Below are positions 1 to 64,000 of a stretch of 64,000 nucleotides of DNA, piece after piece. The DNA is from Anaerotignum propionicum DSM 1682 (GTDB taxonomy: Bacteria; Bacillota; Clostridia; Lachnospirales; Anaerotignaceae): positions 1-64,000 of the forward strand of contig NZ_CP014223.1 in NCBI RefSeq assembly GCF_001561955.1, given 5' to 3'. The position numbers and the translations under genes were made by a program. Under the pieces are notes generated by a model. The model made no database searches, was not told where the DNA came from, and saw nothing but the letters and a program-made list of their open reading frames with translations. Each line of letters begins with the position of its first letter. The first letter of the stretch is position 1.

Positions 1-52
1 ACGGCTTGTCTCTCATTAAGAAGCTTTTCTTTCACAGCCATCTACATTTAAT

Positions 53-78
53 TGTGAATAACGAGATTGTTATCCACA
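53..78. promoter_or_regulatory. DnaA boxes upstream of dnaA
   Basis: TTATCCACA at 70-78 is a perfect DnaA box, and TGTGAATAA at 53-61 matches the reverse box with one mismatch. They sit 20-50 bases before the dnaA start. Only 100 bases of this region are inside the window, so the upstream half of a possible bipartite origin may be missing. Confidence 0.7.
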
Positions 79-100
79 AAATTTTAACAGGAGGTACATA

Positions 101-1429
101 ATGGAACAAATAAATGAATTGTGGAACGAAGCACTAAAAATTATCGAGGAAGAAAGCTCCGCCGTTAGTTTTGAGACATGGTTTCGTCCCATTGTACCCT
201 ACGGCTTGCAGGATCATTGTCTATATTTGCAGGTAGATAATCCCTTGGCCAAGGATATGCTGGAAAAACGTTACTTTGATTTGCTGAAAAATACCATAAA
301 ACAGGTTACAAAAACAGATTTGGAAATCATTATTTTAATGGGCAATGAGTTGCCTGTTAAATTAATGGAGAAAAAAGAAGTACAAAAACAAGGTACTGAA
401 ATTCCAAGAAATCTAAATCCCAAATATGTATTCAGCTCCTTTGTGGTTGGTAACAGCAACCGTATGGCTCATGCGGCATCTCTGGCGGTTGCCGAAGCAC
501 CGGCAAAAAACTATAACCCATTATTTTTATACGGTAACTCCGGTTTGGGCAAAACCCATCTTATGCATTCCATCGCCCATTATATTTTGGATAACAATAG
601 TTCAGCCAAGGTTTTATATGTAACCAGTGAAACCTTTACCAACGAATTGATTCTTTCTATTCAAAACAATAGAAACGAGGCTTTTCGTAATAAATATAGA
701 AATATCGACGTTCTTTTGATTGATGATATACAGTTTATTTCCAAAAAAGAAGGTACTCAGGAGGAATTCTTCCATACCTTTAATGCATTGTATGAATCAA
801 CAAAGCAAATTATTATTTCCTCGGACCGACCGCCTAAGGAAATTGAAACTTTAGAAGATAGATTGCGCAGCCGCTTTGAAATGGGCTTAATTGCAGATAT
901 TCAACCACCGGACTATGAAACAAGAATTGCAATTTTGCGAAAAAAAGCAGAACGGGATAATTTGCAGGTTCCTGATGATGTTTTGGCATATATCGCAAAA
1001 AATATTGCTTCAAATATTCGTGAATTAGAGGGTGCTTTGACCAGAATTGTTGCATTTGCAACATTGACAAACCAAGATATCTCTATTTTCTTGGCAGAGA
1101 ACTCATTAAAAGATATTTTCAGTGAGAATGCTTCTGCGCCAATTACCCCTGATTCCATTCAAGAAATCGTGGCGGAACATTTTAATATTCGCATAGAAGA
1201 TATACAAGGAAGCAAAAAACCCAAAAATATTGCTTTCCCCAGACAAATATCTATGTATTTATGCAGAAAATTATTAGATATTTCTCTACCAAAGATTGGT
1301 GAAAGTTTTGGAGGACGTGACCATACAACTGTAATTCATGCAATTTCTAAAATTGAAAAGCAGTTGGAAAATGATACGGCATTGCAAAACACCATTTTGC
1401 AGCTGGAGAAGGTAATTAAGGGGCAATAA
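101..1429 (+). CDS. dnaA: Chromosomal replication initiator DnaA
   Basis: DnaA binds DnaA boxes at oriC and, in its ATP form, opens the duplex. The 442-residue product has the normal length. An N-terminal helicase-interaction domain (about 1-85) is followed by a short linker, then the AAA+ domain with Walker A GNSGLGKT at 145-152 and Walker B with LLIDDIQF. The C-terminal domain IV carries GGRDHTTV, the DnaA-box recognition signature. The ATG is preceded by AGGAGG at a good distance. A perfect DnaA box (70-78) lies just upstream, consistent with autoregulation. dnaN follows after the candidate origin. Confidence 0.98.
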
Positions 1430-1430
1430 T

Positions 1431-1660
1431 TTTTCCACATTGCCTTGTGGAGCAGGCTAGGGAAAGACTGTGGACAACTTTTGACAATTCAGCCTTGCTG
1501 TGCATACTGTGGATAAGCCTATCTGTTACCCCCATGGCTTCCACATGGCTTGTCAACATCCAAAATTCTTGATTCTTGGGGAAAAAAGAGGTTTTCCACA
1601 AACCCACAGCCCCTACTACTGCTACTGCGGATTAAATCTTATTTATTTCTTCAAACACTG
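1431..1660. other. Candidate oriC with DnaA boxes, DnaA-trio-like run and AT-rich unwinding stretch
   Basis: The dnaA-dnaN gap holds DnaA boxes at 1431-1439 (TTTTCCACA), 1469-1477 (TGTGGACAA), 1508-1516 (TGTGGATAA, perfect reverse box) and 1592-1600 (TTTTCCACA). The last box is followed by a C-rich spacer, then CTACTACTGCTACTG at 1613-1627, which reads as 3'-GAT-type trinucleotides on the other strand, then the AT-rich stretch 1631-1655. That order (box, GC-rich spacer, DnaA-trio, AT-rich) is the Bacillus-type basal unwinding system. Function is inferred from position and motifs. Confidence 0.8.
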
Positions 1661-1683
1661 TGTGAAAAGGAGTTGTGAACAAC

Positions 1684-2787
1684 TTGAAATTGATTTGTAA
1701 AAAAGATCTACTGTTACAGTACATAAATATCGTGAATAAAGCGGTTTCCAATCGTACCACACTGCCTATTTTGGAATGCATCTTACTAACTGCTGATGAT
1801 AAAGGCTTTGTTCTGACTGGAAATGATTTAGAATTGGGAATTAAAACCGCTGCTATTGAAGCTGACATTTTGGAAAAGGGCGAAGTTGCCATTGAAGCTC
1901 GCATTTTTAATGAGATTGTTCGTCGATTAAACGGAGAGGACGTAACGATTTCAACAAATGAAAAAAATGCAGTAACCATCGTTTGCGGTTCTTCAGAGTT
2001 CAGCATTATGGGCCAAGGTGGAGATGATTTTCCGGCTTTGCCTGAGGTAGAACAAAATCAGGCATATACTTTAAAGCAAAATGACTTAAGAAACATGATT
2101 CGTCAGACCATTTTTTCCATTGCCCAAGATAATGCAAAACCTGTTTTAACAGGGGAATTATTTGAGTTTCATGATGAATTTTTTAATATAGTTTCTGTAG
2201 ATGGCTATCGTATCTCTTACCGAAAAAATAATTTGATTCAAAGTTGTGGAAAAAATGATGTGATTGTTCCTGGTAAAACTTTAAGTGAATTGAATAAAAT
2301 TTTATCTCAATCTGATGAAGATTTGGTTTCACTTTATGTGACAGACAAACATATTTTGTTTGATTTGGGCACAGCAATTATGGTTTCACGTTTGATAGAG
2401 GGGGATTTTATCCGTTATGAGCAAAGTTTTTCAGAGGATTTTAAAACTGAGGTTTTAGTAGATAAAAACCAAATGATTCAATCATTGGAACGTGCTTCAT
2501 TGGTTTCCAGAGATAACAGAAAAACGCCGGTTCGCTTCCAAATCAAAACAAAAAATATGGAAATTACCGCTAAAAGTGATATGGGAACAGCTTTCGAGGA
2601 AATTTCTGTGGAAGTGGAAGGGGAAGAAATTTCCATTGCTTTTAATCCCCGTTATTTTATTGAAGCCCTGCGTTCTATTGATGAAGAAAACGTAAAAATT
2701 CACTTTACCGCTTCTTTAAGCCCTTGTACTATATTGCCTGTGGAGGGAGACTCCTTTAAATATTTGATTCTCCCACTAAGAATGTAA
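1684..2787 (+). CDS. dnaN: DNA polymerase III beta sliding clamp
   Basis: The beta clamp is a ring-shaped dimer that tethers DNA polymerase III to DNA. The product has the three-fold repeated clamp architecture and typical family segments, including SNRTTLPILECILL near the N-terminus and a C-terminal LPLRM, the usual clamp ending. I place the start at TTG 1684, 11 bases after AAGGAG (1667-1672). The in-frame GTG at 1675 is only two bases from that ribosome site. The TTG start gives MKLICKKD, matching the usual DnaN N-terminus, and a protein of 367 residues. An S4-domain gene follows after 37 bases. Confidence 0.96.
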   Translation: MKLICKKDLLLQYINIVNKAVSNRTTLPILECILLTADDKGFVLTGNDLELGIKTAAIEADILEKGEVAIEARIFNEIVRRLNGEDVTISTNEKNAVTIVCGSSEFSIMGQGGDDFPALPEVEQNQAYTLKQNDLRNMIRQTIFSIAQDNAKPVLTGELFEFHDEFFNIVSVDGYRISYRKNNLIQSCGKNDVIVPGKTLSELNKILSQSDEDLVSLYVTDKHILFDLGTAIMVSRLIEGDFIRYEQSFSEDFKTEVLVDKNQMIQSLERASLVSRDNRKTPVRFQIKTKNMEITAKSDMGTAFEEISVEVEGEEISIAFNPRYFIEALRSIDEENVKIHFTASLSPCTILPVEGDSFKYLILPLRM

Positions 2788-2824
2788 TGATTTTATGTAA
2801 ATAATAAGAAAGAAGGACTACTTT

Positions 2825-3043
2825 ATGCAGGAAGTTGGAATTCAAACAGAATTTATTAAATTACAGCAGATTTTAAAACTTGCCGGTATCATCGGACAAG
2901 GTTCTGATGCAAGAGCCTTGATTGCGGAAGGTTTGGTTTATGTAAACGGAGAACAGGCTTTGGAAAGAGGAAAGAAAATACGCCACAATGATGTGGTTGA
3001 GGTGAAGGGATTAGGATCGGTAAAAGTTGTGATGGAAGATTAA
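2825..3043 (+). CDS. S4-domain RNA-binding protein (YaaA/RlbA family)
   Basis: This 72-residue protein is essentially a single S4 RNA-binding domain, with FIKLQQILKLAGIIGQGSDA early and a VYVNGE strand-turn characteristic of S4 folds. In Firmicutes a gene of this family (yaaA/rlbA) lies between dnaN and recF, exactly as here, and is linked to 50S ribosome assembly or RNA binding. AAGAAGGA precedes the ATG. It is probably cotranscribed with dnaN. The exact RNA target cannot be read from sequence. Confidence 0.9.
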   Translation: MQEVGIQTEFIKLQQILKLAGIIGQGSDARALIAEGLVYVNGEQALERGKKIRHNDVVEVKGLGSVKVVMED

Positions 3044-3145
3044 ATAATTTTACTCCTAATTTTTGAGATGTGTTTTAAGATTGTCAGTATAGAGTAAAAC
3101 AAATAATAATTTGAACATAGTATCTTGTTCATTTTTAAGTGGGAA

Positions 3146-3191
3146 GGCCCGTATTGCAAATAAAATTTTGCAAAAAACAGCGGGCTTTTTT
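3146..3191 (+). terminator. Terminator after the S4 gene
   Basis: GCCCG (3147-3151) pairs with CGGGC (3181-3185). A second inner pairing of TTGCAAA with TTTTGCAA lies inside, and TTTTTT follows at 3186-3191. The rest of the 3044-3408 gap is AT-rich with no gene visible. Confidence 0.75.
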
Positions 3192-3408
3192 CGCTGTTAT
3201 AAAAATATTGCTTTTGTGGACAAAATAATTCAACAGTTGCTTGTTTTCATTCAGAAATAAAATGTTTTTAAATAAGCAAGTGTTTATTTTTCTGTTTTTT
3301 TAGTATTAGAAATCGGATGTAGAAATAATAATTTTTGTTATTAATTTAACATATAATATTTTGTCGAATAATCTTTTTAAAATAATTTTGTATATCGGGT
3401 GGATATTT

Positions 3409-4518
3409 ATGCAAATTTCGGAGGTTTCTTTGCAAGGCTTTCGCAATCTGATGGAGATGCAAATTAAACCGTCTCCAGGAATTAATGTTTTTTATGGGAA
3501 GAATGCTCAAGGGAAAACCAATTTTTTGGAATCCCTTTATTTATGTGCCATGGGAAGGTCTATGCGGACAAAATATGATTGGCAAATGATTGGTTTTCAA
3601 GAGGAAGAAAGCCACATCCGCTTATTAATCAATAAAAATAACCGAAAAGAGCGTATTGATGTTCATTTGAAACGAGATACCAAAAAGGGCATAGCCAGAA
3701 ACGGTGTGCCCATCAAGAAGCTGGGGGATTTATTTGGTACTTTGTATACCGTAGTTTTTTCCCCTGAGGATCTTTCTTTGATTAAAGACGGGCCTGCAGA
3801 GCGGCGACGTTTTTTGGATATGGAGCTTTGTCAGCTTAGCCGCGTTTATTATTATGATTTGCAGCAATATTACCGTATTTTGAAGCAGAGAAATAATTTA
3901 TTGCGGGAGATTCAGAAGAATTCGTCGTTACAAGACACTCTTTTTGTATGGGATGCCCAGTTGATTGATTACGGTGAGCGCGTTATGGCGGCTAGAACGG
4001 ATTTTTTGAAAAGGCTGGATAAAATCGCCACTGAAAAGCTTAACGCTCTTACAGGGGGCTTAGATGCCCTAAAAATTATATATAAACCAAATTGCGAGCC
4101 GGGACATATGGAGGAAAGGCTAAAACGAAATTTGCAACGAGACATTTATTTAGGCAGTACCAATTTTGGGCCCCATAAAGACGATATTTTGTTTACCATT
4201 CATGGAAAGGATGTGAAAAGCTTCGGTTCTCAGGGTCAGCAACGAACTACAGCTTTGGCAGCTAGGTTGGCAGAAATTGATTTGATACGGGAAGAGACAG
4301 GGGAAGATCCTATTTTACTTTTAGATGATGTGTTGTCTGAATTGGATGAAAGAAGACAAAAATATTTGATGGAAAGTATTGATGGCTTGCAGGCGTTTTT
4401 GACTTGCACAGGAATTGAGGATGCAATAAAAAAATATATCAGCAAAGATAATTTGTTTTATGTGGAAAATGGAAAAATTGTCGCAGAGGATGGAATGGAA
4501 AAAAAGCGTAATGCCTAA
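3409..4518 (+). CDS. recF: DNA replication and repair protein RecF
   Basis: RecF is an SMC-like ATPase that helps load RecA at gaps and stalled forks. Walker A is visible as GKNAQGKT at about residues 30-37. The ABC-type signature region (SFGSQGQQRT) and the Walker B region (DPILLLDDVLSELD) follow in the C-terminal third. The ATG at 3409 is chosen because GGGTGG lies six bases upstream and it yields MQISEVSLQGFRN, the usual RecF N-terminus. A longer in-frame TTG extension adds 16 atypical residues. Length is 369 residues, normal for the family. Confidence 0.96.
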   Translation: MQISEVSLQGFRNLMEMQIKPSPGINVFYGKNAQGKTNFLESLYLCAMGRSMRTKYDWQMIGFQEEESHIRLLINKNNRKERIDVHLKRDTKKGIARNGVPIKKLGDLFGTLYTVVFSPEDLSLIKDGPAERRRFLDMELCQLSRVYYYDLQQYYRILKQRNNLLREIQKNSSLQDTLFVWDAQLIDYGERVMAARTDFLKRLDKIATEKLNALTGGLDALKIIYKPNCEPGHMEERLKRNLQRDIYLGSTNFGPHKDDILFTIHGKDVKSFGSQGQQRTTALAARLAEIDLIREETGEDPILLLDDVLSELDERRQKYLMESIDGLQAFLTCTGIEDAIKKYISKDNLFYVENGKIVAEDGMEKKRNA

Positions 4519-4535
4519 AACATACGCTTTTTTTA
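4503..4535 (+). terminator. Terminator overlapping the recF stop
   Basis: AAAGCGTA (4503-4510) pairs with TACGCTTT (4523-4530), followed by T residues. The left arm lies inside the recF coding end. This separates recF from gyrB transcription. Confidence 0.75.
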
Positions 4536-4755
4536 TTTCAATATGACATTAAAAATGTCTGTACGGGAAACACAAACTTTAAAATGTTCCAGAAAAAAGT
4601 TTTCAAAAAAGATATATTCTAAAAATTCCCTAAAATAATCCAAAAATACCCTATATTTTCTTAATGATTATCATATATTAATTAATAAGGAAGGAAAAAC
4701 ATTCGAAAGTTTCATTAAAAATTGATGTTTTCCTTGAAAATATAAGGTTTTCTTC

Positions 4756-5065
4756 TTGTAGAATTCTTTTAAAAATGTTATAATAGTTATGTATTAAAAA
4801 CTCACTAAAAATTGGAACATAAAAAGTTCTTTTTTAGATTTTTTATTTCTTAATATTCAGACGTTTTTCTATGTATAGGGAATTTCAAAAAGCGTGTTTC
4901 ATAGGATAACAAAATACACTAAAAAACAGTGTCTAAGCTTTAAAAAAAGTAAAAATTTTACCTATCATTTTTGATTTGAAATAGGTTTTATGATAGAAAC
5001 CTATTTTTTCTTTGGCACAAAGCACGATGAAGAACCCTAAAAGATTTAGTTGAAGGAGAGGTTTT
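4756..5065 (+). promoter_or_regulatory. gyrB promoter and long AT-rich leader with hairpins
   Basis: The 547-base recF-gyrB gap has no credible gene. A promoter candidate is TTGTAG (4756-4761), 17 bases, TATAAT (4779-4784); the -10 is perfect and the -35 weak. Downstream, AAATAGGTTT (4979-4988) pairs with AAACCTATT (4997-5005) and is followed by TTTTTTC, a terminator-like hairpin about 60 bases before gyrB. ACCTAT at 4960-4965 could pair alternatively with ATAGGT (4981-4986), so an attenuator is possible but unproven. Confidence 0.45.
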
Positions 5066-6967
5066 ATGTCATCAGATTATAATGAAAGTCAAATCCAAGT
5101 GTTGGAAGGTTTAGAGGCGGTTAGAAAAAGACCGGGAATGTATATCGGTTCTACCAGCGCCAGAGGGCTGCATCATTTGGTTTACGAAATCGTGGATAAT
5201 GCGGTGGATGAGGCCTTGGCAGGTTTTTGTACTGAAATAACCGTAAAAATTCATCCGGATAATTCTATTTCTGTTATGGATAACGGCCGAGGCATTCCCG
5301 TTGGTATTCAGCAGCAAAAGGGAATATCTGCCGTAGAGGTAGTATTTACGATTTTGCATGCCGGTGGTAAATTTGGCGGTGGGGGATATAAGGTTTCCGG
5401 TGGTCTCCACGGTGTTGGTGCATCAGTTGTAAATGCTCTGTCCACATGGCTGACGGTAAACATTCATACTGAAGGCAAGCTCTATGAGCAAAAATATGCC
5501 CGTGGTGATGTATTAGCACCCTTAACTGTCATTGGTGAGTCACAACAGCATGGTACCTATGTGCATTTCTTGCCCGATCCTGAAATTTTCGAGGAAACGG
5601 TTTTTACCTACGATATTTTAAAGCAGCGCTTGCGAGAAACGGCTTTTCTTACAAAAGGCTTGAAAATTAACCTCATAGATTTGCGTGAGGGGATAGAACA
5701 GAATCGTACTTTCCACTATGAAGGTGGTATTAAAGAATTTGTTGCTTATATTAATAAAAGCCGTCAGGCATTATATAGCGATATTTTTTATTGCTGTGGC
5801 CAGAAGGATGGTATTTTGGTGGAAGTGGCATTTCAGTATAACGATGGATATACCGAAAACATTTTTAGCTTTGTCAATAATATTAATACCCCTGATGGTG
5901 GTACCCATTTAATTGGTTTTAAAAGCGGTTTGACAAAAACATTGAATGATTACGGGAAAAAAATCGGTATTCTCAAGGATGCGGATAAGAAGCTTTCCGG
6001 TGATGATGTACGAGAAGGTATTTCCGCTGTTATCAGTATTAAAGTCGAAGATCCTCAGTTTGAAGGTCAGACAAAGGCGAAATTAGGCACAAGCGAAGCG
6101 AAGAATGCTGTTGAAAGCGTTTTAAGCGAATATTTTACCTATTATCTGGAGGAAAACCCTGCGATAGCTAAAAATATCATTGAAAAGGGTATGATGGCTT
6201 CCAGAGCCCGTGACGCTGCCAGAAAGGCAAGAGAATTGGTACGCCGTAAGACAGGCTTGGAGAATACAAGACTGCCCGGCAAGCTAACAGATTGTACCAG
6301 TAAGGACCCTTTTGAATGCGAAATTTACATCGTAGAGGGTAACTCTGCGGGGGGCAGTGCAATTAAGGCAAGAGACCCTAAAACACAAGCGATTTTACCT
6401 TTGCGAGGGAAAATTTTAAATGTGGAAAAGGCTAGACTGGATCGTATTTTAGGCAGTGAAGAAATTAAAAATATGATTACCGCTTTTGGCACAGGTATTT
6501 CAGAAGATTTTGATATTGATAAACTGCGTTATCATAAAATTGTTATCATGACAGATGCCGATGTGGATGGTGCCCATATCCGTACATTGCTTTTAACCTT
6601 CTTTTACCGCTATATGCCTCAATTAATTGAGGAAGGCAAGGTTTATGTTGCCCAGCCACCATTATACCGTGTGGAGAAGAATAAACAGCATTATTATGTT
6701 TATGACGACTTACAGTTAGAAACGTTATACAATGAGATTGGAAAAACAGGGATTAAAGAAGTACAGAGATATAAGGGTCTAGGTGAGATGGACTTTGATC
6801 AGTTGAGAGATACCACCATGGCTGTGGAACACCGTATTTTGAAAAAAGTTGACATCAGTGATGCTTTGATTGCCGACGAGATATTCAGTATGCTTATGGG
6901 GGACAGTGTAGAGCCACGTAGGGATTTTATTGCTGAAAATGCCCAGTATGCTGAAATGGATTATTAA
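5066..6967 (+). CDS. gyrB: DNA gyrase subunit B
   Basis: GyrB is the ATPase subunit of gyrase, which introduces negative supercoils. The 633-residue product starts with the GHKL ATPase region ([34 protein letters not shown]). It continues through the transducer to the TOPRIM domain, with [21 protein letters not shown] and [19 protein letters not shown], and ends with the RYKGLGEMD region. The protein is the short Gram-positive form, without the enterobacterial insert. GAAGGAGAGG precedes the ATG. gyrA lies downstream across a repeat-filled spacer. Confidence 0.98.
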
Positions 6968-7018
6968 GCGTTGGCTTTTTTGAAAAAAGGTCAGTTCCTT
7001 CAAGCTTTTTTCAAGGGT

Positions 7019-7071
7019 AAGACCTTAGGGACGCTGTCCCTAAGACCCTGCAAGGGCTGTGCCCTTGACCC
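7019..7071 (-). repeat. Inverted copy of the palindromic intergenic module
   Basis: This copy contains a GGGAC/GTCCC palindrome and a CAAGGGC/GCCCTTG palindrome joined by GACCCTG. It is the reverse complement of the modules at 7151-7202 and 7254-7305. Together with 7151-7202 it forms a long imperfect inverted repeat with a loop of about 80 bases in the gyrB-gyrA gap. The same module recurs at about 38050-38150, 47745-47797 and 52115-52175. Confidence 0.8.
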
Positions 7072-7116
7072 AATATGGAAAACTGCGTTTTCCAAGGGAT
7101 AATTTTTTAATTTAAT

Positions 7117-7305
7117 TCTACCCTTCAAAAATGAAGTTTTAGAAATTAAAGGGTCAAGGGATGAAATCCCTTGTAGGGAAGTGGGGCAAAGCCCCAAGGT
7201 CTAAGAAAATAGAAATTCTAACCAATCTTCGAAAATGAAGTTTCTAAAATAAAGGGTCAAGGGATGAAATCCCTTGTGGGGAGTTGGGGCAAAGACCCAA
7301 GGTCT
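7117..7305 (+). repeat. Two tandem copies of the palindromic intergenic module
   Basis: A unit of about 103 bases is present twice in direct orientation. Each has an AATGAAGTTT-containing lead-in, then GGGTCAAGGGATGAAATCCC, then a GGGGCAAAG(C/A)CCC palindrome ending AAGGTCT. The core copies are 7151-7202 and 7254-7305. They fill the spacer between the gyrase genes and extend into a false N-terminal extension of gyrA. Confidence 0.85.
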
Positions 7306-7341
7306 TGTCTTATCCCTTTAAATTTAAAAAGAGGTGAAAAA

Positions 7342-9876
7342 ATGAGCGACGAATTCAAAGAAATAGATAAGGTCGTTTCCATAGATATCAACGAGGAAAT
7401 GAAAAAATGCTATATCGATTACGCTATGAGCGTTATCGTTGCCCGTGCATTGCCCGATGTGCGGGATGGCTTAAAGCCAGTGCAAAGACGTATCCTCTTC
7501 TCTATGAATGAAATGAACCTTGACCCCAATAAAGGCTACCGTAAATCGGCCCGTATTGTGGGTGATACCATGGGTAAATACCACCCTCATGGTGATAGCT
7601 CTATTTATCAGGCAATGGTGCGTATGGCTCAGAATTTCTCAATGCGCTATATGCTGGTGGATGGCCACGGTAACTTCGGCTCGATCGATGGCTACGGCGC
7701 TGCTGCAAGCCGTTATACCGAGGCAAGAATGTCTAAAATTACAGCAGAATTGTTGGCGGATATCGAAAAAGATACCGTTGATTTTGTGCCAAACTACGAT
7801 GAAAACGAAAAAGAACCTACTGTTTTGCCCGCTAGAATCCCTAACTTGCTGGTAAATGGCTCATCAGGTATCGCTGTTGGTATGGCAACCAATATACCAC
7901 CGCATAACTTGACAGAGGTCATTAATGGTGTTGTTTGTATGATTGATAATACTATCAATGATAAAGATACCGATGTTGAGGAATTAATGGAGCATATCCA
8001 GGGCCCGGATTTCCCCACAGGTGCAACAATCCTTGGAAAAAGCGGAATTCGTGCAGCGTATCGTACCGGTAGAGGGAAAATTTTGGTTCGTGCATTGGCA
8101 GAAATTCAACCTATGTCAAACGGCCGTGAAAAAATTGTGGTTACAGAATTGCCCTATATGGTGAATAAACTTCGGTTGATTGAAAAAATAGCTGAGTTGG
8201 TAAAGGATAAACGTATTGAAGGCATTAACGATTTGTATGATGCCTCCGCTGGCGATGATATCCAGATTATTATTGAGCTGAAGAAAGATGTAAATGCCAA
8301 TGTTATTTTGAATCAGCTTTATAAATATACCCAGCTTCAGGAAAGCTTTGGCGCGATTATGATTGCGTTGGTCAATGGTAAGCCTGAAACTTTAAACTTG
8401 AAGCAAATCATTTCGGAATACTTGAAACATCAGGAAAATGTGGTCACAAGAAGAACGAAATTTAATCTGGATAAAGCAGAAAAAAGAGCTCATATTCTGG
8501 AAGGTCTGCGTATTGCCATTGATAATATTGATGAGGTAATCCGCATAATCCGTACCAGCTATGATAATGCTAAGGAACGCCTGATGGAACGCTTTCAGCT
8601 TTCAGAGATTCAGGCGCAGGCAATCTTGGAAATGCAGCTGCGTCGTTTACAGGGCTTGGAGCACGAAAAAATCGATGCGGAGTATAAAGATTTGATGGAA
8701 AAAATTGCTCATTTTAAATCTTTGTTGGCAGATAGAAAATTAATGCTCGGCGTCATTAAGGATGAAATCACGTTAGTTCGGGATAAATATGGGGATGAAC
8801 GCCGTACCCAGTTGGTGCAGAACCCCGGTGAAATTGATGTGGAGGATTTGATTGAGGAAGAAACTTGCGTTATGACTCTTTCTAACCTGAACTATATTAA
8901 GCGTACGCCTTTGGATACCTATAAGAGTCAAAATAGAGGTGGTAGAGGTATTGTTGGTATGCAGACAAGAGAGGAAGATTTTGTTAAAGATATGTTCCTT
9001 TCCTCCACCCATGATACCATTTTGTTCTTTACCGATCGGGGTAGAGTATACCGAATGAAAGGCTATGAAATTCCAGAAGCAGGGCGTACAGCAAGGGGCA
9101 TGGCAATTGTGAATCTGCTGGAAATTGCTCCCGGTGAAAGCATTACTGCGATTATCCCTGTGAAGGAATTTAAGGAAGATGAATACCTTGTTATGATAAC
9201 AAAACAGGGCATCATTAAGAAAACAGAGATGGCAAGCTTTGCAAATATCCGTAAGGGTGGCTTAATCGCTGTTAACTTAAGGGATGATGATAATCTGATT
9301 TCCGTTATGACAACCAATGGTGAAAACGAAATTTTTGTTGCAACAAGAAATGGTTTGGGTATTAAGTTCTCTGAAAAAGATGTGCGTCCTATGGGTCGTA
9401 CGGCTACGGGTGTAAAGGCCATTACTCTGCGTGAGGAGGACTATGTGGTCTCTGCCGTGAAGATTATGGAAAATGCAGAAATTTTGAATGTAACGGAAAA
9501 AGGCTTTGGAAAACGTACGGAAACAGATGCGTTTACTGTGCAATATCGTGGCGGAAAAGGCTTGAAGGTGCATCAATTGACAGAAAAAACAGGCGCATTG
9601 ACCGGTGTTTTATTGGTTGAGGAGAATGAAGAAGTGATGCTAATGACATCAGAAGGCATTATAATCCGCCTGCGTGCAAGGGATATTTCAACCATTGGCC
9701 GTGTTTCTCAGGGTGTGAAACTGATGAATTTGAATGACGGTGTAACGGTTGTGGGTATCGCAAAAATATCTGAGGAAGATATTAAAGATGATGAACTAGA
9801 GATTTTGGATGATGAAACCTCTGCAAACGAGGAAAGCTCTATTATCTCAGAAGAAGAAACTTCAATCACTGAATAA
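7342..9876 (+). CDS. gyrA: DNA gyrase subunit A
   Basis: GyrA carries the DNA cleavage-religation site of gyrase. The catalytic tyrosine lies in [10 protein letters not shown], and the quinolone-determining region [15 protein letters not shown] is upstream of it. A coiled-coil/tower region follows, then the six-bladed C-terminal beta-pinwheel with a QNRGGRGI GyrA-box-like motif. I start at ATG 7342, behind GAGGTG, because the longer frame to 7264 reads through repeat DNA. That gives 844 residues. The tail is very acidic and serine-rich, which is common in gyrase A. Confidence 0.97.
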
Positions 9877-9891
9877 ATAATAGACAAAAAG

Positions 9892-9918
9892 GATACCAAC
9901 ATTGTTGGTATCTTTTTT
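9892..9918 (+). terminator. Terminator after gyrA
   Basis: GATACCAAC (9892-9900), loop ATT, GTTGGTATC (9904-9912) and six T residues form a perfect intrinsic terminator. Confidence 0.92.
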
Positions 9919-10078
9919 AGTTTAATATAATAAAGAAAAAAATAATTGCAATTATTTAAAAAAATTATTTGTTAATTTTATATAATTACATTAAAATTTT
10001 TGATGATTATTTGACAATTATTCATTATACTGCTAGAATCAAGTTAGATTGTATCAGAAAATCGAGGTGTATGGGAAG

Positions 10079-10369
10079 ATGTGGGACATAGAGTTTTGTT
10101 TGGCAGTGGGGAAAGTAATTTCACTGGTTGTTTGTATGGTTTTTATTGAAGGCGTTGTGGCAAGCAGACCAAATGGGAAGTGGACAGGTGCCATTTTGCC
10201 GGTTTTTATGCTTCTGCTTTCTTTCTGGGTATTTTTCATGTGGAAAAATGCCATCTATTTTATTTTGGTGTTAGCACCTTCGTTATTATGTTGTTTTATA
10301 TATTATATTTGCCGTCGCTCCATTAAAAATGGTACGGCACTGAGTTTAAATGAAGAAGAACCTAACTAA
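10079..10369 (+). CDS. Small membrane protein of unknown function
   Basis: I do not recognise this gene. With the ATG at 10079, nine bases after GAGGTG (10064-10069), it encodes 96 residues. Three hydrophobic segments are visible: LAVGKVISLVVCMVFI, a second around ILPVFMLLLSFWVFFMW, and a third around IYFILVLAPSLLCCFIYYI. A short charged C-terminal tail ends EEEPN. It is flanked by the gyrA terminator and its own terminator, so it is probably monocistronic. An alternative TTG start at 10049 has no good ribosome site. Confidence 0.6.
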   Translation: MWDIEFCLAVGKVISLVVCMVFIEGVVASRPNGKWTGAILPVFMLLLSFWVFFMWKNAIYFILVLAPSLLCCFIYYICRRSIKNGTALSLNEEEPN

Positions 10370-10430
10370 TTTTTTGTGTAGTTTTTTATTTTAGTCAATG
10401 AAATTTTATAAAGCAAAGAATCAGAAATGA

Positions 10431-10478
10431 AAAAGCCCGTTTTACTTGCAGCCTATTCGCAAAAGCGGGCTTTCTTTT
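10431..10478 (+). terminator. Terminator after the small membrane gene
   Basis: AAAGCCCG (10432-10439) pairs with CGGGCTTT (10466-10473), and a T/C-rich stretch follows. The inner part pairs imperfectly through TTTT and AAAA. Confidence 0.65.
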
Positions 10479-10578
10479 CTACATGCTTTCTTGGCCTTTT
10501 CTCAAAGAGATTTTATTTTTATAGTATTACGGATGTTATTTTACTAAAGTATATAACGCTTCTATTTGGAGGTATAAA

Positions 10579-11754
10579 ATGAAAAAAATAATTTCACTGT
10601 TGTTTATATGTTTCTTTTTTACCTCCTGCTCAGCCGAAGGCCGGCAAAATTACTCTGTCTCCACGGGTCAAGCATTGCCTATTGTTAGAGAGGCTAAACT
10701 GGCGGTTGTGGGTGATATTATGGTACATGACTATCAATATCAAGAGGCGTATAACCCCTCCACGGGAAGCTATGACTTTATGCATAATTTTCAAGATGTA
10801 AAGAAATATTTCGATGGCTATGACCTTGTTCTGGGAAATTTAGAGTCAACCTTTGGTGGAACAGGACGAAGCTATTCTTCTTATCCCTGCTTTAATACCC
10901 CTGATGCATTTTTGGATGCAGTGAAAGACGCAGGCTTTGATATTTTGACCACGGCAAACAATCATTGTATGGATACGGGAAAGGCAGGATTAATCCGAAC
11001 ATTGGACAAGCTGGATGAAGTAGGAATTGCCCATATGGGAACGTATCGTTCAGCAGAAGATCGGGATAAAATTTTATATCAGAATGTCAACGGAATTAAT
11101 TTTGCTTTTTTATCCTATACCTATGGAACCAATGGGATTGCTGTGCCTGACGCATATTTGGTGAATCTCATAGATGAGGATCAAATGGTAGCTGATATTA
11201 AAAAGGCCAGAGAGCGGGCAGATGTTGTTGTGGTTATGCCTCATATGGGTAACGAATATGAAAACTATCCAAAGGAAGTATTTCAAAAGTGGGCAGATTT
11301 GATGTTTCTTGCCGGGGCAGATATTATTCTAGCCAGTCATCCCCATGTATTGCAGCGTATGGAATACCGTAAGATAGACCATGGTGATGGTGAACATGAT
11401 GGGTTTATTATTTATTCCTTAGGAAATTTTATTTCTTCTCAAACAACACCTCCCAGAAATGCATCTATTATTTTGCACCTAAGCGTTGAACAGGTGGGAG
11501 ATGCACCACCAAATGTAACAAAGGTTTCTTTTGTTCCTGTTTGGACACAATTTAGAAATGCACAGGATAAGAACCACTTTGTGGTACGAAGTGTTTATGA
11601 AATGCTCACATTAGACCAAAATAAAAAAGATCAGCTTATCCGAAGAAAGGATCAAAAACGGTTGGCAGAGGTTCATGATGAAACAGCATCCTTTTTGCTA
11701 GATCGAAAAATTCCTATTTCAGAGATTCAAGAGGAATATGTATTTGAAAAATAA
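10579..11754 (+). CDS. CapA family lipoprotein (poly-gamma-glutamate capsule-type metallophosphatase fold)
   Basis: The product has a lipoprotein signal (MKKIISLLFICFFFTSC) with the lipobox cysteine at residue 17, so it should be anchored outside the membrane. The mature part has CapA/metallophosphatase-like motifs: VVGDIMVHD near residue 45, LGNLEST, TANNHCMD, VVMPHMGNEY and LASHPHVLQ. These His and Asp residues suit a two-metal centre. Family members act in capsule polymer synthesis or as stand-alone phosphodiesterase-like enzymes. No capB or capC gene lies nearby, so a capsule role is unsupported here. Length is 391 residues, with TGGAGG before the ATG. Confidence 0.85.
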   Translation: MKKIISLLFICFFFTSCSAEGRQNYSVSTGQALPIVREAKLAVVGDIMVHDYQYQEAYNPSTGSYDFMHNFQDVKKYFDGYDLVLGNLESTFGGTGRSYSSYPCFNTPDAFLDAVKDAGFDILTTANNHCMDTGKAGLIRTLDKLDEVGIAHMGTYRSAEDRDKILYQNVNGINFAFLSYTYGTNGIAVPDAYLVNLIDEDQMVADIKKARERADVVVVMPHMGNEYENYPKEVFQKWADLMFLAGADIILASHPHVLQRMEYRKIDHGDGEHDGFIIYSLGNFISSQTTPPRNASIILHLSVEQVGDAPPNVTKVSFVPVWTQFRNAQDKNHFVVRSVYEMLTLDQNKKDQLIRRKDQKRLAEVHDETASFLLDRKIPISEIQEEYVFEK

Positions 11755-11844
11755 GAAAAGCTCTTGTCAGGCAAAAAAAACAATGATAAAATATGTCCAT
11801 CGATGTTAAGAACATGTTAAGAATGTAGCGTTTGGAGGAGCAGT

Positions 11845-12573
11845 ATGGAGAGGGATTATCTTGCGGAGAATGTAGCTTATTTGACCAAGGATTTAGGTAA
11901 ATGCAATATTTCCCAAAATTTGTTCCAGCGGTTTAAGGAACTGATTATGGGTGGAGTGCTCCCGGCAGGATATATGCTGCCGAATGAAAATATTGTAAGT
12001 GATATGTTAAAAGTTGGACGTAGTACCCTACGAGAGGCTTATACGGCTTTGGCTGTTTTTGGTTTTATTAAGCGCTCAAAAGCAGGTACTTTTATCAATG
12101 AAATTGATAATATTGTGAATATTGCTCCTTTTAGTATTACGGTGGAAAATTCTGATATAGGTGACCTATTGGAATTTAGATATATGTTGGAAGCGGAAAC
12201 GGCAAGCTATGCAGCAAAAAGGGCTACCCCTGAGGATATCGCAAATATCACCTTTTGTTATGAAAAAATGGTGGAAAGCAAACATGATGTGAATTTATTT
12301 GTAGATTATGACACCATGTTTCATTTGCAAGTTTCAGCGGCAACTCATAACAATCTTCTCATCAGTACGATGATTGCCGCCAAAGAATCCTTTGAAAAGG
12401 GCATTAGGCTGGCACTGCGGGAGTCTCTTACACAAAATCCCAGGGCTATTGATGTAACTCTTGATTTGCATGGAAAACTATTAGATGCAATCAAAAATGG
12501 AGATTATCAAACGGCTTATGCAGTGATGAGAGAACATATTTCCTATGTGAATTTGACTGTGAAGTACGGCTGA
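11845..12573 (+). CDS. GntR-family (FadR/FCD type) transcriptional regulator
   Basis: A winged-helix domain occupies about residues 20-90, with LPNENIVSDMLKVGRSTLRE as the recognition part and AGTFI ending the wing. An all-helical FCD ligand domain follows (about 95-235), with acidic and histidine residues typical of a metal/carboxylate pocket. Length is 242 residues. Targets are usually metabolic genes for sugar acids or organic acids. Neither neighbour is an obvious target, so the regulon is unknown. TGGAGGAG precedes the ATG. Confidence 0.88.
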   Translation: MERDYLAENVAYLTKDLGKCNISQNLFQRFKELIMGGVLPAGYMLPNENIVSDMLKVGRSTLREAYTALAVFGFIKRSKAGTFINEIDNIVNIAPFSITVENSDIGDLLEFRYMLEAETASYAAKRATPEDIANITFCYEKMVESKHDVNLFVDYDTMFHLQVSAATHNNLLISTMIAAKESFEKGIRLALRESLTQNPRAIDVTLDLHGKLLDAIKNGDYQTAYAVMREHISYVNLTVKYG

Positions 12574-12596
12574 AAGTTTGAAAAGGCGATCGATTG

Positions 12597-12648
12597 AAAA
12601 GACATCCTGAAAGCGGAGCATGAATCTCTAATGGGATGTTTTTTTTTC
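12597..12648 (+). terminator. Terminator after the GntR regulator
   Basis: ACATCC (12602-12607) pairs with GGATGT (12634-12639), followed by a run of nine T residues. Confidence 0.75.
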
Positions 12649-12798
12649 GTTAAAAATTTGATTATAATATCCTATGAATTGGTGTTTCCCTTGATTTTAC
12701 TGGGGTTTTATGATAGAGTTTATAGAAGTACGCACTTATTTTTTATTATTTTTATACATGTAATTTGATCTTATGAATTCTGATTGGAGGATTTTAAT

Positions 12799-14492
12799 AT
12801 GGATTTTAAAATGGAGGTTGCCGGACTCTTAGCAAAGGCCACGGAGCTTTCTTTGGAAGATGCTTTAAACACAGTAGAAATACCCGGAAACAAGGCCATG
12901 GGAGATTTTGCATTTCCCTGCTTTCGTTTGGCAAAGGTGTTTCGCAAAGCACCCCCAATGATTGCGCAAGAGGTTGCAGAAAAGCTGGACAAGCCTGCGT
13001 TTATTGAAAATATTCAAGTGGTTGGTGCATATATCAATTTTTTTGTAAAAAAGGGTATTTATGCTCAGGAGATTTTGTCAAAGGTATTAGCTGAAAAAGA
13101 GAATTATGGAAAAAGTGATATTGGTGCGGGAAAAACTGTGGTTATCGATTATTCCTCACCAAATATTGCAAAACCTTTTCATGTGGGACATCTGCGCTCT
13201 ACAGTAATTGGAAATGCAATATATAAAATATATGAAGCTTTAGGTTACAACTGTGAAGGTGTCAATCACTTGGGGGATTGGGGCACACAGTTTGGTAAGT
13301 TGATTGTTGCCTATCATAATTGGGGTAGTAAAGAGGCTGTTGAAAACCAAGGCATTCAGGAGTTAATGCGCATTTATGTAAAATTTCATGATGAAGCTGA
13401 GAAAAACCCTGCTTTAGATGATGAAGCCAGACTTTGGTTTGTAAAAATGCAGGAGGGCGATGAAGAAGCGCTCACACTTTGGAAATGGTTTTATGATATT
13501 AGTATCAAGGAATTTGAACGAGTTTATAAAATGCTTGGTGTAAAATTTGATGCGTATACCGGAGAAAGCTTTTACAACGATAAAATGGCTCCTGTTGTGG
13601 AGGAATTAAAAGCAAAAAATATTCTTAAGGAAAGCGAAGGTGCAATGATTGTTGATTTGGAGCATAAAAATATGGCCCCTTGCCTAATTATTCGTAAAGA
13701 CGGCGGCACCCTTTATGCAACCAGAGATATCACGGCGGCATTGTACCGTAAAAAAACATATAATTTTGATAAGTGCATTATTTTGACGGCATTAGATCAA
13801 AATCTCCATTTTGCTCAATGGTTTGAAGTAATTCATTTGATGGGCTATGATTGGTATAAAGATTTGATTCATGTTCCCTTTGGCTTGGTAAGCTTGGATA
13901 GTGGTAAGCTTTCAACTCGCCATGGCAATGTTATATTAATGGAAGATTTGTTGAATCAGGCAATTGGGGAAACAAAGAAAATTATTGAGGAAAAAATCCA
14001 TCTTTAGAAAATAAAGAAGAGGTTGCAAAGCAAGTTGGTATTGGTGCAGTCATTTTTAACGACTTATATAATGGTCGTATCAAGGATGTAGTCTTTTCAT
14101 GGGAAAGAATGCTTAACTTTGATGGGGAAACAGGACCTTATGTGCAGTATACTCATGCCAGAGCTTGCAGTATTTTAAAACGAGCTGGGGAAATTAGTCT
14201 GGACGATATTCACTTTGATGCTCTTTCTGATGAAGCTTCATTGGATATTTGCAAGCTTCTGGAGGCATATCCTGAAAAAATAAAGGATGCAGCAAATAAA
14301 CTGGAGCCTTCTGTAGTGACAAGACATTTGGTTGCAATGGCTCAGGCATTTAACAAATTTTATCATGATAATCCTATTTTAAATAGTGAAGAAGATGTCC
14401 GTCAGGCACGTTTGGCCGTTGTAGTGGCTGTAAAAACAGTTATGAAGGAAGGCCTAAGCCTTTTGGGCATTGATGCACCAGAGCAAATGTAA
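12799..14492 (+). pseudogene. argS: Arginyl-tRNA synthetase, split by a one-base frameshift
   Basis: ArgRS charges tRNA-Arg. Part one (12799-14007) holds the N-terminal additional domain, the HIGH-like motif (FHVGHLRS) and a KMSKS-equivalent region (GKLSTRHGN). Part two, in another frame to 14492, holds the anticodon-binding domain (GETGPYVQYTHARACSIL). The frames meet at an A6 run (13991-13996). One extra A would restore EEKNPSLENKEEV, so a single-base deletion is the simplest reading. Both halves are otherwise intact and free of stops, which suggests a recent mutation or a base-calling error in a homopolymer. The ATG at 12799 follows GGAGG by eight bases. Confidence 0.9.
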
Positions 14493-14509
14493 AAGTGAGG
14501 TGTTTTACC

Positions 14510-15418
14510 ATGAAAAAGCTAAAGTTGATTTATAACCCATTTTCTGGGAATAAAAGCTTTAAATTTGATTTGGATGTTTGTATTGGTATTTTTCAGGATG
14601 GGGGATTTGAGGTTCATCCTTTTCGTACCATGACGGAAGGGGATATTACAAAGCATATTGAGCAAATGCCTGATGATTATGACTTAATTGTTGCTTCCGG
14701 TGGCGATGGAACCGTAAATATTGTATTAAATGCAATGATGAGGCGGAAAATGGATATACCACTAGGCATTATTCCCTCAGGAACAGCAAATGATTTTGCA
14801 ACCTTTCTTGGATTCAAAAGTGGACAGGTTGAAGATGCTTGCCATGCCATTGCCAATACTCATCCTGTTGCCATAGATTTGGGGCTTGTGAACGGCACAA
14901 CTTACTTCATTAATGTTTGTGCAGGTGGACTTCTCACCAATGTATCTCAGACTGTAGATAAAGATTTAAAAAATGTTCTTGGAAGTCTTTCTTATTATTT
15001 AAAAGGGGTAGAACAAATCCCAAACTTTCATAAAATACCTTTTCGTATTACAACCAGTAGCCAAGTTGTCGAAGAGGATTTGTATTTGTATATGATTATG
15101 AATAGTGCCGGTACGGGTGGTTTCACAAAACTTTCTCCACAGGCATCTATTCAGGATGGTATGTTTGAATTGATTGCAATTCGTGGAAGACCATTAATAG
15201 AGCTGTCTCCTTTGTTTTTAAAAATGCTAACAGGAGATCATATCAATGATACGAAAAATATCTTATATTTAAGGGATTCTTATTTTAAGATAGAATGTCT
15301 TGCGGATGATTTTAAAATTATGGAGTCAACTGTTGATGGAGAAATGGGACCAAGAATGCCTTTTGAAGTGAAGGTGATTCCCAAGGCCATCCGTGTTTTT
15401 GTAAATCCAAGACGCTAA
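14510..15418 (+). CDS. Diacylglycerol kinase-like lipid kinase (YegS/DgkB family)
   Basis: The product begins KLKLIYNPFSG, the usual family start, and carries the nucleotide motif ASGGDGTVN and the IIPSGTANDFA segment that define diacylglycerol/sphingosine-type kinases. Such enzymes phosphorylate diacylglycerol or related lipids at the membrane, recycling lipid headgroup by-products. Length is 302 residues from the ATG at 14510, behind GTGAGG. It follows argS closely and is followed by the parS sites. The exact lipid substrate is not readable. Confidence 0.88.
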   Translation: MKKLKLIYNPFSGNKSFKFDLDVCIGIFQDGGFEVHPFRTMTEGDITKHIEQMPDDYDLIVASGGDGTVNIVLNAMMRRKMDIPLGIIPSGTANDFATFLGFKSGQVEDACHAIANTHPVAIDLGLVNGTTYFINVCAGGLLTNVSQTVDKDLKNVLGSLSYYLKGVEQIPNFHKIPFRITTSSQVVEEDLYLYMIMNSAGTGGFTKLSPQASIQDGMFELIAIRGRPLIELSPLFLKMLTGDHINDTKNILYLRDSYFKIECLADDFKIMESTVDGEMGPRMPFEVKVIPKAIRVFVNPRR

Positions 15419-15421
15419 TTA

Positions 15422-15437
15422 TGTTTCACGTGAAACA
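15422..15437. promoter_or_regulatory. parS site 1
   Basis: TGTTTCACGTGAAACA is a perfect 16-base copy of the conserved ParB-binding site. It lies just after the lipid kinase stop and upstream of parA. Confidence 0.96.
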
Positions 15438-15458
15438 TAATTTGTGAAGAGCATTAAA

Positions 15459-15499
15459 ACAGTAGTGTTTCACGTGAAACATTACTGTTTTTTCTTTTC
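15459..15499 (+). promoter_or_regulatory. parS site 2, embedded in a terminator-like hairpin
   Basis: A second perfect TGTTTCACGTGAAACA lies at 15466-15481. The palindrome extends outwards through ACAGTA and TACTGT to make a hairpin of about 15 base pairs, directly followed by TTTTTTCTTTT. The same bases can thus serve as ParB site in DNA and terminator in RNA for the upstream kinase transcript. Confidence 0.9.
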
Positions 15500-15556
15500 A
15501 ATCACAAGGGTATGTGCTATAATTTTTGCAGATAGCAATGAAAGGCGGGAGAATCC

Positions 15557-16330
15557 ATGGGTAAAGTACGGGTTATTGCAGTGACCAATCAAAAGGGTGG
15601 AGTAGGAAAAACTACTACAGCAATCAACTTATCTGCCAGTTTAGCTACATATGGAAAGAAAGTCCTTGTAATAGATGCAGATCAACAGGGAAATACAACC
15701 AGTGGCCTTGGTCTTGATAAAAATGGTATGGAATTAACAATATATAATATGTTTTTAGGTGAAGCTACAATTAGCGATATTAAACAACCTACCTGTGTAG
15801 AGGGTTTAGAAATCATTCCTGCGAATATTAGCCTTACTGGGGCGGAAATAGAGTTGATCGGAAAAGAAGAAAGAGAATTTATATTAAAAGAAGAGTTGGA
15901 AAAAATAAAAGAGTCCTATGATTTTATTATTATTGATTGTCCTCCTTCTTTAAATCTCATTACAATTAATGCTCTTACAGCCGCCAATACTGTGTTGGTT
16001 CCTATCCAATGTGAATATTTTGCTTTGGAGGGGTTAGAGCAGTTGCTTCATACCATTAATTTGGTAAAAAAAAGATTAAATCCTTACTTAGAAATAGAAG
16101 GAATTGTATTTACCATGTTTGATGCAAGAACAAATTTATCTTTGCAGGTGGTAGAGGAAGTAAAGCGAAGCCTAGGAAGCAGTGTATATCGTAGTATTAT
16201 TCCAAGAAATGTTCGATTGGGGGAAGCACCAAGCCATGGACTTCCCATCCATTTATATGACCCCAAATCCAAAGGGGCAGAAAGTTATGCACTTTTAGCA
16301 GAAGAAGTTATCGAAAGGGAGTGGAGTTAA
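15557..16330 (+). CDS. parA: Chromosome partitioning ATPase ParA/Soj
   Basis: ParA/Soj is a deviant Walker ATPase working with ParB and parS in origin segregation, and in Bacillus it also tunes DnaA. The deviant Walker A motif KGGVGKTTTAIN is at about residues 13-24, with DADQQGN (Walker A') and IIDCPPSL (Walker B) following. The protein has 257 residues, the normal chromosomal Soj length, without the N-terminal HTH of plasmid forms. parB follows after three bases, so the two are cotranscribed. AAGGCGGGAG precedes the ATG. Confidence 0.96.
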   Translation: MGKVRVIAVTNQKGGVGKTTTAINLSASLATYGKKVLVIDADQQGNTTSGLGLDKNGMELTIYNMFLGEATISDIKQPTCVEGLEIIPANISLTGAEIELIGKEEREFILKEELEKIKESYDFIIIDCPPSLNLITINALTAANTVLVPIQCEYFALEGLEQLLHTINLVKKRLNPYLEIEGIVFTMFDARTNLSLQVVEEVKRSLGSSVYRSIIPRNVRLGEAPSHGLPIHLYDPKSKGAESYALLAEEVIEREWS

Positions 16331-16333
16331 TTT

Positions 16334-17230
16334 ATGGCTGCTAAAAAAATGGGATTAGGTTCTAAAGGAATGGGATTAGAAGCATTGATCAATAATAAGT
16401 TGGAAGATTTAAAAGAAACAGGAAAAGATATGGGTAAAACCGGCGTTTGGGAAATTGAGATAGATATGATTGAGCCAAATAGGAAACAGCCAAGAAAATA
16501 TTTTGATGAGACTGCTCTGGAAGAGCTGGCTGCGTCCATAAAAACTTATGGTATGATTCAGCCTGTGGTAGTTCGTAAAAATGGAGACTACTATGAGATT
16601 ATTGCAGGGGAAAGACGTTGGAGAGCAGCAAAAATTGCTGGATTGAAAAAAATACCTGCCATTGAAAGGAAATGGGAAGACGCTGAGGCTTTTGAAGCAG
16701 CTTTGGTGGAAAACTTACAAAGAGAAGACTTAAATCCCATTGAAGAGGCTGAAAGCTATCGTCGATTGCAGGACGAATTCAGCCTTAGTCAGGAGCAAAT
16801 TTCAACAAAAGTAGGGAAAAGTCGTTCTGCAATTACTAATTCTCTGCGTTTATTACAGCTAGATTCGAGGGTTTTAAACTTTGTTGTTGAAAATAAGCTG
16901 TCAAGCGGTCATGCTAGAACACTCCTTTCCATTACGGATAAAGAGCGTCAGTTTGAATTGGCGGAGCATGTGATTGAAGAAGAATTGAGCGTAAGAGCCA
17001 CAGAAGCCTTGGTGAAAGCAGAGCTAAGTCAAAAAGAGAAAAGCAAAAATGACAAAAAAGAATTATCAGAAAATGCAAATCAAAAAGCAGTTGAGGATGA
17101 ATTAAAAACTATTTTCTCCACAAAGGTGCGAATCAGTCAAATGAAAAATAAGGGGAAAATTGAAATTACGTATTATTCTCAAGAAGATTTGGATAGACTT
17201 TTAACCATGATGAAAAGAATGGAAGGATAA
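16334..17230 (+). CDS. parB: Chromosome partitioning CTPase ParB/Spo0J
   Basis: ParB binds parS, spreads as a CTP-dependent clamp and loads SMC near the origin. The N-terminal domain has PRKYFDETALEELAASI and the CTP-pocket motif GERRWRAA. The following helix-turn-helix region contains LSQEQISTKVGKSRSAITN. The C-terminus is a short dimerisation segment after a lysine-rich linker. Length is 298 residues, typical for Firmicutes. Two parS sites lie about 0.9 kb upstream, before parA. Confidence 0.96.
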   Translation: MAAKKMGLGSKGMGLEALINNKLEDLKETGKDMGKTGVWEIEIDMIEPNRKQPRKYFDETALEELAASIKTYGMIQPVVVRKNGDYYEIIAGERRWRAAKIAGLKKIPAIERKWEDAEAFEAALVENLQREDLNPIEEAESYRRLQDEFSLSQEQISTKVGKSRSAITNSLRLLQLDSRVLNFVVENKLSSGHARTLLSITDKERQFELAEHVIEEELSVRATEALVKAELSQKEKSKNDKKELSENANQKAVEDELKTIFSTKVRISQMKNKGKIEITYYSQEDLDRLLTMMKRMEG

Positions 17231-17236
17231 TTACAA

Positions 17237-18055
17237 ATGGAATTGCAGCAAGATTATATCATATATATTCTTATAGGCTTAGGCATATCGGTGCTTCTAC
17301 TTTTCATTTTGTGTGTTGTCCTATTTGTAAAGTTCAATGGACAAAAGAAAAGATATGATTTTTTTATGGGCACCAACCGTAGACCTAGCCATAATTTAGA
17401 GATGAAATTAGAAAAATATTATAAAAGCTCAAAAGAAATTGAAGGAAAGTACGGAAAACTGTTGGATATGGTTACCGATATGGACAAAACCATGAAAAGC
17501 AATATCCAAAAGGTTGGTTTGGTACGCTATAATCCTTTTGAAGAAATGGGAGGGAATCTTTGCTTTGCTTTAGCTCTACTAGATGGTGAGGACAATGGTG
17601 TAGTATTGAATGGCATTCATAGCCGTACGGGATCCTTCACTTATGCCAAACCCATTCAAATGGGTGTGAGCATATATATGCTTTCAGAAGAAGAGATAAA
17701 GGCTGTGCAAATGGCAAAGGATCAGGCATATCACCCAGAGCATGAAAAGGTACTAAAGGTTAAATTTAAGCCTGCTTTCCGTAAGAAGGACAAAGAACCT
17801 GTTATGGAGGAACAGCTGCAACTTGATATTTCCAAGGAGGAAATGCCAAAAGAGGCAACAGGAGAAATTGGGGATGTTACCATGGCTGAAAAAGAACAAA
17901 TTTTCCAAGAAGAGGTCATGGCAAGTCAAATTGCAGTGGTAGATATGTTAAGTGAAGATATGGAAGAAGCGGAAGCAGTCGATTTTGAAGAAGATATTTT
18001 TCAAGAATTGCCGCCTTTCATTGAAAAAGAACTATTGAAAGAAGAAATAGAATGA
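17237..18055 (+). CDS. DUF4446 family membrane-anchored protein
   Basis: One N-terminal membrane helix (about residues 9-32, IYILIGLGISVLLLFILCVV) precedes a short coiled-coil stretch and the DUF4446 domain. That domain has the recognisable segment VGLVRYNPFEEMGG and the LLDGEDNGVVLNGIHSR block. A long acidic tail rich in Glu (about 190-272) is longer than usual for the family. It starts six bases after parB, with the ribosome site inside the parB end, so it belongs to the parAB operon. This position is common in Clostridia. Function is unknown. Confidence 0.85.
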   Translation: MELQQDYIIYILIGLGISVLLLFILCVVLFVKFNGQKKRYDFFMGTNRRPSHNLEMKLEKYYKSSKEIEGKYGKLLDMVTDMDKTMKSNIQKVGLVRYNPFEEMGGNLCFALALLDGEDNGVVLNGIHSRTGSFTYAKPIQMGVSIYMLSEEEIKAVQMAKDQAYHPEHEKVLKVKFKPAFRKKDKEPVMEEQLQLDISKEEMPKEATGEIGDVTMAEKEQIFQEEVMASQIAVVDMLSEDMEEAEAVDFEEDIFQELPPFIEKELLKEEIE

Positions 18056-18060
18056 AAATG

Positions 18061-18105
18061 TGGTGGAAAAAGGAAAAGAGTTTTTCCTAAACCACCTTTT
18101 TTCTT
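18061..18105 (+). terminator. Terminator of the parAB operon
   Basis: TGGTGG with AAAAAGGAAAA pairs with TTTTTCC and ACCACC, followed by TTTTTTC. Confidence 0.75.
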
Positions 18106-18133
18106 AAAAAAATGTGTATATGTGTATAAAACA

Positions 18134-18210
18134 TGTGGATATTGTGGATAACCAATAGGAATATTTTAAAATTCTGTTTGAAAATTTTAAAAAACATATA
18201 GTTATCCACA
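18134..18210. promoter_or_regulatory. Second DnaA-box cluster
   Basis: Two perfect boxes in opposite orientation, TGTGGATAA (18143-18151) and TTATCCACA (18202-18210), plus the near-match TGTGGATAT (18134-18142), lie in the gap before the HAD phosphatase gene. This may regulate that gene or titrate DnaA. Confidence 0.6.
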
Positions 18211-18244
18211 AAATGTTGATAAAGGAGTGTAAAAGGAGTAAAGT

Positions 18245-19048
18245 ATGGGCTATGAAATGATTTTCTCTGACATGGATGGCACTTTATTAAAAAATGATAC
18301 GGAAGTATCGGAGAAAAATAATGTGGCAATTCAGCAAGCAATAAAAAAAGGCGTACAGTTTGTAATTTGCACCGGCAGAGGTGTATTTGGTGTGGAACGC
18401 TTTCTTGAGCAATTGAATTTAATTGGAAAAGAAGGCTATGCTATTTGTCAGAATGGTGGCGCAGTGTATGACTTAAGGGATATGTCCCTGGCAATACGTG
18501 AAAGCTTTTCTCCAAAAACCTATGCCCCCATCGCAAAATTTGCCAGAGAACTTGGTTTGGAGCTGTATTATTATGATGACCGAAAATTTATGGCCGAGAT
18601 TGAGACAGACCGAGTAAAACAATATTGCAAGGTTATGGGGAGCGGTGTTGAAGTTGTAAAAGAGCCTCTAAAATATCAAGGTGAATTTACAAAATCTCTT
18701 ATTTCAGGAAAGAAAGAGAAATTGCTTTTGGTGCAAAAAATGGTGCAGGAAACTGCGGGAAATGAGCTAGATTGCTTTTTTTCAAGCAAAATATTCATGG
18801 AAGTTGTAAAAAAAGGAGTAAGCAAAGGTAATATTATGGAACAAACCGCAAAAAAAGCAGGGGTGCCTTTAAATTCAGTCATAGCAATAGGGGATAGTCA
18901 TAATGATATTTCTATGATAAAAAAAGCTGGGTTGGGGATTGCAGTAGCTAACGCAGAGCCGGAGGTAAAAGAAATCGCAGATTATATTACAAGAAATCGA
19001 TGCGAACAGGATGCTGTGGCAGAAATTATAGAAAAATTCATACTTTAA
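18245..19048 (+). CDS. HAD-superfamily Cof-type phosphatase
   Basis: The N-terminal FSDMDGTLL is HAD motif I with the nucleophile Asp. ICTGRG is motif II. The lysine of motif III lies near VKKGVSKGN, and IAIGDSHNDISMIKKAG is motif IV. The C2B cap of Cof enzymes fills the middle. These enzymes dephosphorylate sugar phosphates, PLP or FMN precursors, often with broad specificity. Length is 267 residues. AAAAGGAG precedes the ATG, and perfect DnaA boxes sit within 110 bases upstream. Confidence 0.9.
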   Translation: MGYEMIFSDMDGTLLKNDTEVSEKNNVAIQQAIKKGVQFVICTGRGVFGVERFLEQLNLIGKEGYAICQNGGAVYDLRDMSLAIRESFSPKTYAPIAKFARELGLELYYYDDRKFMAEIETDRVKQYCKVMGSGVEVVKEPLKYQGEFTKSLISGKKEKLLLVQKMVQETAGNELDCFFSSKIFMEVVKKGVSKGNIMEQTAKKAGVPLNSVIAIGDSHNDISMIKKAGLGIAVANAEPEVKEIADYITRNRCEQDAVAEIIEKFIL

Positions 19049-19099
19049 GTTAACATAACTCTGAATTTTGCAACAAAATTGGAAAAGCTCGAAAAACTA

Positions 19100-19129
19100 T
19101 TGATTTTTCTTTGCAAACTGGTATATAAT
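19100..19129 (+). promoter_or_regulatory. Promoter of the serS T-box transcript
   Basis: TTGATT (19100-19105), 18 bases, TATAAT (19124-19129). Confidence 0.6.
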
Positions 19130-19134
19130 AGTGG

Positions 19135-19377
19135 GGCAAAGCGTGTGGCGAATATTCGCCCATAGGAAAGCTAAGTTTTCTGTATTTCTTCAGAGAGTCG
19201 GCGTTTGGTGCGAGCCGATGAAACAAGGAAAATGCTCCACTTTCCCAGCTGCCGATGAAAGTCGGAAGGGTAAGCCCTATATCGCTGTTTAAAGAGGTTC
19301 GAAAATTTTTCGGGCAATCTGGGTGGCAACGCGGGAAATACTCTCGTCCCTGTTTTTTATGGGATCGGGGGTTTTTT
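19135..19377 (+). ncRNA. T-box leader for serine
   Basis: The leader carries GGGTGGCAACGCGGG (19321-19335), the T-box antiterminator sequence. Stem I has the paired arms GGAAAG and TTTTC (19165-19180) facing GAAAA and CTTTCC (19228-19245). Within the specifier loop TGCTCCA, the triplet TCC at 19236-19238 is a serine codon followed by a purine. The antiterminator bulge TGGC (19324-19327) matches a tRNA ending GCCA, as expected for tRNA-Ser with discriminator G. A G-rich terminator stem with a T7 run ends near 19377. Uncharged tRNA-Ser should allow serS transcription. Confidence 0.93.
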
Positions 19378-19435
19378 TATTTACTCCGATTTCCCAAATT
19401 CGTATAAGCTTAGAAAGAATAAGGAGGAAAAAAAG

Positions 19436-20725
19436 ATGTTAGATATTAAATTTGTAAGGGAAAATCCCGATGTGGTAAGAGAAAATATTAAAAAGAAATT
19501 TCAGGATAATAAGTTGCCTTTAGTAGACGAGGTAATTGCCTTAGACCTTGAAAACAGAGAAATTAAGCAAGAGGTTGAAGTGCTTCGTGCAGAAAGAAAC
19601 AAGCTCTCCAAAGAAATCGGCGGGTTAATGGCAAAGGGCTTAAAGGATGAAGCAGAAGCAGTAAAGGCAAAAATTGCGGCAGAAGCAACAAGAGTTGATG
19701 AGCTGACAGAAAAGGAAAAAGAGGTAGAGGAAAAAATCAAGAAAATCATGATGACAATTCCAAATATCATTGATCCTACTGTTCCTATTGGCAAAGATGA
19801 TAGTGAAAATGTGGAAGTGCAAAAATACGGCGAACCTGTTGTGCCTGATTTTGAAATTCCCTATCATACAGAGATTATGGAAAGCTTCGATGGTCTTGAC
19901 TTGGAAGGCGCAAGAAGAGTTGCGGGTAATGGTTTTTACTATCTGATGGGGGATATCGCTCGTTTGCATTCTGCAGTTTTATCATATGCCAGAGATTTTA
20001 TGATTGACCGTGGCTTCACATATTGCATTCCTCCTTTCATGATTCGTAGTAACGTTGTTACAGGCGTTATGAGCTTCGCAGAAATGGATGCCATGATGTA
20101 TAAAATCGAAGGAGAAGACCTTTATCTGATTGGTACCAGCGAACATTCCATGATTGGTAAATTTATTGATACCATGAATAAGGAGGAAGATTTACCTCAA
20201 ACCTTAACAAGCTATTCTCCTTGCTTCCGTAAGGAAAAAGGAGCTCATGGTATTGAAGAGCGTGGCGTATACCGCATTCATCAATTTGAAAAGCAGGAAA
20301 TGATTGTTGTATGTAAGCCAGAAGACAGCCCTATGTGGTATGATAAATTATGGGAAAACACCGTTGATTTGTTCCGCACTATGGATATTCCCGTGCGTAC
20401 TTTGGAATGTTGCTCCGGCGACTTGGCAGATCTAAAGGTAAAATCTGTTGACGTGGAAGCATGGTCCCCAAGACAGAAAAAATATTTTGAAATCGGAAGC
20501 TGCTCTAACTTAGGAGATGCTCAGGCAAGAAGATTAGGTATCCGTGTAACTTCTGCGGATGGTAAGAAATATTTTGCTCATACTTTAAATAATACCGTTG
20601 CCGCACCTCCCAGAATGCTGATTGCTTTCTTGGAAAATAACTTACAGGCAGATGGTTCCGTGCGCATCCCTGAAGTATTGCGTCCTTATATGGGTGGCTT
20701 AGAGAAACTGGAAAAGAAGAAATAA
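19436..20725 (+). CDS. serS: Seryl-tRNA synthetase
   Basis: SerRS charges tRNA-Ser and also tRNA-Sec in organisms that have one. The N-terminal MLDIKFVRENPDVVRENI leads into the long antiparallel coiled-coil arm (about residues 30-105). The class II core has motif 2 in CFRKEKGAHG with the serine-specific TSEHSMIG upstream, and motif 3 near NNTVAAPPRMLIAFLENN. Length is 429 residues, normal. The gene is controlled by the serine T-box immediately upstream. AAGGAGG precedes the ATG. Confidence 0.97.
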   Translation: MLDIKFVRENPDVVRENIKKKFQDNKLPLVDEVIALDLENREIKQEVEVLRAERNKLSKEIGGLMAKGLKDEAEAVKAKIAAEATRVDELTEKEKEVEEKIKKIMMTIPNIIDPTVPIGKDDSENVEVQKYGEPVVPDFEIPYHTEIMESFDGLDLEGARRVAGNGFYYLMGDIARLHSAVLSYARDFMIDRGFTYCIPPFMIRSNVVTGVMSFAEMDAMMYKIEGEDLYLIGTSEHSMIGKFIDTMNKEEDLPQTLTSYSPCFRKEKGAHGIEERGVYRIHQFEKQEMIVVCKPEDSPMWYDKLWENTVDLFRTMDIPVRTLECCSGDLADLKVKSVDVEAWSPRQKKYFEIGSCSNLGDAQARRLGIRVTSADGKKYFAHTLNNTVAAPPRMLIAFLENNLQADGSVRIPEVLRPYMGGLEKLEKKK

Positions 20726-20742
20726 TTTTTCAGAATATAAAT

Positions 20743-20770
20743 TGGGGAGCTGTGCTTGTCATAGCTCCCA
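20743..20770 (+). terminator. Weak terminator after serS
   Basis: TGGGGAGCT pairs with AGCTCCCA across a short loop. The T-tract is poor (TTTATAAAA), so this is tentative. Confidence 0.45.
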
Positions 20771-20940
20771 TTTATAAAACGGTTTATACTTTTTAAATGG
20801 ATTTCAATGAAAAAGCTAGAAATATCTACACAACCGATGAAAATGTCTTGTATTTTTGACATACCCATTGTGGTTGTATACAAGGCTAATATGAATATCT
20901 GTTATGAGAAAAAAATAAAATAATTTGCAAATACTTTTCC

Positions 20941-20969
20941 TTGACAAACCTGATGAAAAATGATATGAT
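20941..20969 (+). promoter_or_regulatory. tRNA-Ser promoter
   Basis: TTGACA (20941-20946), 17 bases, TATGAT (20964-20969). A near-consensus sigma-A promoter about 20 bases before the tRNA. Confidence 0.85.
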
Positions 20970-20989
20970 ATTTTGGCAGTAGGTTTTTT

Positions 20990-21077
20990 GGAGAAGTACT
21001 CAAGAGGCTGAAGAGGTGCCCCTGCTAAGGGTATAGGTCGTTAACGCGGCGCGAGGGTTCAAATCCCTCCTTCTCCG
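20990..21077 (+). tRNA. tRNA-Ser(GCT)
   Basis: Acceptor arms GGAGAAG and CTTCTCC pair perfectly, with discriminator G at 21077. The anticodon loop CTGCTAA lies between TGCCC and GGGTA and gives anticodon GCT, reading AGC and AGU. A long variable arm and the GGTTCAAATCC T-arm mark a class II serine tRNA of 88 bases. No CCA is encoded. Confidence 0.96.
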
Positions 21078-21081
21078 TTTT

Positions 21082-21117
21082 AAACAGACAAATTTCGTTA
21101 AGAGGTTTGTCTGTTTC
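21082..21117 (+). terminator. Terminator after tRNA-Ser
   Basis: AAACAGACAAA pairs perfectly with TTTGTCTGTTT. The trailing T-tract is short. Confidence 0.75.
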
Positions 21118-21224
21118 TTATATCACGGATAAAATCAAATTTATAAGTTGGTATGACTTTTGGCTTATATAGCTGATACAAAATTTATTATGTTATAATT
21201 AGTTTTAAACTAAAAATCAAAGTT

Positions 21225-21347
21225 TTATAGGGTTCCGCAGTTTAAAATTGATAACTGGTCAGGTCCGAGATAAAACGCACAGTTTGCTGTGTACACGGAG
21301 GGATAAAAGCCTGGGAGATATTAAAAAATATCTCTTAGGCTTTTTTT
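21225..21347 (+). ncRNA. Guanidine-I (ykkC class) riboswitch with terminator
   Basis: The conserved ykkC landmarks appear in order: GGGTTCCGCAG (21230-21240), ACTGGTCAGGTCCGAGA, then ACACGGAGGGATAAAAGCC starting at 21293 and the GGGAGA that follows. A terminator stem formed by AGCCTGGGAGATATT and AATATCTCTTAGGCT with a T7 run overlaps the 3' end, so guanidine binding should prevent termination. A TATAAT (21194-21199) lies upstream as the likely -10. The downstream gene is a Gdx-like exporter, which fits. Confidence 0.93.
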
Positions 21348-21373
21348 ATTTAATTTAAAAAGGAGTGAAAATT

Positions 21374-21694
21374 ATGAAATGGGTTTATTTAATGATTGCA
21401 GGTGTTTGTGAAGTGGGGTGGGCTTTAGGCTTAAAGTATACTGATGGATTTACAAAACTTATGCCCAGTATACTTACTATAGCAGGAATGATAGCGAGCT
21501 TCTATTTTTTATCATTGACATTAAAAGAACTTCCATTAGGAACTGCATATGCAATTTGGACAGGAATTGGTACGGTTGGTACAGTATTTTTGGGGATACT
21601 TTTATTTAAAGAACCTATTGATATTGTTCGGTTGATTTGCATTGGTTTTATCGTAGTAGGAATTATAGGATTGAAGATCGTCTCTCCTCATTAA
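21374..21694 (+). CDS. gdx: Guanidinium exporter of the SMR family (Gdx/SugE type)
   Basis: Four membrane helices in 106 residues define a small multidrug resistance protein. The essential Glu is at position 13 in GVCEVGWALGLKYTDGFT, the pattern of the Gdx/SugE subtype rather than EmrE-type polyaromatic cation pumps. Gdx proteins are dual-topology proton antiporters that export guanidinium. The guanidine-I riboswitch directly upstream supports that substrate. The ATG at 21374 is eight bases after AGGAG; an in-frame GTG at 21365 overlaps the ribosome site. Confidence 0.93.
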   Translation: MKWVYLMIAGVCEVGWALGLKYTDGFTKLMPSILTIAGMIASFYFLSLTLKELPLGTAYAIWTGIGTVGTVFLGILLFKEPIDIVRLICIGFIVVGIIGLKIVSPH

Positions 21695-21842
21695 TAAACT
21701 TTCTGTTATATTAAAAAACAATAAGTGAAAATTTAATTTGAAGATGGGGCGTTAAAGATTTTTAACTACTGTACATTGTTCCGTTACTAACCCAACAAAA
21801 GTCATGTATACGGTTTTAGTTTGAATATTCTGTTGTATATAA

Positions 21843-21872
21843 AAAAGCCCAATTGCATAGCAATTGGGCTCT
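21843..21872 (-). terminator. Terminator of the SIMPL gene
   Basis: AGCCCAATTGC (21846-21856) and GCAATTGGGCT (21860-21870) form an 11-base-pair stem, with the T6 run on the minus strand. It may also stop gdx transcripts. Confidence 0.85.
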
Positions 21873-21924
21873 ATTAAAGGTAAAAATTTCTACTTCTTAG
21901 AAGATGATATTATATTGAACGTTC

Positions 21925-22650
21925 TTAAAGGCCATAGGTAGCGGTAATAGTAGCTGTAACCTTTACTTTATCATACTGAATTACGGTTTGATTATTACTG
22001 CCATAACCGGAATCCAACACGGCTCTTTCTTTGTAAACAGCTGCTTCTTGATAAGAAGCATATGATTCATGTTCCTCAACGTTTAAAATTTCTCCTAAAG
22101 GCTTACCATATGCTGTTGCAATGACATTGGCAGAGTTGGAAGCATTCTTAACAGCCTGCTGTAAAGCTTGGGTATAATACCGGTTTGTGTCTTCCAATGA
22201 GAAAACCACATTGTTAAAGCCTGTAGCACCTGCTTTCAATGCCCCATCAATATAGGTTCCCACATTGTCAATGTCTTTTACCGTTGCATCCAAGTTAATG
22301 TTTGCCTGATATCCACTAATGCTGCTTTTTCCTGTTTCGGCGTCATATTGATAGGTAGGATATACAGCGGAATAGCTTGTAATGATTTTATCTTTAGCAA
22401 TTCCCATTTCTTCTAATTTGCTTACAACCTTTGCTGAAATCAGGTTGTTGTCCTTTTGTGCTGCTTCAGCGGTTTTACCTGTGCTTTGAATGGTAAAAGA
22501 GATTGTGGCAACATCAGGTTGAACGTTCACCACTCCTGTCCCTGTGGTGGTGATGGAATTTCTTTCTGCCGCAAAAACGGCTGAGGCAGAGCCAAGAGCA
22601 AGTGCTGCTGCCAAAGATGCGGTAATTAATAAACGTTTCATATTTTTCAT
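21925..22650 (-). CDS. SIMPL domain (DUF541) exported protein
   Basis: A Sec signal peptide (LLITASLAAALALGSASAVFAAE, residues about 7-29) is followed by the SIMPL domain, starting TGTGVVNVQPDVATISF and including INLDATVKDIDNVGTYIDGAL. Length is 241 residues. SIMPL proteins such as BP26 form channel-like oligomers in Gram-negatives; the role in Firmicutes is unknown. AAGGGG lies eight bases before the ATG. It is transcribed divergently from the PfkB kinase gene. Confidence 0.88.
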   Translation of the reverse strand: MKNMKRLLITASLAAALALGSASAVFAAERNSITTTGTGVVNVQPDVATISFTIQSTGKTAEAAQKDNNLISAKVVSKLEEMGIAKDKIITSYSAVYPTYQYDAETGKSSISGYQANINLDATVKDIDNVGTYIDGALKAGATGFNNVVFSLEDTNRYYTQALQQAVKNASNSANVIATAYGKPLGEILNVEEHESYASYQEAAVYKERAVLDSGYGSNNQTVIQYDKVKVTATITATYGL

Positions 22651-22802
22651 TTATATTTCCCCTTTCCTTTTGAAGGCTTCATTATTTTTTCATTTTATAT
22701 GACGTAGCTTTTTTTCCATAGTTCCCAAAAAAAGAAAATATTCGAAATTTTTATTTTTTATGCTATACTAGAAACAGTGAATAAAGTTAGGAGAGAACAA
22801 TA

Positions 22803-23741
22803 ATGAAACAAACGCTGGTAATCGGTTCTGCAGTGGTGGATGTAATTGTAAATATCCCTCATTTGCCTGTAACAGGAGAGGATATTCATATCTCCAAGCA
22901 AAGCCGCTCTTTGGGAGGTTGTGCATTTTTAACCTCAGATATTTTGCGTCATTTTTCTGCACCCTATAGCCTTTGTACTGCCGTAGGGGGAGGTATTTAT
23001 GGCAATTTTGTATTGGACAGGCTTACAGAGCGAGGAGTTTCAATCTATGTAAGGCGCCCTGAGGAAGAAAATGGTTGCTGTTATTGCATGGTGGAAGCGG
23101 GAGGTGAGAGAACCTTTATCGTGGACCACGGCATTGAATATACTTTTGAGGAGTCTTATTTGGAGAACATTCATCAAGAATCCATAGACAGCGTATATAT
23201 TTGTGGCTTGGAAATTGAAGAGCATACAGGAATGAATATCATACAATATTTAAAAAAACATCCAGAATATCAAATATATTTTTCACCAAGCCCCCGCATT
23301 CTGAAAATTGATGGGGCACGTATGGCTGAGGTTTTAAAGCTTCATCCAATTATGCATCTCAATGAAAAAGAGATTATGGATTTTACCGCCGAACCTACCA
23401 TTGAAAAGGGGGCAAGAAAGCTGTTTGAAAAAACAGAACGTCCTGTGATTGTAACTCTGGGGGAAAAAGGTTCTTATTGCTATGATGGAGAAAAGGATTA
23501 TTATGCCTCTCCTGTAAAAACAACGGTAGTGGATACCATTGGCGCGGGGGATTCCCATATGGGAGCAATCATCTCCGCACGACGCTTTGGACTAAATTTC
23601 AAAGAAGCTATAGAAGCGGCGAATTATATTTCTGCAGCTGTAGTGGCCAAAGAAGGTGGACTTCTGGAAGAGGCGGATTTTAGGGGAGCCTTCTCAAAAA
23701 TGCCTATGAGATTGCAAGAGAAGTTTTTTGTTTACAAATAA
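22803..23741 (+). CDS. PfkB-family carbohydrate/nucleoside kinase
   Basis: The 312-residue protein has the PfkB opening IGSAVVDVIVNIPHLPVTGED, the first GG switch region SLGGCAFLTSDI, and the C-terminal signature DTIGAGDSHMGAI with the catalytic Asp in GAGDS. These enzymes phosphorylate sugars or nucleosides (ribokinase, fructokinase, pseudouridine kinase). The substrate cannot be fixed, and no sugar transporter is cotranscribed. AGGAGAG precedes the ATG, and TATACT at 22764-22769 is a likely -10. Confidence 0.88.
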   Translation: MKQTLVIGSAVVDVIVNIPHLPVTGEDIHISKQSRSLGGCAFLTSDILRHFSAPYSLCTAVGGGIYGNFVLDRLTERGVSIYVRRPEEENGCCYCMVEAGGERTFIVDHGIEYTFEESYLENIHQESIDSVYICGLEIEEHTGMNIIQYLKKHPEYQIYFSPSPRILKIDGARMAEVLKLHPIMHLNEKEIMDFTAEPTIEKGARKLFEKTERPVIVTLGEKGSYCYDGEKDYYASPVKTTVVDTIGAGDSHMGAIISARRFGLNFKEAIEAANYISAAVVAKEGGLLEEADFRGAFSKMPMRLQEKFFVYK

Positions 23742-23870
23742 ATGTCATGGAAAAAGCCTCTATAATTGGTATGGTATTTTACCTTTTTATAGGGGCTTCT
23801 AATTGCAAAAAATTTCTATGTTTTCTGTTTGTATGGTATAAAAGCGCAATTTTATATAAAATTGAAAAAA

Positions 23871-23894
23871 GTGTCGATTCTATTCTATCGACAC
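23871..23894 (-). terminator. Terminator of the PTS-IIC-like gene
   Basis: GTGTCGAT (23871-23878) pairs with ATCGACAC (23887-23894), with TTTTTTC following on the minus strand. It may work in both directions between the converging genes. Confidence 0.85.
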
Positions 23895-23902
23895 CCTTAT
23901 TA

Positions 23903-24982
23903 TTATAAATTTAATTTTAGATCATTTTCTCGAATCCAACCAATTCTTCTTAAAATATAAGCGAAAATTAAGGTTAATATTGCGGGAAGAATGAAGCAAA
24001 TCATGGCCATGCCCAGCCAGTCAAAAGCAGTAATTGCACTTTTAGTCCCGGCAGCAATGTCATTTACCCAGCCTGTATAAAGGCCGATTTGCCCCACAAG
24101 GCCACAGGTACCCATCCCGGAGGCAACGGCATCCCCGTTCATTTTCATTTGGAAGAAGCAGGTAGCAATTGGCCCAGTGATGGCTGATGCCAAAGTTGGA
24201 GGTATCCAAATTTTCGGATTTTTCACGATATTACCCATTTGCAGCATGGAGGTTCCAATCCCTTGGGCAAATAAACCGCCCCATTTGTTCTCAGGAAAGC
24301 TCATAACTGCAAATCCGATCATTTGGGCACAGCATCCAGCCACTGCAGCACCGCCGGCAAGACCGGTCAGTCCTAAGGTGGCACAAATTGCCGCACTGCT
24401 GATGGGTAGTGTCAAGGCAATGCCAACAATAACAGCAACCAGTATGCCCATAAGGAAAGGTCTAAGCTCCGTGGCCCACATAATGGTGTTTCCTACGCCA
24501 TTTGCAAGTGCCCCCAAAGTCGGCCCCCACCACATAGCCAATAATACACCTATGATAATTGTTACAGAGGGTGTTACTAAAATATCAATTTTTGTTTCCT
24601 TTGATACAGCTTTACCAAATTCTGCTGCAAAAATTGTAACAACCAGAACAGCCAAAGGACCACCTGGACCCCCCAAGCTATTGGCCGCACCGCCTACTGC
24701 AATTAATGAGAAAAGAACCAGAGGCGGACATTTCAGTGCATAGCCAATGGCAATGGCCATAGCAGGGCCGGTAACGCTTTTTGCATAGCCCCCAATTTCT
24801 ACTAAAATCTCAATACCAAGCTGCTGACCTATTGTGGTAAGAATGGTGCCAATCAGCAAAGAAGCAAATAAACCCTGTGCCATTGCCCCTAAGGCTTCAA
24901 TTCCGTATCGCTTTGCAGAAAACTCAATATCTTTACGCTTAAGGAATGAACCAAAGCCATGGGTATAACCATTTTTTTCCAT
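23903..24982 (-). CDS. PTS-IIC-like membrane permease (PTS_EIIC_2 type)
   Basis: This 359-residue protein has about ten hydrophobic segments with many Gly-Ala-Pro motifs, such as SLGGPGGPLAVLVVT, SSAAICATLGLTGLAGGAA and FAQGIGTSMLQMG. I recognise it as the PTS sugar transporter IIC-like family without fused IIA or IIB domains. No PTS partner lies nearby, so sugar transport by the classical phosphorelay is not shown. GGGAGG lies before the ATG. A predicted extracellular or regulatory role is possible. Confidence 0.75.
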   Translation of the reverse strand: MEKNGYTHGFGSFLKRKDIEFSAKRYGIEALGAMAQGLFASLLIGTILTTIGQQLGIEILVEIGGYAKSVTGPAMAIAIGYALKCPPLVLFSLIAVGGAANSLGGPGGPLAVLVVTIFAAEFGKAVSKETKIDILVTPSVTIIIGVLLAMWWGPTLGALANGVGNTIMWATELRPFLMGILVAVIVGIALTLPISSAAICATLGLTGLAGGAAVAGCCAQMIGFAVMSFPENKWGGLFAQGIGTSMLQMGNIVKNPKIWIPPTLASAITGPIATCFFQMKMNGDAVASGMGTCGLVGQIGLYTGWVNDIAAGTKSAITAFDWLGMAMICFILPAILTLIFAYILRRIGWIRENDLKLNL

Positions 24983-25212
24983 AACGACCTCCCATAAAAA
25001 TTAAAATTTTTTAAGATTTATTATACTGTTTGTTTTATAAAAATACAAGAATAATTGATAAAAATTTATTAAACTTCGTATTTTTTTACATTGGCTTTAC
25101 AAGTTCTTTGTGAAGCTAATTACATTATAAAATAATCATGCCCAACAATTGCCGTAAAATTTTAAAAAAACAAAATTCAAGCACTACTTCTTTAAGAAAT
25201 CCCCGAAAAGGT

Positions 25213-25242
25213 TCATATATGATGTTAGTGTTCGCATATAAA
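25213..25242 (+). promoter_or_regulatory. Candidate sigma-E type promoter for spoIIID
   Basis: TCATATA at 25213-25219, about 15 bases, then CATATAAA at 25235-25242 resembles the mother-cell sigma-E pattern (kmATATT and CATACAmT). This is expected for spoIIID, but the match is imperfect. The rest of the 24983-25276 gap is AT-rich and without a gene. Confidence 0.4.
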
Positions 25243-25276
25243 TAATCCAAGATGATCTTTAGGGGAGTGCTACGGT

Positions 25277-25534
25277 TTGAAAACATATATCGAAGAGAGG
25301 GCGGTAGAGGTGGCAAAATTTATGATCCATACTAACGCCACTGTCAGAGAAACGGCGAAAAAATTTGGGATCAGTAAATCAACGGTACATAAAGACATTA
25401 CTGACCGTGTAGAACGTATTGATCCGGAATTGGCTAGATCTGTTCGTCGTGTGCTTGAGGTCAATAAAGCAGAACGCCACATTAGAGGCGGTATGGCCAC
25501 CAAAGAAAAGTATCTTCATAGGTTAAAAGGTTAA
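25277..25534 (+). CDS. spoIIID: Stage III sporulation protein D, DNA-binding regulator
   Basis: SpoIIID is a small HTH protein that switches mother-cell gene expression between sigma-E and sigma-K during endospore formation. The 85-residue product has the helix-turn-helix ATVRETAKKFGISKSTVHKD and the basic C-terminus EKYLHRLKG typical of the family. The start is TTG at 25277, nine bases after AGGGGAG; no better start exists. The gene is strong evidence that the host lineage sporulates. Confidence 0.95.
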   Translation: MKTYIEERAVEVAKFMIHTNATVRETAKKFGISKSTVHKDITDRVERIDPELARSVRRVLEVNKAERHIRGGMATKEKYLHRLKG

Positions 25535-25601
25535 TTCTTATATTATTAAGGAAACGCTGGTTTATTCCGCGGGCACATTTAAAAAGGGGTGAATTTTCGT
25601 T

Positions 25602-25721
25602 GTGAAGCAAAAATTTCCCGGAGCATCTGTACACCCTTTGTTAAATCAGCGCTTCCTAGAAAAAACTTATGTGATTGCAGAAAATGCAATGTTAAGCTTT
25701 TTATTTGATTCAGGAAAGTAA
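25602..25721 (+). CDS. Possible 39-residue peptide after spoIIID
   Basis: A GTG-started frame of 39 codons follows spoIIID, with AAAAAGGGGTG about 11 bases upstream and an intrinsic terminator immediately after the stop. The peptide begins MKQKFPGASVHPLLNQRF and ends FLFDSGK. I do not recognise it. The ribosome site and terminator favour a real small gene, but a decayed remnant is equally possible. Confidence 0.35.
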   Translation: MKQKFPGASVHPLLNQRFLEKTYVIAENAMLSFLFDSGK

Positions 25722-25766
25722 AACCCCCATTGCACGAATTAATTCCTTGCAATAGGGGCTTTTTAA
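25722..25766 (+). terminator. Terminator after spoIIID and the small frame
   Basis: CCCCCATTGCA pairs with TGCAATAGGGG, followed by CTTTTTAATTT. Confidence 0.85.
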
Positions 25767-25832
25767 TTTATGAAAAGAAATCATATCAAATTTTTAAGAA
25801 AGCAAAAAACAAAAGTAACATTTATTTTCTGG

Positions 25833-26489
25833 TCAGTATTTTGGCGTATTTAAAAAAATGTTTTTATCAATAACTTTTACTGTATTGTCTTCCTTCATTC
25901 TTTTCAATTCTCGCATCATTGCACTACGGTCAATGCAAAGATAATTTGACAATGCCAGAAAGGAAAAGGGCAGTTGGAAAAAATTTTTTCCAGTTTTTGC
26001 CGTCTGCAACCGAAAATAGCTTAAAAGCTTTTCTCGAATGGTGCGATGGCTTAAAATATCTACCTTCTCTGTGAGATTCACAATTTTTTTTGACATAAAC
26101 GTAAGTAAATTTTCAATGACAATACTGTGATGGGCACAGGCGTTTGAACATCGTTTTGTAAGGTGAGATTTATCTACAAAAAGTATAGCACAATCCTTTT
26201 CGCAAATCACAATAAACTCATCGTCGTGTTCAAAAAAAGAAAAAGCAGCACCGAAAATTCCCGAATCCTCAATATATTCCAGCATATCCAATGACCCATC
26301 GGCATTCAGCCGATTAATTGAGACACAACCGTGGTATAACAATCCAACTTTTTGACAACCTACATCATAAACATAGGCCGTTTGTTTTTCATGAAAAAAT
26401 TTTTTTTCCGCTTCAAAGCACACAATCATTTTTTCAATGTCATCGGCGGTTACACCGGAAAAAATTGGATTTTTACGCAAATTTTTCAT
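25833..26489 (-). CDS. Crp/Fnr-family transcriptional regulator
   Basis: The 218-residue product has a cyclic-nucleotide-binding-like beta-roll (about 10-125, with LLYHGCVSINRLNADGSLDMLEYI), a long dimer helix, and a C-terminal winged helix with LPFSFLALSNYLCIDRSAMMREL. Several cysteines occur (about Cys23, Cys46, Cys52, Cys97, Cys102), but no clear Fnr four-Cys cluster pattern. It is divergent from desulfoferrodoxin across a gap with a perfect palindrome, so control of the neighbouring oxygen-defence genes is plausible. AAGGTG precedes the ATG. Confidence 0.85.
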   Translation of the reverse strand: MKNLRKNPIFSGVTADDIEKMIVCFEAEKKFFHEKQTAYVYDVGCQKVGLLYHGCVSINRLNADGSLDMLEYIEDSGIFGAAFSFFEHDDEFIVICEKDCAILFVDKSHLTKRCSNACAHHSIVIENLLTFMSKKIVNLTEKVDILSHRTIREKLLSYFRLQTAKTGKNFFQLPFSFLALSNYLCIDRSAMMRELKRMKEDNTVKVIDKNIFLNTPKY

Positions 26490-26505
26490 AAAAACACCTT
26501 CTATT

Positions 26506-26519
26506 GTTGCAATTGCAAC
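26506..26519. promoter_or_regulatory. Palindromic operator candidate between regulator and desulfoferrodoxin
   Basis: GTTGCAATTGCAAC is a perfect 14-base palindrome 17 bases before the regulator start codon, in the divergent gap. Its place suggests autoregulation or control of both genes. It does not match the classical Fnr site. Confidence 0.5.
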
Positions 26520-26646
26520 TTTTTTTTTCTCTCTTTTTATGCTATCATATTATCATACAAAAGTAAAAATAAATTTGTATAAAGAAACTTAAGATAATGC
26601 ATTATAACAAAATATAAAGGGTTTAATGATGAAGGAGGAATGCAGC

Positions 26647-27027
26647 ATGACACCAAAGTTTTTTAGATGTAATCACTGTAAAAATATTATTCACATGGTA
26701 GAGGATAGAGGGGGTACTGTAGTCTGTTGTGGAGAGGCTATGCAGGAATTGAAAGCAAATACCTCTGATGGTGCGACAGAAAAGCATGTTCCCGTTGTAA
26801 CAGTAGAGGGAAATAAGGTGAAAGTTGTTGTTGGCAGTGTTGCCCATCCTATGTTGGAAGAACATCACATCGCTTGGATTTATTTAGAAACAACCAAAGG
26901 CGGACAACTGAAGTATTTGGATCACACAGGTGCTCCTGAAGCTGAATTTGCTTTGACAGATGACGAGAAATTAGTAGCAGCGTACGAGTACTGTAATTTA
27001 CATGGACTTTGGAAGTACGAAGCATAA
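26647..27027 (+). CDS. dfx: Desulfoferrodoxin (superoxide reductase)
   Basis: This enzyme reduces superoxide to peroxide without making oxygen, which suits anaerobes. The N-terminal desulforedoxin domain has four cysteines (FRCNHC and VVCCGEAM) for the Fe(SCys)4 centre. The catalytic domain shows the His ligands in EKHVPVV and AHPMLEEHH, and the Cys-His pair in YCNLHGLWK. The full two-domain form has 126 residues. The ATG at 26647 follows AAGGAGG by eight bases. The flavodiiron fusion gene follows. Confidence 0.96.
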   Translation: MTPKFFRCNHCKNIIHMVEDRGGTVVCCGEAMQELKANTSDGATEKHVPVVTVEGNKVKVVVGSVAHPMLEEHHIAWIYLETTKGGQLKYLDHTGAPEAEFALTDDEKLVAAYEYCNLHGLWKYEA

Positions 27028-27037
27028 AAACCAACCC

Positions 27038-27065
27038 AAAGACCGGTAGATACCGGTCTTTGTTA
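27038..27065 (+). terminator. Terminator after desulfoferrodoxin
   Basis: AAAGACCGGTA pairs with TACCGGTCTTT around a short loop, followed by a T-rich stretch. Confidence 0.8.
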
Positions 27066-27171
27066 TTTTAAATTAAAAATGTATAAAGCTTAAAATTAGA
27101 GAAACCATACAAGGAAGTATCGGTCTAAACATAAATAAAGAATACAGTATTAAATAAAAAGGAGGAATTTC

Positions 27172-29700
27172 ATGAATACATTGCAGTTAAAAAAAGACCT
27201 TTATTGGGCAGGTATTTTAGATAAAGATTTACGGGTGTTTGATATAATTATGATGACGGAGTTTGGTACTACATATAACTCCTATATCTTAAAATGCGGA
27301 GATAAAACCGTGCTATTTGAAACAGCGAAAGCAAAGTTTTTTGATCAATATGAAAAAGCAATTTCTGAAAAGCTTGATGTAGAGAATATTGATTATATCG
27401 TTGTTGACCATACAGAGCCCGATCATGCAGGAAGCTTACAGAGTATTATTGAAAAATGCCCTCGGGCAAAAATTATTGCCACACCAACGGCCATCGGCTT
27501 TTTGAAGCAGATTGTAAATCGTGATTTTTATAGTATTGCCGTGAAGGATAAGGATGAGTTGCGCATTGGTGATAAAACCCTGCGTTTTTATTCCCTGCCA
27601 AATCTTCATTGGCCTGATAGTATGTATACTTACATTGTTGAGGATAAGGTTTTGGTGACCTGCGATTCCTTCGGCTCTCATTATGCCCATGACGGCATTT
27701 TAAGAAGCACTGTAACCGATGAAGAAGGCTATATGCGTGCGACAAAATATTATTTTGATAATATTTTAGGGCCGTTTAAACAGCCTTATATGACAGCAGC
27801 CTTGGATGTGGTAAAATCATTGGAAATTGATATGATTTGCACTGGCCATGGCCCTGTATTAGATAGCCATATTGAGGAACTGATTCAAATTTACGAGGAA
27901 TGGTGTAAGGTTCCTGTTAACGAGAAGAAAACCGTTGTAATGCCATATGTAAGTGCTTATGGCTATACTGGTGAGTTGGCAGAAAAAATTGCCGATGGTA
28001 TTCGTGAAAGCGGGGATATTGAGGTAAAGATATATGACATGGTAACGGCAGACCCCGGCGTGGTTCTAGGTGAAATCGCCCCCGCAGAAGGTATCCTGTT
28101 TGGCACACCTACCATTTTGGGAGATGCATTAAAGCCTATTTGGGATTTAGCCACCTCTTTGTACTCCCCAATTCATGGCGGTAAGCTTGCCAGTGCCTTT
28201 GGCAGTTACGGCTGGAGCGGCGAAGGCGTGCCTCATTTGATAGAGCGATTGAAACAGTTAAATATGCGTGTAATAGATGGTTACCGTGTACAATTTAAGC
28301 CTTCGGAGAAAGAGCTTTTGGAAGCCTTTGAGTTTGGCTATCGGTTTGGTCAAAAATTACAGCAAAAGGAAATGCCAAAAAAATCAGGCGCAAGGTCTAC
28401 GCTGGTGAAATGCTTGGTTTGTGGTGAAATTTTGGATTCTTCTTTGGATCGTTGCCCTGTTTGTGGTGTTGGGCCTGAAAACTTTGCACCAATTGAAGTT
28501 GAAACCGTTGCTTTCTACAAGGAAAGCTTGGAGAACTTTGTGATTCTTGGTGGCGGTACAGCGGCACTGAATGCGGCAAAAGCCATTCGAGAGCGGAATA
28601 AGACGGCAAAAATCACCATGGTTTCGGAAGAAAAGGAATTGCCTTATGATAGACCTATGCTGACAAAGAACATGTTTGGGGCATTAAGTGGTGATGCCAT
28701 TGCCAGCGAGGACAGAGCTTGGTATGAAGATAATCAGGTTATCATTAAATTAGGCACCAAGGTAGAGAAGCTGGATACCCAGAAGAAGGAAGCTCATCTT
28801 TCCAACGGCGAGGTATTGCCTTATGATAAGTGCGTTTATGCTTTGGGTGCAAATAGCTTTGTTCCTCCCATTAAAGGAAGGGATTTAGAAGGCGTAACCG
28901 CAATCAGAACCATTTCTGACGTGGAGAAGGTAAGTCACTGGGCGTTAAACGCAAAATCCGCTGTGGTAATCGGTGGTGGCGTATTAGGCCTTGAAGCTGC
29001 TTGGGAGTTGCGTAAAGAAAAGCTTCAGGTAACAGTTTTGGAAGGCGCACCTGTTTTGATGGCAGGAAAGATTGACAGCGAAGCAGTAGAAATGCTCACC
29101 AAGATTGCCAGTGACCAAGGCATTCGTATTGTAACCGGTGCAAAAATTTCCGAGCTTAGCGGAAATGGCAAGGTTGAAAGCGTTTTATTGGATGGCGGCG
29201 AAAGCATTCCTGCGGATATCGTGATTATCTCCACTGGTGTTCGTGCAAGCATCGCTTTGGCTAATGAGGCGGGTATTACCTGTGATCGTGCTGTTGTTGT
29301 GGATGAAGCAATGCGCACCAATTTGCCTGATGTTTATGCTTGTGGTGATTGTGCCCAGTATCAGGGTATGAATATTGCAATTTGGCCTGTGGCGTCTGAA
29401 ATGGGACGTATTGCAGGGGCAAATGCAGCAGGAGACAGCTTAACCTATAGCCAAAAGACCTATGGCGTAACTTTAGCGGCCCTGGGAACCATGTTGTATG
29501 CCATTGGTGACCCCGGCAGTAAGGAAGGTTTAACCTATAAAACCATGCAGGTAAAGGATGAAAGAAAGGGTATTTTGGAAAAATATTATTTCTTAAACAA
29601 TACAATTTGTGGTGCAATCCTCTTGGGAGATACCTCGAATCTTGCAAAGGTAACCGAAGCAATTGAGGAAATGAAAAGCTTTGGAGAATTTTTTAAATAA
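27172..29700 (+). CDS. Flavodiiron protein fused to rubredoxin-like and NADH:rubredoxin oxidoreductase domains
   Basis: This 842-residue protein looks like a self-contained oxygen (or NO) reductase. Residues about 1-250 form the metallo-beta-lactamase diiron domain, with ligands H80, E82, D84 and H85 in DHTEPDH and later His/Asp in LHWPDS, CDSFGSH and TGHGPV. Residues about 254-395 form the FMN flavodoxin domain (VSAYGYTGELAEKIADG). A rubredoxin-like knuckle pair (CLVC and CPVC) begins near residue 414. From about 453 a pyridine-nucleotide-disulfide oxidoreductase follows, with ILGGGTAALNAAKAI, GGGVLGLEAAWEL and VYACGDCA. The layout matches class F flavodiiron proteins. Confidence 0.93.
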   Translation: MNTLQLKKDLYWAGILDKDLRVFDIIMMTEFGTTYNSYILKCGDKTVLFETAKAKFFDQYEKAISEKLDVENIDYIVVDHTEPDHAGSLQSIIEKCPRAKIIATPTAIGFLKQIVNRDFYSIAVKDKDELRIGDKTLRFYSLPNLHWPDSMYTYIVEDKVLVTCDSFGSHYAHDGILRSTVTDEEGYMRATKYYFDNILGPFKQPYMTAALDVVKSLEIDMICTGHGPVLDSHIEELIQIYEEWCKVPVNEKKTVVMPYVSAYGYTGELAEKIADGIRESGDIEVKIYDMVTADPGVVLGEIAPAEGILFGTPTILGDALKPIWDLATSLYSPIHGGKLASAFGSYGWSGEGVPHLIERLKQLNMRVIDGYRVQFKPSEKELLEAFEFGYRFGQKLQQKEMPKKSGARSTLVKCLVCGEILDSSLDRCPVCGVGPENFAPIEVETVAFYKESLENFVILGGGTAALNAAKAIRERNKTAKITMVSEEKELPYDRPMLTKNMFGALSGDAIASEDRAWYEDNQVIIKLGTKVEKLDTQKKEAHLSNGEVLPYDKCVYALGANSFVPPIKGRDLEGVTAIRTISDVEKVSHWALNAKSAVVIGGGVLGLEAAWELRKEKLQVTVLEGAPVLMAGKIDSEAVEMLTKIASDQGIRIVTGAKISELSGNGKVESVLLDGGESIPADIVIISTGVRASIALANEAGITCDRAVVVDEAMRTNLPDVYACGDCAQYQGMNIAIWPVASEMGRIAGANAAGDSLTYSQKTYGVTLAALGTMLYAIGDPGSKEGLTYKTMQVKDERKGILEKYYFLNNTICGAILLGDTSNLAKVTEAIEEMKSFGEFFK

Positions 29701-29721
29701 ATTGAAATTTAGAATACAACA

Positions 29722-29750
29722 AAAGGGTGTCGGCTTTGTCGACACCCTTT
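29722..29750 (-). terminator. Terminator between the flavodiiron and rubrerythrin genes
   Basis: AAAGGGTGTCG (29722-29732) pairs with CGACACCCTTT (29740-29750). On the minus strand it is followed by TTGTTGTATT. Confidence 0.7.
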
Positions 29751-29776
29751 AAATATGGATAAATCAAACAATAAAG

Positions 29777-29813
29777 AAAAGAGAATTGACAGGGGGCATC
29801 AATTCTCTTTTTG
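29777..29813. terminator. Second hairpin between the convergent genes
   Basis: AAAAGAGAATTGA pairs with TCAATTCTCTTTT, with T-rich sequence on either side, so it can stop transcripts from both directions. Confidence 0.8.
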
Positions 29814-29853
29814 TTACTGGTGTTGCTATTAAAATTACTGAGGAAAATGCACC

Positions 29854-30393
29854 TTAGTAATTTTGGGAAGCCAAACGGAAATAGGACTGAGGGTGGTTGC
29901 AAACGGGACAGAGTCCAGGAGCATCCTTACCAACATGTCTGTGACCACAGTTTTCACACTGCCATACGCTTTCTTCCTCTTTTGAAAAAACTGCACCAGT
30001 CTTTACATTTTCTAAAAGCTGGCGATATCTTTCTTCGTGTTCCTTTTCAATCTTTGCTACTGCTTCAAAAAGATAAGCAATACGGTCAAAGCCTTCTTCT
30101 TTTGCTTCTTTTGCAAAGTTTGCATACATATCTGTCCATTCATAGTTTTCGCCCATCGCTGCGTCCAGAAGGTTTTCTGCTGTGGAAGGCACTGTGCCAC
30201 CGTGTAACAGCTTAAACCAAATTTTTGCATGTTCCTTTTCATTGCCGGCAGTTTCTAAGAAAAGAGCAGCAATTTGCTCATAGCCTTCTTTTTTTGCCAC
30301 ACTTGCATAGTATGTATATTTATTTCTTGCCTCAGATTCACCTGCAAATGCGGTTTTTAAATTTGCTTCAGTTTTAGAGCCTTTCAGTTCCAT
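29854..30393 (-). CDS. rbr: Rubrerythrin
   Basis: Rubrerythrin is an NADH-linked (via rubredoxin) peroxide reductase of anaerobes. The N-terminal four-helix domain contains the diiron ligands in [15 protein letters not shown] and [10 protein letters not shown], and in the second pair around [12 protein letters not shown]. The C-terminal rubredoxin domain has CENCGH and CPVCNHPQ. Length is 179 residues. GGAGGTG precedes the ATG. It converges on the flavodiiron gene and has its own strong promoter. Confidence 0.96.
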
Positions 30394-30448
30394 AAAAACA
30401 CCTCCGAGATCATTGAATTTTTTATTTATATGTCTTCTCTTTAAATAT

Positions 30449-30477
30449 ATTATATATTAAATAATAATAATTGTCAA
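30449..30477 (-). promoter_or_regulatory. Rubrerythrin promoter
   Basis: On the minus strand, TTGACA (30477-30472), 17 bases, TATAAT (30454-30449), a full sigma-A consensus. The spacer is extremely AT-rich. Confidence 0.88.
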
Positions 30478-30615
30478 CAAATAAAACGATTATTGGAAAA
30501 TATATTTACTATATTAGGAAAATGAAATGCAGAAAAGTTCCTGAATTAAAAGGAAAGCCATAATGAATATCTTTCTTAATTTTCTTATGCTTAAAGGAAC
30601 TGTACTTTTATCAAA

Positions 30616-30638
30616 GGGAGCCGACTTTGTCGGCTCCC
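30616..30638 (-). terminator. Terminator of the arginine operon
   Basis: GGGAGCCGAC (30616-30625) pairs with GTCGGCTCCC (30629-30638). On the minus strand the stem is followed by TTTGATAAAAG. It lies about 30 bases after the carB-dapF stop. Confidence 0.8.
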
Positions 30639-30664
30639 TCAGTAAACATTACTTATTATAATGA

Positions 30665-33600
30665 TTAAATTTCAATGATACCTTCGAAGTCCTTGCGGGC
30701 ATCACCGGTCATGTTAATATTGTTATCATCACAGTGAATAATCAAATCTCCACCACGAAGTTTTACAGTAATGTCCTGCTTATCGGGGCAATGTCCCAAA
30801 GCAACTGCCGCCGCAGCTACAGCGCAAGCACCTGTGCCACAGGCCATGGTTTCGCCAATACCTCTTTCCCATACCCGCATACGCAAGGTTGTGCGGTCTT
30901 CCACGGAAGCAAAGGAAATATTCGCCCGTTCGGGGAAGAAAGGCGCATGCTCAAGCATAGGACCAACTTCCTCCAGAGGAATATATTCCACATCCTCTGT
31001 GAAAATCACACAGTGGGGGTTACCCATGGAAAGGCAGGTAATAAAGTATTCCTTGTTGCCCACAGTGACTGCTTTGTGAATCACAGCTTCTTCTCCCAAG
31101 GTAACGGGAACGGCCTTAGGGCTGAAGTCAGCCTTGCCCATTTGTACCAATACGGAGTATACTTCATTTTCACGGACAAATAGTTCTAATTGTTTCACGC
31201 CGTTTCCTGTTTCAATGGTGACGTTTTCTGATTGTATCATATGGTTATCATACAGATACTTTGCAACACAGCGGATAGGGTTTCCTGCAACTGCGGACTC
31301 AGTACCGTCAGCGTTAAACATACGCATTTTTGCGTCGGCTATGGTAGAAGGCTCGATGAGAACAATGCCGTCACCACCGATGCTGTTACGACGGCTGGAA
31401 AGCCATACACTTAAAAACTCAGGATTTTTGATTTCCTGTTCAAAACAATTGAAGTAGATATAATCGTTGCCACTGCCACGCATTTTTGTAAAATGGAGCT
31501 TTTCTTTTTCTCTGGGCAAATGGGCAATATCAATAAGCTCCATATTATTCAGGTGGAATCCGCTGGATAATGCATTTACCAAGGCATTTGTGGTATCAAT
31601 GCTGGTGAGGCAGAAAATACCACGTTCCGTTGCCTTTCTGCGCAACTTCACGCTAGCAAGCTGGGGCAGCGTGCTTTTATTGGAGGTGGAAACCATATAC
31701 TGAATTTTTCCGCTTTCCAAAAGCTCCATAATTTCATCAATGCCTTCGACCATAGTAGGCAGCTCCGTTACAGGAATATCATATTTTTTCAGCTCATAAG
31801 CTGTACCTTCTGTTGCATATAGCTGGAAGCCTAATTCATGCAATTTTCTTGCAGGATGAACCACTTCTACTTTATCTCGCTTTTTCACTGTCAGCAACAC
31901 GCCGCCACGCTGTTCCATGTGGTAGCCTGCTCCTGCTAAGCCTTTATAGATTGCTTCTTCCAAAGTACGCCCAATGCCCAGAACTTCCCCTGTGGACTTC
32001 ATTTCAGGCCCAAGGTGGGTATCCACATCTGTCAGCTTCTCAAAGGAGAATACAGGCACTTTTACTGCGGAGAAGAGGGATTGACGGAATAAGCCTGTAC
32101 CATAAGGCAAGTCCGAAAGTTTTTTGCCCAGCATTACCTGCGTAGCGATATCAACCACGGGTAAGCCTGTTACCTTGCTGATATAAGGGATGGTTCTGGA
32201 AGCACGAGGGTTGGCTTCTATAATATAGATTTCATTCTCAAAAATAACATACTGTATATTAATCAGGCCTCTGGTTTCCAATGCCAAAGCCAATTTTTCC
32301 GTTGCTTCAATCAAACGGCGGGTAAGGGGGCCGCTGAGGTTCCAAGCGGGATAAACGGCGATAGAGTCACCACTGTGAACACCGGCACGTTCCACATGCT
32401 CCATAATTCCCGGAATGAGCACTGCTTCGCCATCGCAGATTGCGTCAACCTCAACCTCAGTACCCATGAGATATTTGTCTACCAAGATAGGGTTTTCAAT
32501 GCCCCCAGCCAGAATGATATCCATATAGCGGGCTACTTCCTCATCAGAAAAGGCGATAATCATGTTTTGTCCACCTAAAACATAGGAGGGACGTACCAAA
32601 ACGGGGTAGCCAAGCTGATTTGCTGCGGTTAATGCTTCTTCTTTTGTCATAACACCAAAGCCCTTTGGTCTTGACATCTGCAATTCCTCAAGAATGGCAT
32701 CGAATTTTTCTCTGTCCTCCGCCGCATCAATGCTTTGAGCAGAGGTTCCTAAAATACGTACACCTGCTTCGGAGAGAGCCTTTGTCAGCTTAATTGCCGT
32801 TTGTCCGCCGAAGGCAACTACAACGCCGTAAGGTTTTTCTGTTGCAATAATATCCATCACATCCTCAGGGGTGAGGGGTTCAAAATAAAGACGGTCGGCA
32901 GTGTCAAAGTCGGTGGATACGGTTTCGGGGTTATTGTTTACCATAACCACATCGTAGCCTTCCTCTTTTAATGTCCAAACACAGTGAACGGAAGCGTAGT
33001 CAAACTCGATACCCTGACCAATACGGATAGGGCCGGAACCGAAAACGATAACCGTCTTCTTTCCACTGTTATGGTTTTCGATGAATTCTGCGGCTTCATT
33101 TTCTGCGTCATAGGTAGCGTAAAAATAAGGGGTTTGAGCCGCAAATTCCGCCGCACAGGTATCAACCATTTTATAAACAGAGTTTCTGTGGGGATGGGTT
33201 TGTCCCGAAAGGCTGAAAATGGTCTTATCCAAAAAGCCTGTATTCTTTGCCAATACATATAATTCTTCGGTGAGTGTCTCTTTTGCTAAGCGTTGTTCAA
33301 TCTCTAAAATATTCATGAGCTTGCCCAAGAACCACTCATCAATGAGGGTAATTTTATGAACCTCTTCAATGGAAATGCCACGTTTCAACGCCTCGTATAC
33401 CACAAACAGTCTGCGGTCTGTGGCTTCATCCAGCATTTCTCTGATTTCATCAGTAGTATTTTCCTCTAGAATAGCTAAATTCAGCGTATTCATGGAGATT
33501 TCCGCTCCACGAACGGCCTTCAAAAGAGCCTGCTCAAAGGTAGGTGCAATTGACATAACTTCCCCCGTAGCCTTCATTTGAGTGCCAAGCTTTCTTTTTG

Positions 33601-34702
33601 CATAAACAAATTTATCAAAAGGCCATTTTGGCAGTTTTACAACCACATAGTCTAAGGTTGGCTCGAAGAATGCGCTGGTTTTCCCTGTTACGGCGTTTTC
33701 GATTTCCCCAAGGGTCAGACCAACGGCAATCAGTGCCGCAACCTTTGCAATGGGATAGCCTGTTGCTTTGGATGCTAGGGCGGAGGAGCGGGAAACACGG
33801 GGGTTTACCTCAATTACCGCATAGCGGAAGCTCTCGGGGTCTAAAGCAAACTGAACGTTACAACCGCCTTCTACCTGTAATTCGGTAATAATATCCAAAG
33901 CGGCAGTACGGAGCATTTGATATTCCTTATCCGCCAAAGTAACGGCAGGGGCGATAACGATAGAATCCCCTGTATGCACACCAACGGGATCAAAGTTTTC
34001 CATGGAACATACAGCGATTACGTTTCCGTCGCCATCACGCATAACTTCAAATTCAATTTCTTTCCAACCGGAGATACACTGCTCAACTAAGATTTGATGA
34101 ATGGGAGAAGCCTCCAAACCACTGCGGGCAATTTCCGATAATTCGGCTTTGTTTTTGGCAATACCGCCGCCGCTTCCCCCTAAAGTAAAGGCAGGACGTA
34201 CAATAACGGGATAACCAATATAATCCGCAAAGTTTAGGGCACTTTCAATATCTGTAACTACTTCAGAAGGGATGCAGGGCTGATTCAGCTTTTCCATGGT
34301 TTCCTTAAACATCAGGCGGTCTTCAGCTTTATCAATGGTTTCTAAACGAGATCCTAACAGAAGGACGTCTTCTTGCTCCAAAAATCCTTCTTTTGCCAAT
34401 TGCATTGACAGGGTTAAGCCGTTTTGACCGCCCAACGTGGAAAGGAGGCCGTCAGGCTTCTCTTTTTGAATAATTCTTTTAATAACATCAATTTTTAACG
34501 GTTCAATATAAATTTTATCTGCAATGGCATTATCCGTCATAATGGTAGCAGGGTTGGGGTTAATCAAGATAACCTCAAGACCTAAGGACTTCAACGCACG
34601 GCATGCTTGGGTGCCGGCATAGTCAAATTCAGCCGCTTGCCCAATGACAATTGGGCCGGAGCCAATAATCATAACACGTTTCAATTTTTTATTCAGCGGC
34701 AT
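30665..34702 (-). CDS. carB: Carbamoyl-phosphate synthase large subunit fused to a DapF-like epimerase domain
   Basis: Residues 1-1067 are a complete CarB: carboxy-phosphate ATP-grasp half (about 1-400), oligomerisation region, carbamoyl-phosphate ATP-grasp half (about 550-935) and an MGS-type allosteric domain. CarB makes carbamoyl phosphate from ammonia channelled from CarA. Residues about 1068-1345 (nucleotides 31501-30668) are a full-length diaminopimelate epimerase fold starting LHFTKMRGSGNDYIYF, joined in frame without a stop. The second catalytic Cys is present (ACGTGAC, Cys1288). At the first site the expected MCGNGIRC reads VAGNPIRC, so Cys is Ala1139 and a Gly is Pro1142. Epimerase activity is therefore doubtful. 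The start overlaps carA by 14 bases. Confidence 0.95.
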   Translation of the reverse strand: MPLNKKLKRVMIIGSGPIVIGQAAEFDYAGTQACRALKSLGLEVILINPNPATIMTDNAIADKIYIEPLKIDVIKRIIQKEKPDGLLSTLGGQNGLTLSMQLAKEGFLEQEDVLLLGSRLETIDKAEDRLMFKETMEKLNQPCIPSEVVTDIESALNFADYIGYPVIVRPAFTLGGSGGGIAKNKAELSEIARSGLEASPIHQILVEQCISGWKEIEFEVMRDGDGNVIAVCSMENFDPVGVHTGDSIVIAPAVTLADKEYQMLRTAALDIITELQVEGGCNVQFALDPESFRYAVIEVNPRVSRSSALASKATGYPIAKVAALIAVGLTLGEIENAVTGKTSAFFEPTLDYVVVKLPKWPFDKFVYAKRKLGTQMKATGEVMSIAPTFEQALLKAVRGAEISMNTLNLAILEENTTDEIREMLDEATDRRLFVVYEALKRGISIEEVHKITLIDEWFLGKLMNILEIEQRLAKETLTEELYVLAKNTGFLDKTIFSLSGQTHPHRNSVYKMVDTCAAEFAAQTPYFYATYDAENEAAEFIENHNSGKKTVIVFGSGPIRIGQGIEFDYASVHCVWTLKEEGYDVVMVNNNPETVSTDFDTADRLYFEPLTPEDVMDIIATEKPYGVVVAFGGQTAIKLTKALSEAGVRILGTSAQSIDAAEDREKFDAILEELQMSRPKGFGVMTKEEALTAANQLGYPVLVRPSYVLGGQNMIIAFSDEEVARYMDIILAGGIENPILVDKYLMGTEVEVDAICDGEAVLIPGIMEHVERAGVHSGDSIAVYPAWNLSGPLTRRLIEATEKLALALETRGLINIQYVIFENEIYIIEANPRASRTIPYISKVTGLPVVDIATQVMLGKKLSDLPYGTGLFRQSLFSAVKVPVFSFEKLTDVDTHLGPEMKSTGEVLGIGRTLEEAIYKGLAGAGYHMEQRGGVLLTVKKRDKVEVVHPARKLHELGFQLYATEGTAYELKKYDIPVTELPTMVEGIDEIMELLESGKIQYMVSTSNKSTLPQLASVKLRRKATERGIFCLTSIDTTNALVNALSSGFHLNNMELIDIAHLPREKEKLHFTKMRGSGNDYIYFNCFEQEIKNPEFLSVWLSSRRNSIGGDGIVLIEPSTIADAKMRMFNADGTESAVAGNPIRCVAKYLYDNHMIQSENVTIETGNGVKQLELFVRENEVYSVLVQMGKADFSPKAVPVTLGEEAVIHKAVTVGNKEYFITCLSMGNPHCVIFTEDVEYIPLEEVGPMLEHAPFFPERANISFASVEDRTTLRMRVWERGIGETMACGTGACAVAAAAVALGHCPDKQDITVKLRGGDLIIHCDDNNINMTGDARKDFEGIIEI

Positions 34703-35777
34703 TTTCGTTCCCTCCCATTAAAGACATGAATTGTTCAAACAAAAAGTTGGTATCCTTGGGTCCACCGCAAGCTTCGGGGTGAAACTGAACGGAGAAAGCG
34801 GGGATATCGGTATATTCGACTCCTTCGCAGGTGTTATCGTTTACATGGGTAAAGGACAGCACGGCGGAAGGAGGCAATGTTTCGGATTTAATGGCATAGC
34901 CATGGTTTTGGCTGGTAATATACAGTCTGCCTGTTGGGGTATAGCGTACAGGTTGATTTGCACCTCTGTGACCGTATTTCAATTTTGTGCTGATAGCACC
35001 CTTAGCCAATGCCAACATTTGGTGTCCAAGGCAGATACCGAAGATTGGTGTTTTGCTCTGGGCAGTCTTGCCGATATTTTCGATAATGCTTTTGTTATCC
35101 GAAGGGTCTCCTGGGCCGTTAGAAAGGAGGATTCCGTCAGGTTTTAAGCTCAAAATTTCCTCTGCTGTGGTTTGAGCGGGAACAACGGTGAGCTTACAGT
35201 CTCTTTTGATTAATTCGTCCCCCATGTTTTTCTTATAGCCAAAGTCCCAAAGCACAACATGCTTTTTCCCTGTAGGATTTAGTACATAAGCCTCTTTGCA
35301 GGTTACCTTATCCACACTGCTGCTTAAAGCGGCATTGGAAAGGCTTCTTGCAAAGGCCTCCATATCTTGGGGAATTTCGTTTACAATAGCAGCATTCATT
35401 ACGCCGTATTCACGAATAATTTTTGTTAAGGCGCGAGTATCCAAATCGCAAAGGCCGATTACCCCTTGCTGTTCCAGATATGCCCCTAAGGTGCCTTCGT
35501 TTCTAAAGTTAGAGGGCAAATCGCAGATATTTCTCACGATATATGCAGAAAGGGAGGGAGATTGACTTTCAAAATCATCGGGTATTACCCCATAATTTCC
35601 AATCAACGGGAAGGTTTGCACTACTATTTGACCGTGATAGCTGGGATCGGTCAAGGTTTCCAGATAACCTTCCATTCCTGTTGTAAAAACCAACTCTGCC
35701 GTAATTTCGCCTTCTTTACCAAAGCGTGTTGCGGGAAATACTTTTCCGTTTTGCAGAACCAAATATGCTTTTTTCAT
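34689..35777 (-). CDS. carA: Carbamoyl-phosphate synthase small subunit
   Basis: CarA is the glutaminase that feeds ammonia to CarB. The N-terminal CPSase_sm domain (about 1-130, with YLETLTDPSYHGQIV) is followed by a class I glutamine amidotransferase domain, with the nucleophile Cys in FGICLGHQMLALAKGA and the His-Glu pair in VQFHPEACGGPKD. Length is 362 residues. It overlaps carB by 14 bases and follows argF by 16 bases, so it is the arginine-operon copy of the synthase. Confidence 0.97.
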   Translation of the reverse strand: MKKAYLVLQNGKVFPATRFGKEGEITAELVFTTGMEGYLETLTDPSYHGQIVVQTFPLIGNYGVIPDDFESQSPSLSAYIVRNICDLPSNFRNEGTLGAYLEQQGVIGLCDLDTRALTKIIREYGVMNAAIVNEIPQDMEAFARSLSNAALSSSVDKVTCKEAYVLNPTGKKHVVLWDFGYKKNMGDELIKRDCKLTVVPAQTTAEEILSLKPDGILLSNGPGDPSDNKSIIENIGKTAQSKTPIFGICLGHQMLALAKGAISTKLKYGHRGANQPVRYTPTGRLYITSQNHGYAIKSETLPPSAVLSFTHVNDNTCEGVEYTDIPAFSVQFHPEACGGPKDTNFLFEQFMSLMGGNENAAE

Positions 35778-35793
35778 CGTTTTTCACATCCTA

Positions 35794-36699
35794 TCAGCCC
35801 ATTAATTTTACGAGAATTGCTTTCTGCGCATGAAGACGGTTTTCCGCTTCATCAATAATTTCGTCTGCGTGTGCCTCAAAAACATCAGCGGTAATTTCTT
35901 CGCCTCTATGGGCAGGCAGGCAGTGTTGAACCATACAGCCGTTGTTGGTCAGTGCCATCAATTCTGAATTGATTTGGTAGCCATCAAATGCCTTAGCACG
36001 AATAGCCTGTTCTTCCTCTTGTCCCATGGATGCCCAAACGTCGGTAATCACAACATCGGCATTTTTTACCGCAACCTTAGGGTCATCAGTGAGGATAAAT
36101 TTATTGCCGTATTCCTTAGCAAAATCAAGAATCCTGCCATCAGGACGATAGCCTTCGGGGCAAGCAATGCTTACTGTCATTCCAACCTTTAAGCCACCTA
36201 CGATTAAGGAGTTGGCCATATTGTTTCCATCGCCGATGTAACACATCTTAAGCCCTTCTAATTTTCCCTTATGCTCACGGATGGTTTGCAAGTCCGCCAT
36301 AACCTGACAAGGGTGACAAAAGTCGGTCAAGCCATTGATAATGGGGATTGAGCCGTATTTTGCAAGGGTTTCCACTTCTTCTTGTTCAAAGGTACGAATC
36401 ATGATGCCGTTTAAATAGCGAGAGAGCACACGGGCTGTATCCTCGGTGGGTTCTCCGCGGCCAATTTGGGCATCCTTGGAGCTGATGAAAAGGGCATGTC
36501 CGCCTAACTGATACATTCCTGTTTCAAAGGAAACACGGGTACGGGTAGAGGATTTCTCAAAAATCATGCCTAAGGTTTTGCCTTTTAAGAAATGATGTTC
36601 CTTACCCTCCTTCACATATTTTTTCAATTGATCAGCCAAGTCTAAAAGCTCGATAATTTCTTCTGTTGTACAATCTAACAGCTTTAAAAAGTGCTTCAT
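35794..36699 (-). CDS. argF: Ornithine carbamoyltransferase
   Basis: This enzyme joins ornithine and carbamoyl phosphate to citrulline. The carbamoyl-phosphate loop SSTRTRVSFETG, the HPCQVMADL segment and the ornithine-side HCLPAHRGEEI are all present. Length is 301 residues from the ATG at 36699 (MKHFLKLLDC). An in-frame ATG at 36708 is one base from the AGAGAGG ribosome site, so the second ATG is preferred. carA and carB follow, placing carbamoyl phosphate supply beside its consumer. Confidence 0.95.
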   Translation of the reverse strand: MKHFLKLLDCTTEEIIELLDLADQLKKYVKEGKEHHFLKGKTLGMIFEKSSTRTRVSFETGMYQLGGHALFISSKDAQIGRGEPTEDTARVLSRYLNGIMIRTFEQEEVETLAKYGSIPIINGLTDFCHPCQVMADLQTIREHKGKLEGLKMCYIGDGNNMANSLIVGGLKVGMTVSIACPEGYRPDGRILDFAKEYGNKFILTDDPKVAVKNADVVITDVWASMGQEEEQAIRAKAFDGYQINSELMALTNNGCMVQHCLPAHRGEEITADVFEAHADEIIDEAENRLHAQKAILVKLMG

Positions 36700-36749
36700 T
36701 CGTTTCATGCCTCTCTTTCTAGTGCTCCTGGGAAATAGTTAATATACAG

Positions 36750-36838
36750 CGCAAAACGCAGGAGGACAAGGGCGGATTTTTCTAACAGGGAATCTTTGAG
36801 ATTTCCTGAAACCACTTAGCCTGAAGCTGCGTTTTGCG
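36750..36838 (-). repeat. Long-range inverted repeat between argD and argF
   Basis: CGCAAAACGCAG (36750-36761) is a perfect inverted repeat of CTGCGTTTTGCG (36827-36838). Inside lies a second hairpin, CAGGGAATC with GATTTCCTG (about 36786-36809). In RNA this would make a nested structure of about 90 bases between two cotranscribed genes. Confidence 0.75.
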
Positions 36839-36856
36839 AAATAACCTTATTGTATT

Positions 36857-38029
36857 TTACATTGTTTTTAATACATTTGCTAGTATGGAAAGACCTTTTT
36901 CCAATTCTTTTCTGGTAATGGTTAAAGGTGGTAAAAGTCTTACCTTAGTTTTTGCAGAAAGTACCAATAAACCGTTATCCAAGCATTTTTGGATAACTTC
37001 TTTTGCATCTATATCTAGGCTTACGCCAAGCATCATGCCCATGCCTGCAACATCGGTTACATGGGGCATAGTCAAAATCTGATTTTTAATAAATTCGCCT
37101 TTTTTCTGAACCTCAGCCAGAAAATCATCGTTCAAGCGTTTCAAAATTTCAATAGAGCCAGCACAAACAACGAGATTGCCGCCGAAGGTGGAGCCATGAT
37201 CTCCTGCAGACAAGCATTCCTCGGTTTTTTCGCCGAATAATACGCCCCCAATGGGCAAGCCGCCGCCAAGACCCTTTGCGCAGGATACCAAGTCAGGTTG
37301 AATGCCAAATTGCTGATAGCTGAAGAAGGAACCGGTTCTGCCGATGCCTGTCTGAACCTCATCTACAATGAAAAGAATATCCTTTTCTTTACAAGCGTTA
37401 TATACAGCCGTTACATACTCCTGATTCAAAGGAAGAACGCCGCCTTCTCCCTGAACCATTTCCATAATAACAGCGCATACATCATCCGTCAATTTGGAAA
37501 GTGTATCTTCCAAATCATTTGCTTTTGCAAAAACAAGGCCGTCTACAAAGGGGAAGAAGTAGTTATGGTAGGTATCCTGACCAGTTGCAGAAAGGGTAGC
37601 CAAAGTTCTGCCATGGAAGGAATTTTCCAAAGCTACAATGGTGCTTCTACCTTTACCATATTTTAAGAAACTATACTTTTTTGCCGCTTTAAAAACGCCT
37701 TCATTTGCCTCGGCGCCGCTATTGGCAAAGAACATTTTTTTCATGCCGCTTTTCTCGCAGACCAATTTTGCAGCTTCCCCACAGGGAGCGGTATAGTATA
37801 GGTTTGAAGTATGCTGTAGTTTTTGAATCTGTGCAGTGACTGCTTCGATCCAGGCTTTATCGCAAAAGCCCAATGCGTTTACGCCGATACCGCTGGTCAT
37901 ATCTATATATTCTTTACCGTCTACATCATAGCAAGTGGCGTTTTTACCGTGGTCAAGAGCCACAGGGTAGCGGCCGTAGGTATGCATGATATAGTCGTCG
38001 TCTTGTTGTTTGATTTTTTCAAAGCTCAT
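36857..38029 (-). CDS. argD: Acetylornithine aminotransferase
   Basis: A PLP-dependent class III aminotransferase making N-acetylornithine from the semialdehyde, with glutamate as donor. Visible landmarks are NSGAEANEG for PLP phosphate binding, FHGRTLATLSATGQ, the IVDEVQTGIGRTG aspartate segment and the PLP lysine in SCAKGLGGGLPIGG. Length is 390 residues. The ATG at 38029 is nine bases behind AAGGAAG; the in-frame GTG at 38038 abuts that site. It lies between a repeat element and argF. Confidence 0.95.
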   Translation of the reverse strand: MSFEKIKQQDDDYIMHTYGRYPVALDHGKNATCYDVDGKEYIDMTSGIGVNALGFCDKAWIEAVTAQIQKLQHTSNLYYTAPCGEAAKLVCEKSGMKKMFFANSGAEANEGVFKAAKKYSFLKYGKGRSTIVALENSFHGRTLATLSATGQDTYHNYFFPFVDGLVFAKANDLEDTLSKLTDDVCAVIMEMVQGEGGVLPLNQEYVTAVYNACKEKDILFIVDEVQTGIGRTGSFFSYQQFGIQPDLVSCAKGLGGGLPIGGVLFGEKTEECLSAGDHGSTFGGNLVVCAGSIEILKRLNDDFLAEVQKKGEFIKNQILTMPHVTDVAGMGMMLGVSLDIDAKEVIQKCLDNGLLVLSAKTKVRLLPPLTITRKELEKGLSILANVLKTM

Positions 38030-38052
38030 TTGGTTCACCTTCCTTTTCTATA

Positions 38053-38268
38053 TTAAGGTCAAGGGCAAGTTCAAGGTCAAGCCACAAGGTCAAGGTCATG
38101 GGACGACGTCCCAAACCCTGCAAGGGATGCTCCCTTGACCCATTTATGCAAAAACTTTCGTTTTTGCTGTTGGATTTTTGCCTAAAACCCCATGACCATG
38201 GGGTTTTAAATAAAAAGTTTTTGGTCTTGCTTTTTACCAAAAAGCAAGTGGGTATGGGAAAAGTTCAT
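38053..38268 (-). repeat. Composite multi-hairpin intergenic element, copy 2
   Basis: Read on the minus strand: ACCCACTTGCTTTTT, GGTAAAAAGCAAG, an ACCCCATGGTCATGGGGT palindrome, an AAAACGAAAGTTTT hairpin, then the GGGTCAAGGGA/TCCCTTG and TTTGGGAC/GTCCCA palindromes. The order matches the copies at 47622-47797 and 51962-52175. Beyond it (38053-38095) the nonamer AAGGTCAAG recurs in short tandem form. It fills the argB-argD gap, and no gene is visible there. Confidence 0.8.
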
Positions 38269-38274
38269 GGTATT

Positions 38275-39132
38275 TCACTTCATAAACATGGTTCCAACGC
38301 CTTCGTCAGAGAACATTTCAATCAAGATGGAATGTACAATCCGGCCGTCTATCATGACCGCTTTTTCTACGCCGGATAATACGGACTTTTTTAGGCTCTT
38401 CACCTTGGGAATCATGCCGCCGCTGATAATCCCATCATTAATCAGTGTTTCCACTTCGTCTATTTTTACCACGGGTATCAAGGAGTTTTCGTCAGAAATA
38501 TCACGCATCAATCCTCTGATATCTGTAAGGGTAATAATATTCTCTGCTTGTAGCGCCGCCGCAATCTCTGCTGCCGCCGTATCCGCATTGATATTATAGG
38601 TCTGCCCTTTGCAATCGGTGCCAACAGTTGCAATCACAGGGATGTATCCGCTTTGTATCGCTTGGGTGATGGGTTCGGTGTTGATTTCTGTAATTTCTCC
38701 AACATATCCATAGTCCCCTTGGATTTTTTTTGCCTTAATCATTCCGCCGTCAATACCGCAAAGACCAATGGCCTTTCCCCCCAATTGCCCAATGAGGGAA
38801 ACAAGGTCTTTGTTGGTTTTTCCAGCTAGCACCATCTGCACAACCTCTGCGGTTTCCTCGTCGGTATACCGCAACCCATCTATGAAACGAGAGGGGATAT
38901 CTAGTTTTTTTAACATGCCACTGATTTCAGGACCGCCCCCATGCACCAGTACCACATGTATGCCTACTAAGGAGAGCAGAATAATGTCGCTCATCACTGC
39001 TTTTTTTAATTCTTGATGAATCATTGCATTGCCGCCGTATTTTATTACTACCGTTCTTCCTGTATATTTTTGTATATAAGGCAGTGCCGCCGTTAAAACC
39101 TTTGCCTTTATGTTGTTGCAGTCTGTAACCAT
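38275..39132 (-). CDS. argB: Acetylglutamate kinase
   Basis: ArgB phosphorylates N-acetylglutamate and is the usual arginine-feedback step. The amino acid kinase fold shows VVIKYGGNAM at the N-terminus, the LVHGGGPEIS glycine loop, the RFIDGLRYT segment and the NINADTAAAEIA substrate region. I place the start at ATG 39132, eight bases after GGGGAGG, which gives 285 residues. The longer frame from 39168 overlaps argJ and adds 12 residues. Confidence 0.95.
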   Translation of the reverse strand: MVTDCNNIKAKVLTAALPYIQKYTGRTVVIKYGGNAMIHQELKKAVMSDIILLSLVGIHVVLVHGGGPEISGMLKKLDIPSRFIDGLRYTDEETAEVVQMVLAGKTNKDLVSLIGQLGGKAIGLCGIDGGMIKAKKIQGDYGYVGEITEINTEPITQAIQSGYIPVIATVGTDCKGQTYNINADTAAAEIAAALQAENIITLTDIRGLMRDISDENSLIPVVKIDEVETLINDGIISGGMIPKVKSLKKSVLSGVEKAVMIDGRIVHSILIEMFSDEGVGTMFMK

Positions 39133-39148
39133 TTTTTCTGCCTCCCCA

Positions 39149-40363
39149 TCAGGTGCGGTAATCTCCATTGATTTTTACATAATCATAAGTTAGGTCGCAG
39201 CCCCACGCCGTAGCCGTGCCTTCTCCTTGGTTGAGTTCAACTTGAATATGAATTTCTTCTTCCAAAAGAATATTTTTTGCCACTTCTTCGTCAAAGGCAA
39301 CTCCAGCGCCATTTTCGCAAACGTGAATACTGCCTTTGGTTGAGGAAATATCAACAGAAATGGTGTCTACTTGAAAATCTCCTTCTGTATAGCCAATGGC
39401 ACAAAGAATACGTCCCCAGTTGGCATCTGCGCCAAACATTGCCGCTTTCGTTAAGCTGGAGGTAATGATGGATTTGGCAATTGCTTTTGCTAAAGGGGTA
39501 GTAGGTGCACCATTCACTGTGCATTCCATAAGCTTTGTAGCACCTTCACCATCCCCGGCAATTTTTTTAGCCATTGAAGTACAGATTTCCTTGATTACCG
39601 TTAAAAAGGCTTCAAATTCGGCACCTTCTGCCTCAATCATAGGGTTTTCAGCCATACCGTTTGCCATAATGGAAACCATATCGTTGGTGGAGGTATCCCC
39701 ATCAACGCTGACCATATTAAAGGTATCATCTACAGCTAATTTTAAGGCCTTATTTAGCATTGGGGTAGTAATTGCCGCATCTGTTGTTAAGAATCCCAGC
39801 ATGGTTGCCATGTTGGGATGAATCATGCCGCTTCCCTTTGCCATTGCGCCAATGGTCACTGTTTTGCCGCCAATTTCAATGGTATAAGCTTCTTCCTTTG
39901 CTTTGGTATCAGTGGTCATAATGGCTTCTGCCGCCAAAGCACCGCCGTCTGCTGTGAGTTGAGGTGCCAATTCCTTGATGCCCTTTGCAATAGGCTCAAG
40001 GGGTAGCACAGCACCGATAACCCCTGTGGAAGCAATGATAATATCCTCGGGGGAGAGCCCTAAGGCCTCCGCTGTCATTTGGCACATTGCCTCGGCCTTT
40101 TCCACGCCGTCGGCGTTACAGGTGTTTGCGTTTCCGCTGTTGCAAATCATAGCCTGAGCCATTCCGTTTGCAATGTTGTTTTTGGTCACGGTAATGGGAG
40201 CACCGTAAACTTTATTTTGTGTATAAACTGCCGCCGCCGTGCAAGGGGTTTGGCTGTAAATCATAGCTAAGTCTTTTTTCATCTGGCTTGCACGCACGCC
40301 GCAGTGTAAACCGCCGGCGAGGAAGCCCTTAGGTGCAGTAACACCACCTGTTATTTTCTCCAT
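39149..40363 (-). CDS. argJ: Bifunctional ornithine acetyltransferase / N-acetylglutamate synthase
   Basis: ArgJ moves the acetyl group from N-acetylornithine to glutamate, recycling it, and in bifunctional forms can also use acetyl-CoA. It is made as a proenzyme cleaved before the Thr of MATMLGF, which is present in KGSGMIHPNMATMLGFLTTDA as two adjoining segments (about residues 176-196). Length is 404 residues. AAAGGAGG precedes the ATG. With ArgJ present, no separate argA or argE is needed, matching the operon content. Confidence 0.96.
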   Translation of the reverse strand: MEKITGGVTAPKGFLAGGLHCGVRASQMKKDLAMIYSQTPCTAAAVYTQNKVYGAPITVTKNNIANGMAQAMICNSGNANTCNADGVEKAEAMCQMTAEALGLSPEDIIIASTGVIGAVLPLEPIAKGIKELAPQLTADGGALAAEAIMTTDTKAKEEAYTIEIGGKTVTIGAMAKGSGMIHPNMATMLGFLTTDAAITTPMLNKALKLAVDDTFNMVSVDGDTSTNDMVSIMANGMAENPMIEAEGAEFEAFLTVIKEICTSMAKKIAGDGEGATKLMECTVNGAPTTPLAKAIAKSIITSSLTKAAMFGADANWGRILCAIGYTEGDFQVDTISVDISSTKGSIHVCENGAGVAFDEEVAKNILLEEEIHIQVELNQGEGTATAWGCDLTYDYVKINGDYRT

Positions 40364-40380
40364 AAAATTTCCTCCTTTGT

Positions 40381-41310
40381 TTATATCAATGATTCGGTTT
40401 CATCTAAACCGAGGACAATATTCATATTTTGCACTGCCGCTCCCGATGCACCTTTACCTAAGTTATCAAATACACTGGTAATGGTCATTCTTTGGTCGTT
40501 TCCTTCGATATAAAGGGTTAAACCATTGCTGTCTGCCAATAAATTGGATGCCAGAAAACCGCTTTCCTCATGGGCGATTTTTATAAAATTAGAGTCTTTA
40601 TAAAAATCCTGAAAGTAAGCAATCAGTTCTGCCTTTGTAACCTTTTTCAAAAAAAGGTCTGTATGCAGAGGGATGCAGGTTTCCATACCCCGATAGAAAT
40701 CGCAAACAATTGGCGTAAATACCGGTGGAGCGGAAATTCCTGTTACATACTGCATTTCGGGCAAGTGCTTATGGGTTTGATTTAAGCCATATTGCCTTGG
40801 GCTCTCAAATGCATCAGGTCTATCAGAAGCTTCATATTCCTGAATCATTCCTTTGCCGCCACCACTGTAGCCTGTGATGCTGTGAGCGGAGAAGGGGTAG
40901 TCAGGGCTTAGAATACCCAGCTTTACCAAGGGATATGCCGCCGCAATAAAGCCTGTTGCATGACACCCGGGGTTGGCTATACGCTTTGCTTTTGCAATCT
41001 CCTGTCTATGAGCGGGAGAAAGCTCCGGAAAGCCGTAAGTCCAAAGGGGGTTGGTTCTATGGGCGGTACTGGCATCAATGATGCATACGTTGGGGTTCTC
41101 CACCAGAAAAACCGCTTCCTTCGCCGCCTCATCGGGTAAACAAAGGAACACAACGTCTGCACTGTTCATCAGTCTTTTTCTTTCAGCCTCATCCTTCCTC
41201 AGCTCTTCGCTGATTAGCATAAGCTCTATATTCGGATGATGTTCCAGACGCTGACGCAGCTGCAAGCCTGTTGTACCTACTTGGCCGTCTATGTAAACTT
41301 TATATTTCAT
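40381..41310 (-). CDS. argC: N-acetyl-gamma-glutamyl-phosphate reductase, type 2
   Basis: ArgC reduces acetylglutamyl phosphate to the semialdehyde. The start KYKVYIDGQVGTTGLQLRQRL is the short type 2 ArgC form. The active-site Cys lies in ANPGCHATGFIAAAYPL, and the SITGYSGGGKGM loop is present. Length is 309 residues from the ATG at 41310, nine bases after AAAAGGGG. It is the first gene of the arginine operon and is preceded by a sigma-A promoter and an ARG-box-like site. Confidence 0.94.
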   Translation of the reverse strand: MKYKVYIDGQVGTTGLQLRQRLEHHPNIELMLISEELRKDEAERKRLMNSADVVFLCLPDEAAKEAVFLVENPNVCIIDASTAHRTNPLWTYGFPELSPAHRQEIAKAKRIANPGCHATGFIAAAYPLVKLGILSPDYPFSAHSITGYSGGGKGMIQEYEASDRPDAFESPRQYGLNQTHKHLPEMQYVTGISAPPVFTPIVCDFYRGMETCIPLHTDLFLKKVTKAELIAYFQDFYKDSNFIKIAHEESGFLASNLLADSNGLTLYIEGNDQRMTITSVFDNLGKGASGAAVQNMNIVLGLDETESLI

Positions 41311-41347
41311 AGCCATGTTCCCCTTTTCAAACAATTTATTTTTTTAT

Positions 41348-41397
41348 ATTATATACCTTTCAAATAGAAAGTCAATACGAAAATGCATAATTATACA
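41348..41397 (-). promoter_or_regulatory. Arginine operon promoter with ARG-box-like operator
   Basis: On the minus strand TTGACT (41375-41370), 16 bases, TATAAT (41353-41348). Just upstream, TGCATAATTATACA (41384-41397) is a palindrome with two changes from the ArgR/AhrC core TGAATAATTATTCA. Further half-sites TGAATAAT (41564-41571) and ATTATTCA (41588-41595) lie in the same gap. The rest of 41398-41739 holds no convincing gene. Confidence 0.65.
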
Positions 41398-41739
41398 ATT
41401 TTGTGAATTGGAGATGATGAATAGTCATTTACACAAGAAGTAAGGATAAATATGAATAAAAAATACAACAAACTTTTTTTAAAATTTAGAAATATTATTA
41501 TAAATTCAGGAAGGAAGCCTTCATTTCATTGTGTGGGCTATTCGATATTCCAAACACTTTGAATGAATAATATACGATTATCAATTAATTATTCAATAAT
41601 TTTGTGGAAATAGCCATAGAATATGCAAAAAAAGTTCCTAAAGAAGGGTATAAATATAAGTTGTGGATTATGCCAAAGGAAAATCATATGTTATGGCGAA
41701 CAGTAAACATAATTGAAATTACGAAGGGAGAGTATTCAA

Positions 41740-42621
41740 ATGGAATATTTGAAAATAACAGAAGAGCTTTCTTTTTCCCGCATCATACAGGGGTTTTGGC
41801 GTCTGGTTCAATGGGAGTGGAGTGCAAAAGAGCTAGAGGCTTTTATGCAAGAATGCGTGGAACGGGGGGTGACAACCTTTGATACCGCAGAGGTGTATGG
41901 TTTTGGTGAATGTGAAACCCAATTGGGACGGGTGTTTGCTAGAAATCCGGCTTTACGCAATAAAATTCAGCTGGTAAGCAAAACGGGAATTTTTAATCAT
42001 GAAGGTTTTAAATATTATGATACTTCCTATGATAGAGTTAAAACTTCATGCAAAGAAAGTCTGCAACGTCTTTCCTGCGATTGTTTGGATTTGTATTTGA
42101 TTCATCGGGAAGACCCTTGCTTTGATCCAAAGGAAACGGGAAGGGCGTTACTAGAATTGAAGAAAGAGGGCTTAGTAAAGGAAATCGGCGTGTCAAACTT
42201 TGACCCCATTAAATTTCAAGCACTAAATCAATTTTGCGAAAATCAGCTTTGTACCAATCAGATAGAATGGAATCCATGTTGCTACGAGCATATTCATTCG
42301 GGAATGATTGACCTTTTGACGCAAAAACAGCTTCATCCAATGATCTGGTCACCCCTGGCAGGGGGAAAGCTATTCACTTCCCAAGAACCACCCTATGTTA
42401 GGGTTAGAGAAAAACTTTCGGAAATCGCACAGCGTCATGATGTGGAGGCGGAGGTCATTGCCTACGCGTGGTTATTGTATCATCCTGTAAAGGCAATGCC
42501 CATTGTGGGAAGCAGTAAGCTTTCTCGTTTGGAAAGCGCCATAAATGCTTTGGACGTAAAATTGGAGCGCTGGGAATGGTATGAAATTTATACTGCAAGC
42601 GCAGGAACTAGATTGAGATAG
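41740..42621 (+). CDS. Aldo/keto reductase (YdhF type)
   Basis: A TIM-barrel NADPH-dependent oxidoreductase. The catalytic tyrosine region is TFDTAEVYGFGECE with the Asp and Tyr; LVSKTGIF supplies the Lys, and DLYLIHREDP the His. The C-terminal cofactor segment AMPIVGSSKLSRLESAI follows. Length is 293 residues from the ATG at 41740, nine bases after AAGGGAG. The closest family I recognise is the YdhF-like group. The substrate is unknown. Confidence 0.88.
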   Translation: MEYLKITEELSFSRIIQGFWRLVQWEWSAKELEAFMQECVERGVTTFDTAEVYGFGECETQLGRVFARNPALRNKIQLVSKTGIFNHEGFKYYDTSYDRVKTSCKESLQRLSCDCLDLYLIHREDPCFDPKETGRALLELKKEGLVKEIGVSNFDPIKFQALNQFCENQLCTNQIEWNPCCYEHIHSGMIDLLTQKQLHPMIWSPLAGGKLFTSQEPPYVRVREKLSEIAQRHDVEAEVIAYAWLLYHPVKAMPIVGSSKLSRLESAINALDVKLERWEWYEIYTASAGTRLR

Positions 42622-42904
42622 TCTAGTAGTTTAAAAAATAATAAACTATTACAAGAGAGTGTTTTGACGATCAGTTTTGAGTCATATTTTTTAGTAGTAT
42701 CGTAAAAATGCTGAATCAATGGGTGTATACCTCTATGATACATTCTTCTATATAGATGAGAAAGCAAAATAATTTAGGTAAAACTGGGATAAGTTCGAAG
42801 TTTTAAAGGGTGAAATCCTATTTCAAAAAGGGTATATGAATTTGATTTCCTGATATCCTTGTGATATGATAGGCCTAAAAAAAGAAAAAGGGGTGTCTAA
42901 AATA

Positions 42905-43921
42905 ATGACATATGAAGAAGTGTTGAAGGCTGCAAGAGAATGTATTGGCGATAAGTGCTTTGCCTGTCCTGTTTGCAACGGAAAGGCTTGTGGAAATAAG
43001 TTGCCGGGCCCTGGTGCAAAGGGAATTGGCGATGCGGCGGTGCGTAATTATGAGGCTTGGAAAAAAGTTTATCTTAATATGGATACCATCTATGAGAATA
43101 AGCCTATAGATACCTCTATTACCCTATTTGGCAAGCAATTTGATTATCCTTTTTTTGCAGGCCCTGTAGGTGCCATTCAGCTGCATTACAGCGATAAATA
43201 TAATGATATTACATATAATGATGTATTGGTTTCTGCTTGCAGTGAACACGGGATTGCCGCTTTTACCGGTGATGGTGTAAATCCTCAGGTTATGGAGGGT
43301 GCCACAAAAGCAATCAAGGCGGCAGGGGGCTTGGGTATCCCCACAATTAAACCTTGGAATAAAGAAACCATTGAAGAGAAAATGCAATTGGTTTCCAAAA
43401 GTGATGCTTTTGCTGTTGCCATGGATATTGATGCGGCAGGATTACCCTTTTTGAAAAATCTGACGCCTCCTGCGGGCAGCAAAACTGTGGAAGAGCTGAA
43501 AGAGATTATTAACTTCACGGAGACACCTTTTATTGTAAAAGGAATCATGAGTGTGAAGGGTGCTTTAAAGGCAAAAGAAGCGGGAGCAGATGCCATTGTT
43601 GTTTCAAATCACGGTGGCAGAGTATTGGATGGTTGTGCCGCTACGGCAGATGTTTTGGAAGAGATTGTGGCGGCAGTAGGGGATAGTATGAAAATCTTCG
43701 TAGACGGCGGTATCCGTACCGGTGGAGACATTTTCAAAGCCCTAGCCCTGGGGGCAGATGGAATCATTATCGCTAGACCTTTTGTTTCCGCGGTATTTGG
43801 CGGAGGCGCAGAAGGGGTTGCAGGTTATATCAATAAAATTGGCGAAGAACTGCGAGATACAATGGCCATGTGCGGTGCCACCAGTATTTCTGAAATCACG
43901 AGGGATATGGTAAGAAGATAA
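42905..43921 (+). CDS. FMN-dependent alpha-hydroxy-acid dehydrogenase/oxidase-like protein
   Basis: The product has the FMN-dehydrogenase barrel, with the catalytic His in VVSNHGGRVLDG, the Lys in FIVKGIMSVKGA, and the FMN phosphate loop VDGGIRTGGDIFKALALGADGI and IIARPFV. It differs from classical lactate oxidases by an N-terminal cysteine motif (CFACPVCNGKACG), common in clostridial members. Length is 338 residues from the ATG at 42905, behind AAGGGGTG. In an anaerobe it may oxidise 2-hydroxy acids with another acceptor or act on isopentenyl-like substrates. Confidence 0.85.
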   Translation: MTYEEVLKAARECIGDKCFACPVCNGKACGNKLPGPGAKGIGDAAVRNYEAWKKVYLNMDTIYENKPIDTSITLFGKQFDYPFFAGPVGAIQLHYSDKYNDITYNDVLVSACSEHGIAAFTGDGVNPQVMEGATKAIKAAGGLGIPTIKPWNKETIEEKMQLVSKSDAFAVAMDIDAAGLPFLKNLTPPAGSKTVEELKEIINFTETPFIVKGIMSVKGALKAKEAGADAIVVSNHGGRVLDGCAATADVLEEIVAAVGDSMKIFVDGGIRTGGDIFKALALGADGIIIARPFVSAVFGGGAEGVAGYINKIGEELRDTMAMCGATSISEITRDMVRR

Positions 43922-43948
43922 GCTTTGCTTACAATAATTAGGTATCGT

Positions 43949-43990
43949 AAAGGTGGCGATTGCAAGAGAGTTGTGATTGTCACCTTTTTT
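43949..43990 (+). terminator. Terminator after the hydroxy-acid dehydrogenase gene
   Basis: AAAGGTGGCGATTG pairs imperfectly with GATTGTCACCTTT, followed by a T run. Confidence 0.75.
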
Positions 43991-44135
43991 ATAGAAACAG
44001 GGATATAAAAGAGAACTGTTCTGTATTTATGTGATTTAGTATTTCATCTGATTCTTTCAAAATGACTTTCGAGAAATATATTGTTTATAAGAATCACAAG
44101 AGAGTAGATTTTTTTCATTATAGAAGGAGGGTAGC

Positions 44136-44990
44136 ATGAAAACAGAAAACAAAAAAATGGGACTATCGTTGATTCTAACCATTTATTTAGTATGTTTTGT
44201 TTTTCGGGGCTTTGAATACTTCGTTTTACAAACGGACAGAGGATTTTTTGGAGAGGCATTTCTGCATAAATTGGCAGGAATATGCATTCTCTTTTTTACG
44301 TTGAGATATTTATGCATTTCATGGAGAGAGATTGGTTTTTCCAAAGGAAAGCGGGGGAAGTATCTGGCGTATGGTATACTCCTTGGAGTATTGGTGTTTT
44401 TTCCTGCTTACGGTACGGAATTTATCATGCAAACTATTTCAGGAAATGCACCAAAACTGCAATGGTATGTGACCAGCTACAGCATACAAGGTAATTTGGG
44501 TTATCAAACAGATTTGATTTTTTACATTCTTTGTATTGCAGGAAACATTATAAATGTGGTAATGGAGGAAGGGGTTTTTCGGGGGCTGTTTCTGAAACTT
44601 GCAGAGAAAAAATACTCCTTTTTGTGGGCAACCATTCTTTCGTCTTTGCTGTTTGGGCTTTGGCATGTTGCAGCACCGATGCGGAGTTTTTTAGAAGGAA
44701 ATATGAATATCTTTCCTGCCTGCATGGCGATGCTCAGCTTGACCATTATGTCGGGTTTGATGGGAGCAAAGCTATGTATGCTGACCAAAATTTTCGGAAA
44801 TCTATGGGTTCCCATGGCAGACCATTTTGTGAATAATACCATAGTGAATTTATTGCATATTTCTGCTGTTTCGGGGTCAGACCAGATGCAGGTGATGCGT
44901 ATTGCCATTGCCCAAACCTTATCATTTTTCATTGTACTTTTTCTGTATTGGAAAACCAAGGCCAGCAAAAAGGATACCTTTCGTGAATAG
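44136..44990 (+). CDS. CPBP-family intramembrane glutamic protease
   Basis: The 284-residue membrane protein has about eight hydrophobic segments. The CPBP/Rce1-type motifs are visible: EEGVFRGLFLK (EExxxR), FGLWHVAAP (with the motif 2 His) and the third His in ADHFVNNT. Such proteins process prenylated or signal peptides, or give bacteriocin immunity. No bacteriocin precursor is apparent nearby. GAAGGAGGG precedes the ATG. Confidence 0.87.
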   Translation: MKTENKKMGLSLILTIYLVCFVFRGFEYFVLQTDRGFFGEAFLHKLAGICILFFTLRYLCISWREIGFSKGKRGKYLAYGILLGVLVFFPAYGTEFIMQTISGNAPKLQWYVTSYSIQGNLGYQTDLIFYILCIAGNIINVVMEEGVFRGLFLKLAEKKYSFLWATILSSLLFGLWHVAAPMRSFLEGNMNIFPACMAMLSLTIMSGLMGAKLCMLTKIFGNLWVPMADHFVNNTIVNLLHISAVSGSDQMQVMRIAIAQTLSFFIVLFLYWKTKASKKDTFRE

Positions 44991-45077
44991 AAATGAAACA
45001 TAATTAGGAAATAACGAGATATTTACTTAGAGAAAGCCTATTTTAGTGAAATTATAGATATTGTTACAGTAAATTAG

Positions 45078-45118
45078 AAAGACCCCATACAAAATTTCTT
45101 GCAATAGGGTCTTTTTTC
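45078..45118. terminator. Bidirectional terminator between the CPBP and asnS genes
   Basis: AAAGACCCCAT pairs with ATAGGGTCTTT, with T-rich sequence at both outer ends. Confidence 0.85.
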
Positions 45119-45148
45119 ATGCGCCAATATCAAGGGAATATTATTTTA

Positions 45149-46543
45149 TTAGAATTCTGCGTTCTTTACCGTTCTTGGATAAGGCAGTACATCACGGATA
45201 TTGCCCATACCTGTTAAATACATTACTGCACGCTCAAAGCCCAAGCCAAAGCCTGCGTGTCTGGTACCACCGTATTTTCTAAGGTCAAGATACCACCAGT
45301 AATCGTCTTTGTTCAGTCCCAGCTCGTCCATACGCTGTTCCAGAAGGTCTAAGCGTTCCTCTCTCTGGCTTCCGCCGATGATTTCGCCAACACCGGGCAC
45401 CAAAAGATCCATTGCCGCAACGGTTTTATTATCCTCATTCATGCGCATGTAAAAAGCCTTGATATCCTTGGGATAGTTTGTAACAAAAACGGGTTTTTTG
45501 AAAATTTGCTCTGTGAGATAGCGTTCGTGCTCAGTCTGCAAATCGATGCCCCATTCAACGGGATATTCAAAAACTTGTCCACTTTCAATCAACAATTCCA
45601 CAGCCTTTGTATAGGTTACACGGCCAAATTCATTATCCAAGATATTTTGCAGTCTTTCCAACAGAGTTTTATCCACAAAGCTGTTGAAAAACTCCATTTC
45701 CTCGGGTGCATTTTCCAATACATAGCGGATGATATATTTCAGCATATCCTCCGCCAGCTCCATATTGTCCTCAAGGTCAGCAAACGCCATTTCCGGCTCA
45801 ATCATCCAAAATTCTGCCGCATGACGGGCAGTATTGGAATTTTCAGCACGGAAAGTAGGGCCGAAGGTGTATACATTACGGAATGCCATAGCAAAGGTTT
45901 CTGCGGAAAGCTGACCGCTTACTGTTAAATTTGTTTCTTTTCCGAAGAAATCCTTGGAAAAATCGATTTTTCCGTCCTCTGTTTTTGGCAGGTTGTTTAG
46001 GTCTAATGTGGTTACGCGGAACATTTCCCCTGCACCTTCACAGTCACTGCCTGTGATGATAGGTGTGTGGGCATATACAAAGCCTCTTTCCTGAAAGAAA
46101 TTGTGAATGGCAAAGGCAATCAAGCTTCTTACACGGAAGGTTGCGGAGAACATATTTGTTCTAGGGCGTAAATAAGCAATCTGGCGCAGGAACTCAACGC
46201 CGTGGCGCTTTTTCTGCAAAGGATATTCGGGGGCAGAAGTGCCTTCTACCTGAATTTCAGTTGCCTTTAATTCGAAGGACTGCTTTGCATCAGGAGTTTC
46301 CATTAAAATTCCTTTTACAATCAAAGCGGCACCAACGCCTTGCTTTGTAATTTCTGTATAATTAGATAAGGCTTCTGCTTCAAAAACAACCTGAAGGTTT
46401 TTGAAGAAAGAGCCGTCGTTCAGCTCAATAAAGCCAAAATTTTTGGAAACACGCATGGTACGAATCCAACCGCCGATGGTTACCTCTTTGCTTGCATAGG
46501 CAGCCGTATCACGGTAGATTGATTTTACTGTTGTCAAATCCAC
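45149..46543 (-). CDS. asnS: Asparaginyl-tRNA synthetase
   Basis: AsnRS charges tRNA-Asn. The N-terminal OB-fold ([22 protein letters not shown]) is followed by the class IIb core, with [22 protein letters not shown] (motif 2 region in shorter pieces: [11 protein letters not shown]) and the C-terminal [15 protein letters not shown] motif 3. The absence of the AspRS-specific insertion and the presence of RHAAEFWM favour AsnRS. Length is 464 residues. The start is GTG at 46543, ten bases after AAGGAG. Confidence 0.96.
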
Positions 46544-46622
46544 TAGAGATCGCTCCTTTTCTTATAACTGAATTCATATGTCCTTTATTTTAGCCTCCTG
46601 CCGCAAAAAACACAACCATTTT

Positions 46623-47594
46623 CTATAGAAAAGGTAAAAATTCGCCATATCCTTCCTGTTCCATGTCTTTTTTGGGAATAAAACGCAGGGCAGCGCTGTT
46701 GATACAATAGCGAAGTCCGCCCAATTCTTTTGGGCCATCGTTAAAAACATGTCCCAGGTGGGCATTGCCCGACCGACTGCGTACCTCTGTGCGAATCATA
46801 TTGTGGGTGATGTCGTCATATTCCAAAACAGTATTGGGGTCTAATGGCTTTGCAAATGCAGGCCAACCGCAGGACGACTGAAATTTATCCTTCGAAGTAA
46901 AGAGAGGCTCTCCTGTTGTAATATCCACATAAATCCCTTCTTCTTTGGTTTCCCAATATTCGTTGAAAAAGGGAGGTTCCGTTTCATTCTCTTGGGTCAC
47001 AGCAAATTGAAGTGGTGTAAGTTTTTTCTTTAAAACAGCTTTTTCAGGTTTTGGATAATTCTTTTGGTCAATGATGCGCTGTTTTTGTTTTGCAATCTTC
47101 TCATAATTAATATGGCAGTATCCCCCGGGGTTTTTGGTTAGATACTTTTGGTGATACTCCTCCGCTTCAATAAATTGCAGCAAGGGTAGGTTTTCCACCA
47201 CAACAGGGCGGTCATATTCCTGTTGTAATTCCTTTAAAAAGGCGGCGATGATTGGTTCCTGTGTCTGATTGGTATAATAAATTCCCGTACGGTATTGAAC
47301 GCCAATATCCATGCCCTGTCTGCCCATGGAAGTAGGGTCTACTGTATAGGCGTATTCCTTTAAAACTTGTGATAGGCTGATTATTTCTGGGTCAAAAACC
47401 ACCTCTACGGTTTCTGCGTGACCCACACCACGGCAAACTTGCTCATAGGTAACAGTTTCAGGAAGATTGATTGTCCGACCTTCTTTTTTTCCCAAAGCGT
47501 ATCCTACTCGGGTGGATATAATCCCTTCTATAGATTCCATATACTGTTCGGTGCCCCAAAAGCAGCCACCCGCCAGATAAATTGTTTCTTGCAT
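46623..47594 (-). CDS. msrAB: Peptide methionine sulfoxide reductase MsrA-MsrB fusion
   Basis: This enzyme repairs both stereoisomers of methionine sulfoxide. The N-terminal MsrA domain has the catalytic Cys in [12 protein letters not shown]. The MsrB domain (about 185-315) has the segment [12 protein letters not shown], the HLGHVF histidines and the catalytic Cys in [14 protein letters not shown]. Length is 323 residues. GGAGG precedes the ATG. It belongs with the oxygen-defence functions found elsewhere in the window. Confidence 0.95.
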
Positions 47595-47621
47595 ATTTCA
47601 TTCCTCCTTTAAAAGGTCAAA

Positions 47622-47797
47622 ACCGGGGTTTCACCCACACCCACTTACTTTTTAAAAAAAGCAAGACCAAAAACTTTTGTCTGAACCCCCATTTTATGGG
47701 GGTTCAGCGTAGAATCATTTTGGGAAAAACCAATTTTTTCACAAACGGGTCAAGGGAGGTAACCCTTGCGGGGTTTGGGACAGCGTCCCAAGGTCTG
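47622..47797 (+). repeat. Composite multi-hairpin intergenic element, copy 3
   Basis: Read on the plus strand: ACCCACTTACTTTTT, AAAAAAAGCAAGACC, an ACCCCCATTTTATGGGGGT palindrome, a TGGGAAAAACCA hairpin, then the GGGTCAAGGG module with AACCCTTGCGGGG and TTTGGGACAGCGTCCCAAGGTC. It fills the gap between msrAB and the amidase gene, and its orientation is opposite to those genes. No gene is visible. Confidence 0.82.
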
Positions 47798-47812
47798 TTA
47801 TTATCACTAAAA

Positions 47813-48679
47813 TTACTTATTTATCCAAAGTGATGGCTCTGGGAGTCTTGAACTGCATCCATTTGAGATATCCGTCAAACGGTACAAATCCTTGCGACGA
47901 TGCTTCAAAAGTGGTAACTCTTTGCGTACTTTCTCCAAATATTCAAAATCCCATTCAACAAAAGCGATTTCTTCTTTTTCCTCAAGCTGTATCAGAACTC
48001 GCCCCCAAGGGTCGGTGGAAATGGTGTGCCCCCAAGCAACGTAGGATGCGTTCACATCTCTCGCCGGAGCAACCCCTGCCATATAAAGCTGATTGTCTAA
48101 CGCCCTTGCACGGAAGGAAAGCTCCCAATGAGCAGGGCCAGTGGTCATGTTAAAAGCGGCAGGCACAATAATCCCCTTTGCACCTTGAAGTGCCAAAAGG
48201 CGTGCTAGCTCAGGGAAACGAATGTCATAACAAATCATAAGTCCTAGTTTTCCCCAAGGTGTATCAAAGGTCGTAAAATCCTCGCCGGGTGTTAGAACGT
48301 CGGATTCCATAAACCGCTGGCCGCCCTCCACATCGATATCAAATAAATGCATTTTACGATGCTTTTCAACTCTGCGGCCCTTTGGATCAAATACAAAAGA
48401 GGTGTTGTAGATGTTATCCTTAAATTTTTCGGGTACAGAGCCGGCTATAATATAAATTCCATATTCCTTAGCCAATGCGCCTATTTCTAAAAGAAAGGGG
48501 TCGTCCTTATCCATAGCGAAACGAGGGAAACAGCTGTTGTCATAGGGGCAAGCAAACATTTCGGGAAAAACGGCAATGTCAATGCTCTCCTTTACTGCCT
48601 CGGACAAAAGTGTCTTTGCTTTCACTAGGTTCTCTTCGGGTGTGCTTTTCACTTGCATCTGAATTAAGGCTAATTTCAT
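47813..48679 (-). CDS. Carbon-nitrogen hydrolase (omega-amidase/nitrilase-like)
   Basis: The nitrilase-superfamily triad is visible: Glu in AVFPEMFACPYDN, Lys in EKHRKMHLFDID and Cys in LGLMICYDIRFPELARL. The FRARALDNQLYMAGVAPA segment fits the Nit2/omega-amidase branch, which hydrolyses alpha-ketoglutaramate and similar amides. Length is 288 residues from the ATG at 48679, behind GGAGGAG. The C-terminal tail after RRKDLYRL is longer than usual by about 15 residues and may be read-through of local DNA. Confidence 0.87.
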   Translation of the reverse strand: MKLALIQMQVKSTPEENLVKAKTLLSEAVKESIDIAVFPEMFACPYDNSCFPRFAMDKDDPFLLEIGALAKEYGIYIIAGSVPEKFKDNIYNTSFVFDPKGRRVEKHRKMHLFDIDVEGGQRFMESDVLTPGEDFTTFDTPWGKLGLMICYDIRFPELARLLALQGAKGIIVPAAFNMTTGPAHWELSFRARALDNQLYMAGVAPARDVNASYVAWGHTISTDPWGRVLIQLEEKEEIAFVEWDFEYLEKVRKELPLLKHRRKDLYRLTDISNGCSSRLPEPSLWINK

Positions 48680-48906
48680 GGAATATCTCCTCCGCTCTTT
48701 TTGTTTTGAGTATAGCACGGATTGGGAAAGGAAAAAAGTAGGAGTATCTGCAAATAATGACAGTTTTTGAATGGGTAACTATTTGACTCGGCACTTTATA
48801 CCTAAGAGGGGAGCAGAGCGGTAGAGTCTCGTTTTACGGAACAAAAATGTGACCATAGCTTTTGATGAAATCAATGTTTGTTCAGGAGTTATTTACCACA
48901 AAAAAA

Positions 48907-48926
48907 CCACCCCTATTTTGGGGTGG
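48907..48926 (-). terminator. Terminator of the NSS transporter gene
   Basis: CCACCCC (48907-48913) pairs with GGGGTGG (48920-48926), and a T run follows on the minus strand. The surrounding 48680-49096 holds no clear gene, only broken frames. Confidence 0.85.
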
Positions 48927-49096
48927 AAATTCAATAGTAAAATGATATATGTGCATAAGAAATTTTGGGTCATGCCTTTTCAAACTGATCTGCCCAAGAA
49001 TGATGCCTAACTTACAGCTTTGGAGCAAAAGTGCTTGATCCTATGGAAGATTGGGATTCCCAACATCCTCCTGAGACTTATCTTCCAATTACTTTC

Positions 49097-50473
49097 TTAG
49101 CTAAAAAACAGTGATTTGTAACCCATTATAAATACAAACAATACTATCAACGGCAAAATCCATTGAATATAAAAACGAATCGATTTGGGAAACTTCAAGC
49201 CCTTGCCACTGTTGGCCTCAGCCATAAAATTATCCCAACCCCAGCCTATTTTCATGGAGCAGAATAAAACATAAACCACACTGCCCAAAGGCAAAATATT
49301 GTTGCTGACAATAAAGTCCTCAAAATCCAAAATAGAAGAACCTTCTCCTAGGGGTTGTATGCCGCTTAATATGTTAAAGCCCAAAACGCAAGGCAGGGAA
49401 AGAAGAATGATTGCCACAAGATTGATGGAAACTACCTTTTTTCTGCTGGCCTTCGTCAAGTCCGTACCAAAGGAAATAATGTTTTGGAATACGGCAATCA
49501 CTGTTGACATGGCGGCAAAGCACATGAATAAAAAGAATAAAGAACCCCATAGACGACCACCTGGCATTGCGTTAAACACATTGGGCAGGGTAATAAAAAT
49601 TAAGCTTGGGCCTGCATCGGGGTTGATTCCGTAAGCAAAGCAGGCAGGGAAAATAATTAAGCCTGCCATTAGGGCGACCATGGTATCCAAGATGGTAATG
49701 AAGATGGCTTCCCCTGTTAAAGAACGGGAGCGGTCAATATAGCTGCCGAAGATGGCAATGGCACCCATACCAATGCTAAGGGTAAAGAATGCTTGTCCTA
49801 ACGCAGCAAATAAAACATCTACAATACCAAATTCCTTTAAAGCGGAGAAATCAGGTGTTAGATAAAAACGCAGACCTTCCTCGCCGCCTTTTAAGAAGAG
49901 AGAGCGGCATGCTAGAATTACCATCAAAAGCAGTAGTAAGAGCATCATTACCTTTGTAATTTTTTCTACACCTTGCTGAAGACCTTGGCTGCAAATACCA
50001 AAACCAATTAAAACAACTGCAATCATAAAGCCTACCATTAAAGTCGGATTTTGCAGCAAGGAGCCGAAAATTTCGGCAATACCATCCTTGTCTAATCCTA
50101 CAAAGCCGCCGGCGGACATTTTAATGAAATAATAAAGCATCCACCCAGCAACTGTGGTGTAAAACATCATTAAAACATAATTGCCTGCCATTGCGAAATA
50201 TTTGAATAAATGCCATTTGGTTCCCTTTGGCTCTAAGACATCCATGGACATTGCCACGCTCTTTTGGCTGGCACGGCCAACGGAAAGCTCTGTTACCATG
50301 ATGGGGATGCCGAGTATGAGTAAAAACAGAATGTAAATGAGTACAAAGGCGGCACCGCCATATTGCCCCGTAATATATGGGAATTTCCAAACATTACCCA
50401 GACCGATTGCGCAGCCTGCAGAAATGAGGATGAAGCCCAGTCGGGATGAGAATTTTTCTCTTTGCTGATCCAT
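49097..50473 (-). CDS. Sodium-dependent transporter, NSS/SNF family
   Basis: The 458-residue protein has 11-12 hydrophobic segments. The NSS hallmark GCAIGLGNVWKFPYITGQYGG (shown by its parts AIGLGNVWKFPY and GGAAFVLIY) is at the N-terminus, where sodium and substrate bind. Bacterial members carry amino acids such as tryptophan, tyrosine, alanine or methionine with sodium. It is divergent from an L-cysteine desulfidase-like gene. AGGAGGG precedes the ATG. The substrate is not determined. Confidence 0.92.
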   Translation of the reverse strand: MDQQREKFSSRLGFILISAGCAIGLGNVWKFPYITGQYGGAAFVLIYILFLLILGIPIMVTELSVGRASQKSVAMSMDVLEPKGTKWHLFKYFAMAGNYVLMMFYTTVAGWMLYYFIKMSAGGFVGLDKDGIAEIFGSLLQNPTLMVGFMIAVVLIGFGICSQGLQQGVEKITKVMMLLLLLLMVILACRSLFLKGGEEGLRFYLTPDFSALKEFGIVDVLFAALGQAFFTLSIGMGAIAIFGSYIDRSRSLTGEAIFITILDTMVALMAGLIIFPACFAYGINPDAGPSLIFITLPNVFNAMPGGRLWGSLFFLFMCFAAMSTVIAVFQNIISFGTDLTKASRKKVVSINLVAIILLSLPCVLGFNILSGIQPLGEGSSILDFEDFIVSNNILPLGSVVYVLFCSMKIGWGWDNFMAEANSGKGLKFPKSIRFYIQWILPLIVLFVFIMGYKSLFFS

Positions 50474-50704
50474 AATACCCTCCTAAAGTAAGCAGTCTAT
50501 TCGCTGCATAAAATATAATAGCTGTTTTATTATAGAGAAGTTCCAATAAAAAAACAAGTAAAAACAGGGAATTATGCTGTATACATGGGCAATTCAAGAG
50601 ATTTCTTTGGCTAATCTATAGAAAAAAGTGGAATATTTTTGCATAGAACGCTATACTGAAAACAATAAGAAAAATGCAATGAGTATAAGGAGGTGGAATA
50701 GATA

Positions 50705-51955
50705 GTGGACTTTACACAGCTGTTAAAATCTGAAATTCGCCCTGCGTTGGGGGTTACTGAGGTTGGTGCCATTGCCCTTGCAACAGCAAGAGCCTACGGC
50801 GCAGTGGGAGGAGAGATACTGTATATCGAGGTACAGATGAACGGAGGTTTGTTTAAAAATTCCTTTTCCTGCGGAATTCCCGGAACAAATGAGCTGGGAT
50901 GTAAAATGGCGGCGGCTTTGGGTGCAGTCGGTGGCAAGTGGGAATTGGGCTTGGAGTGTTTAAAGGGAATAAACCAAGAGCACGTGGAAAAGGCAAAAAA
51001 GATTCCTGTTGCTATTTCAATTGCCGAGGATAAGGATACCATTTATATACAAGGTGAGATAACCACCACTAGGGGTGTTGGCATTGCCCGCATTGAAGGC
51101 ATCCACGACAATATTACATACGTGGCGGGGGATGATGAAATCCTTTTTCAAACTAAGAAGGGTGTGGAGGAGGAGGAAAAAGAGCTTGTTCCTTTTGATG
51201 CCATTTCCATCGCAGATATGGTGGAATATGCATCTTCAGTTTCCATTGAGGAATTAGATGTTATTAAAGAAATGACGGAAATGAACTGCAAGCTTTCCCA
51301 AGTGGGTGCAGTTGGTGTTGGCTTGGCAATCAGCTCTACCTTAGATGCATTTCGTAAAAAAGGTATTTTAGGCAATGACATGATTTATGATGCCCAACGG
51401 CTTACCTGTTCTGCTATGGATGCAAGGCTATCAGGCCTTCCTGATCCTGCTATGAGTATTGTGGGCAGTGGTTCTCATGGGATATTGTGCTCTTTGCCCG
51501 TGGTTTCCTACGGAAGAAATATAGAAGCATCGGAGGAAGCAATTTTGCGGGCTGTTGCGTTGAGCGGTTTAGTTACTATTTACAGCAAGCATTATACAGG
51601 CAGACTGTCTCCCCTTTGCGGATGTGTGTTGGGCGGAGGAAGCGGTGCGGCGGCTGGATTGGTTTTCCTCATGGGTGGTGGTGCCACAGAGGTTTCCAAC
51701 GCAATCAATCATATGGCGGCAAATTTAACGGGTATGATTTGCGACGGTGGGAGTATTGGTTGTTCCCTTAAGGCTTCGGCGGGGGTATATTCCGCCTTTC
51801 TCTCAGCGATGCTTGCCATGAATCATACCGCTATTCCCCAATATTTGGGGGTTGTGGGTTCCTCGGCAGAGGAAACGGTGAAGAATTTGGGGCGGATTTC
51901 GGCAGAGGGGATGTCTGGTATGGATAGAATCATCATAGATATCATGCAGAGGTAG
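50705..51955 (+). CDS. L-cysteine desulfidase / serine dehydratase alpha-like protein (UPF0597, CyuA type)
   Basis: The 416-residue product is of the CdsB/CyuA family, iron-sulfur enzymes that split L-cysteine to pyruvate, ammonia and sulfide. Family-like segments include LGVTEVGAIALATARA, SCGIPGTNELG, GSGSHGI and SPLCGCVLGGGSGAAAG. Conserved cysteines around CSAMDARLSG and CDGGSIGCSLKA could bind the cluster. The start is GTG at 50705 behind AAGGAGGTGG. Two sodium-coupled amino acid transporters flank it. Confidence 0.85.
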   Translation: MDFTQLLKSEIRPALGVTEVGAIALATARAYGAVGGEILYIEVQMNGGLFKNSFSCGIPGTNELGCKMAAALGAVGGKWELGLECLKGINQEHVEKAKKIPVAISIAEDKDTIYIQGEITTTRGVGIARIEGIHDNITYVAGDDEILFQTKKGVEEEEKELVPFDAISIADMVEYASSVSIEELDVIKEMTEMNCKLSQVGAVGVGLAISSTLDAFRKKGILGNDMIYDAQRLTCSAMDARLSGLPDPAMSIVGSGSHGILCSLPVVSYGRNIEASEEAILRAVALSGLVTIYSKHYTGRLSPLCGCVLGGGSGAAAGLVFLMGGGATEVSNAINHMAANLTGMICDGGSIGCSLKASAGVYSAFLSAMLAMNHTAIPQYLGVVGSSAEETVKNLGRISAEGMSGMDRIIIDIMQR

Positions 51956-51961
51956 GTCGTG

Positions 51962-52175
51962 GGCGGTGCTTTAGAACCGTGGGCGATGCCCAGACCCACT
52001 TGTTTTTTGAAAAAGGAAAGGCAAAACTTTTATTGATACCAGTAACATGGGGTTTGCAATTAAAATTTGTTGAGAATGCAACGGCAAAAATAAAATTTTT
52101 GCTATAAAAGTTTGCCTCAAGCCTTTACAAAGGCTTACAGGGTTGGGGACAGAGTCCCCAGACCTTTGCTCGGAA
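51962..52175 (+). repeat. Composite multi-hairpin intergenic element, copy 4
   Basis: Plus-strand order: a GTGGGCGATGCCCAGACCCAC hairpin (as GGGC/GCCC), ACTTGTTTTTTGAAAAAGG, CATGGGG, a GCAAAAATAAAATTTTTGC hairpin, CTCAAGCCTTTACAAAGGCTT, and TTGGGGACAGAGTCCCCAGACC. It is more diverged than copies 2 and 3 but keeps the order. It fills the gap between the desulfidase and the AGCS transporter genes. Confidence 0.72.
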
Positions 52176-52200
52176 AATTAAAAATTGGGAGGGGATATTT

Positions 52201-53751
52201 TTGAAAGAAATATTTGATGCAGTAAATGGGGTGTTTCAATTTGTTGTGCCAATTGCTGACTTTATGTGGGACTTTCCCACAAACTTTGAATGGTACGCAG
52301 CCATTCCCATTTTGGGTAAATTGAGCTTTGCAGTGGTTCTGTTGATTGGTTCTGGAATCTTCTTTACCATAAAAACAGGATTTATTCAAGTTACCCATTT
52401 TAAAGAAGGCCTTCGCATTCTGACAAAACAAAGGGCGGCGGCAATCGGTATTACGCCATTGGCAGCCTTTTTCCTAAGCTCCGCTATGCGTGTAGGCCCA
52501 GGAAATATTCTTGGAGTAACAGGTGCGATTTCCGTTGGTGGACCCGGTGCACTGTTCTGGATGTGGGTAAGTGCCTTTTTTGGTATGGCTACAGCCTATA
52601 TGGAAGCAACACTGGCGCAAATATTTAAAGAAAAAAAAGGTGATGAATTCGTAGGGGGTCTGCCCTTTTATGGCAAGAAAATCATGGGAAACCGTGCATG
52701 GGTAGGTGTGGCGCTATCCTCAATTTTTATTCTTTATGCAATGTTCTGTCTGCCTGCGCAAGCGTTTAATGTGTTTTCTTCTGTGGGGTCTATCGCTCAG
52801 GTGGTAACGGGAACTACATATGATAGAACATCAGCCCTTTATTATTTCATTGCGGTTTTACTGATTGGCGGAACAGGCGTCCTTGCCTTTGGCGGCATTA
52901 AAAAAATCACAAAGGTGACGGATAAAATGGTGCCCATAATGGCGGTTATTTATTGCCTAACCGTGGTGATTATCGCTTTGTTGAATTTCCGAACCATTCC
53001 TTTTTTCTTTGGTGCTGTTTTTAAGGGTGCATTTACCCCCGAGGCTGTGTTTGGCGGTTTTTTTGGTACGGCTTTGGTGCAAGGGGTAAAGCGTGGTCTA
53101 ATGTCCAACGAGGCAGGTCAGGGTACTATTACTATGTCAGCAGCAGCTTCCAATGCAGAGCATCCTTGCGAACAGGGTTGTGTGCAGGCTTTAGGCGTAT
53201 TCTTGGATACCATTATTATCTGTACTCTCTCGGGCTTTATTGTTGTTATGGCTCAGCTTTGGAATAATCCAACTATGTGGGAGGAACTGCATGGTCAAAA
53301 ACTCCCCTTATATTTGGCTTCCATTACTACCCTAACACCGGGAACAGGGGCAGATAGTTTCATAACCCTATTGATCAGCCTGTGCTATGGCCTGTTTGCC
53401 TATACCTGTGTAATTGGATTTATCATTTTTTCTGAAATTGCTGCAAACCGCATCAGTCAGAAAAAAAGCTTTATCAATTTTATCCGCATATTAGGTGCGT
53501 TAGTGTTTATTCCTTTTGGCGCAGTTTCCGTACTGGCGGGATTGGAATTGGATAATCTTTGGTATATTTCTGATTTAGGAAATATTATCATTGTGTATTG
53601 TAACTTACCAATTATGTTTTTTGGTGCTAAGTACGCATTTCGTGCCACTAGGCACTATAAAACAAAAAAGGGTGAGCCTTTTACCTCTGAGGTTGTGGGA
53701 ATCTCATGCGAATACTGGGATCAACGAGCAAAAAATCTGGGAAAAGAATAA
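52201..53751 (+). CDS. Sodium:alanine/glycine symporter, AGCS family
   Basis: The 516-residue membrane protein has about 11 helices. AGCS landmarks are GSGIFFTIKTGFIQV, AMRVGPGNILGVTGAISVGGPGALFWMW (seen as RVGPGNILGV and GGPGALFWMWV), MATAYMEATLAQIFKEK and SNEAGQGT. It imports alanine or glycine with sodium. The start is TTG at 52201, about seven bases after GGGAGGGG. It is near the desulfidase gene and may share a transcript through the repeat element. Confidence 0.93.
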   Translation: MKEIFDAVNGVFQFVVPIADFMWDFPTNFEWYAAIPILGKLSFAVVLLIGSGIFFTIKTGFIQVTHFKEGLRILTKQRAAAIGITPLAAFFLSSAMRVGPGNILGVTGAISVGGPGALFWMWVSAFFGMATAYMEATLAQIFKEKKGDEFVGGLPFYGKKIMGNRAWVGVALSSIFILYAMFCLPAQAFNVFSSVGSIAQVVTGTTYDRTSALYYFIAVLLIGGTGVLAFGGIKKITKVTDKMVPIMAVIYCLTVVIIALLNFRTIPFFFGAVFKGAFTPEAVFGGFFGTALVQGVKRGLMSNEAGQGTITMSAAASNAEHPCEQGCVQALGVFLDTIIICTLSGFIVVMAQLWNNPTMWEELHGQKLPLYLASITTLTPGTGADSFITLLISLCYGLFAYTCVIGFIIFSEIAANRISQKKSFINFIRILGALVFIPFGAVSVLAGLELDNLWYISDLGNIIIVYCNLPIMFFGAKYAFRATRHYKTKKGEPFTSEVVGISCEYWDQRAKNLGKE

Positions 53752-53762
53752 TTTAAGGCAAC

Positions 53763-53815
53763 GCCCATCATACTGTATGCCTTTTCATAACATTTTGGCA
53801 TGCTGTATGGTGGGA
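53763..53815 (+). terminator. Imperfect hairpin after the AGCS gene
   Basis: CCCATCATACTGTATGCC pairs imperfectly with GGCATGCTGTATGGTGGG around an AT-rich loop. No T run follows directly, so terminator function is uncertain. The remaining sequence to 53930 shows no gene. Confidence 0.45.
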
Positions 53816-53938
53816 TACTCCCCCAAATTTAGCAAAATTTTTTTATTAATAGAGGGAATAAAAAACATGAATGATTTTCTAGATTTTTGCAGATATTAAT
53901 GAAATAGTAGATTTTGTAATAAAAAAGCAAAATAATTG

Positions 53939-53967
53939 TTGACTTATGGGTTTTTATTGGATATACT
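53939..53967 (+). promoter_or_regulatory. tRNA-Phe promoter
   Basis: TTGACT (53939-53944), 17 bases, TATACT (53962-53967). Confidence 0.8.
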
Positions 53968-53988
53968 AATATGGCGTCAGAAAAATGC

Positions 53989-54061
<73 letters not shown>

Positions 54062-54096
54062 TTTAGATAGTAATTTTTAATAAATCCTATTACATA

Positions 54097-54125
54097 GAAA
54101 AGGAAGCAATTGCTTCCTTTTTTTC
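54097..54125 (+). terminator. Terminator after tRNA-Phe
   Basis: AAAAGGAAGCAATTGCTTCC is followed by TTTTTTTTCC. The stem is a perfect palindrome. Confidence 0.88.
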
Positions 54126-54150
54126 CTATGTGGGAAGAAAGGTGGCAGGT

Positions 54151-54513
54151 ATGAAAAAGGGAGATAAAATTCTCATTTTGGTTCTTCTTGTGGCAGCGAT
54201 TTGCTTCGCCCTTTTTTTCTTTCTGGGAGCGGAGAAAGGCGGATACGCAAGAATTACTGCCAATGGAGAAGTAAAAGCGGAATTGCCTTTATCTGAGGAT
54301 ACCATATATCAGGTGGAAACTGAGGAAGGCTTTAATATCATACAGATTCAGGATGGTTATGTTTCTATGCAAGAGGCAGATTGCAGAGATCAGATTTGTG
54401 TGGAGCATAAAAAGATCCATTTGACAGGGGAGACCATTGTTTGCCTGCCCCATAAATTAGTAGTGGAAATTATTGGGGAAAAGAAAGCTGCGTATGATAT
54501 GGTGGTGGGATAA
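54151..54513 (+). CDS. NusG domain II-containing membrane-anchored protein
   Basis: An N-terminal membrane helix (ILILVLLVAAICFALFFFLG) is followed by a small NusG_II domain of about 85 residues with the family motif CRDQICVEHKKI and VCLPHKLVVEI. Length is 120 residues from the ATG at 54151. These proteins are usually encoded next to a Gx-transporter (HepT component I) gene, as here, where the stop and the next ATG touch. Function is unknown. Confidence 0.85.
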   Translation: MKKGDKILILVLLVAAICFALFFFLGAEKGGYARITANGEVKAELPLSEDTIYQVETEEGFNIIQIQDGYVSMQEADCRDQICVEHKKIHLTGETIVCLPHKLVVEIIGEKKAAYDMVVG

Positions 54514-55005
54514 ATGGGACGGAAAAGTGTTGCATATTATGGTTTGTTTGCGGCTTTAGGCATACTCATGGGTTATGTAGAGATGCTGATTCCTTTGCCT
54601 CTTTTGGTTCCGGGGATGAAGCTTGGCCTTGCCAATGTGATTATTGTTATTGTGTTGTATTTTTTGGATGCTAGGGCGGCTTTTTTTATTTCTCTCGCAC
54701 GAGTGGTTCTTTCGGGGTTGATGTTTGCGGGTTTTGCCGGTTTGCTATATAGTCTTTCGGGGGCCCTGTTCAGCTATTGCATTATGGTGCTTCTGAAAAA
54801 AACAGACAAATTTAGTATCATAGGTGTTAGTATTGCCGGAGGAGTTTTTCATAATATCGGCCAAATTATTGTGGCCTCTTTGGTTGTGGAGAACATTCGG
54901 CTGATGTATTATCTGCCATTTTTGCTTATTTTTGGTCTTATCACAGGTGCTGTAATCGGTGTTGTTGCCAGAACAAGCTTAGGATATTTAAATCGTCGTT
55001 TTTGA
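54514..55005 (+). CDS. Gx transporter family / heptaprenyl diphosphate synthase component I-like protein
   Basis: A 163-residue protein with five to six hydrophobic segments, including YYGLFAALGILMGYVEMLIPLP, GMKLGLANVIIVIVLYFLDA and VFHNIGQIIVASLVV. This pattern fits the Gx transporter family of energy-coupling-like membrane proteins, sometimes labelled component I of heptaprenyl diphosphate synthase. It starts immediately at the stop of the NusG-II gene, so the two are translationally coupled. The substrate is unknown, and no prenyl synthase lies nearby. Confidence 0.85.
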   Translation: MGRKSVAYYGLFAALGILMGYVEMLIPLPLLVPGMKLGLANVIIVIVLYFLDARAAFFISLARVVLSGLMFAGFAGLLYSLSGALFSYCIMVLLKKTDKFSIIGVSIAGGVFHNIGQIIVASLVVENIRLMYYLPFLLIFGLITGAVIGVVARTSLGYLNRRF

Positions 55006-55049
55006 AGCGGACGAATGTCCGGTCGCAGAGGACAAAGGGCGCTTTTTGT
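55004..55049 (+). terminator. Possible terminator after the Gx gene
   Basis: AAGCG and CGCTT form the outer stem and GTCC/GGAC an inner stem, followed by TTTTTG. Confidence 0.45.
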
Positions 55050-55120
55050 TCATGAATACTTGTGAAACAGTAAGAAAAACCGACGATATTTACAAAATCT
55101 CGAAAAAAATGAACTCCCCC

Positions 55121-55205
55121 TTGTACATGAGGTGTTTTAGTGCTAAAATCTTATGAAAATAATTCTTTTAGAGTTGGAGCGTAGAGAAATACGCTCCCTA
55201 TTTTT
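55121..55205 (+). promoter_or_regulatory. guaB promoter and leader hairpin
   Basis: TTGTAC (55121-55126), 17 bases, TAAAAT (55144-55149) is the likely promoter. In the leader GGAGCGTA (55176-55183) and TACGCTCC (55190-55197) form a stem followed by CTATTTTTC, which may be an attenuator or a weak terminator. Confidence 0.5.
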
Positions 55206-55223
55206 CATCAGGAGGAGAAAAAA

Positions 55224-56729
55224 ATGGCGAAATACTTTACGGAACCATCCAGAACCTTTAGCGAATTTTTACTGGTACCGGGTTACTCATCAAAGGAATG
55301 TACAGTGGATAATGTGAGTTTAAAAACCCCCGTGGTGAGATTCAAAAAAGGTGAAAAACCCGCTTTGGAGATGAATATTCCCTTAACTTCCGCGGTTATG
55401 CAGGCAGTATCTGACGACAAAATGGCGGTGGCTCTGGCGAAGGAAGGCGGTATTTCCTTTATTTTCGGTTCTCAGAGTATAGAAAGTCAAACGGCGATGG
55501 TAGCAAGAGCAAAGGCTTATAAAGCAGGTTTTGTTATGAGCGATTCTAACATTAGCCCCGAGAGCACTTTACAGGATATTTTAAACTTGAAGCGCAAAAC
55601 AGGCCATTCTACCGTTGCGGTAACCACTGACGGCACTGCCCAGGGAAAATTAGTGGGTATTGTGACCAGCAGAGATTATAGAATCAGCCGTATGGAGAGA
55701 GATACAAAGGTAAGCGAGTTTATGACACCTTTGAATCAGTTGATTACAGCACCTGAGGGTACAAGCCTGAAGGAAGCAAACAACATTATTTGGGATAACA
55801 AAATTAATCAGTTGCCCATTATTGACAAAGAGGGCAGACTGCAATATTTGGTTTTCCGTAAGGATTATGACAGCCATAAGGAAAATTCCCATGAGCTTTT
55901 AGATAAGGATAAGAGATATGTGATTGGTGCGGGAATTAACACCAGAGATTATATGGTAAGAATACCTGCTTTGGTTGAAGCTGGTGTTGATATTCTTTGT
56001 ATCGACTCCTCAGAGGGCTATTCCGAATGGCAGAAGGACGCCTTGGATTGGGTACGTAAAAACTATGGCGACACCGTGAAAATCGGCGCAGGCAACGTGG
56101 TAGATAGAGAGGGCTTCCGTTTCTTGGCAGATTGTGGTGCAGATTTCGTGAAGGTTGGTATCGGCGGCGGCTCTATTTGTATCACCAGAGAACAAAAGGG
56201 TATTGGTCGTGGACAGGCTTCCGCGGTTATTGAGGTTGCAGAGGCTAGGGATGAATACTTTAAAGAGACGGGTATTTATATTCCTATCTGCTCCGACGGT
56301 GGCATTGTTTATGATTATCATATGACTTTAGCTTTGGCTATGGGTGCAGATTTTATCATGTTGGGCAGATATTTTGCTCGTTTTGACGAAAGCCCTACAA
56401 ATAAAGTAAACATCAATGGTAGCTACATGAAGGAATATTGGGGCGAAGGTTCCGCCCGTGCAAGAAACTGGCAGAGATACGACATGGGTGGTGACGAGAA
56501 TCTATCCTTTGAAGAAGGCGTAGATTCCTATGTACCTTATGCAGGTAGTCTGCGTGATAACGTAGGTCTATCCTTGAAGAAGGTAAAATCCACCATGTGT
56601 AATTGTGGTGTGCTCTCTATTCCTGAATTGCAGGAGAAGGCAAAGATCACCGTAATTTCTACTACAAGCTTGGTAGAAGGCGGCGCTCACGATGTATTGT
56701 TGAAAGATAACAGCTTAAATTTTAAATAA
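55224..56729 (+). CDS. guaB: Inosine-5'-monophosphate dehydrogenase
   Basis: IMPDH makes XMP, the committed step to guanine nucleotides. The barrel contains the catalytic Cys in [20 protein letters not shown] and the substrate phosphate loop [11 protein letters not shown]. Two CBS domains sit in the middle (about 105-225, with [17 protein letters not shown] and [21 protein letters not shown]). Length is 501 residues. AGGAGGAG precedes the ATG. The sequence is of the longer type that starts [11 protein letters not shown], common in Clostridia. Confidence 0.95.
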
Positions 56730-56740
56730 TATAAATAGAA

Positions 56741-56777
56741 AAAGTGGCATCTGTTTACAGATGTCACTTTTTTTGAT
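56741..56777 (+). terminator. Terminator after guaB
   Basis: AAAGTGGCATCTG pairs with CAGATGTCACTTT, followed by a T run. Confidence 0.9.
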
Positions 56778-56902
56778 ATGTTTAAACTCTAATTGAGAAT
56801 TTAAATACCTATAAAAAAAGATTGAGCCTAAATAGTATCTATTAGGATAAAGTAAGCTGAAAAATGGTAAAAGATTTGCCGAAACGAGCTGTTAAGCAAT
56901 AT

Positions 56903-56938
56903 AAAAAGGAGGAATTCAACAAGAATACCTCCTTTTTG
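56903..56938 (-). terminator. Terminator of the ferredoxin gene
   Basis: AAAAAGGAGGAATTC pairs with GAATACCTCCTTTTT. The T run serves both strands. Confidence 0.8.
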
Positions 56939-56946
56939 TATCTTTA

Positions 56947-57138
56947 TTAATGACCGGTTGTTTCAATTGCAATGGCGGGACAGTTTGTTTTTGCTTCAAT
57001 GACCATAGCTTCTGTACTTGGTGGAACATTTTCAGGAATCGCTTTCGCCAGACCGCTGTCGTCCATAGAAAAAACATCACCACAAAGGGTAACACAAAGG
57101 CCGCAACCGATGCATTTTTCATTTACATATGCTTTCAT
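56947..57138 (-). CDS. Single-cluster 4Fe-4S ferredoxin
   Basis: A 63-residue electron carrier. The cluster motif CIGCGLCVTLC with a distant CPAIAI supplies the ligands for one cubane. The sequence between is acidic, as in clostridial and Desulfovibrio monocluster ferredoxins. GGAGAG precedes the ATG, and its own terminator follows. Partners are not indicated by its neighbours. Confidence 0.92.
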   Translation of the reverse strand: MKAYVNEKCIGCGLCVTLCGDVFSMDDSGLAKAIPENVPPSTEAMVIEAKTNCPAIAIETTGH

Positions 57139-57303
57139 AAGATCTCTCCTTTATAAACAGTTTGTAATATTGTTTCTCTTTCCATGAAAGATATGCACTA
57201 TTTTAAATATATAGATATAAATTTTAGATTCATTTAAAAAGGAGTATAGATTTAAAAAAGTATTTTTTGAAGGCAATTCTTTTTCTATATCAAAATAAGC
57301 CTT

Positions 57304-57726
57304 TTATACAGGTTCGCCGTACTTATTTTCTCCTGGTGTACCTGGGGTTGCTTCTAAAACAATGAGCCAAATACTACATGCAAGACAAAGTAATGAAATT
57401 AAAATTAATCCTCCTAATGCTGCGGTCTTAGACACAAAGGCCAGAGGTATGACAATTAGAAAGAATGCAAGGGGAATCATTGAAAGTAAAACCCACCAGC
57501 CGGATTTATTAATATCATGTAATCTTCTTATAGACGCTCCAAGACTGGGCAAAAAAACCGCAAGAGAATAAATTGTTGATAAAATATCCGAATGCACGAT
57601 TTTATCTATGAAGTAGATGATAAGAGAGAAAATAAAATTAAATAATACAAAATACCAGAATGTTCGCCTGCTCTCACGTCCTTTAAAAACGGCATATTTT
57701 TTAATAATTTCTATGTAGCATTGCAT
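57304..57726 (-). CDS. DUF805 family membrane protein
   Basis: The 140-residue protein begins YIEIIKKYAVFKGRESRRTFWYF, the recognisable DUF805 opening, and contains SIRRLHDINKSGWWVL, the family's RxHDxxxSGW signature. Four membrane helices are predicted by eye. GAGGAGG precedes the ATG. Function is unknown. Confidence 0.9.
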   Translation of the reverse strand: MQCYIEIIKKYAVFKGRESRRTFWYFVLFNFIFSLIIYFIDKIVHSDILSTIYSLAVFLPSLGASIRRLHDINKSGWWVLLSMIPLAFFLIVIPLAFVSKTAALGGLILISLLCLACSIWLIVLEATPGTPGENKYGEPV

Positions 57727-57833
57727 AAATAGATAACCTCCTCATTAATATATGAAAAGAATATACCAAAATTTTACAAAAGTCAACAATATATGAAAGT
57801 TAATTGAAAAATCAGTGCTTATATTTCTATCGA

Positions 57834-57885
57834 AAAAAGCCTGCATTACAGTGCAATTTTTTTGCAATGCAAAGCAAGCTTATAT
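57834..57885 (-). terminator. Terminator of the small gene at 57968
   Basis: On the minus strand AGCTTGCTTTGCATT pairs imperfectly with AATGCAGGCT, followed by TTTTTTC. Confidence 0.6.
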
Positions 57886-57967
57886 GTGTGTGTGAAAAAA
57901 CAAATCAGGCTTTCTCAAAGGTGTCAATGCTTTAGACATCTGTTGGAATGCTCTGTTTTGCACAGGA

Positions 57968-58198
57968 TTAATATTCCTTGCCCATCATCAGGGCAACATC
58001 CATCCATTCTGTAACCATTTGATAGGCATCATTTTCATCCCGCAGACGATCTAAGGTTTCCTCATCGCTATCGAAGGTAAGCAACAACGCACCGTAAATG
58101 TTGTAAAAATCAATACGCCAGTCAGTTTTATCTTTGTATTCTCTTAAGTGATAAACCATTTCGTTTAACCCTGTCACTGTAAATTTTTCGTGAATCAT
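57968..58198 (-). CDS. Small hypothetical protein
   Basis: I do not recognise this protein. The ATG at 58198 follows AAGGAGGG by about six bases and gives 76 acidic residues starting MIHEKFTVTGLNEMVYHL. A longer in-frame start at 58249 has no comparable ribosome site. No membrane helix or metal motif is visible. It has its own downstream terminator-like hairpin. Confidence 0.7.
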   Translation of the reverse strand: MIHEKFTVTGLNEMVYHLREYKDKTDWRIDFYNIYGALLLTFDSDEETLDRLRDENDAYQMVTEWMDVALMMGKEY

Positions 58199-58387
58199 AC
58201 CATTCCCTCCTTTTCCAACTGAGTTTTGTCTAGTATACCAAATAAACATGCATATGAAAAGAGATATGTTAAAAAATATACAAGACTATAGTTAGAATTG
58301 TTTGGGAATACTGAAATGGGAAGATTTTTCGGTGACATGGAAATTTTGTATTGATTTTCCATGCTTGATATGGTAGAATTCATACAA

Positions 58388-58540
58388 ATAAGAGGGAGTA
58401 GCTTTCGCATTATGCGACGCCAACGTTCGTCATCACGGCCAAACAGCCCGGACGTTGCCCAGAGAATGCTTAGTATTCTTAGGAAGCAAGACTTTTATTG
58501 TACCGGAAAATTTGTATGGGTGCAATAAAGGTCTTTTTTA
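58388..58540 (+). ncRNA. yybP-ykoY manganese riboswitch with terminator
   Basis: Landmarks in order are AGGGAGTAGC (58393-58402), CGTTCGTCATCACGGCC, GCCCGGACGTTGCC and GCAAGACTTTTATT (58486-58499), which match the Mn2+-sensing yybP-ykoY class. ATAAGAG (58388-58394) can pair with CTTTTAT (58492-58498) as P1. Alternatively AGACTTTTATTGTACC pairs with GGTGCAATAAAGGTCT, followed by TTTTTT, as a terminator. The two pairings exclude each other, so bound Mn2+ should switch expression on. Confidence 0.9.
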
Positions 58541-58563
58541 TGTGCACCGAAAGGAGAATGGAA

Positions 58564-61158
58564 ATGGATAAACTTTGGATGAGAAAAAAGGAGGAGCTAT
58601 TCCGTGAATACGAAACCTCAAAGCATGGGCTTTCGGGGGAAGATGCGGAAAAGCGGCTGGAGAAGCATGGGGAAAATAAGCTGAGGGAAGGAAAGCGTAA
58701 GGGCATTGTTCAAGTGTTTTTTGAGCAATTTGCAGATCTTTTGGTAGTCATTTTAATTGTAGCCGCCATCATTTCCGCATTAACAGGGGGAATGGAAGGT
58801 ACCATTGTTATTATCACTGTATTGATTTTAAATGCAATTCTAGGTACGGTGCAGCATTTTAAGGCAGAAAAATCTTTGGAAAGTCTAAAGGCAATGTCTG
58901 CGCCCAATGCAAGAGTGATTCGTGATGGGGAAAAGATGGAGGTTCCTGCCGTAAAGCTTGTTCCCGGTGATATTCTGCTTTTGGAAGCAGGGGATGTTGC
59001 GGCGGCAGATGGTCGTATTTTGGAAAATCATTCTTTACAGGTCAGCGAAAGTGCTCTGACAGGTGAATCTGAAAACGTAAATAAATCTGCAGATTTAATT
59101 GAAAAAGAGGAGCTTCCCTTGGGAGACCGCTTAAATATGGTTTTTAGTGGTTCGTTGATTTCTTATGGTCGTGCTGTTGTTTTGGTAACAGGTACGGGAA
59201 TGGAAACGGAAATCGGCAAGATTGCCAATTTAATGGAATCTGCCCAGGAAAAAGCAACACCACTGCAACGAAGCTTAGACGATTTCTCCAAAAAGCTTTC
59301 TTTTGTCATCCTGGCAATTTGTGTGGTTGTGTTTGGTCTTGGTGTATGGCGTGGTCAAGCTTTAGCAGATGCATTGATGTTTGCTGTGGCTTTGGCGGTG
59401 GCGGCCATTCCTGAGGCGCTAAGTTCTATTGTGACCATTGGGTTGGCAATTGGTACCCAAAAAATGGCGAAAGAAAATGCTATTATTAAAAACCTCCGTG
59501 CTGTGGAAAGTTTGGGTTGTGTTTCCGTAATCTGTTCAGATAAAACAGGTACCTTAACCCAGAATAAAATGACGGTGCAAAAAGTCTTTACCCTTAGCGG
59601 CACCACGGATGCAGATGATGTGGATTGTGATAAAAAACAGCATAGAGAGCTCATTGTAACAGGGGTGCTTTGTAACGATGGGGCAATCAGCGGAGATGCC
59701 AAAATAGGTGATCCCACGGAAACGGCTTTGCTCAGTTTTTGTCGTAAAACAGGTGGCCATGAGGGGGATATTAGAGGGGATTATCCTCGTCTGGGTGAGC
59801 TTCCTTTTGATTCCGACCGAAAGCTTATGTCTACCTTGCACCAACTTGACGGGAAAATTTTGATGATGACAAAGGGTGCCCCTGATGTCTTACTTTCCAG
59901 ATGCAATAAAATTGTGGAAAATGATACTAATAGGGAAATCACCCAAAAGGATTTGGATAGAATTATTGCCGAAAATCAGGCGCTTTCTTCCCAAGGATTG
60001 CGAGTTTTGGCTTTTGGGAAAAAGGAGATTGGAGAACAGCGCCGTTTGACTTTAGAAGATGAACGGGATTTAACCTTTATTGGTTTGATTGCCATGATGG
60101 ATCCTCCCCGATTGGAATCTGCCCCTGCCGTTGCCGACTGTCTGCGAGCAGGCATTCGCCCCGTTATGATTACGGGGGATCATAAGGTAACTGCTTCTGC
60201 CATTGCAAAGGAAATCGGTATTTTGCAGGAAGGAGACAGAGCCGTTGAAGGTGCAGAATTGGAGCATATCAGTGATGAAGAATTGCGGGATATGGTGAAA
60301 GAAATTTCTGTGTATGCCCGTGTTTCTCCCGAGCATAAAATCAGAATTGTTCGAGCTTGGCAGGAAAATGGCTATATTGCGGCAATGACTGGTGACGGTG
60401 TAAACGATGCCCCTGCGCTGAAGCAGGCGGATATCGGTATTGCCATGGGTATCACGGGTACTGAGGTATCTAAGGATGCGGCGGCAATGATTTTAACGGA
60501 TGATAACTTTGCAACGATTGTAAAAGCTGTGGGCAACGGACGAAACGTGTATGCAAATATCAAAAATTCAATTCAATTTTTGCTTTCTGGTAACCTTGCG
60601 GGGATTATTACAGTATTGTTTACTTCCTTACTGGGATTGCCATTGCCCTTTACAGCAGTACAGCTGTTGTTTATCAATTTGCTGACAGATAGTTTGCCTG
60701 CGTTGGCAGTTAATATGGAAAAACCAACAGGGGATTTATTGAACGACAAACCAAGAAACCCAAAAGAAAGCATTTTAACACGGGATTTTGTAAAAAGATT
60801 GGTGTTGCAGGGTGGTTTGATTGCTGTCGTGACCATAATAGCCTTTTATGTTGGTTTAGGGGAGAATCCCGGTTTGGCATCTACCATGGCATTTGCTACC
60901 CTTTGTTTGGCTCGTTTATTCCATGGGTTCAATTGCAGAGGAATACGCTCTATCTTCCGTCTGCCCAATAACCCTTATAGTTATGGTGCCTTTGCCATTG
61001 GCGGTGCTTTGTTAATGTCAGTGCTGCTGTTTTCTGGTTTGCATCAATTATTTGACATCAATAATGCTTTGACAGCTACACATATTTTGCAGATTGTAGG
61101 TCTTGCATTTGTGCCTACGCTGATTATTCAGTTGGAACGTTTGGCAAGAGGAAGATGA
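58564..61158 (+). CDS. P-type cation ATPase, probable Mn2+ exporter
   Basis: The 864-residue pump has the Ca2+-ATPase (PMR1-like) layout: cation_ATPase_N segment with GLSGEDAEKRLEKHG, actuator domain with ALTGESENVNK, membrane helix 4 with AVAAIPEAL, the phosphorylation site CSDKTGTLTQNKM (Asp326) and the hinge TGDGVNDAPALKQADIGIAM (shown as GDGVNDAPALK). Six C-terminal helices follow. The manganese riboswitch upstream argues for Mn2+ export. The start at ATG 58564 is seven bases after AAGGAG; the longer frame runs into the riboswitch terminator. Confidence 0.93.
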   Translation: MDKLWMRKKEELFREYETSKHGLSGEDAEKRLEKHGENKLREGKRKGIVQVFFEQFADLLVVILIVAAIISALTGGMEGTIVIITVLILNAILGTVQHFKAEKSLESLKAMSAPNARVIRDGEKMEVPAVKLVPGDILLLEAGDVAAADGRILENHSLQVSESALTGESENVNKSADLIEKEELPLGDRLNMVFSGSLISYGRAVVLVTGTGMETEIGKIANLMESAQEKATPLQRSLDDFSKKLSFVILAICVVVFGLGVWRGQALADALMFAVALAVAAIPEALSSIVTIGLAIGTQKMAKENAIIKNLRAVESLGCVSVICSDKTGTLTQNKMTVQKVFTLSGTTDADDVDCDKKQHRELIVTGVLCNDGAISGDAKIGDPTETALLSFCRKTGGHEGDIRGDYPRLGELPFDSDRKLMSTLHQLDGKILMMTKGAPDVLLSRCNKIVENDTNREITQKDLDRIIAENQALSSQGLRVLAFGKKEIGEQRRLTLEDERDLTFIGLIAMMDPPRLESAPAVADCLRAGIRPVMITGDHKVTASAIAKEIGILQEGDRAVEGAELEHISDEELRDMVKEISVYARVSPEHKIRIVRAWQENGYIAAMTGDGVNDAPALKQADIGIAMGITGTEVSKDAAAMILTDDNFATIVKAVGNGRNVYANIKNSIQFLLSGNLAGIITVLFTSLLGLPLPFTAVQLLFINLLTDSLPALAVNMEKPTGDLLNDKPRNPKESILTRDFVKRLVLQGGLIAVVTIIAFYVGLGENPGLASTMAFATLCLARLFHGFNCRGIRSIFRLPNNPYSYGAFAIGGALLMSVLLFSGLHQLFDINNALTATHILQIVGLAFVPTLIIQLERLARGR

Positions 61159-61178
61159 GATTAGTTACAGAATAGAAC

Positions 61179-61212
61179 AAGGGTGTCGACTCTGTCGACA
61201 CCCTTGTTTTTT
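61179..61212. terminator. Bidirectional terminator between the ATPase and tex genes
   Basis: AAGGGTGTCGAC (61179-61190) pairs with GTCGACACCCTT (61194-61205), followed by GTTTTTT. Confidence 0.9.
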
Positions 61213-61215
61213 AAC

Positions 61216-63357
61216 TTATTCCACATTTTTCATAGTCAATGAAATTCTCTTTTTCTCCATATCTACGGAAAGGACCTTTACCTTTACCGTATCTCCCAGT
61301 TTCACTGCCTCCAGAGGATGTTTGATGAAACGGTTGCAAATCTGAGAGATATGCACTAAACCGTCTTGATGTACACCAATATCCACAAATACACCAAAGT
61401 CTATGACATTTCGCACGGTTCCCGTCAAAATCATACCTTCTTGCAAATCTTCCATAGAAAGAACGTCACTGCGTAAAATAGGGGCAGGGGCATCTTCACG
61501 AGGGTCACGACCGGGTTTTTCCAATTCCTTGATAATGTCCTCTAAGGTTGGAACGCCTATGCCCAGTGTTTCTGCCATTTTTTCAGGGGAAGCTATTTTT
61601 TTGCTTAAGCCTGAGACCTGTTTTTTTGCCACATCCCCTAGGGTAAAACCGCAAGCGTTGAGAAGCTTTTCTGCGGCGCCATAGCTTTCGGGATGCACCC
61701 CTGTGTGGTCTAATGCCATGGTGCTTTCGGGAATGCGTAGAAATCCGGCACACTGTAAAAATGCTTTGGGCCCTAACTTCGGCACCTTCAATAATTCCTT
61801 ACGGGTTTTAAATTTTCCATTTTCTTCACGATATAACAAAATGTTCTTTGCAACGGTGCTGTTGATCCCTGCCACATAAGACAGGAGAGAAGGGCTTGCG
61901 GTGTTCAAATCCACCCCTACACTGTTTACACAGTCTTCCACCACGCCCCCTAGGGTTTCGCCAAGACGTTTTTGGTTCATATCATGCTGATATTGCCCAA
62001 CACCAATGGACTTGGGGTCTATTTTAACTAGCTCCGCCAAGGGATCTTGAATTCGTCTGCCGATGGAAACAGCACTGCGCAGGGATACGTCATACTGGGG
62101 GAATTCCTCAGCACCAAGCTTGGATGCGGAATAAACGGAAGCTCCTGCCTCGTTGGCGATGATATACTGCACCTTTCGGTCTAACCCTTTCAAAGCTTCT
62201 GCAACAAACTGCTCCGATTCTCTGGAAGCGGTACCATTGCCGATGGAGATTAAGGAAACTGCATAGGCTTCAATGAGGCGTTTTAGTGTTTTTTCTGCCT
62301 CTTCCTTTTTATTTTGGGGTGGTGTAGGATAAATCACCGCTGTTTCCAAAGGTTTTCCTGTTTCATCAATCACTGCCAGCTTACATCCTGTACGAAAAGC
62401 TGGATCTAAGGCTAAGACAACCTTGCCTGCAATGGGTGGCTGTAATAAAAGCTGTTTTAAATTTTCACGAAAGACACCCAATGCAGATTCTTCTGCCTTT
62501 TCTGTAAAATCGTTACGAAGCTCTCTCTCTAAAGATGGTGCAATGAGGCGCTTATAGCTATCCTCAATGACAGCCTGCAAAATTTCGGCTGTGTGGCTAT
62601 TTTTCTTGATGACAACTCGTCCGATTTTTTCAAAAAGACGTTCATCTTCTCCTTGAATTTTTACGGAAAGAAAGCCTTCTTTTTCGCCACGGTTGATAGC
62701 TAGAATGCGATGGGATGCAATGGTCTTAAGGGGCTCGCTGTAATCATAATACATTTCATAAACAGAAGGCTCGTCCTTTGCTTTTTGAGAAAGCAAAAGG
62801 CCATTTTTCAGCCATTCCTCCCGGAGGAGCTGACGAATGCCGGCATCGTCGGAAAGCTGTTCTGCCAAAATATCCTTTGCGCCTTCTATAGCTTCTTCCA
62901 CAGATGAAACGCCTTTTTCTTCATCCACAAAAGCAGCGGCATACTCTGCCAAAGGGGTCAAAAGCACCTGTCCCCAAATCATTTCTGCCAAAGGGGCTAA
63001 GCCCTTTTCCTTAGCAATGGAGGCTCTGGTGCGGCGTTTTGGGCGGTAAGGGCGGTATATATCGTCAATTTCCGTTTGGGTCATTGCTTCCGCCAGTTTT
63101 CTCGCCAATTCCTCGGTAAGCATGCCTTGTTCTTCGATGGAGGAGCGCACTTGCTCTCGTTTTTCCTCAAGATTTCTTAGGGCTGTCAAACGCTCCGCAA
63201 GTTGGCGAATAATTTGGTCGTCTAAGGAGCCCGTCATTTCCTTTCGGTATCTTGCGATAAAAGGCACGGTGTTGCCTTCATCCAAAAGAGCTACCGTGTT
63301 TTCCACTTGAAAAGTCTTTATATTCAGTTCTTCTTGTAATCGTTTTAGAATATCCAT
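61216..63357 (-). CDS. tex: Tex family transcription accessory protein
   Basis: Tex is a conserved RNA/DNA-binding protein that interacts with the transcription machinery. The 713-residue product shows the N-terminal helical domain (about 1-190), the YqgF-like RNase H fold with LALDPAFRTGCKLAVIDE (about 315-430), helix-hairpin-helix elements (SVGVDLNTASPSLLSYVAGI, in part) and a C-terminal S1 domain (about 640-711) with GTVRNVIDFGVFVDIGVHQ. GGAAGG precedes the ATG. Confidence 0.96.
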   Translation of the reverse strand: MDILKRLQEELNIKTFQVENTVALLDEGNTVPFIARYRKEMTGSLDDQIIRQLAERLTALRNLEEKREQVRSSIEEQGMLTEELARKLAEAMTQTEIDDIYRPYRPKRRTRASIAKEKGLAPLAEMIWGQVLLTPLAEYAAAFVDEEKGVSSVEEAIEGAKDILAEQLSDDAGIRQLLREEWLKNGLLLSQKAKDEPSVYEMYYDYSEPLKTIASHRILAINRGEKEGFLSVKIQGEDERLFEKIGRVVIKKNSHTAEILQAVIEDSYKRLIAPSLERELRNDFTEKAEESALGVFRENLKQLLLQPPIAGKVVLALDPAFRTGCKLAVIDETGKPLETAVIYPTPPQNKKEEAEKTLKRLIEAYAVSLISIGNGTASRESEQFVAEALKGLDRKVQYIIANEAGASVYSASKLGAEEFPQYDVSLRSAVSIGRRIQDPLAELVKIDPKSIGVGQYQHDMNQKRLGETLGGVVEDCVNSVGVDLNTASPSLLSYVAGINSTVAKNILLYREENGKFKTRKELLKVPKLGPKAFLQCAGFLRIPESTMALDHTGVHPESYGAAEKLLNACGFTLGDVAKKQVSGLSKKIASPEKMAETLGIGVPTLEDIIKELEKPGRDPREDAPAPILRSDVLSMEDLQEGMILTGTVRNVIDFGVFVDIGVHQDGLVHISQICNRFIKHPLEAVKLGDTVKVKVLSVDMEKKRISLTMKNVE

Positions 63358-63429
63358 TCTTACGCCTTCCTTTTTATTTTTGTCCAGAACCCTTAGCTTT
63401 TTACGAAGGGCTATTTCCCAAAGTTGTAT

Positions 63430-64000
63430 TTAAGCATATATTTGCCAGAGTTGGTTCAATTTTTCTTTGCAAGCCTTGCCGCTATCCGTTAAGGAATAGC
63501 TGTAAAAATCACCTTCCGTTTTTTCTACCATGCCTCGTTTGATTAAATAATCCAAATGGGACATGGTTTCACCCACAGCAAACCAACGCTGGGAAAGGGG
63601 AAATTCTTCCCAAGTTTTCCCTCGCATGGACCATTTTAAACAAGACCCGATTTGGGTTGCATGGGCATTGGGGAACTTCTCCAATGCATCAATGGTTTCC
63701 TCCAAGCGAATCAAATGATGATGAATGATTTCTTCAATGCGTACATAAACATCCATTTCATTTTTTCTGTGAGCGGGTAATACTGTTTTCATATCAAAGG
63801 CACGAATTTTTACTAAGCTGTCTAAATAATCTCCCAGAGAATCCTCTATGTTCACCCAAGCCGTGATGTTTGGTGTAATATCAAACAAAATGTGGTCGGC
63901 AGAGAGCATCAATTTTTCCTTGGGTAGATATAAACAGGTTTGCCCCGGTGTATGGCCGGGAACAAATACACACTGAAATGTAAAAGAGCCCACTTTCAAA
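63430..64000 (-). CDS. MBL-fold metallo-hydrolase with C-terminal winged-helix-like tail (partial)
   Basis: The gene runs off the window end, so its N-terminal half, including the expected HxHxDH motif, is missing. The visible part has PGHTPGQTCLYL, the SADHILF aspartate segment and LPAHRKNE with a metal-ligand His, as in glyoxalase II-like MBL enzymes. The last 80 residues (ETMSHLDYLIKRGMVEKTEGD region) resemble the C-terminal helical/winged tail of the LACTB2/RNase-like MBL group. The frame stays open to position 64000. Confidence 0.85.
   Translation of the reverse strand, partial: LKVGSFTFQCVFVPGHTPGQTCLYLPKEKLMLSADHILFDITPNITAWVNIEDSLGDYLDSLVKIRAFDMKTVLPAHRKNEMDVYVRIEEIIHHHLIRLEETIDALEKFPNAHATQIGSCLKWSMRGKTWEEFPLSQRWFAVGETMSHLDYLIKRGMVEKTEGDFYSYSLTDSGKACKEKLNQLWQIYA

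Follow-up and report, generated by a model that had tools for sequence, protein, structure and literature searches.

The question raised by this locus is whether a gene that appears to join the large subunit of carbamoyl-phosphate synthase (CPS) to a diaminopimelate (DAP) epimerase is genuine and, if so, what the epimerase part does there, CPS being a textbook case of allosteric control common to arginine and pyrimidine synthesis. The gene lies within the first 64,000 nucleotides of contig NZ_CP014223.1 of Anaerotignum propionicum DSM 1682, and this whole stretch is referred to below as the window.

Structure and authenticity of the fused gene

The first-pass annotation, made from the letters and open reading frames alone, had described one uninterrupted frame of 1345 codons in which DapF directly follows the MGS allosteric domain of CarB, and both points were borne out by the reading frame and by family searches (Table 1). 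The CarB part matched NCBIfam TIGR01369 over residues 4-1045 with 1409.6 bits (cut-off 1027), as expected of a full-length protein, and was matched by E. coli CarB chains with an E value of 1.1e-299. The DapF part matched TIGR00652 over residues 1070-1343 with 256 bits (cut-off 114.65), and Pfam concurred on the domain order, with MGS at 947-1033 followed by DAP_epimerase. An AlphaFold2 model of the MGS and DapF domains had a mean pLDDT of 90.4, with confidence dipping to 63-72 in the linker zone (residues about 1042-1061). The best PDB matches of the modelled DapF domain were DapF chains, headed by 2otn (E 1.8e-36), and the DapF-like folds 6r76 and 4k7g were also among its matches.

Table 1. 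Features of the carB::dapF locus, in window coordinates
Feature	Position	Strand	Basis or remark
carB::dapF fusion ORF	30665..34702	-	1345 codons; no stop or frameshift
CarB part, residues 1-1045	31568..34702	-	Spans both ATP-grasp halves, the oligomerisation domain and MGS
MGS allosteric domain, residues 947-1033	31604..31864	-	Pfam PF02142
Thr983, in place of UMP-binding Lys (E. coli Lys993)	31754..31756	-	Alignment to E. coli CarB
Linker, residues 1046-1069	31496..31567	-	Former dapF start carries no Met
DapF domain, residues 1070-1343	30674..31495	-	TIGR00652
Ala1139, first catalytic Cys position (E. coli Cys73)	31286..31288	-	Alignment with solved DapF chains and 128 fused domains
Cys1288, second catalytic Cys (E. 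coli Cys217), kept	30839..30841	-	Alignment as for Ala1139
carA	34689..35777	-	TIGR01368; 14-base overlap with carB
argF, ornithine carbamoyltransferase	35794..36708	-	TIGR00658, 424 bits
argD	36857..38038	-	TIGR00707, 431 bits
argB	38275..39168	-	TIGR00761, 256 bits
argJ	39149..40363	-	TIGR00120, 472.5 bits
argC	40381..41334	-	TIGR01851, 364 bits
Promoter-like site TTGACT-16-TATAAT, just upstream of argC	41375-41348		Consensus match only

Assembly artefact and frameshift read-through were ruled out, since the host genome is a single contig (3.12 Mb, 99.9% complete) and the same fusion was found in 8 of 8 Anaerotignum genomes searched, the host's own among them (genus membership was set by nearest named relative). 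The DapF parts of the other seven were 78-92% identical to that of the window. One of these seven fusions is cut off after 1175 residues by the end of its contig, and the fusion was full-length in all seven genomes of the genus unaffected by contig ends.

Distribution and definition of the sample

The fusion is common in Clostridia (related gut bacteria) and extends beyond the genus, with at least 50 fusion-bearing genomes among the 391 sampled from the class; the earlier idea that the pairing is unusual was thus not upheld, and homologue searches did not return uniformly separate genes. No description of a CarB-DapF fusion was found in open PubMed Central text. Other fusions (Ruminococcus MAGs, Neglectibacter, Clostridium sp. 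N3C) share the domain order and a similar linker with the window protein, and carA lies upstream wherever the flank was covered, as in the window.

For the counts below, 128 distinct fused domains were taken from 80 genomes listed with a fused frame and from the genomes of 50 of 80 further loci, less two identical domains; these genomes were picked for having a fused frame, before counting. Left out were five Anaerotignum loci (repeats of G001-G007), L099 (a repeat of G355) and, though fused, L132, L141, L151, L153, L154, L159 and L161. Only G414 and G420 within the set exceeded 98.5% identity, and in G420, itself counted among the 128, some bases at the junction are masked. The stand-alone DapF set comprised 54 domains and excluded a second record of G420, which the tree wrongly labels stand-alone. 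Some fused frames are interrupted by contig ends or by a broken frame (G564).

Catalytic cysteines and substrate pocket

The claim that the DapF fold is complete stood as regards the fold, which TIGR00652 covers in full, and failed as regards the catalytic cysteine pair: the first is Ala1139 (within NADGTESAVAGNPIRC), and only the second is retained, as Cys1288 (within ETMACGTGAC). The DAP-binding pocket residues (the Asn, His, Glu and Arg set) are all there; they are numbered below as in H. influenzae DapF. The window domain therefore shares fold, full length and pocket with known DapF (TIGR00652; 2otn, 1gqz, 9mro) and differs in the alanine, in the fusion to CarB and in the presence of a separate complete DapF in the genome. 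The incomplete pair sets the chain apart from a bifunctional CarB-DapF enzyme, which would have the catalytic residues of both enzymes; given the chemistry of DapF, loss of the first cysteine means that the domain should no longer epimerise LL-DAP and, judged from its residues, normal two-base epimerisation is beyond it.

Both cysteines were kept in 77 of the 128 fused domains and the first was lost in 51, including those of all eight Anaerotignum genomes; the second was lost in a single domain, one of the same 51. All 54 distinct stand-alone DapF domains fetched have the first cysteine. Its replacement was Ala or Gly in 38 of the 51 and Ser in the remainder. The pocket of these 51 domains was nearly invariant: Asn64, Asn75, Asn157, His159 and Glu208 were each found in 51/51, Arg209 and Cys217 in 50/51, Asn190 in 49/51 and Asn11 in 46/51. 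Outside the genus, many clostridial fusions have a domain that resembles, from its residues, a functional epimerase, and often it was the sole DapF found in the genome.

A second DapF was seen in 36/51 genomes whose fused domain lacks the first cysteine versus 19/77 that keep it (raw counts, with only four well-supported independent pairs in the tree). It was not seen in the other 15 of the 51; the copy numbers rest in part on incomplete genomes and on 50 genomes of unknown completeness. Of 45 cysteine-lost genomes searched, 42 have at least one bypass, either DAP dehydrogenase or a second DapF, and of the three with neither, two are 65% complete and one is of unknown completeness. DAP dehydrogenase alone did not separate the classes (above cut-off in 28/45 cysteine-lost versus 27/35 cysteine-kept genomes), and neither bypass was found in 3/45 versus 6/35 (p 0.17).

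Linkers in the fusions are short and resemble one another. Glu1067 stands at the old dapF start in the window, so an internal start yielding free DapF was rejected there. A Met immediately preceding the FxKM motif occurs in 42/77 cysteine-complete versus 7/51 cysteine-lost fusions, with a purine-rich stretch of at least four bases upstream in 20 of the 42 (a raw count without chance control); to judge by these residues, internal starts are possible in other fusions.

Genomic context and the MGS nucleotide site

The fusion is the last gene of argC-J-B-D-F-carA-carB::dapF, and its carA is the sole gene in the genome above the cut-off for the CPS small subunit. Promoter consensus matches of the kind found upstream of argC numbered 28, against 21.9 in shuffled sequence. 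A check for a separate dapF, proposed in the first-pass annotation, turned up one intact and complete copy elsewhere, which rules out the fused gene as the sole dapF of the genome; a second, unfused carB lies inside the pyr operon. Like E. coli CarB (TIGR01369; 1bxr/1jdb), the window CarB has all catalytic domains, the MGS domain and an adjoining carA; unlike it, it has a DapF C-terminus, Thr for Lys993 and an arginine-operon setting.

In E. coli CarB, Thr977 and Lys993 are residues of UMP inhibition and binding (PMC6245113, excerpt). The equivalent of Thr977 is kept in the window, but through the change of Lys993 to Thr the site departs from that of a nucleotide-controlled MGS domain. Among the fusions compared, all 56 cysteine-complete ones have the lysine, versus 11 of 29 cysteine-lost ones; it is Thr in 8/8 Anaerotignum fusions and Lys in the pyr CarB of the host. 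Lysine loss and linkage to arg genes are concentrated in a single clade, made up of 17 fused proteins (lysine lost in 16, retained in G397), and, being mostly confined to that clade, may represent one historical event.

Selection on the fused domain

Across the eight Anaerotignum genomes, omega was 0.042 for the fused DapF, 0.037 for CarB and 0.097 for stand-alone DapF. The fused domain is thus under strong purifying selection, and its decay was disfavoured. In a second cysteine-lost clade, omega of the DapF part (0.077) was higher than that of its CarB (0.039).

Proposed role and alternative explanations

Since the catalytic cysteine is lost and yet the domain is tightly conserved, the tail is probably now a sensor or a structural part and no longer an enzyme. 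The reading we favour, at a probability of about 0.5, is an arginine-dedicated CPS large subunit with a non-epimerase, probably ligand-sensing tail derived from DapF. The older state would be a fusion whose DapF domain resembled a working epimerase, as in many Clostridia. In Anaerotignum, the first cysteine would then have been lost while a separate intact dapF existed, the amino-acid pocket would have stayed intact under purifying selection, and the neighbouring MGS domain would also have lost its UMP-binding lysine, which the unfused pyr CarB keeps. The tail may bind DAP, or an amino acid like it, without turnover, and this binding, or DapF dimerisation, may sway the oligomeric state or activity of CPS in place of nucleotide control. 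The suggestion that the added domain affects regulation thus gains indirect support from the cysteine loss, the purifying selection and the lysine loss, the role itself being inferred. A DapF fold acting on another enzyme without its catalytic cysteines is described for E. coli, where DapF continues to bind and activate RppH when Ala replaces both cysteines, although there DapF is a separate protein and the partner is RppH rather than CPS (PMC4227774, excerpt). The wider proposal, that repeated loss of the first cysteine made DapF an allosteric DAP-sensing domain of CPS that tunes carbamoyl phosphate for the arginine pathway to the cell-wall/lysine pathway, and that in the Anaerotignum-type clade it replaced nucleotide control by MGS, is put forward tentatively, as possible though less likely than not.

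A purely structural tail, which would aid the folding or oligomerisation of CarB through the DapF dimer interface whatever the ligand, is a less probable alternative that still deserves weight. It accords with the short, uniform linker and with the movement of CPS between monomer, dimer and tetramer in response to effectors (PMC6245113, excerpt), but gives no reason for the amino-acid pocket and the second cysteine to stay intact across 51 divergent sequences.

Pocket conservation is equally expected of a one-base enzyme, in which Cys217, with a small residue at position 73, would deprotonate one stereoisomer and catalyse a different reaction (elimination, dehydration or one-way deprotonation), possibly with an amino acid of the arginine pathway as substrate. 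Retention of the second cysteine in all but one of the cysteine-lost domains, with the pocket nearly always intact, suits such an enzyme, as does the DapF-fold racemase 7vdy, which acts on O-ureidoserine, a compound resembling citrulline. Trans-3-hydroxyproline dehydratase and other one-cysteine relatives of cofactor-independent racemases, with a DapF-like fold (6r76, 4k7g), have likewise replaced one of the two cysteines; there, however, a change to Thr, not Ala, Gly or Ser, accompanies dehydratase or one-way activity on other substrates (PMC8142540, excerpt). Ala or Gly, and otherwise Ser, bring no acid-base group, the DAP-type pocket is unaltered, and neither arg nor pyr genes turned up in the flanks available for the eight other cysteine-lost loci examined outside the arg clade, so that we regard this enzyme as unlikely.

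Persistence as a slow or unusual backup DAP epimerase, in line with the TIGR00652 score and with other genomes in which no DapF was found besides the fused one, is very improbable: Ala is unable to serve as the second acid-base, the host has a complete separate dapF, one or other bypass exists in nearly all cysteine-lost genomes searched, and the E. coli DapF mutant with both cysteines replaced by Ala gave no LL-DAP epimerisation, a result that concerns the double change (PMC4227774, excerpt). A relic decaying after gain of a second dapF fits the frequent second copy, but scarcely merits credence given an omega below that of separate dapF in the same genomes, losses that target the first cysteine in 51 distinct domains and the second in one only, and full length in every uncut genome of the genus searched.

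Implications

Domains without the catalytic residue still score far above the DapF cut-off, which is a warning for annotation. The natural series of fusions (both cysteines kept; the first lost; the first and the MGS lysine lost) allows a direct test of how an enzyme may have turned into a sensor. No control link between CPS and the cell-wall/lysine pathway was described in the open PubMed Central text found, and the widespread fusion, with repeated one-sided cysteine loss under selection, suggests such a link.

Organization of the fusion gene and related copies in the genome

The in-frame carB::dapF fusion proposed in the first-pass annotation was confirmed as one ORF in which both families are matched. 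It is the terminal gene in the order argC-argJ-argB-argD-argF-carA-carB::dapF, named by family search, and a promoter-like site, recognized by consensus match only, lies immediately upstream of argC. Elsewhere in the window, an 842-residue ORF adjoining a rubrerythrin gene is likely an oxygen-detoxifying fusion.

Features of the window (nucleotide positions, or residues of the fusion protein where stated)
Feature	Position	Strand	Details
carB::dapF ORF	30665-34702	-	single ORF, 1345 residues
CarB part	residues 4-1045	-	TIGR01369, 1409.6 bits
DapF part	residues 1070-1343	-	TIGR00652, 256 bits
carA	34689-35777		above family cut-off
842-residue ORF	27172-29700	+	ODP/metallo-beta-lactamase-like domain, flavodoxin, rubredoxin-reductase-like flavoprotein
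Rubrerythrin	29854-30393	-	adjoins the 842-residue ORF
Guanidine-I riboswitch	21216-21319	+	86.1 bits
T-box leader	19152-19354	+	93.9 bits (gathering score 93)

The genome is a single contig of 3.12 Mb, and the check for a separate dapF located one, whose 280-residue product scores 304 bits and has the full catalytic pair. Another carB, unfused and 1057 residues long, is found within a pyr operon (G000 C1:2450855-2459756), in which carB, pyrC, and pyrB were confirmed by family and the remaining names were read from the sequence. The fusion is therefore an arginine-branch gene, and each of its domains has another copy in the genome. A search of this genome for DAP dehydrogenase gave no match. 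The window carA is the only one above the cut-off, against two CarB, and the pyr operon has no carA of its own; the arginine carA may serve both CarB, or the pyr enzyme may rely on ammonia.

Distribution and origin of the fusion

Genomes were scored as fused when a DapF match lay inside an open frame of at least 640 residues. The fusion is common beyond the window strain: it was present in 8/8 genus and 18/58 family genomes, and the order and class samples contained no fewer than 31/392 and 50/391 fused genomes, respectively; the samples overlap. The closest named relative found was Anaerotignum neopropionicum DSM-3847 (DapF part 91% identical), and the genus is accordingly taken to be Anaerotignum; other carriers, each with a fused frame, include Clostridium sp. 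N3C, Neglectibacter timonensis, Anaeromassilibacillus senegalensis, and many Ruminococcus and Oscillospiraceae MAGs.

A FastTree tree was built from 128 distinct fused domains plus 45 rows carrying the stand-alone label, although one of these (G420) is in truth a masked fused domain. On it the fused/stand-alone label changes 11 times, well-supported branches forcing 5 of the changes, compared with 40 when shuffled. Since the stand-alone dapF of Anaerotignum sits in a different region of this tree, the fused domain did not arise by recent duplication of the genome's own dapF. A linker motif, (N/S)TELVDINxxR, is common to many fusions with or without the first cysteine, and Met at the old dapF start is kept in 42/77 cysteine-complete fusions.

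At three loci (L144, L160, and L132) the fused gene is followed, within about 0.2 to 1.7 kb and in the same orientation, by a stand-alone dapF, and every one of these domains has both cysteines. At L279 (G413), L280 (G487), and L281 (G754), an unfused dapF distinct from the fused one comes directly after a second carB that is itself unfused, its start codon at most about 30 bases from the carB stop; these genomes also carry the fusion, and thus dapF has been tied to carB more than once. At L282 (G450), L283 (G023), and L284 (G160), the second dapF comes immediately after a pyrG-like (CTP synthase) gene and before a dapL-like one, names read from sequence without family search, a further association of dapF with pyrimidine genes.

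The missing catalytic cysteine

Two cysteines, Cys73 and Cys217 in E. coli, serve in catalysis by DapF (PMC4227774). In the window protein Ala1139 occupies the first position and the second is Cys1288. The DapF fold assigned earlier is complete but its catalytic pair is not: the protein is CarB by membership and DapF by fold, not by catalytic residues, and from DapF chemistry it follows that it would not carry out normal LL-DAP epimerization. Both cysteines are present in 77 of the 128 fused domains; the first is replaced in 51 (29 Ala, 13 Ser, 9 Gly), one of which also lacks the second. The 54 distinct stand-alone domains retrieved all have the first cysteine. With this alignment column and those adjacent to it excluded from the tree, the state of the first cysteine changes at least 10 times, with many branches weak and four independent kept/lost pairs on well-supported branches. 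The residues that we take to form the DapF pocket are nearly invariant in the 51 cysteine-lost domains, the lowest being the Asn11 equivalent (46/51).

A second DapF was found in 36/51 cysteine-lost vs 19/77 cysteine-kept genomes (p 5e-7 by Fisher's test, without correction for kinship). With one Anaerotignum kept, the cysteine-lost count is 29/44, and among those of this reduced set that are at least 90% complete the counts are 14/19 vs 9/32. DAP dehydrogenase, searched in 80 genomes (45 cysteine-lost, 35 cysteine-kept), does not by itself separate the classes. One or the other bypass occurs in 42/45 cysteine-lost genomes, the other three being 65% complete (two) or of unknown completeness (one). 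Neither occurs in 6/35 cysteine-kept genomes, four of them 93-97% complete, where the fused domain is thus the only visible route to meso-DAP; the difference (3/45 vs 6/35) is not significant (p 0.17).

Allosteric site and arginine linkage

Thr977 and Lys993 of the E. coli MGS domain are described as crucial for UMP binding and inhibition (PMC6245113). Among distinct fused proteins with sufficient upstream sequence, the Lys993 equivalent is kept in 56/56 cysteine-kept and 11/29 cysteine-lost members. It is Thr in 8/8 Anaerotignum, and His, Asn, or Arg beside a deletion in the sister group (8 loci); the pyr CarB of the same genome retains it, together with Asn-Thr at 1015-1016. Nearly every fusion, cysteine-kept or cysteine-lost, has Ser at position 1015, which therefore does not discriminate between the classes. 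Across 75 fused loci with flanks, some of them short, arg genes were nearby in 15/23 cysteine-lost vs 1/52 cysteine-kept loci. All 15 fall in one clade of 17 fused proteins that includes the window, so the association of cysteine loss, lysine loss, and arg linkage is mainly one clade's history. One clade member (G397) keeps the lysine, and two cysteine-lost proteins outside the clade (G052 and G160) have also lost it.

Predicted structure, selection, and proposed role

An AlphaFold2 model of MGS plus DapF (48 fused sequences) had mean pLDDT 90.4 and pTM 0.71, was softer at residues ~1042-1061 (pLDDT 63-72), and describes each domain rather than their relative placement. With Foldseek, the modelled DapF part grouped with solved DapF chains (2otn, E 1.8e-36) and matched the ligand-bound 9mro (rmsd 1.9).

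In 8 Anaerotignum genomes the fused DapF had an omega of 0.042, against 0.037 for CarB and 0.097 for its stand-alone counterpart; with a mean pS of 0.59-0.67 the synonymous sites approach saturation, so these ratios are rough. A second cysteine-lost clade gave 0.077 (DapF) and 0.039 (CarB); three cysteine-kept clades gave 0.032, 0.014, and 0.104 (DapF) and 0.032, 0.031, and 0.075 (CarB). These values disfavour decay of the cysteine-less domain.

Two main rival explanations were weighed. The fused DapF could be a purely structural tail. It could also perform one-base chemistry: replacement of Cys by Thr in other cofactor-independent racemases yields a dehydratase or one-way enzyme (PMC8142540), but the replacements here are mostly Ala or Gly. 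A separate enzyme, RppH, is still bound and activated by a DapF in which Ala replaces both cysteines (PMC4227774), so the fold can work without catalysis. Both families are long known; searches of open PubMed Central text gave no paper describing their fusion or the cysteine-less form.

What the window carries is a conserved DapF fold that has lost its first cysteine but not its pocket, fused to a CPS of the arginine operon from which the UMP lysine has disappeared. The pocket may still bind DAP or a similar amino acid; ligand binding there, or dimerization of the fused DapF, may modulate carbamoyl-phosphate synthase.
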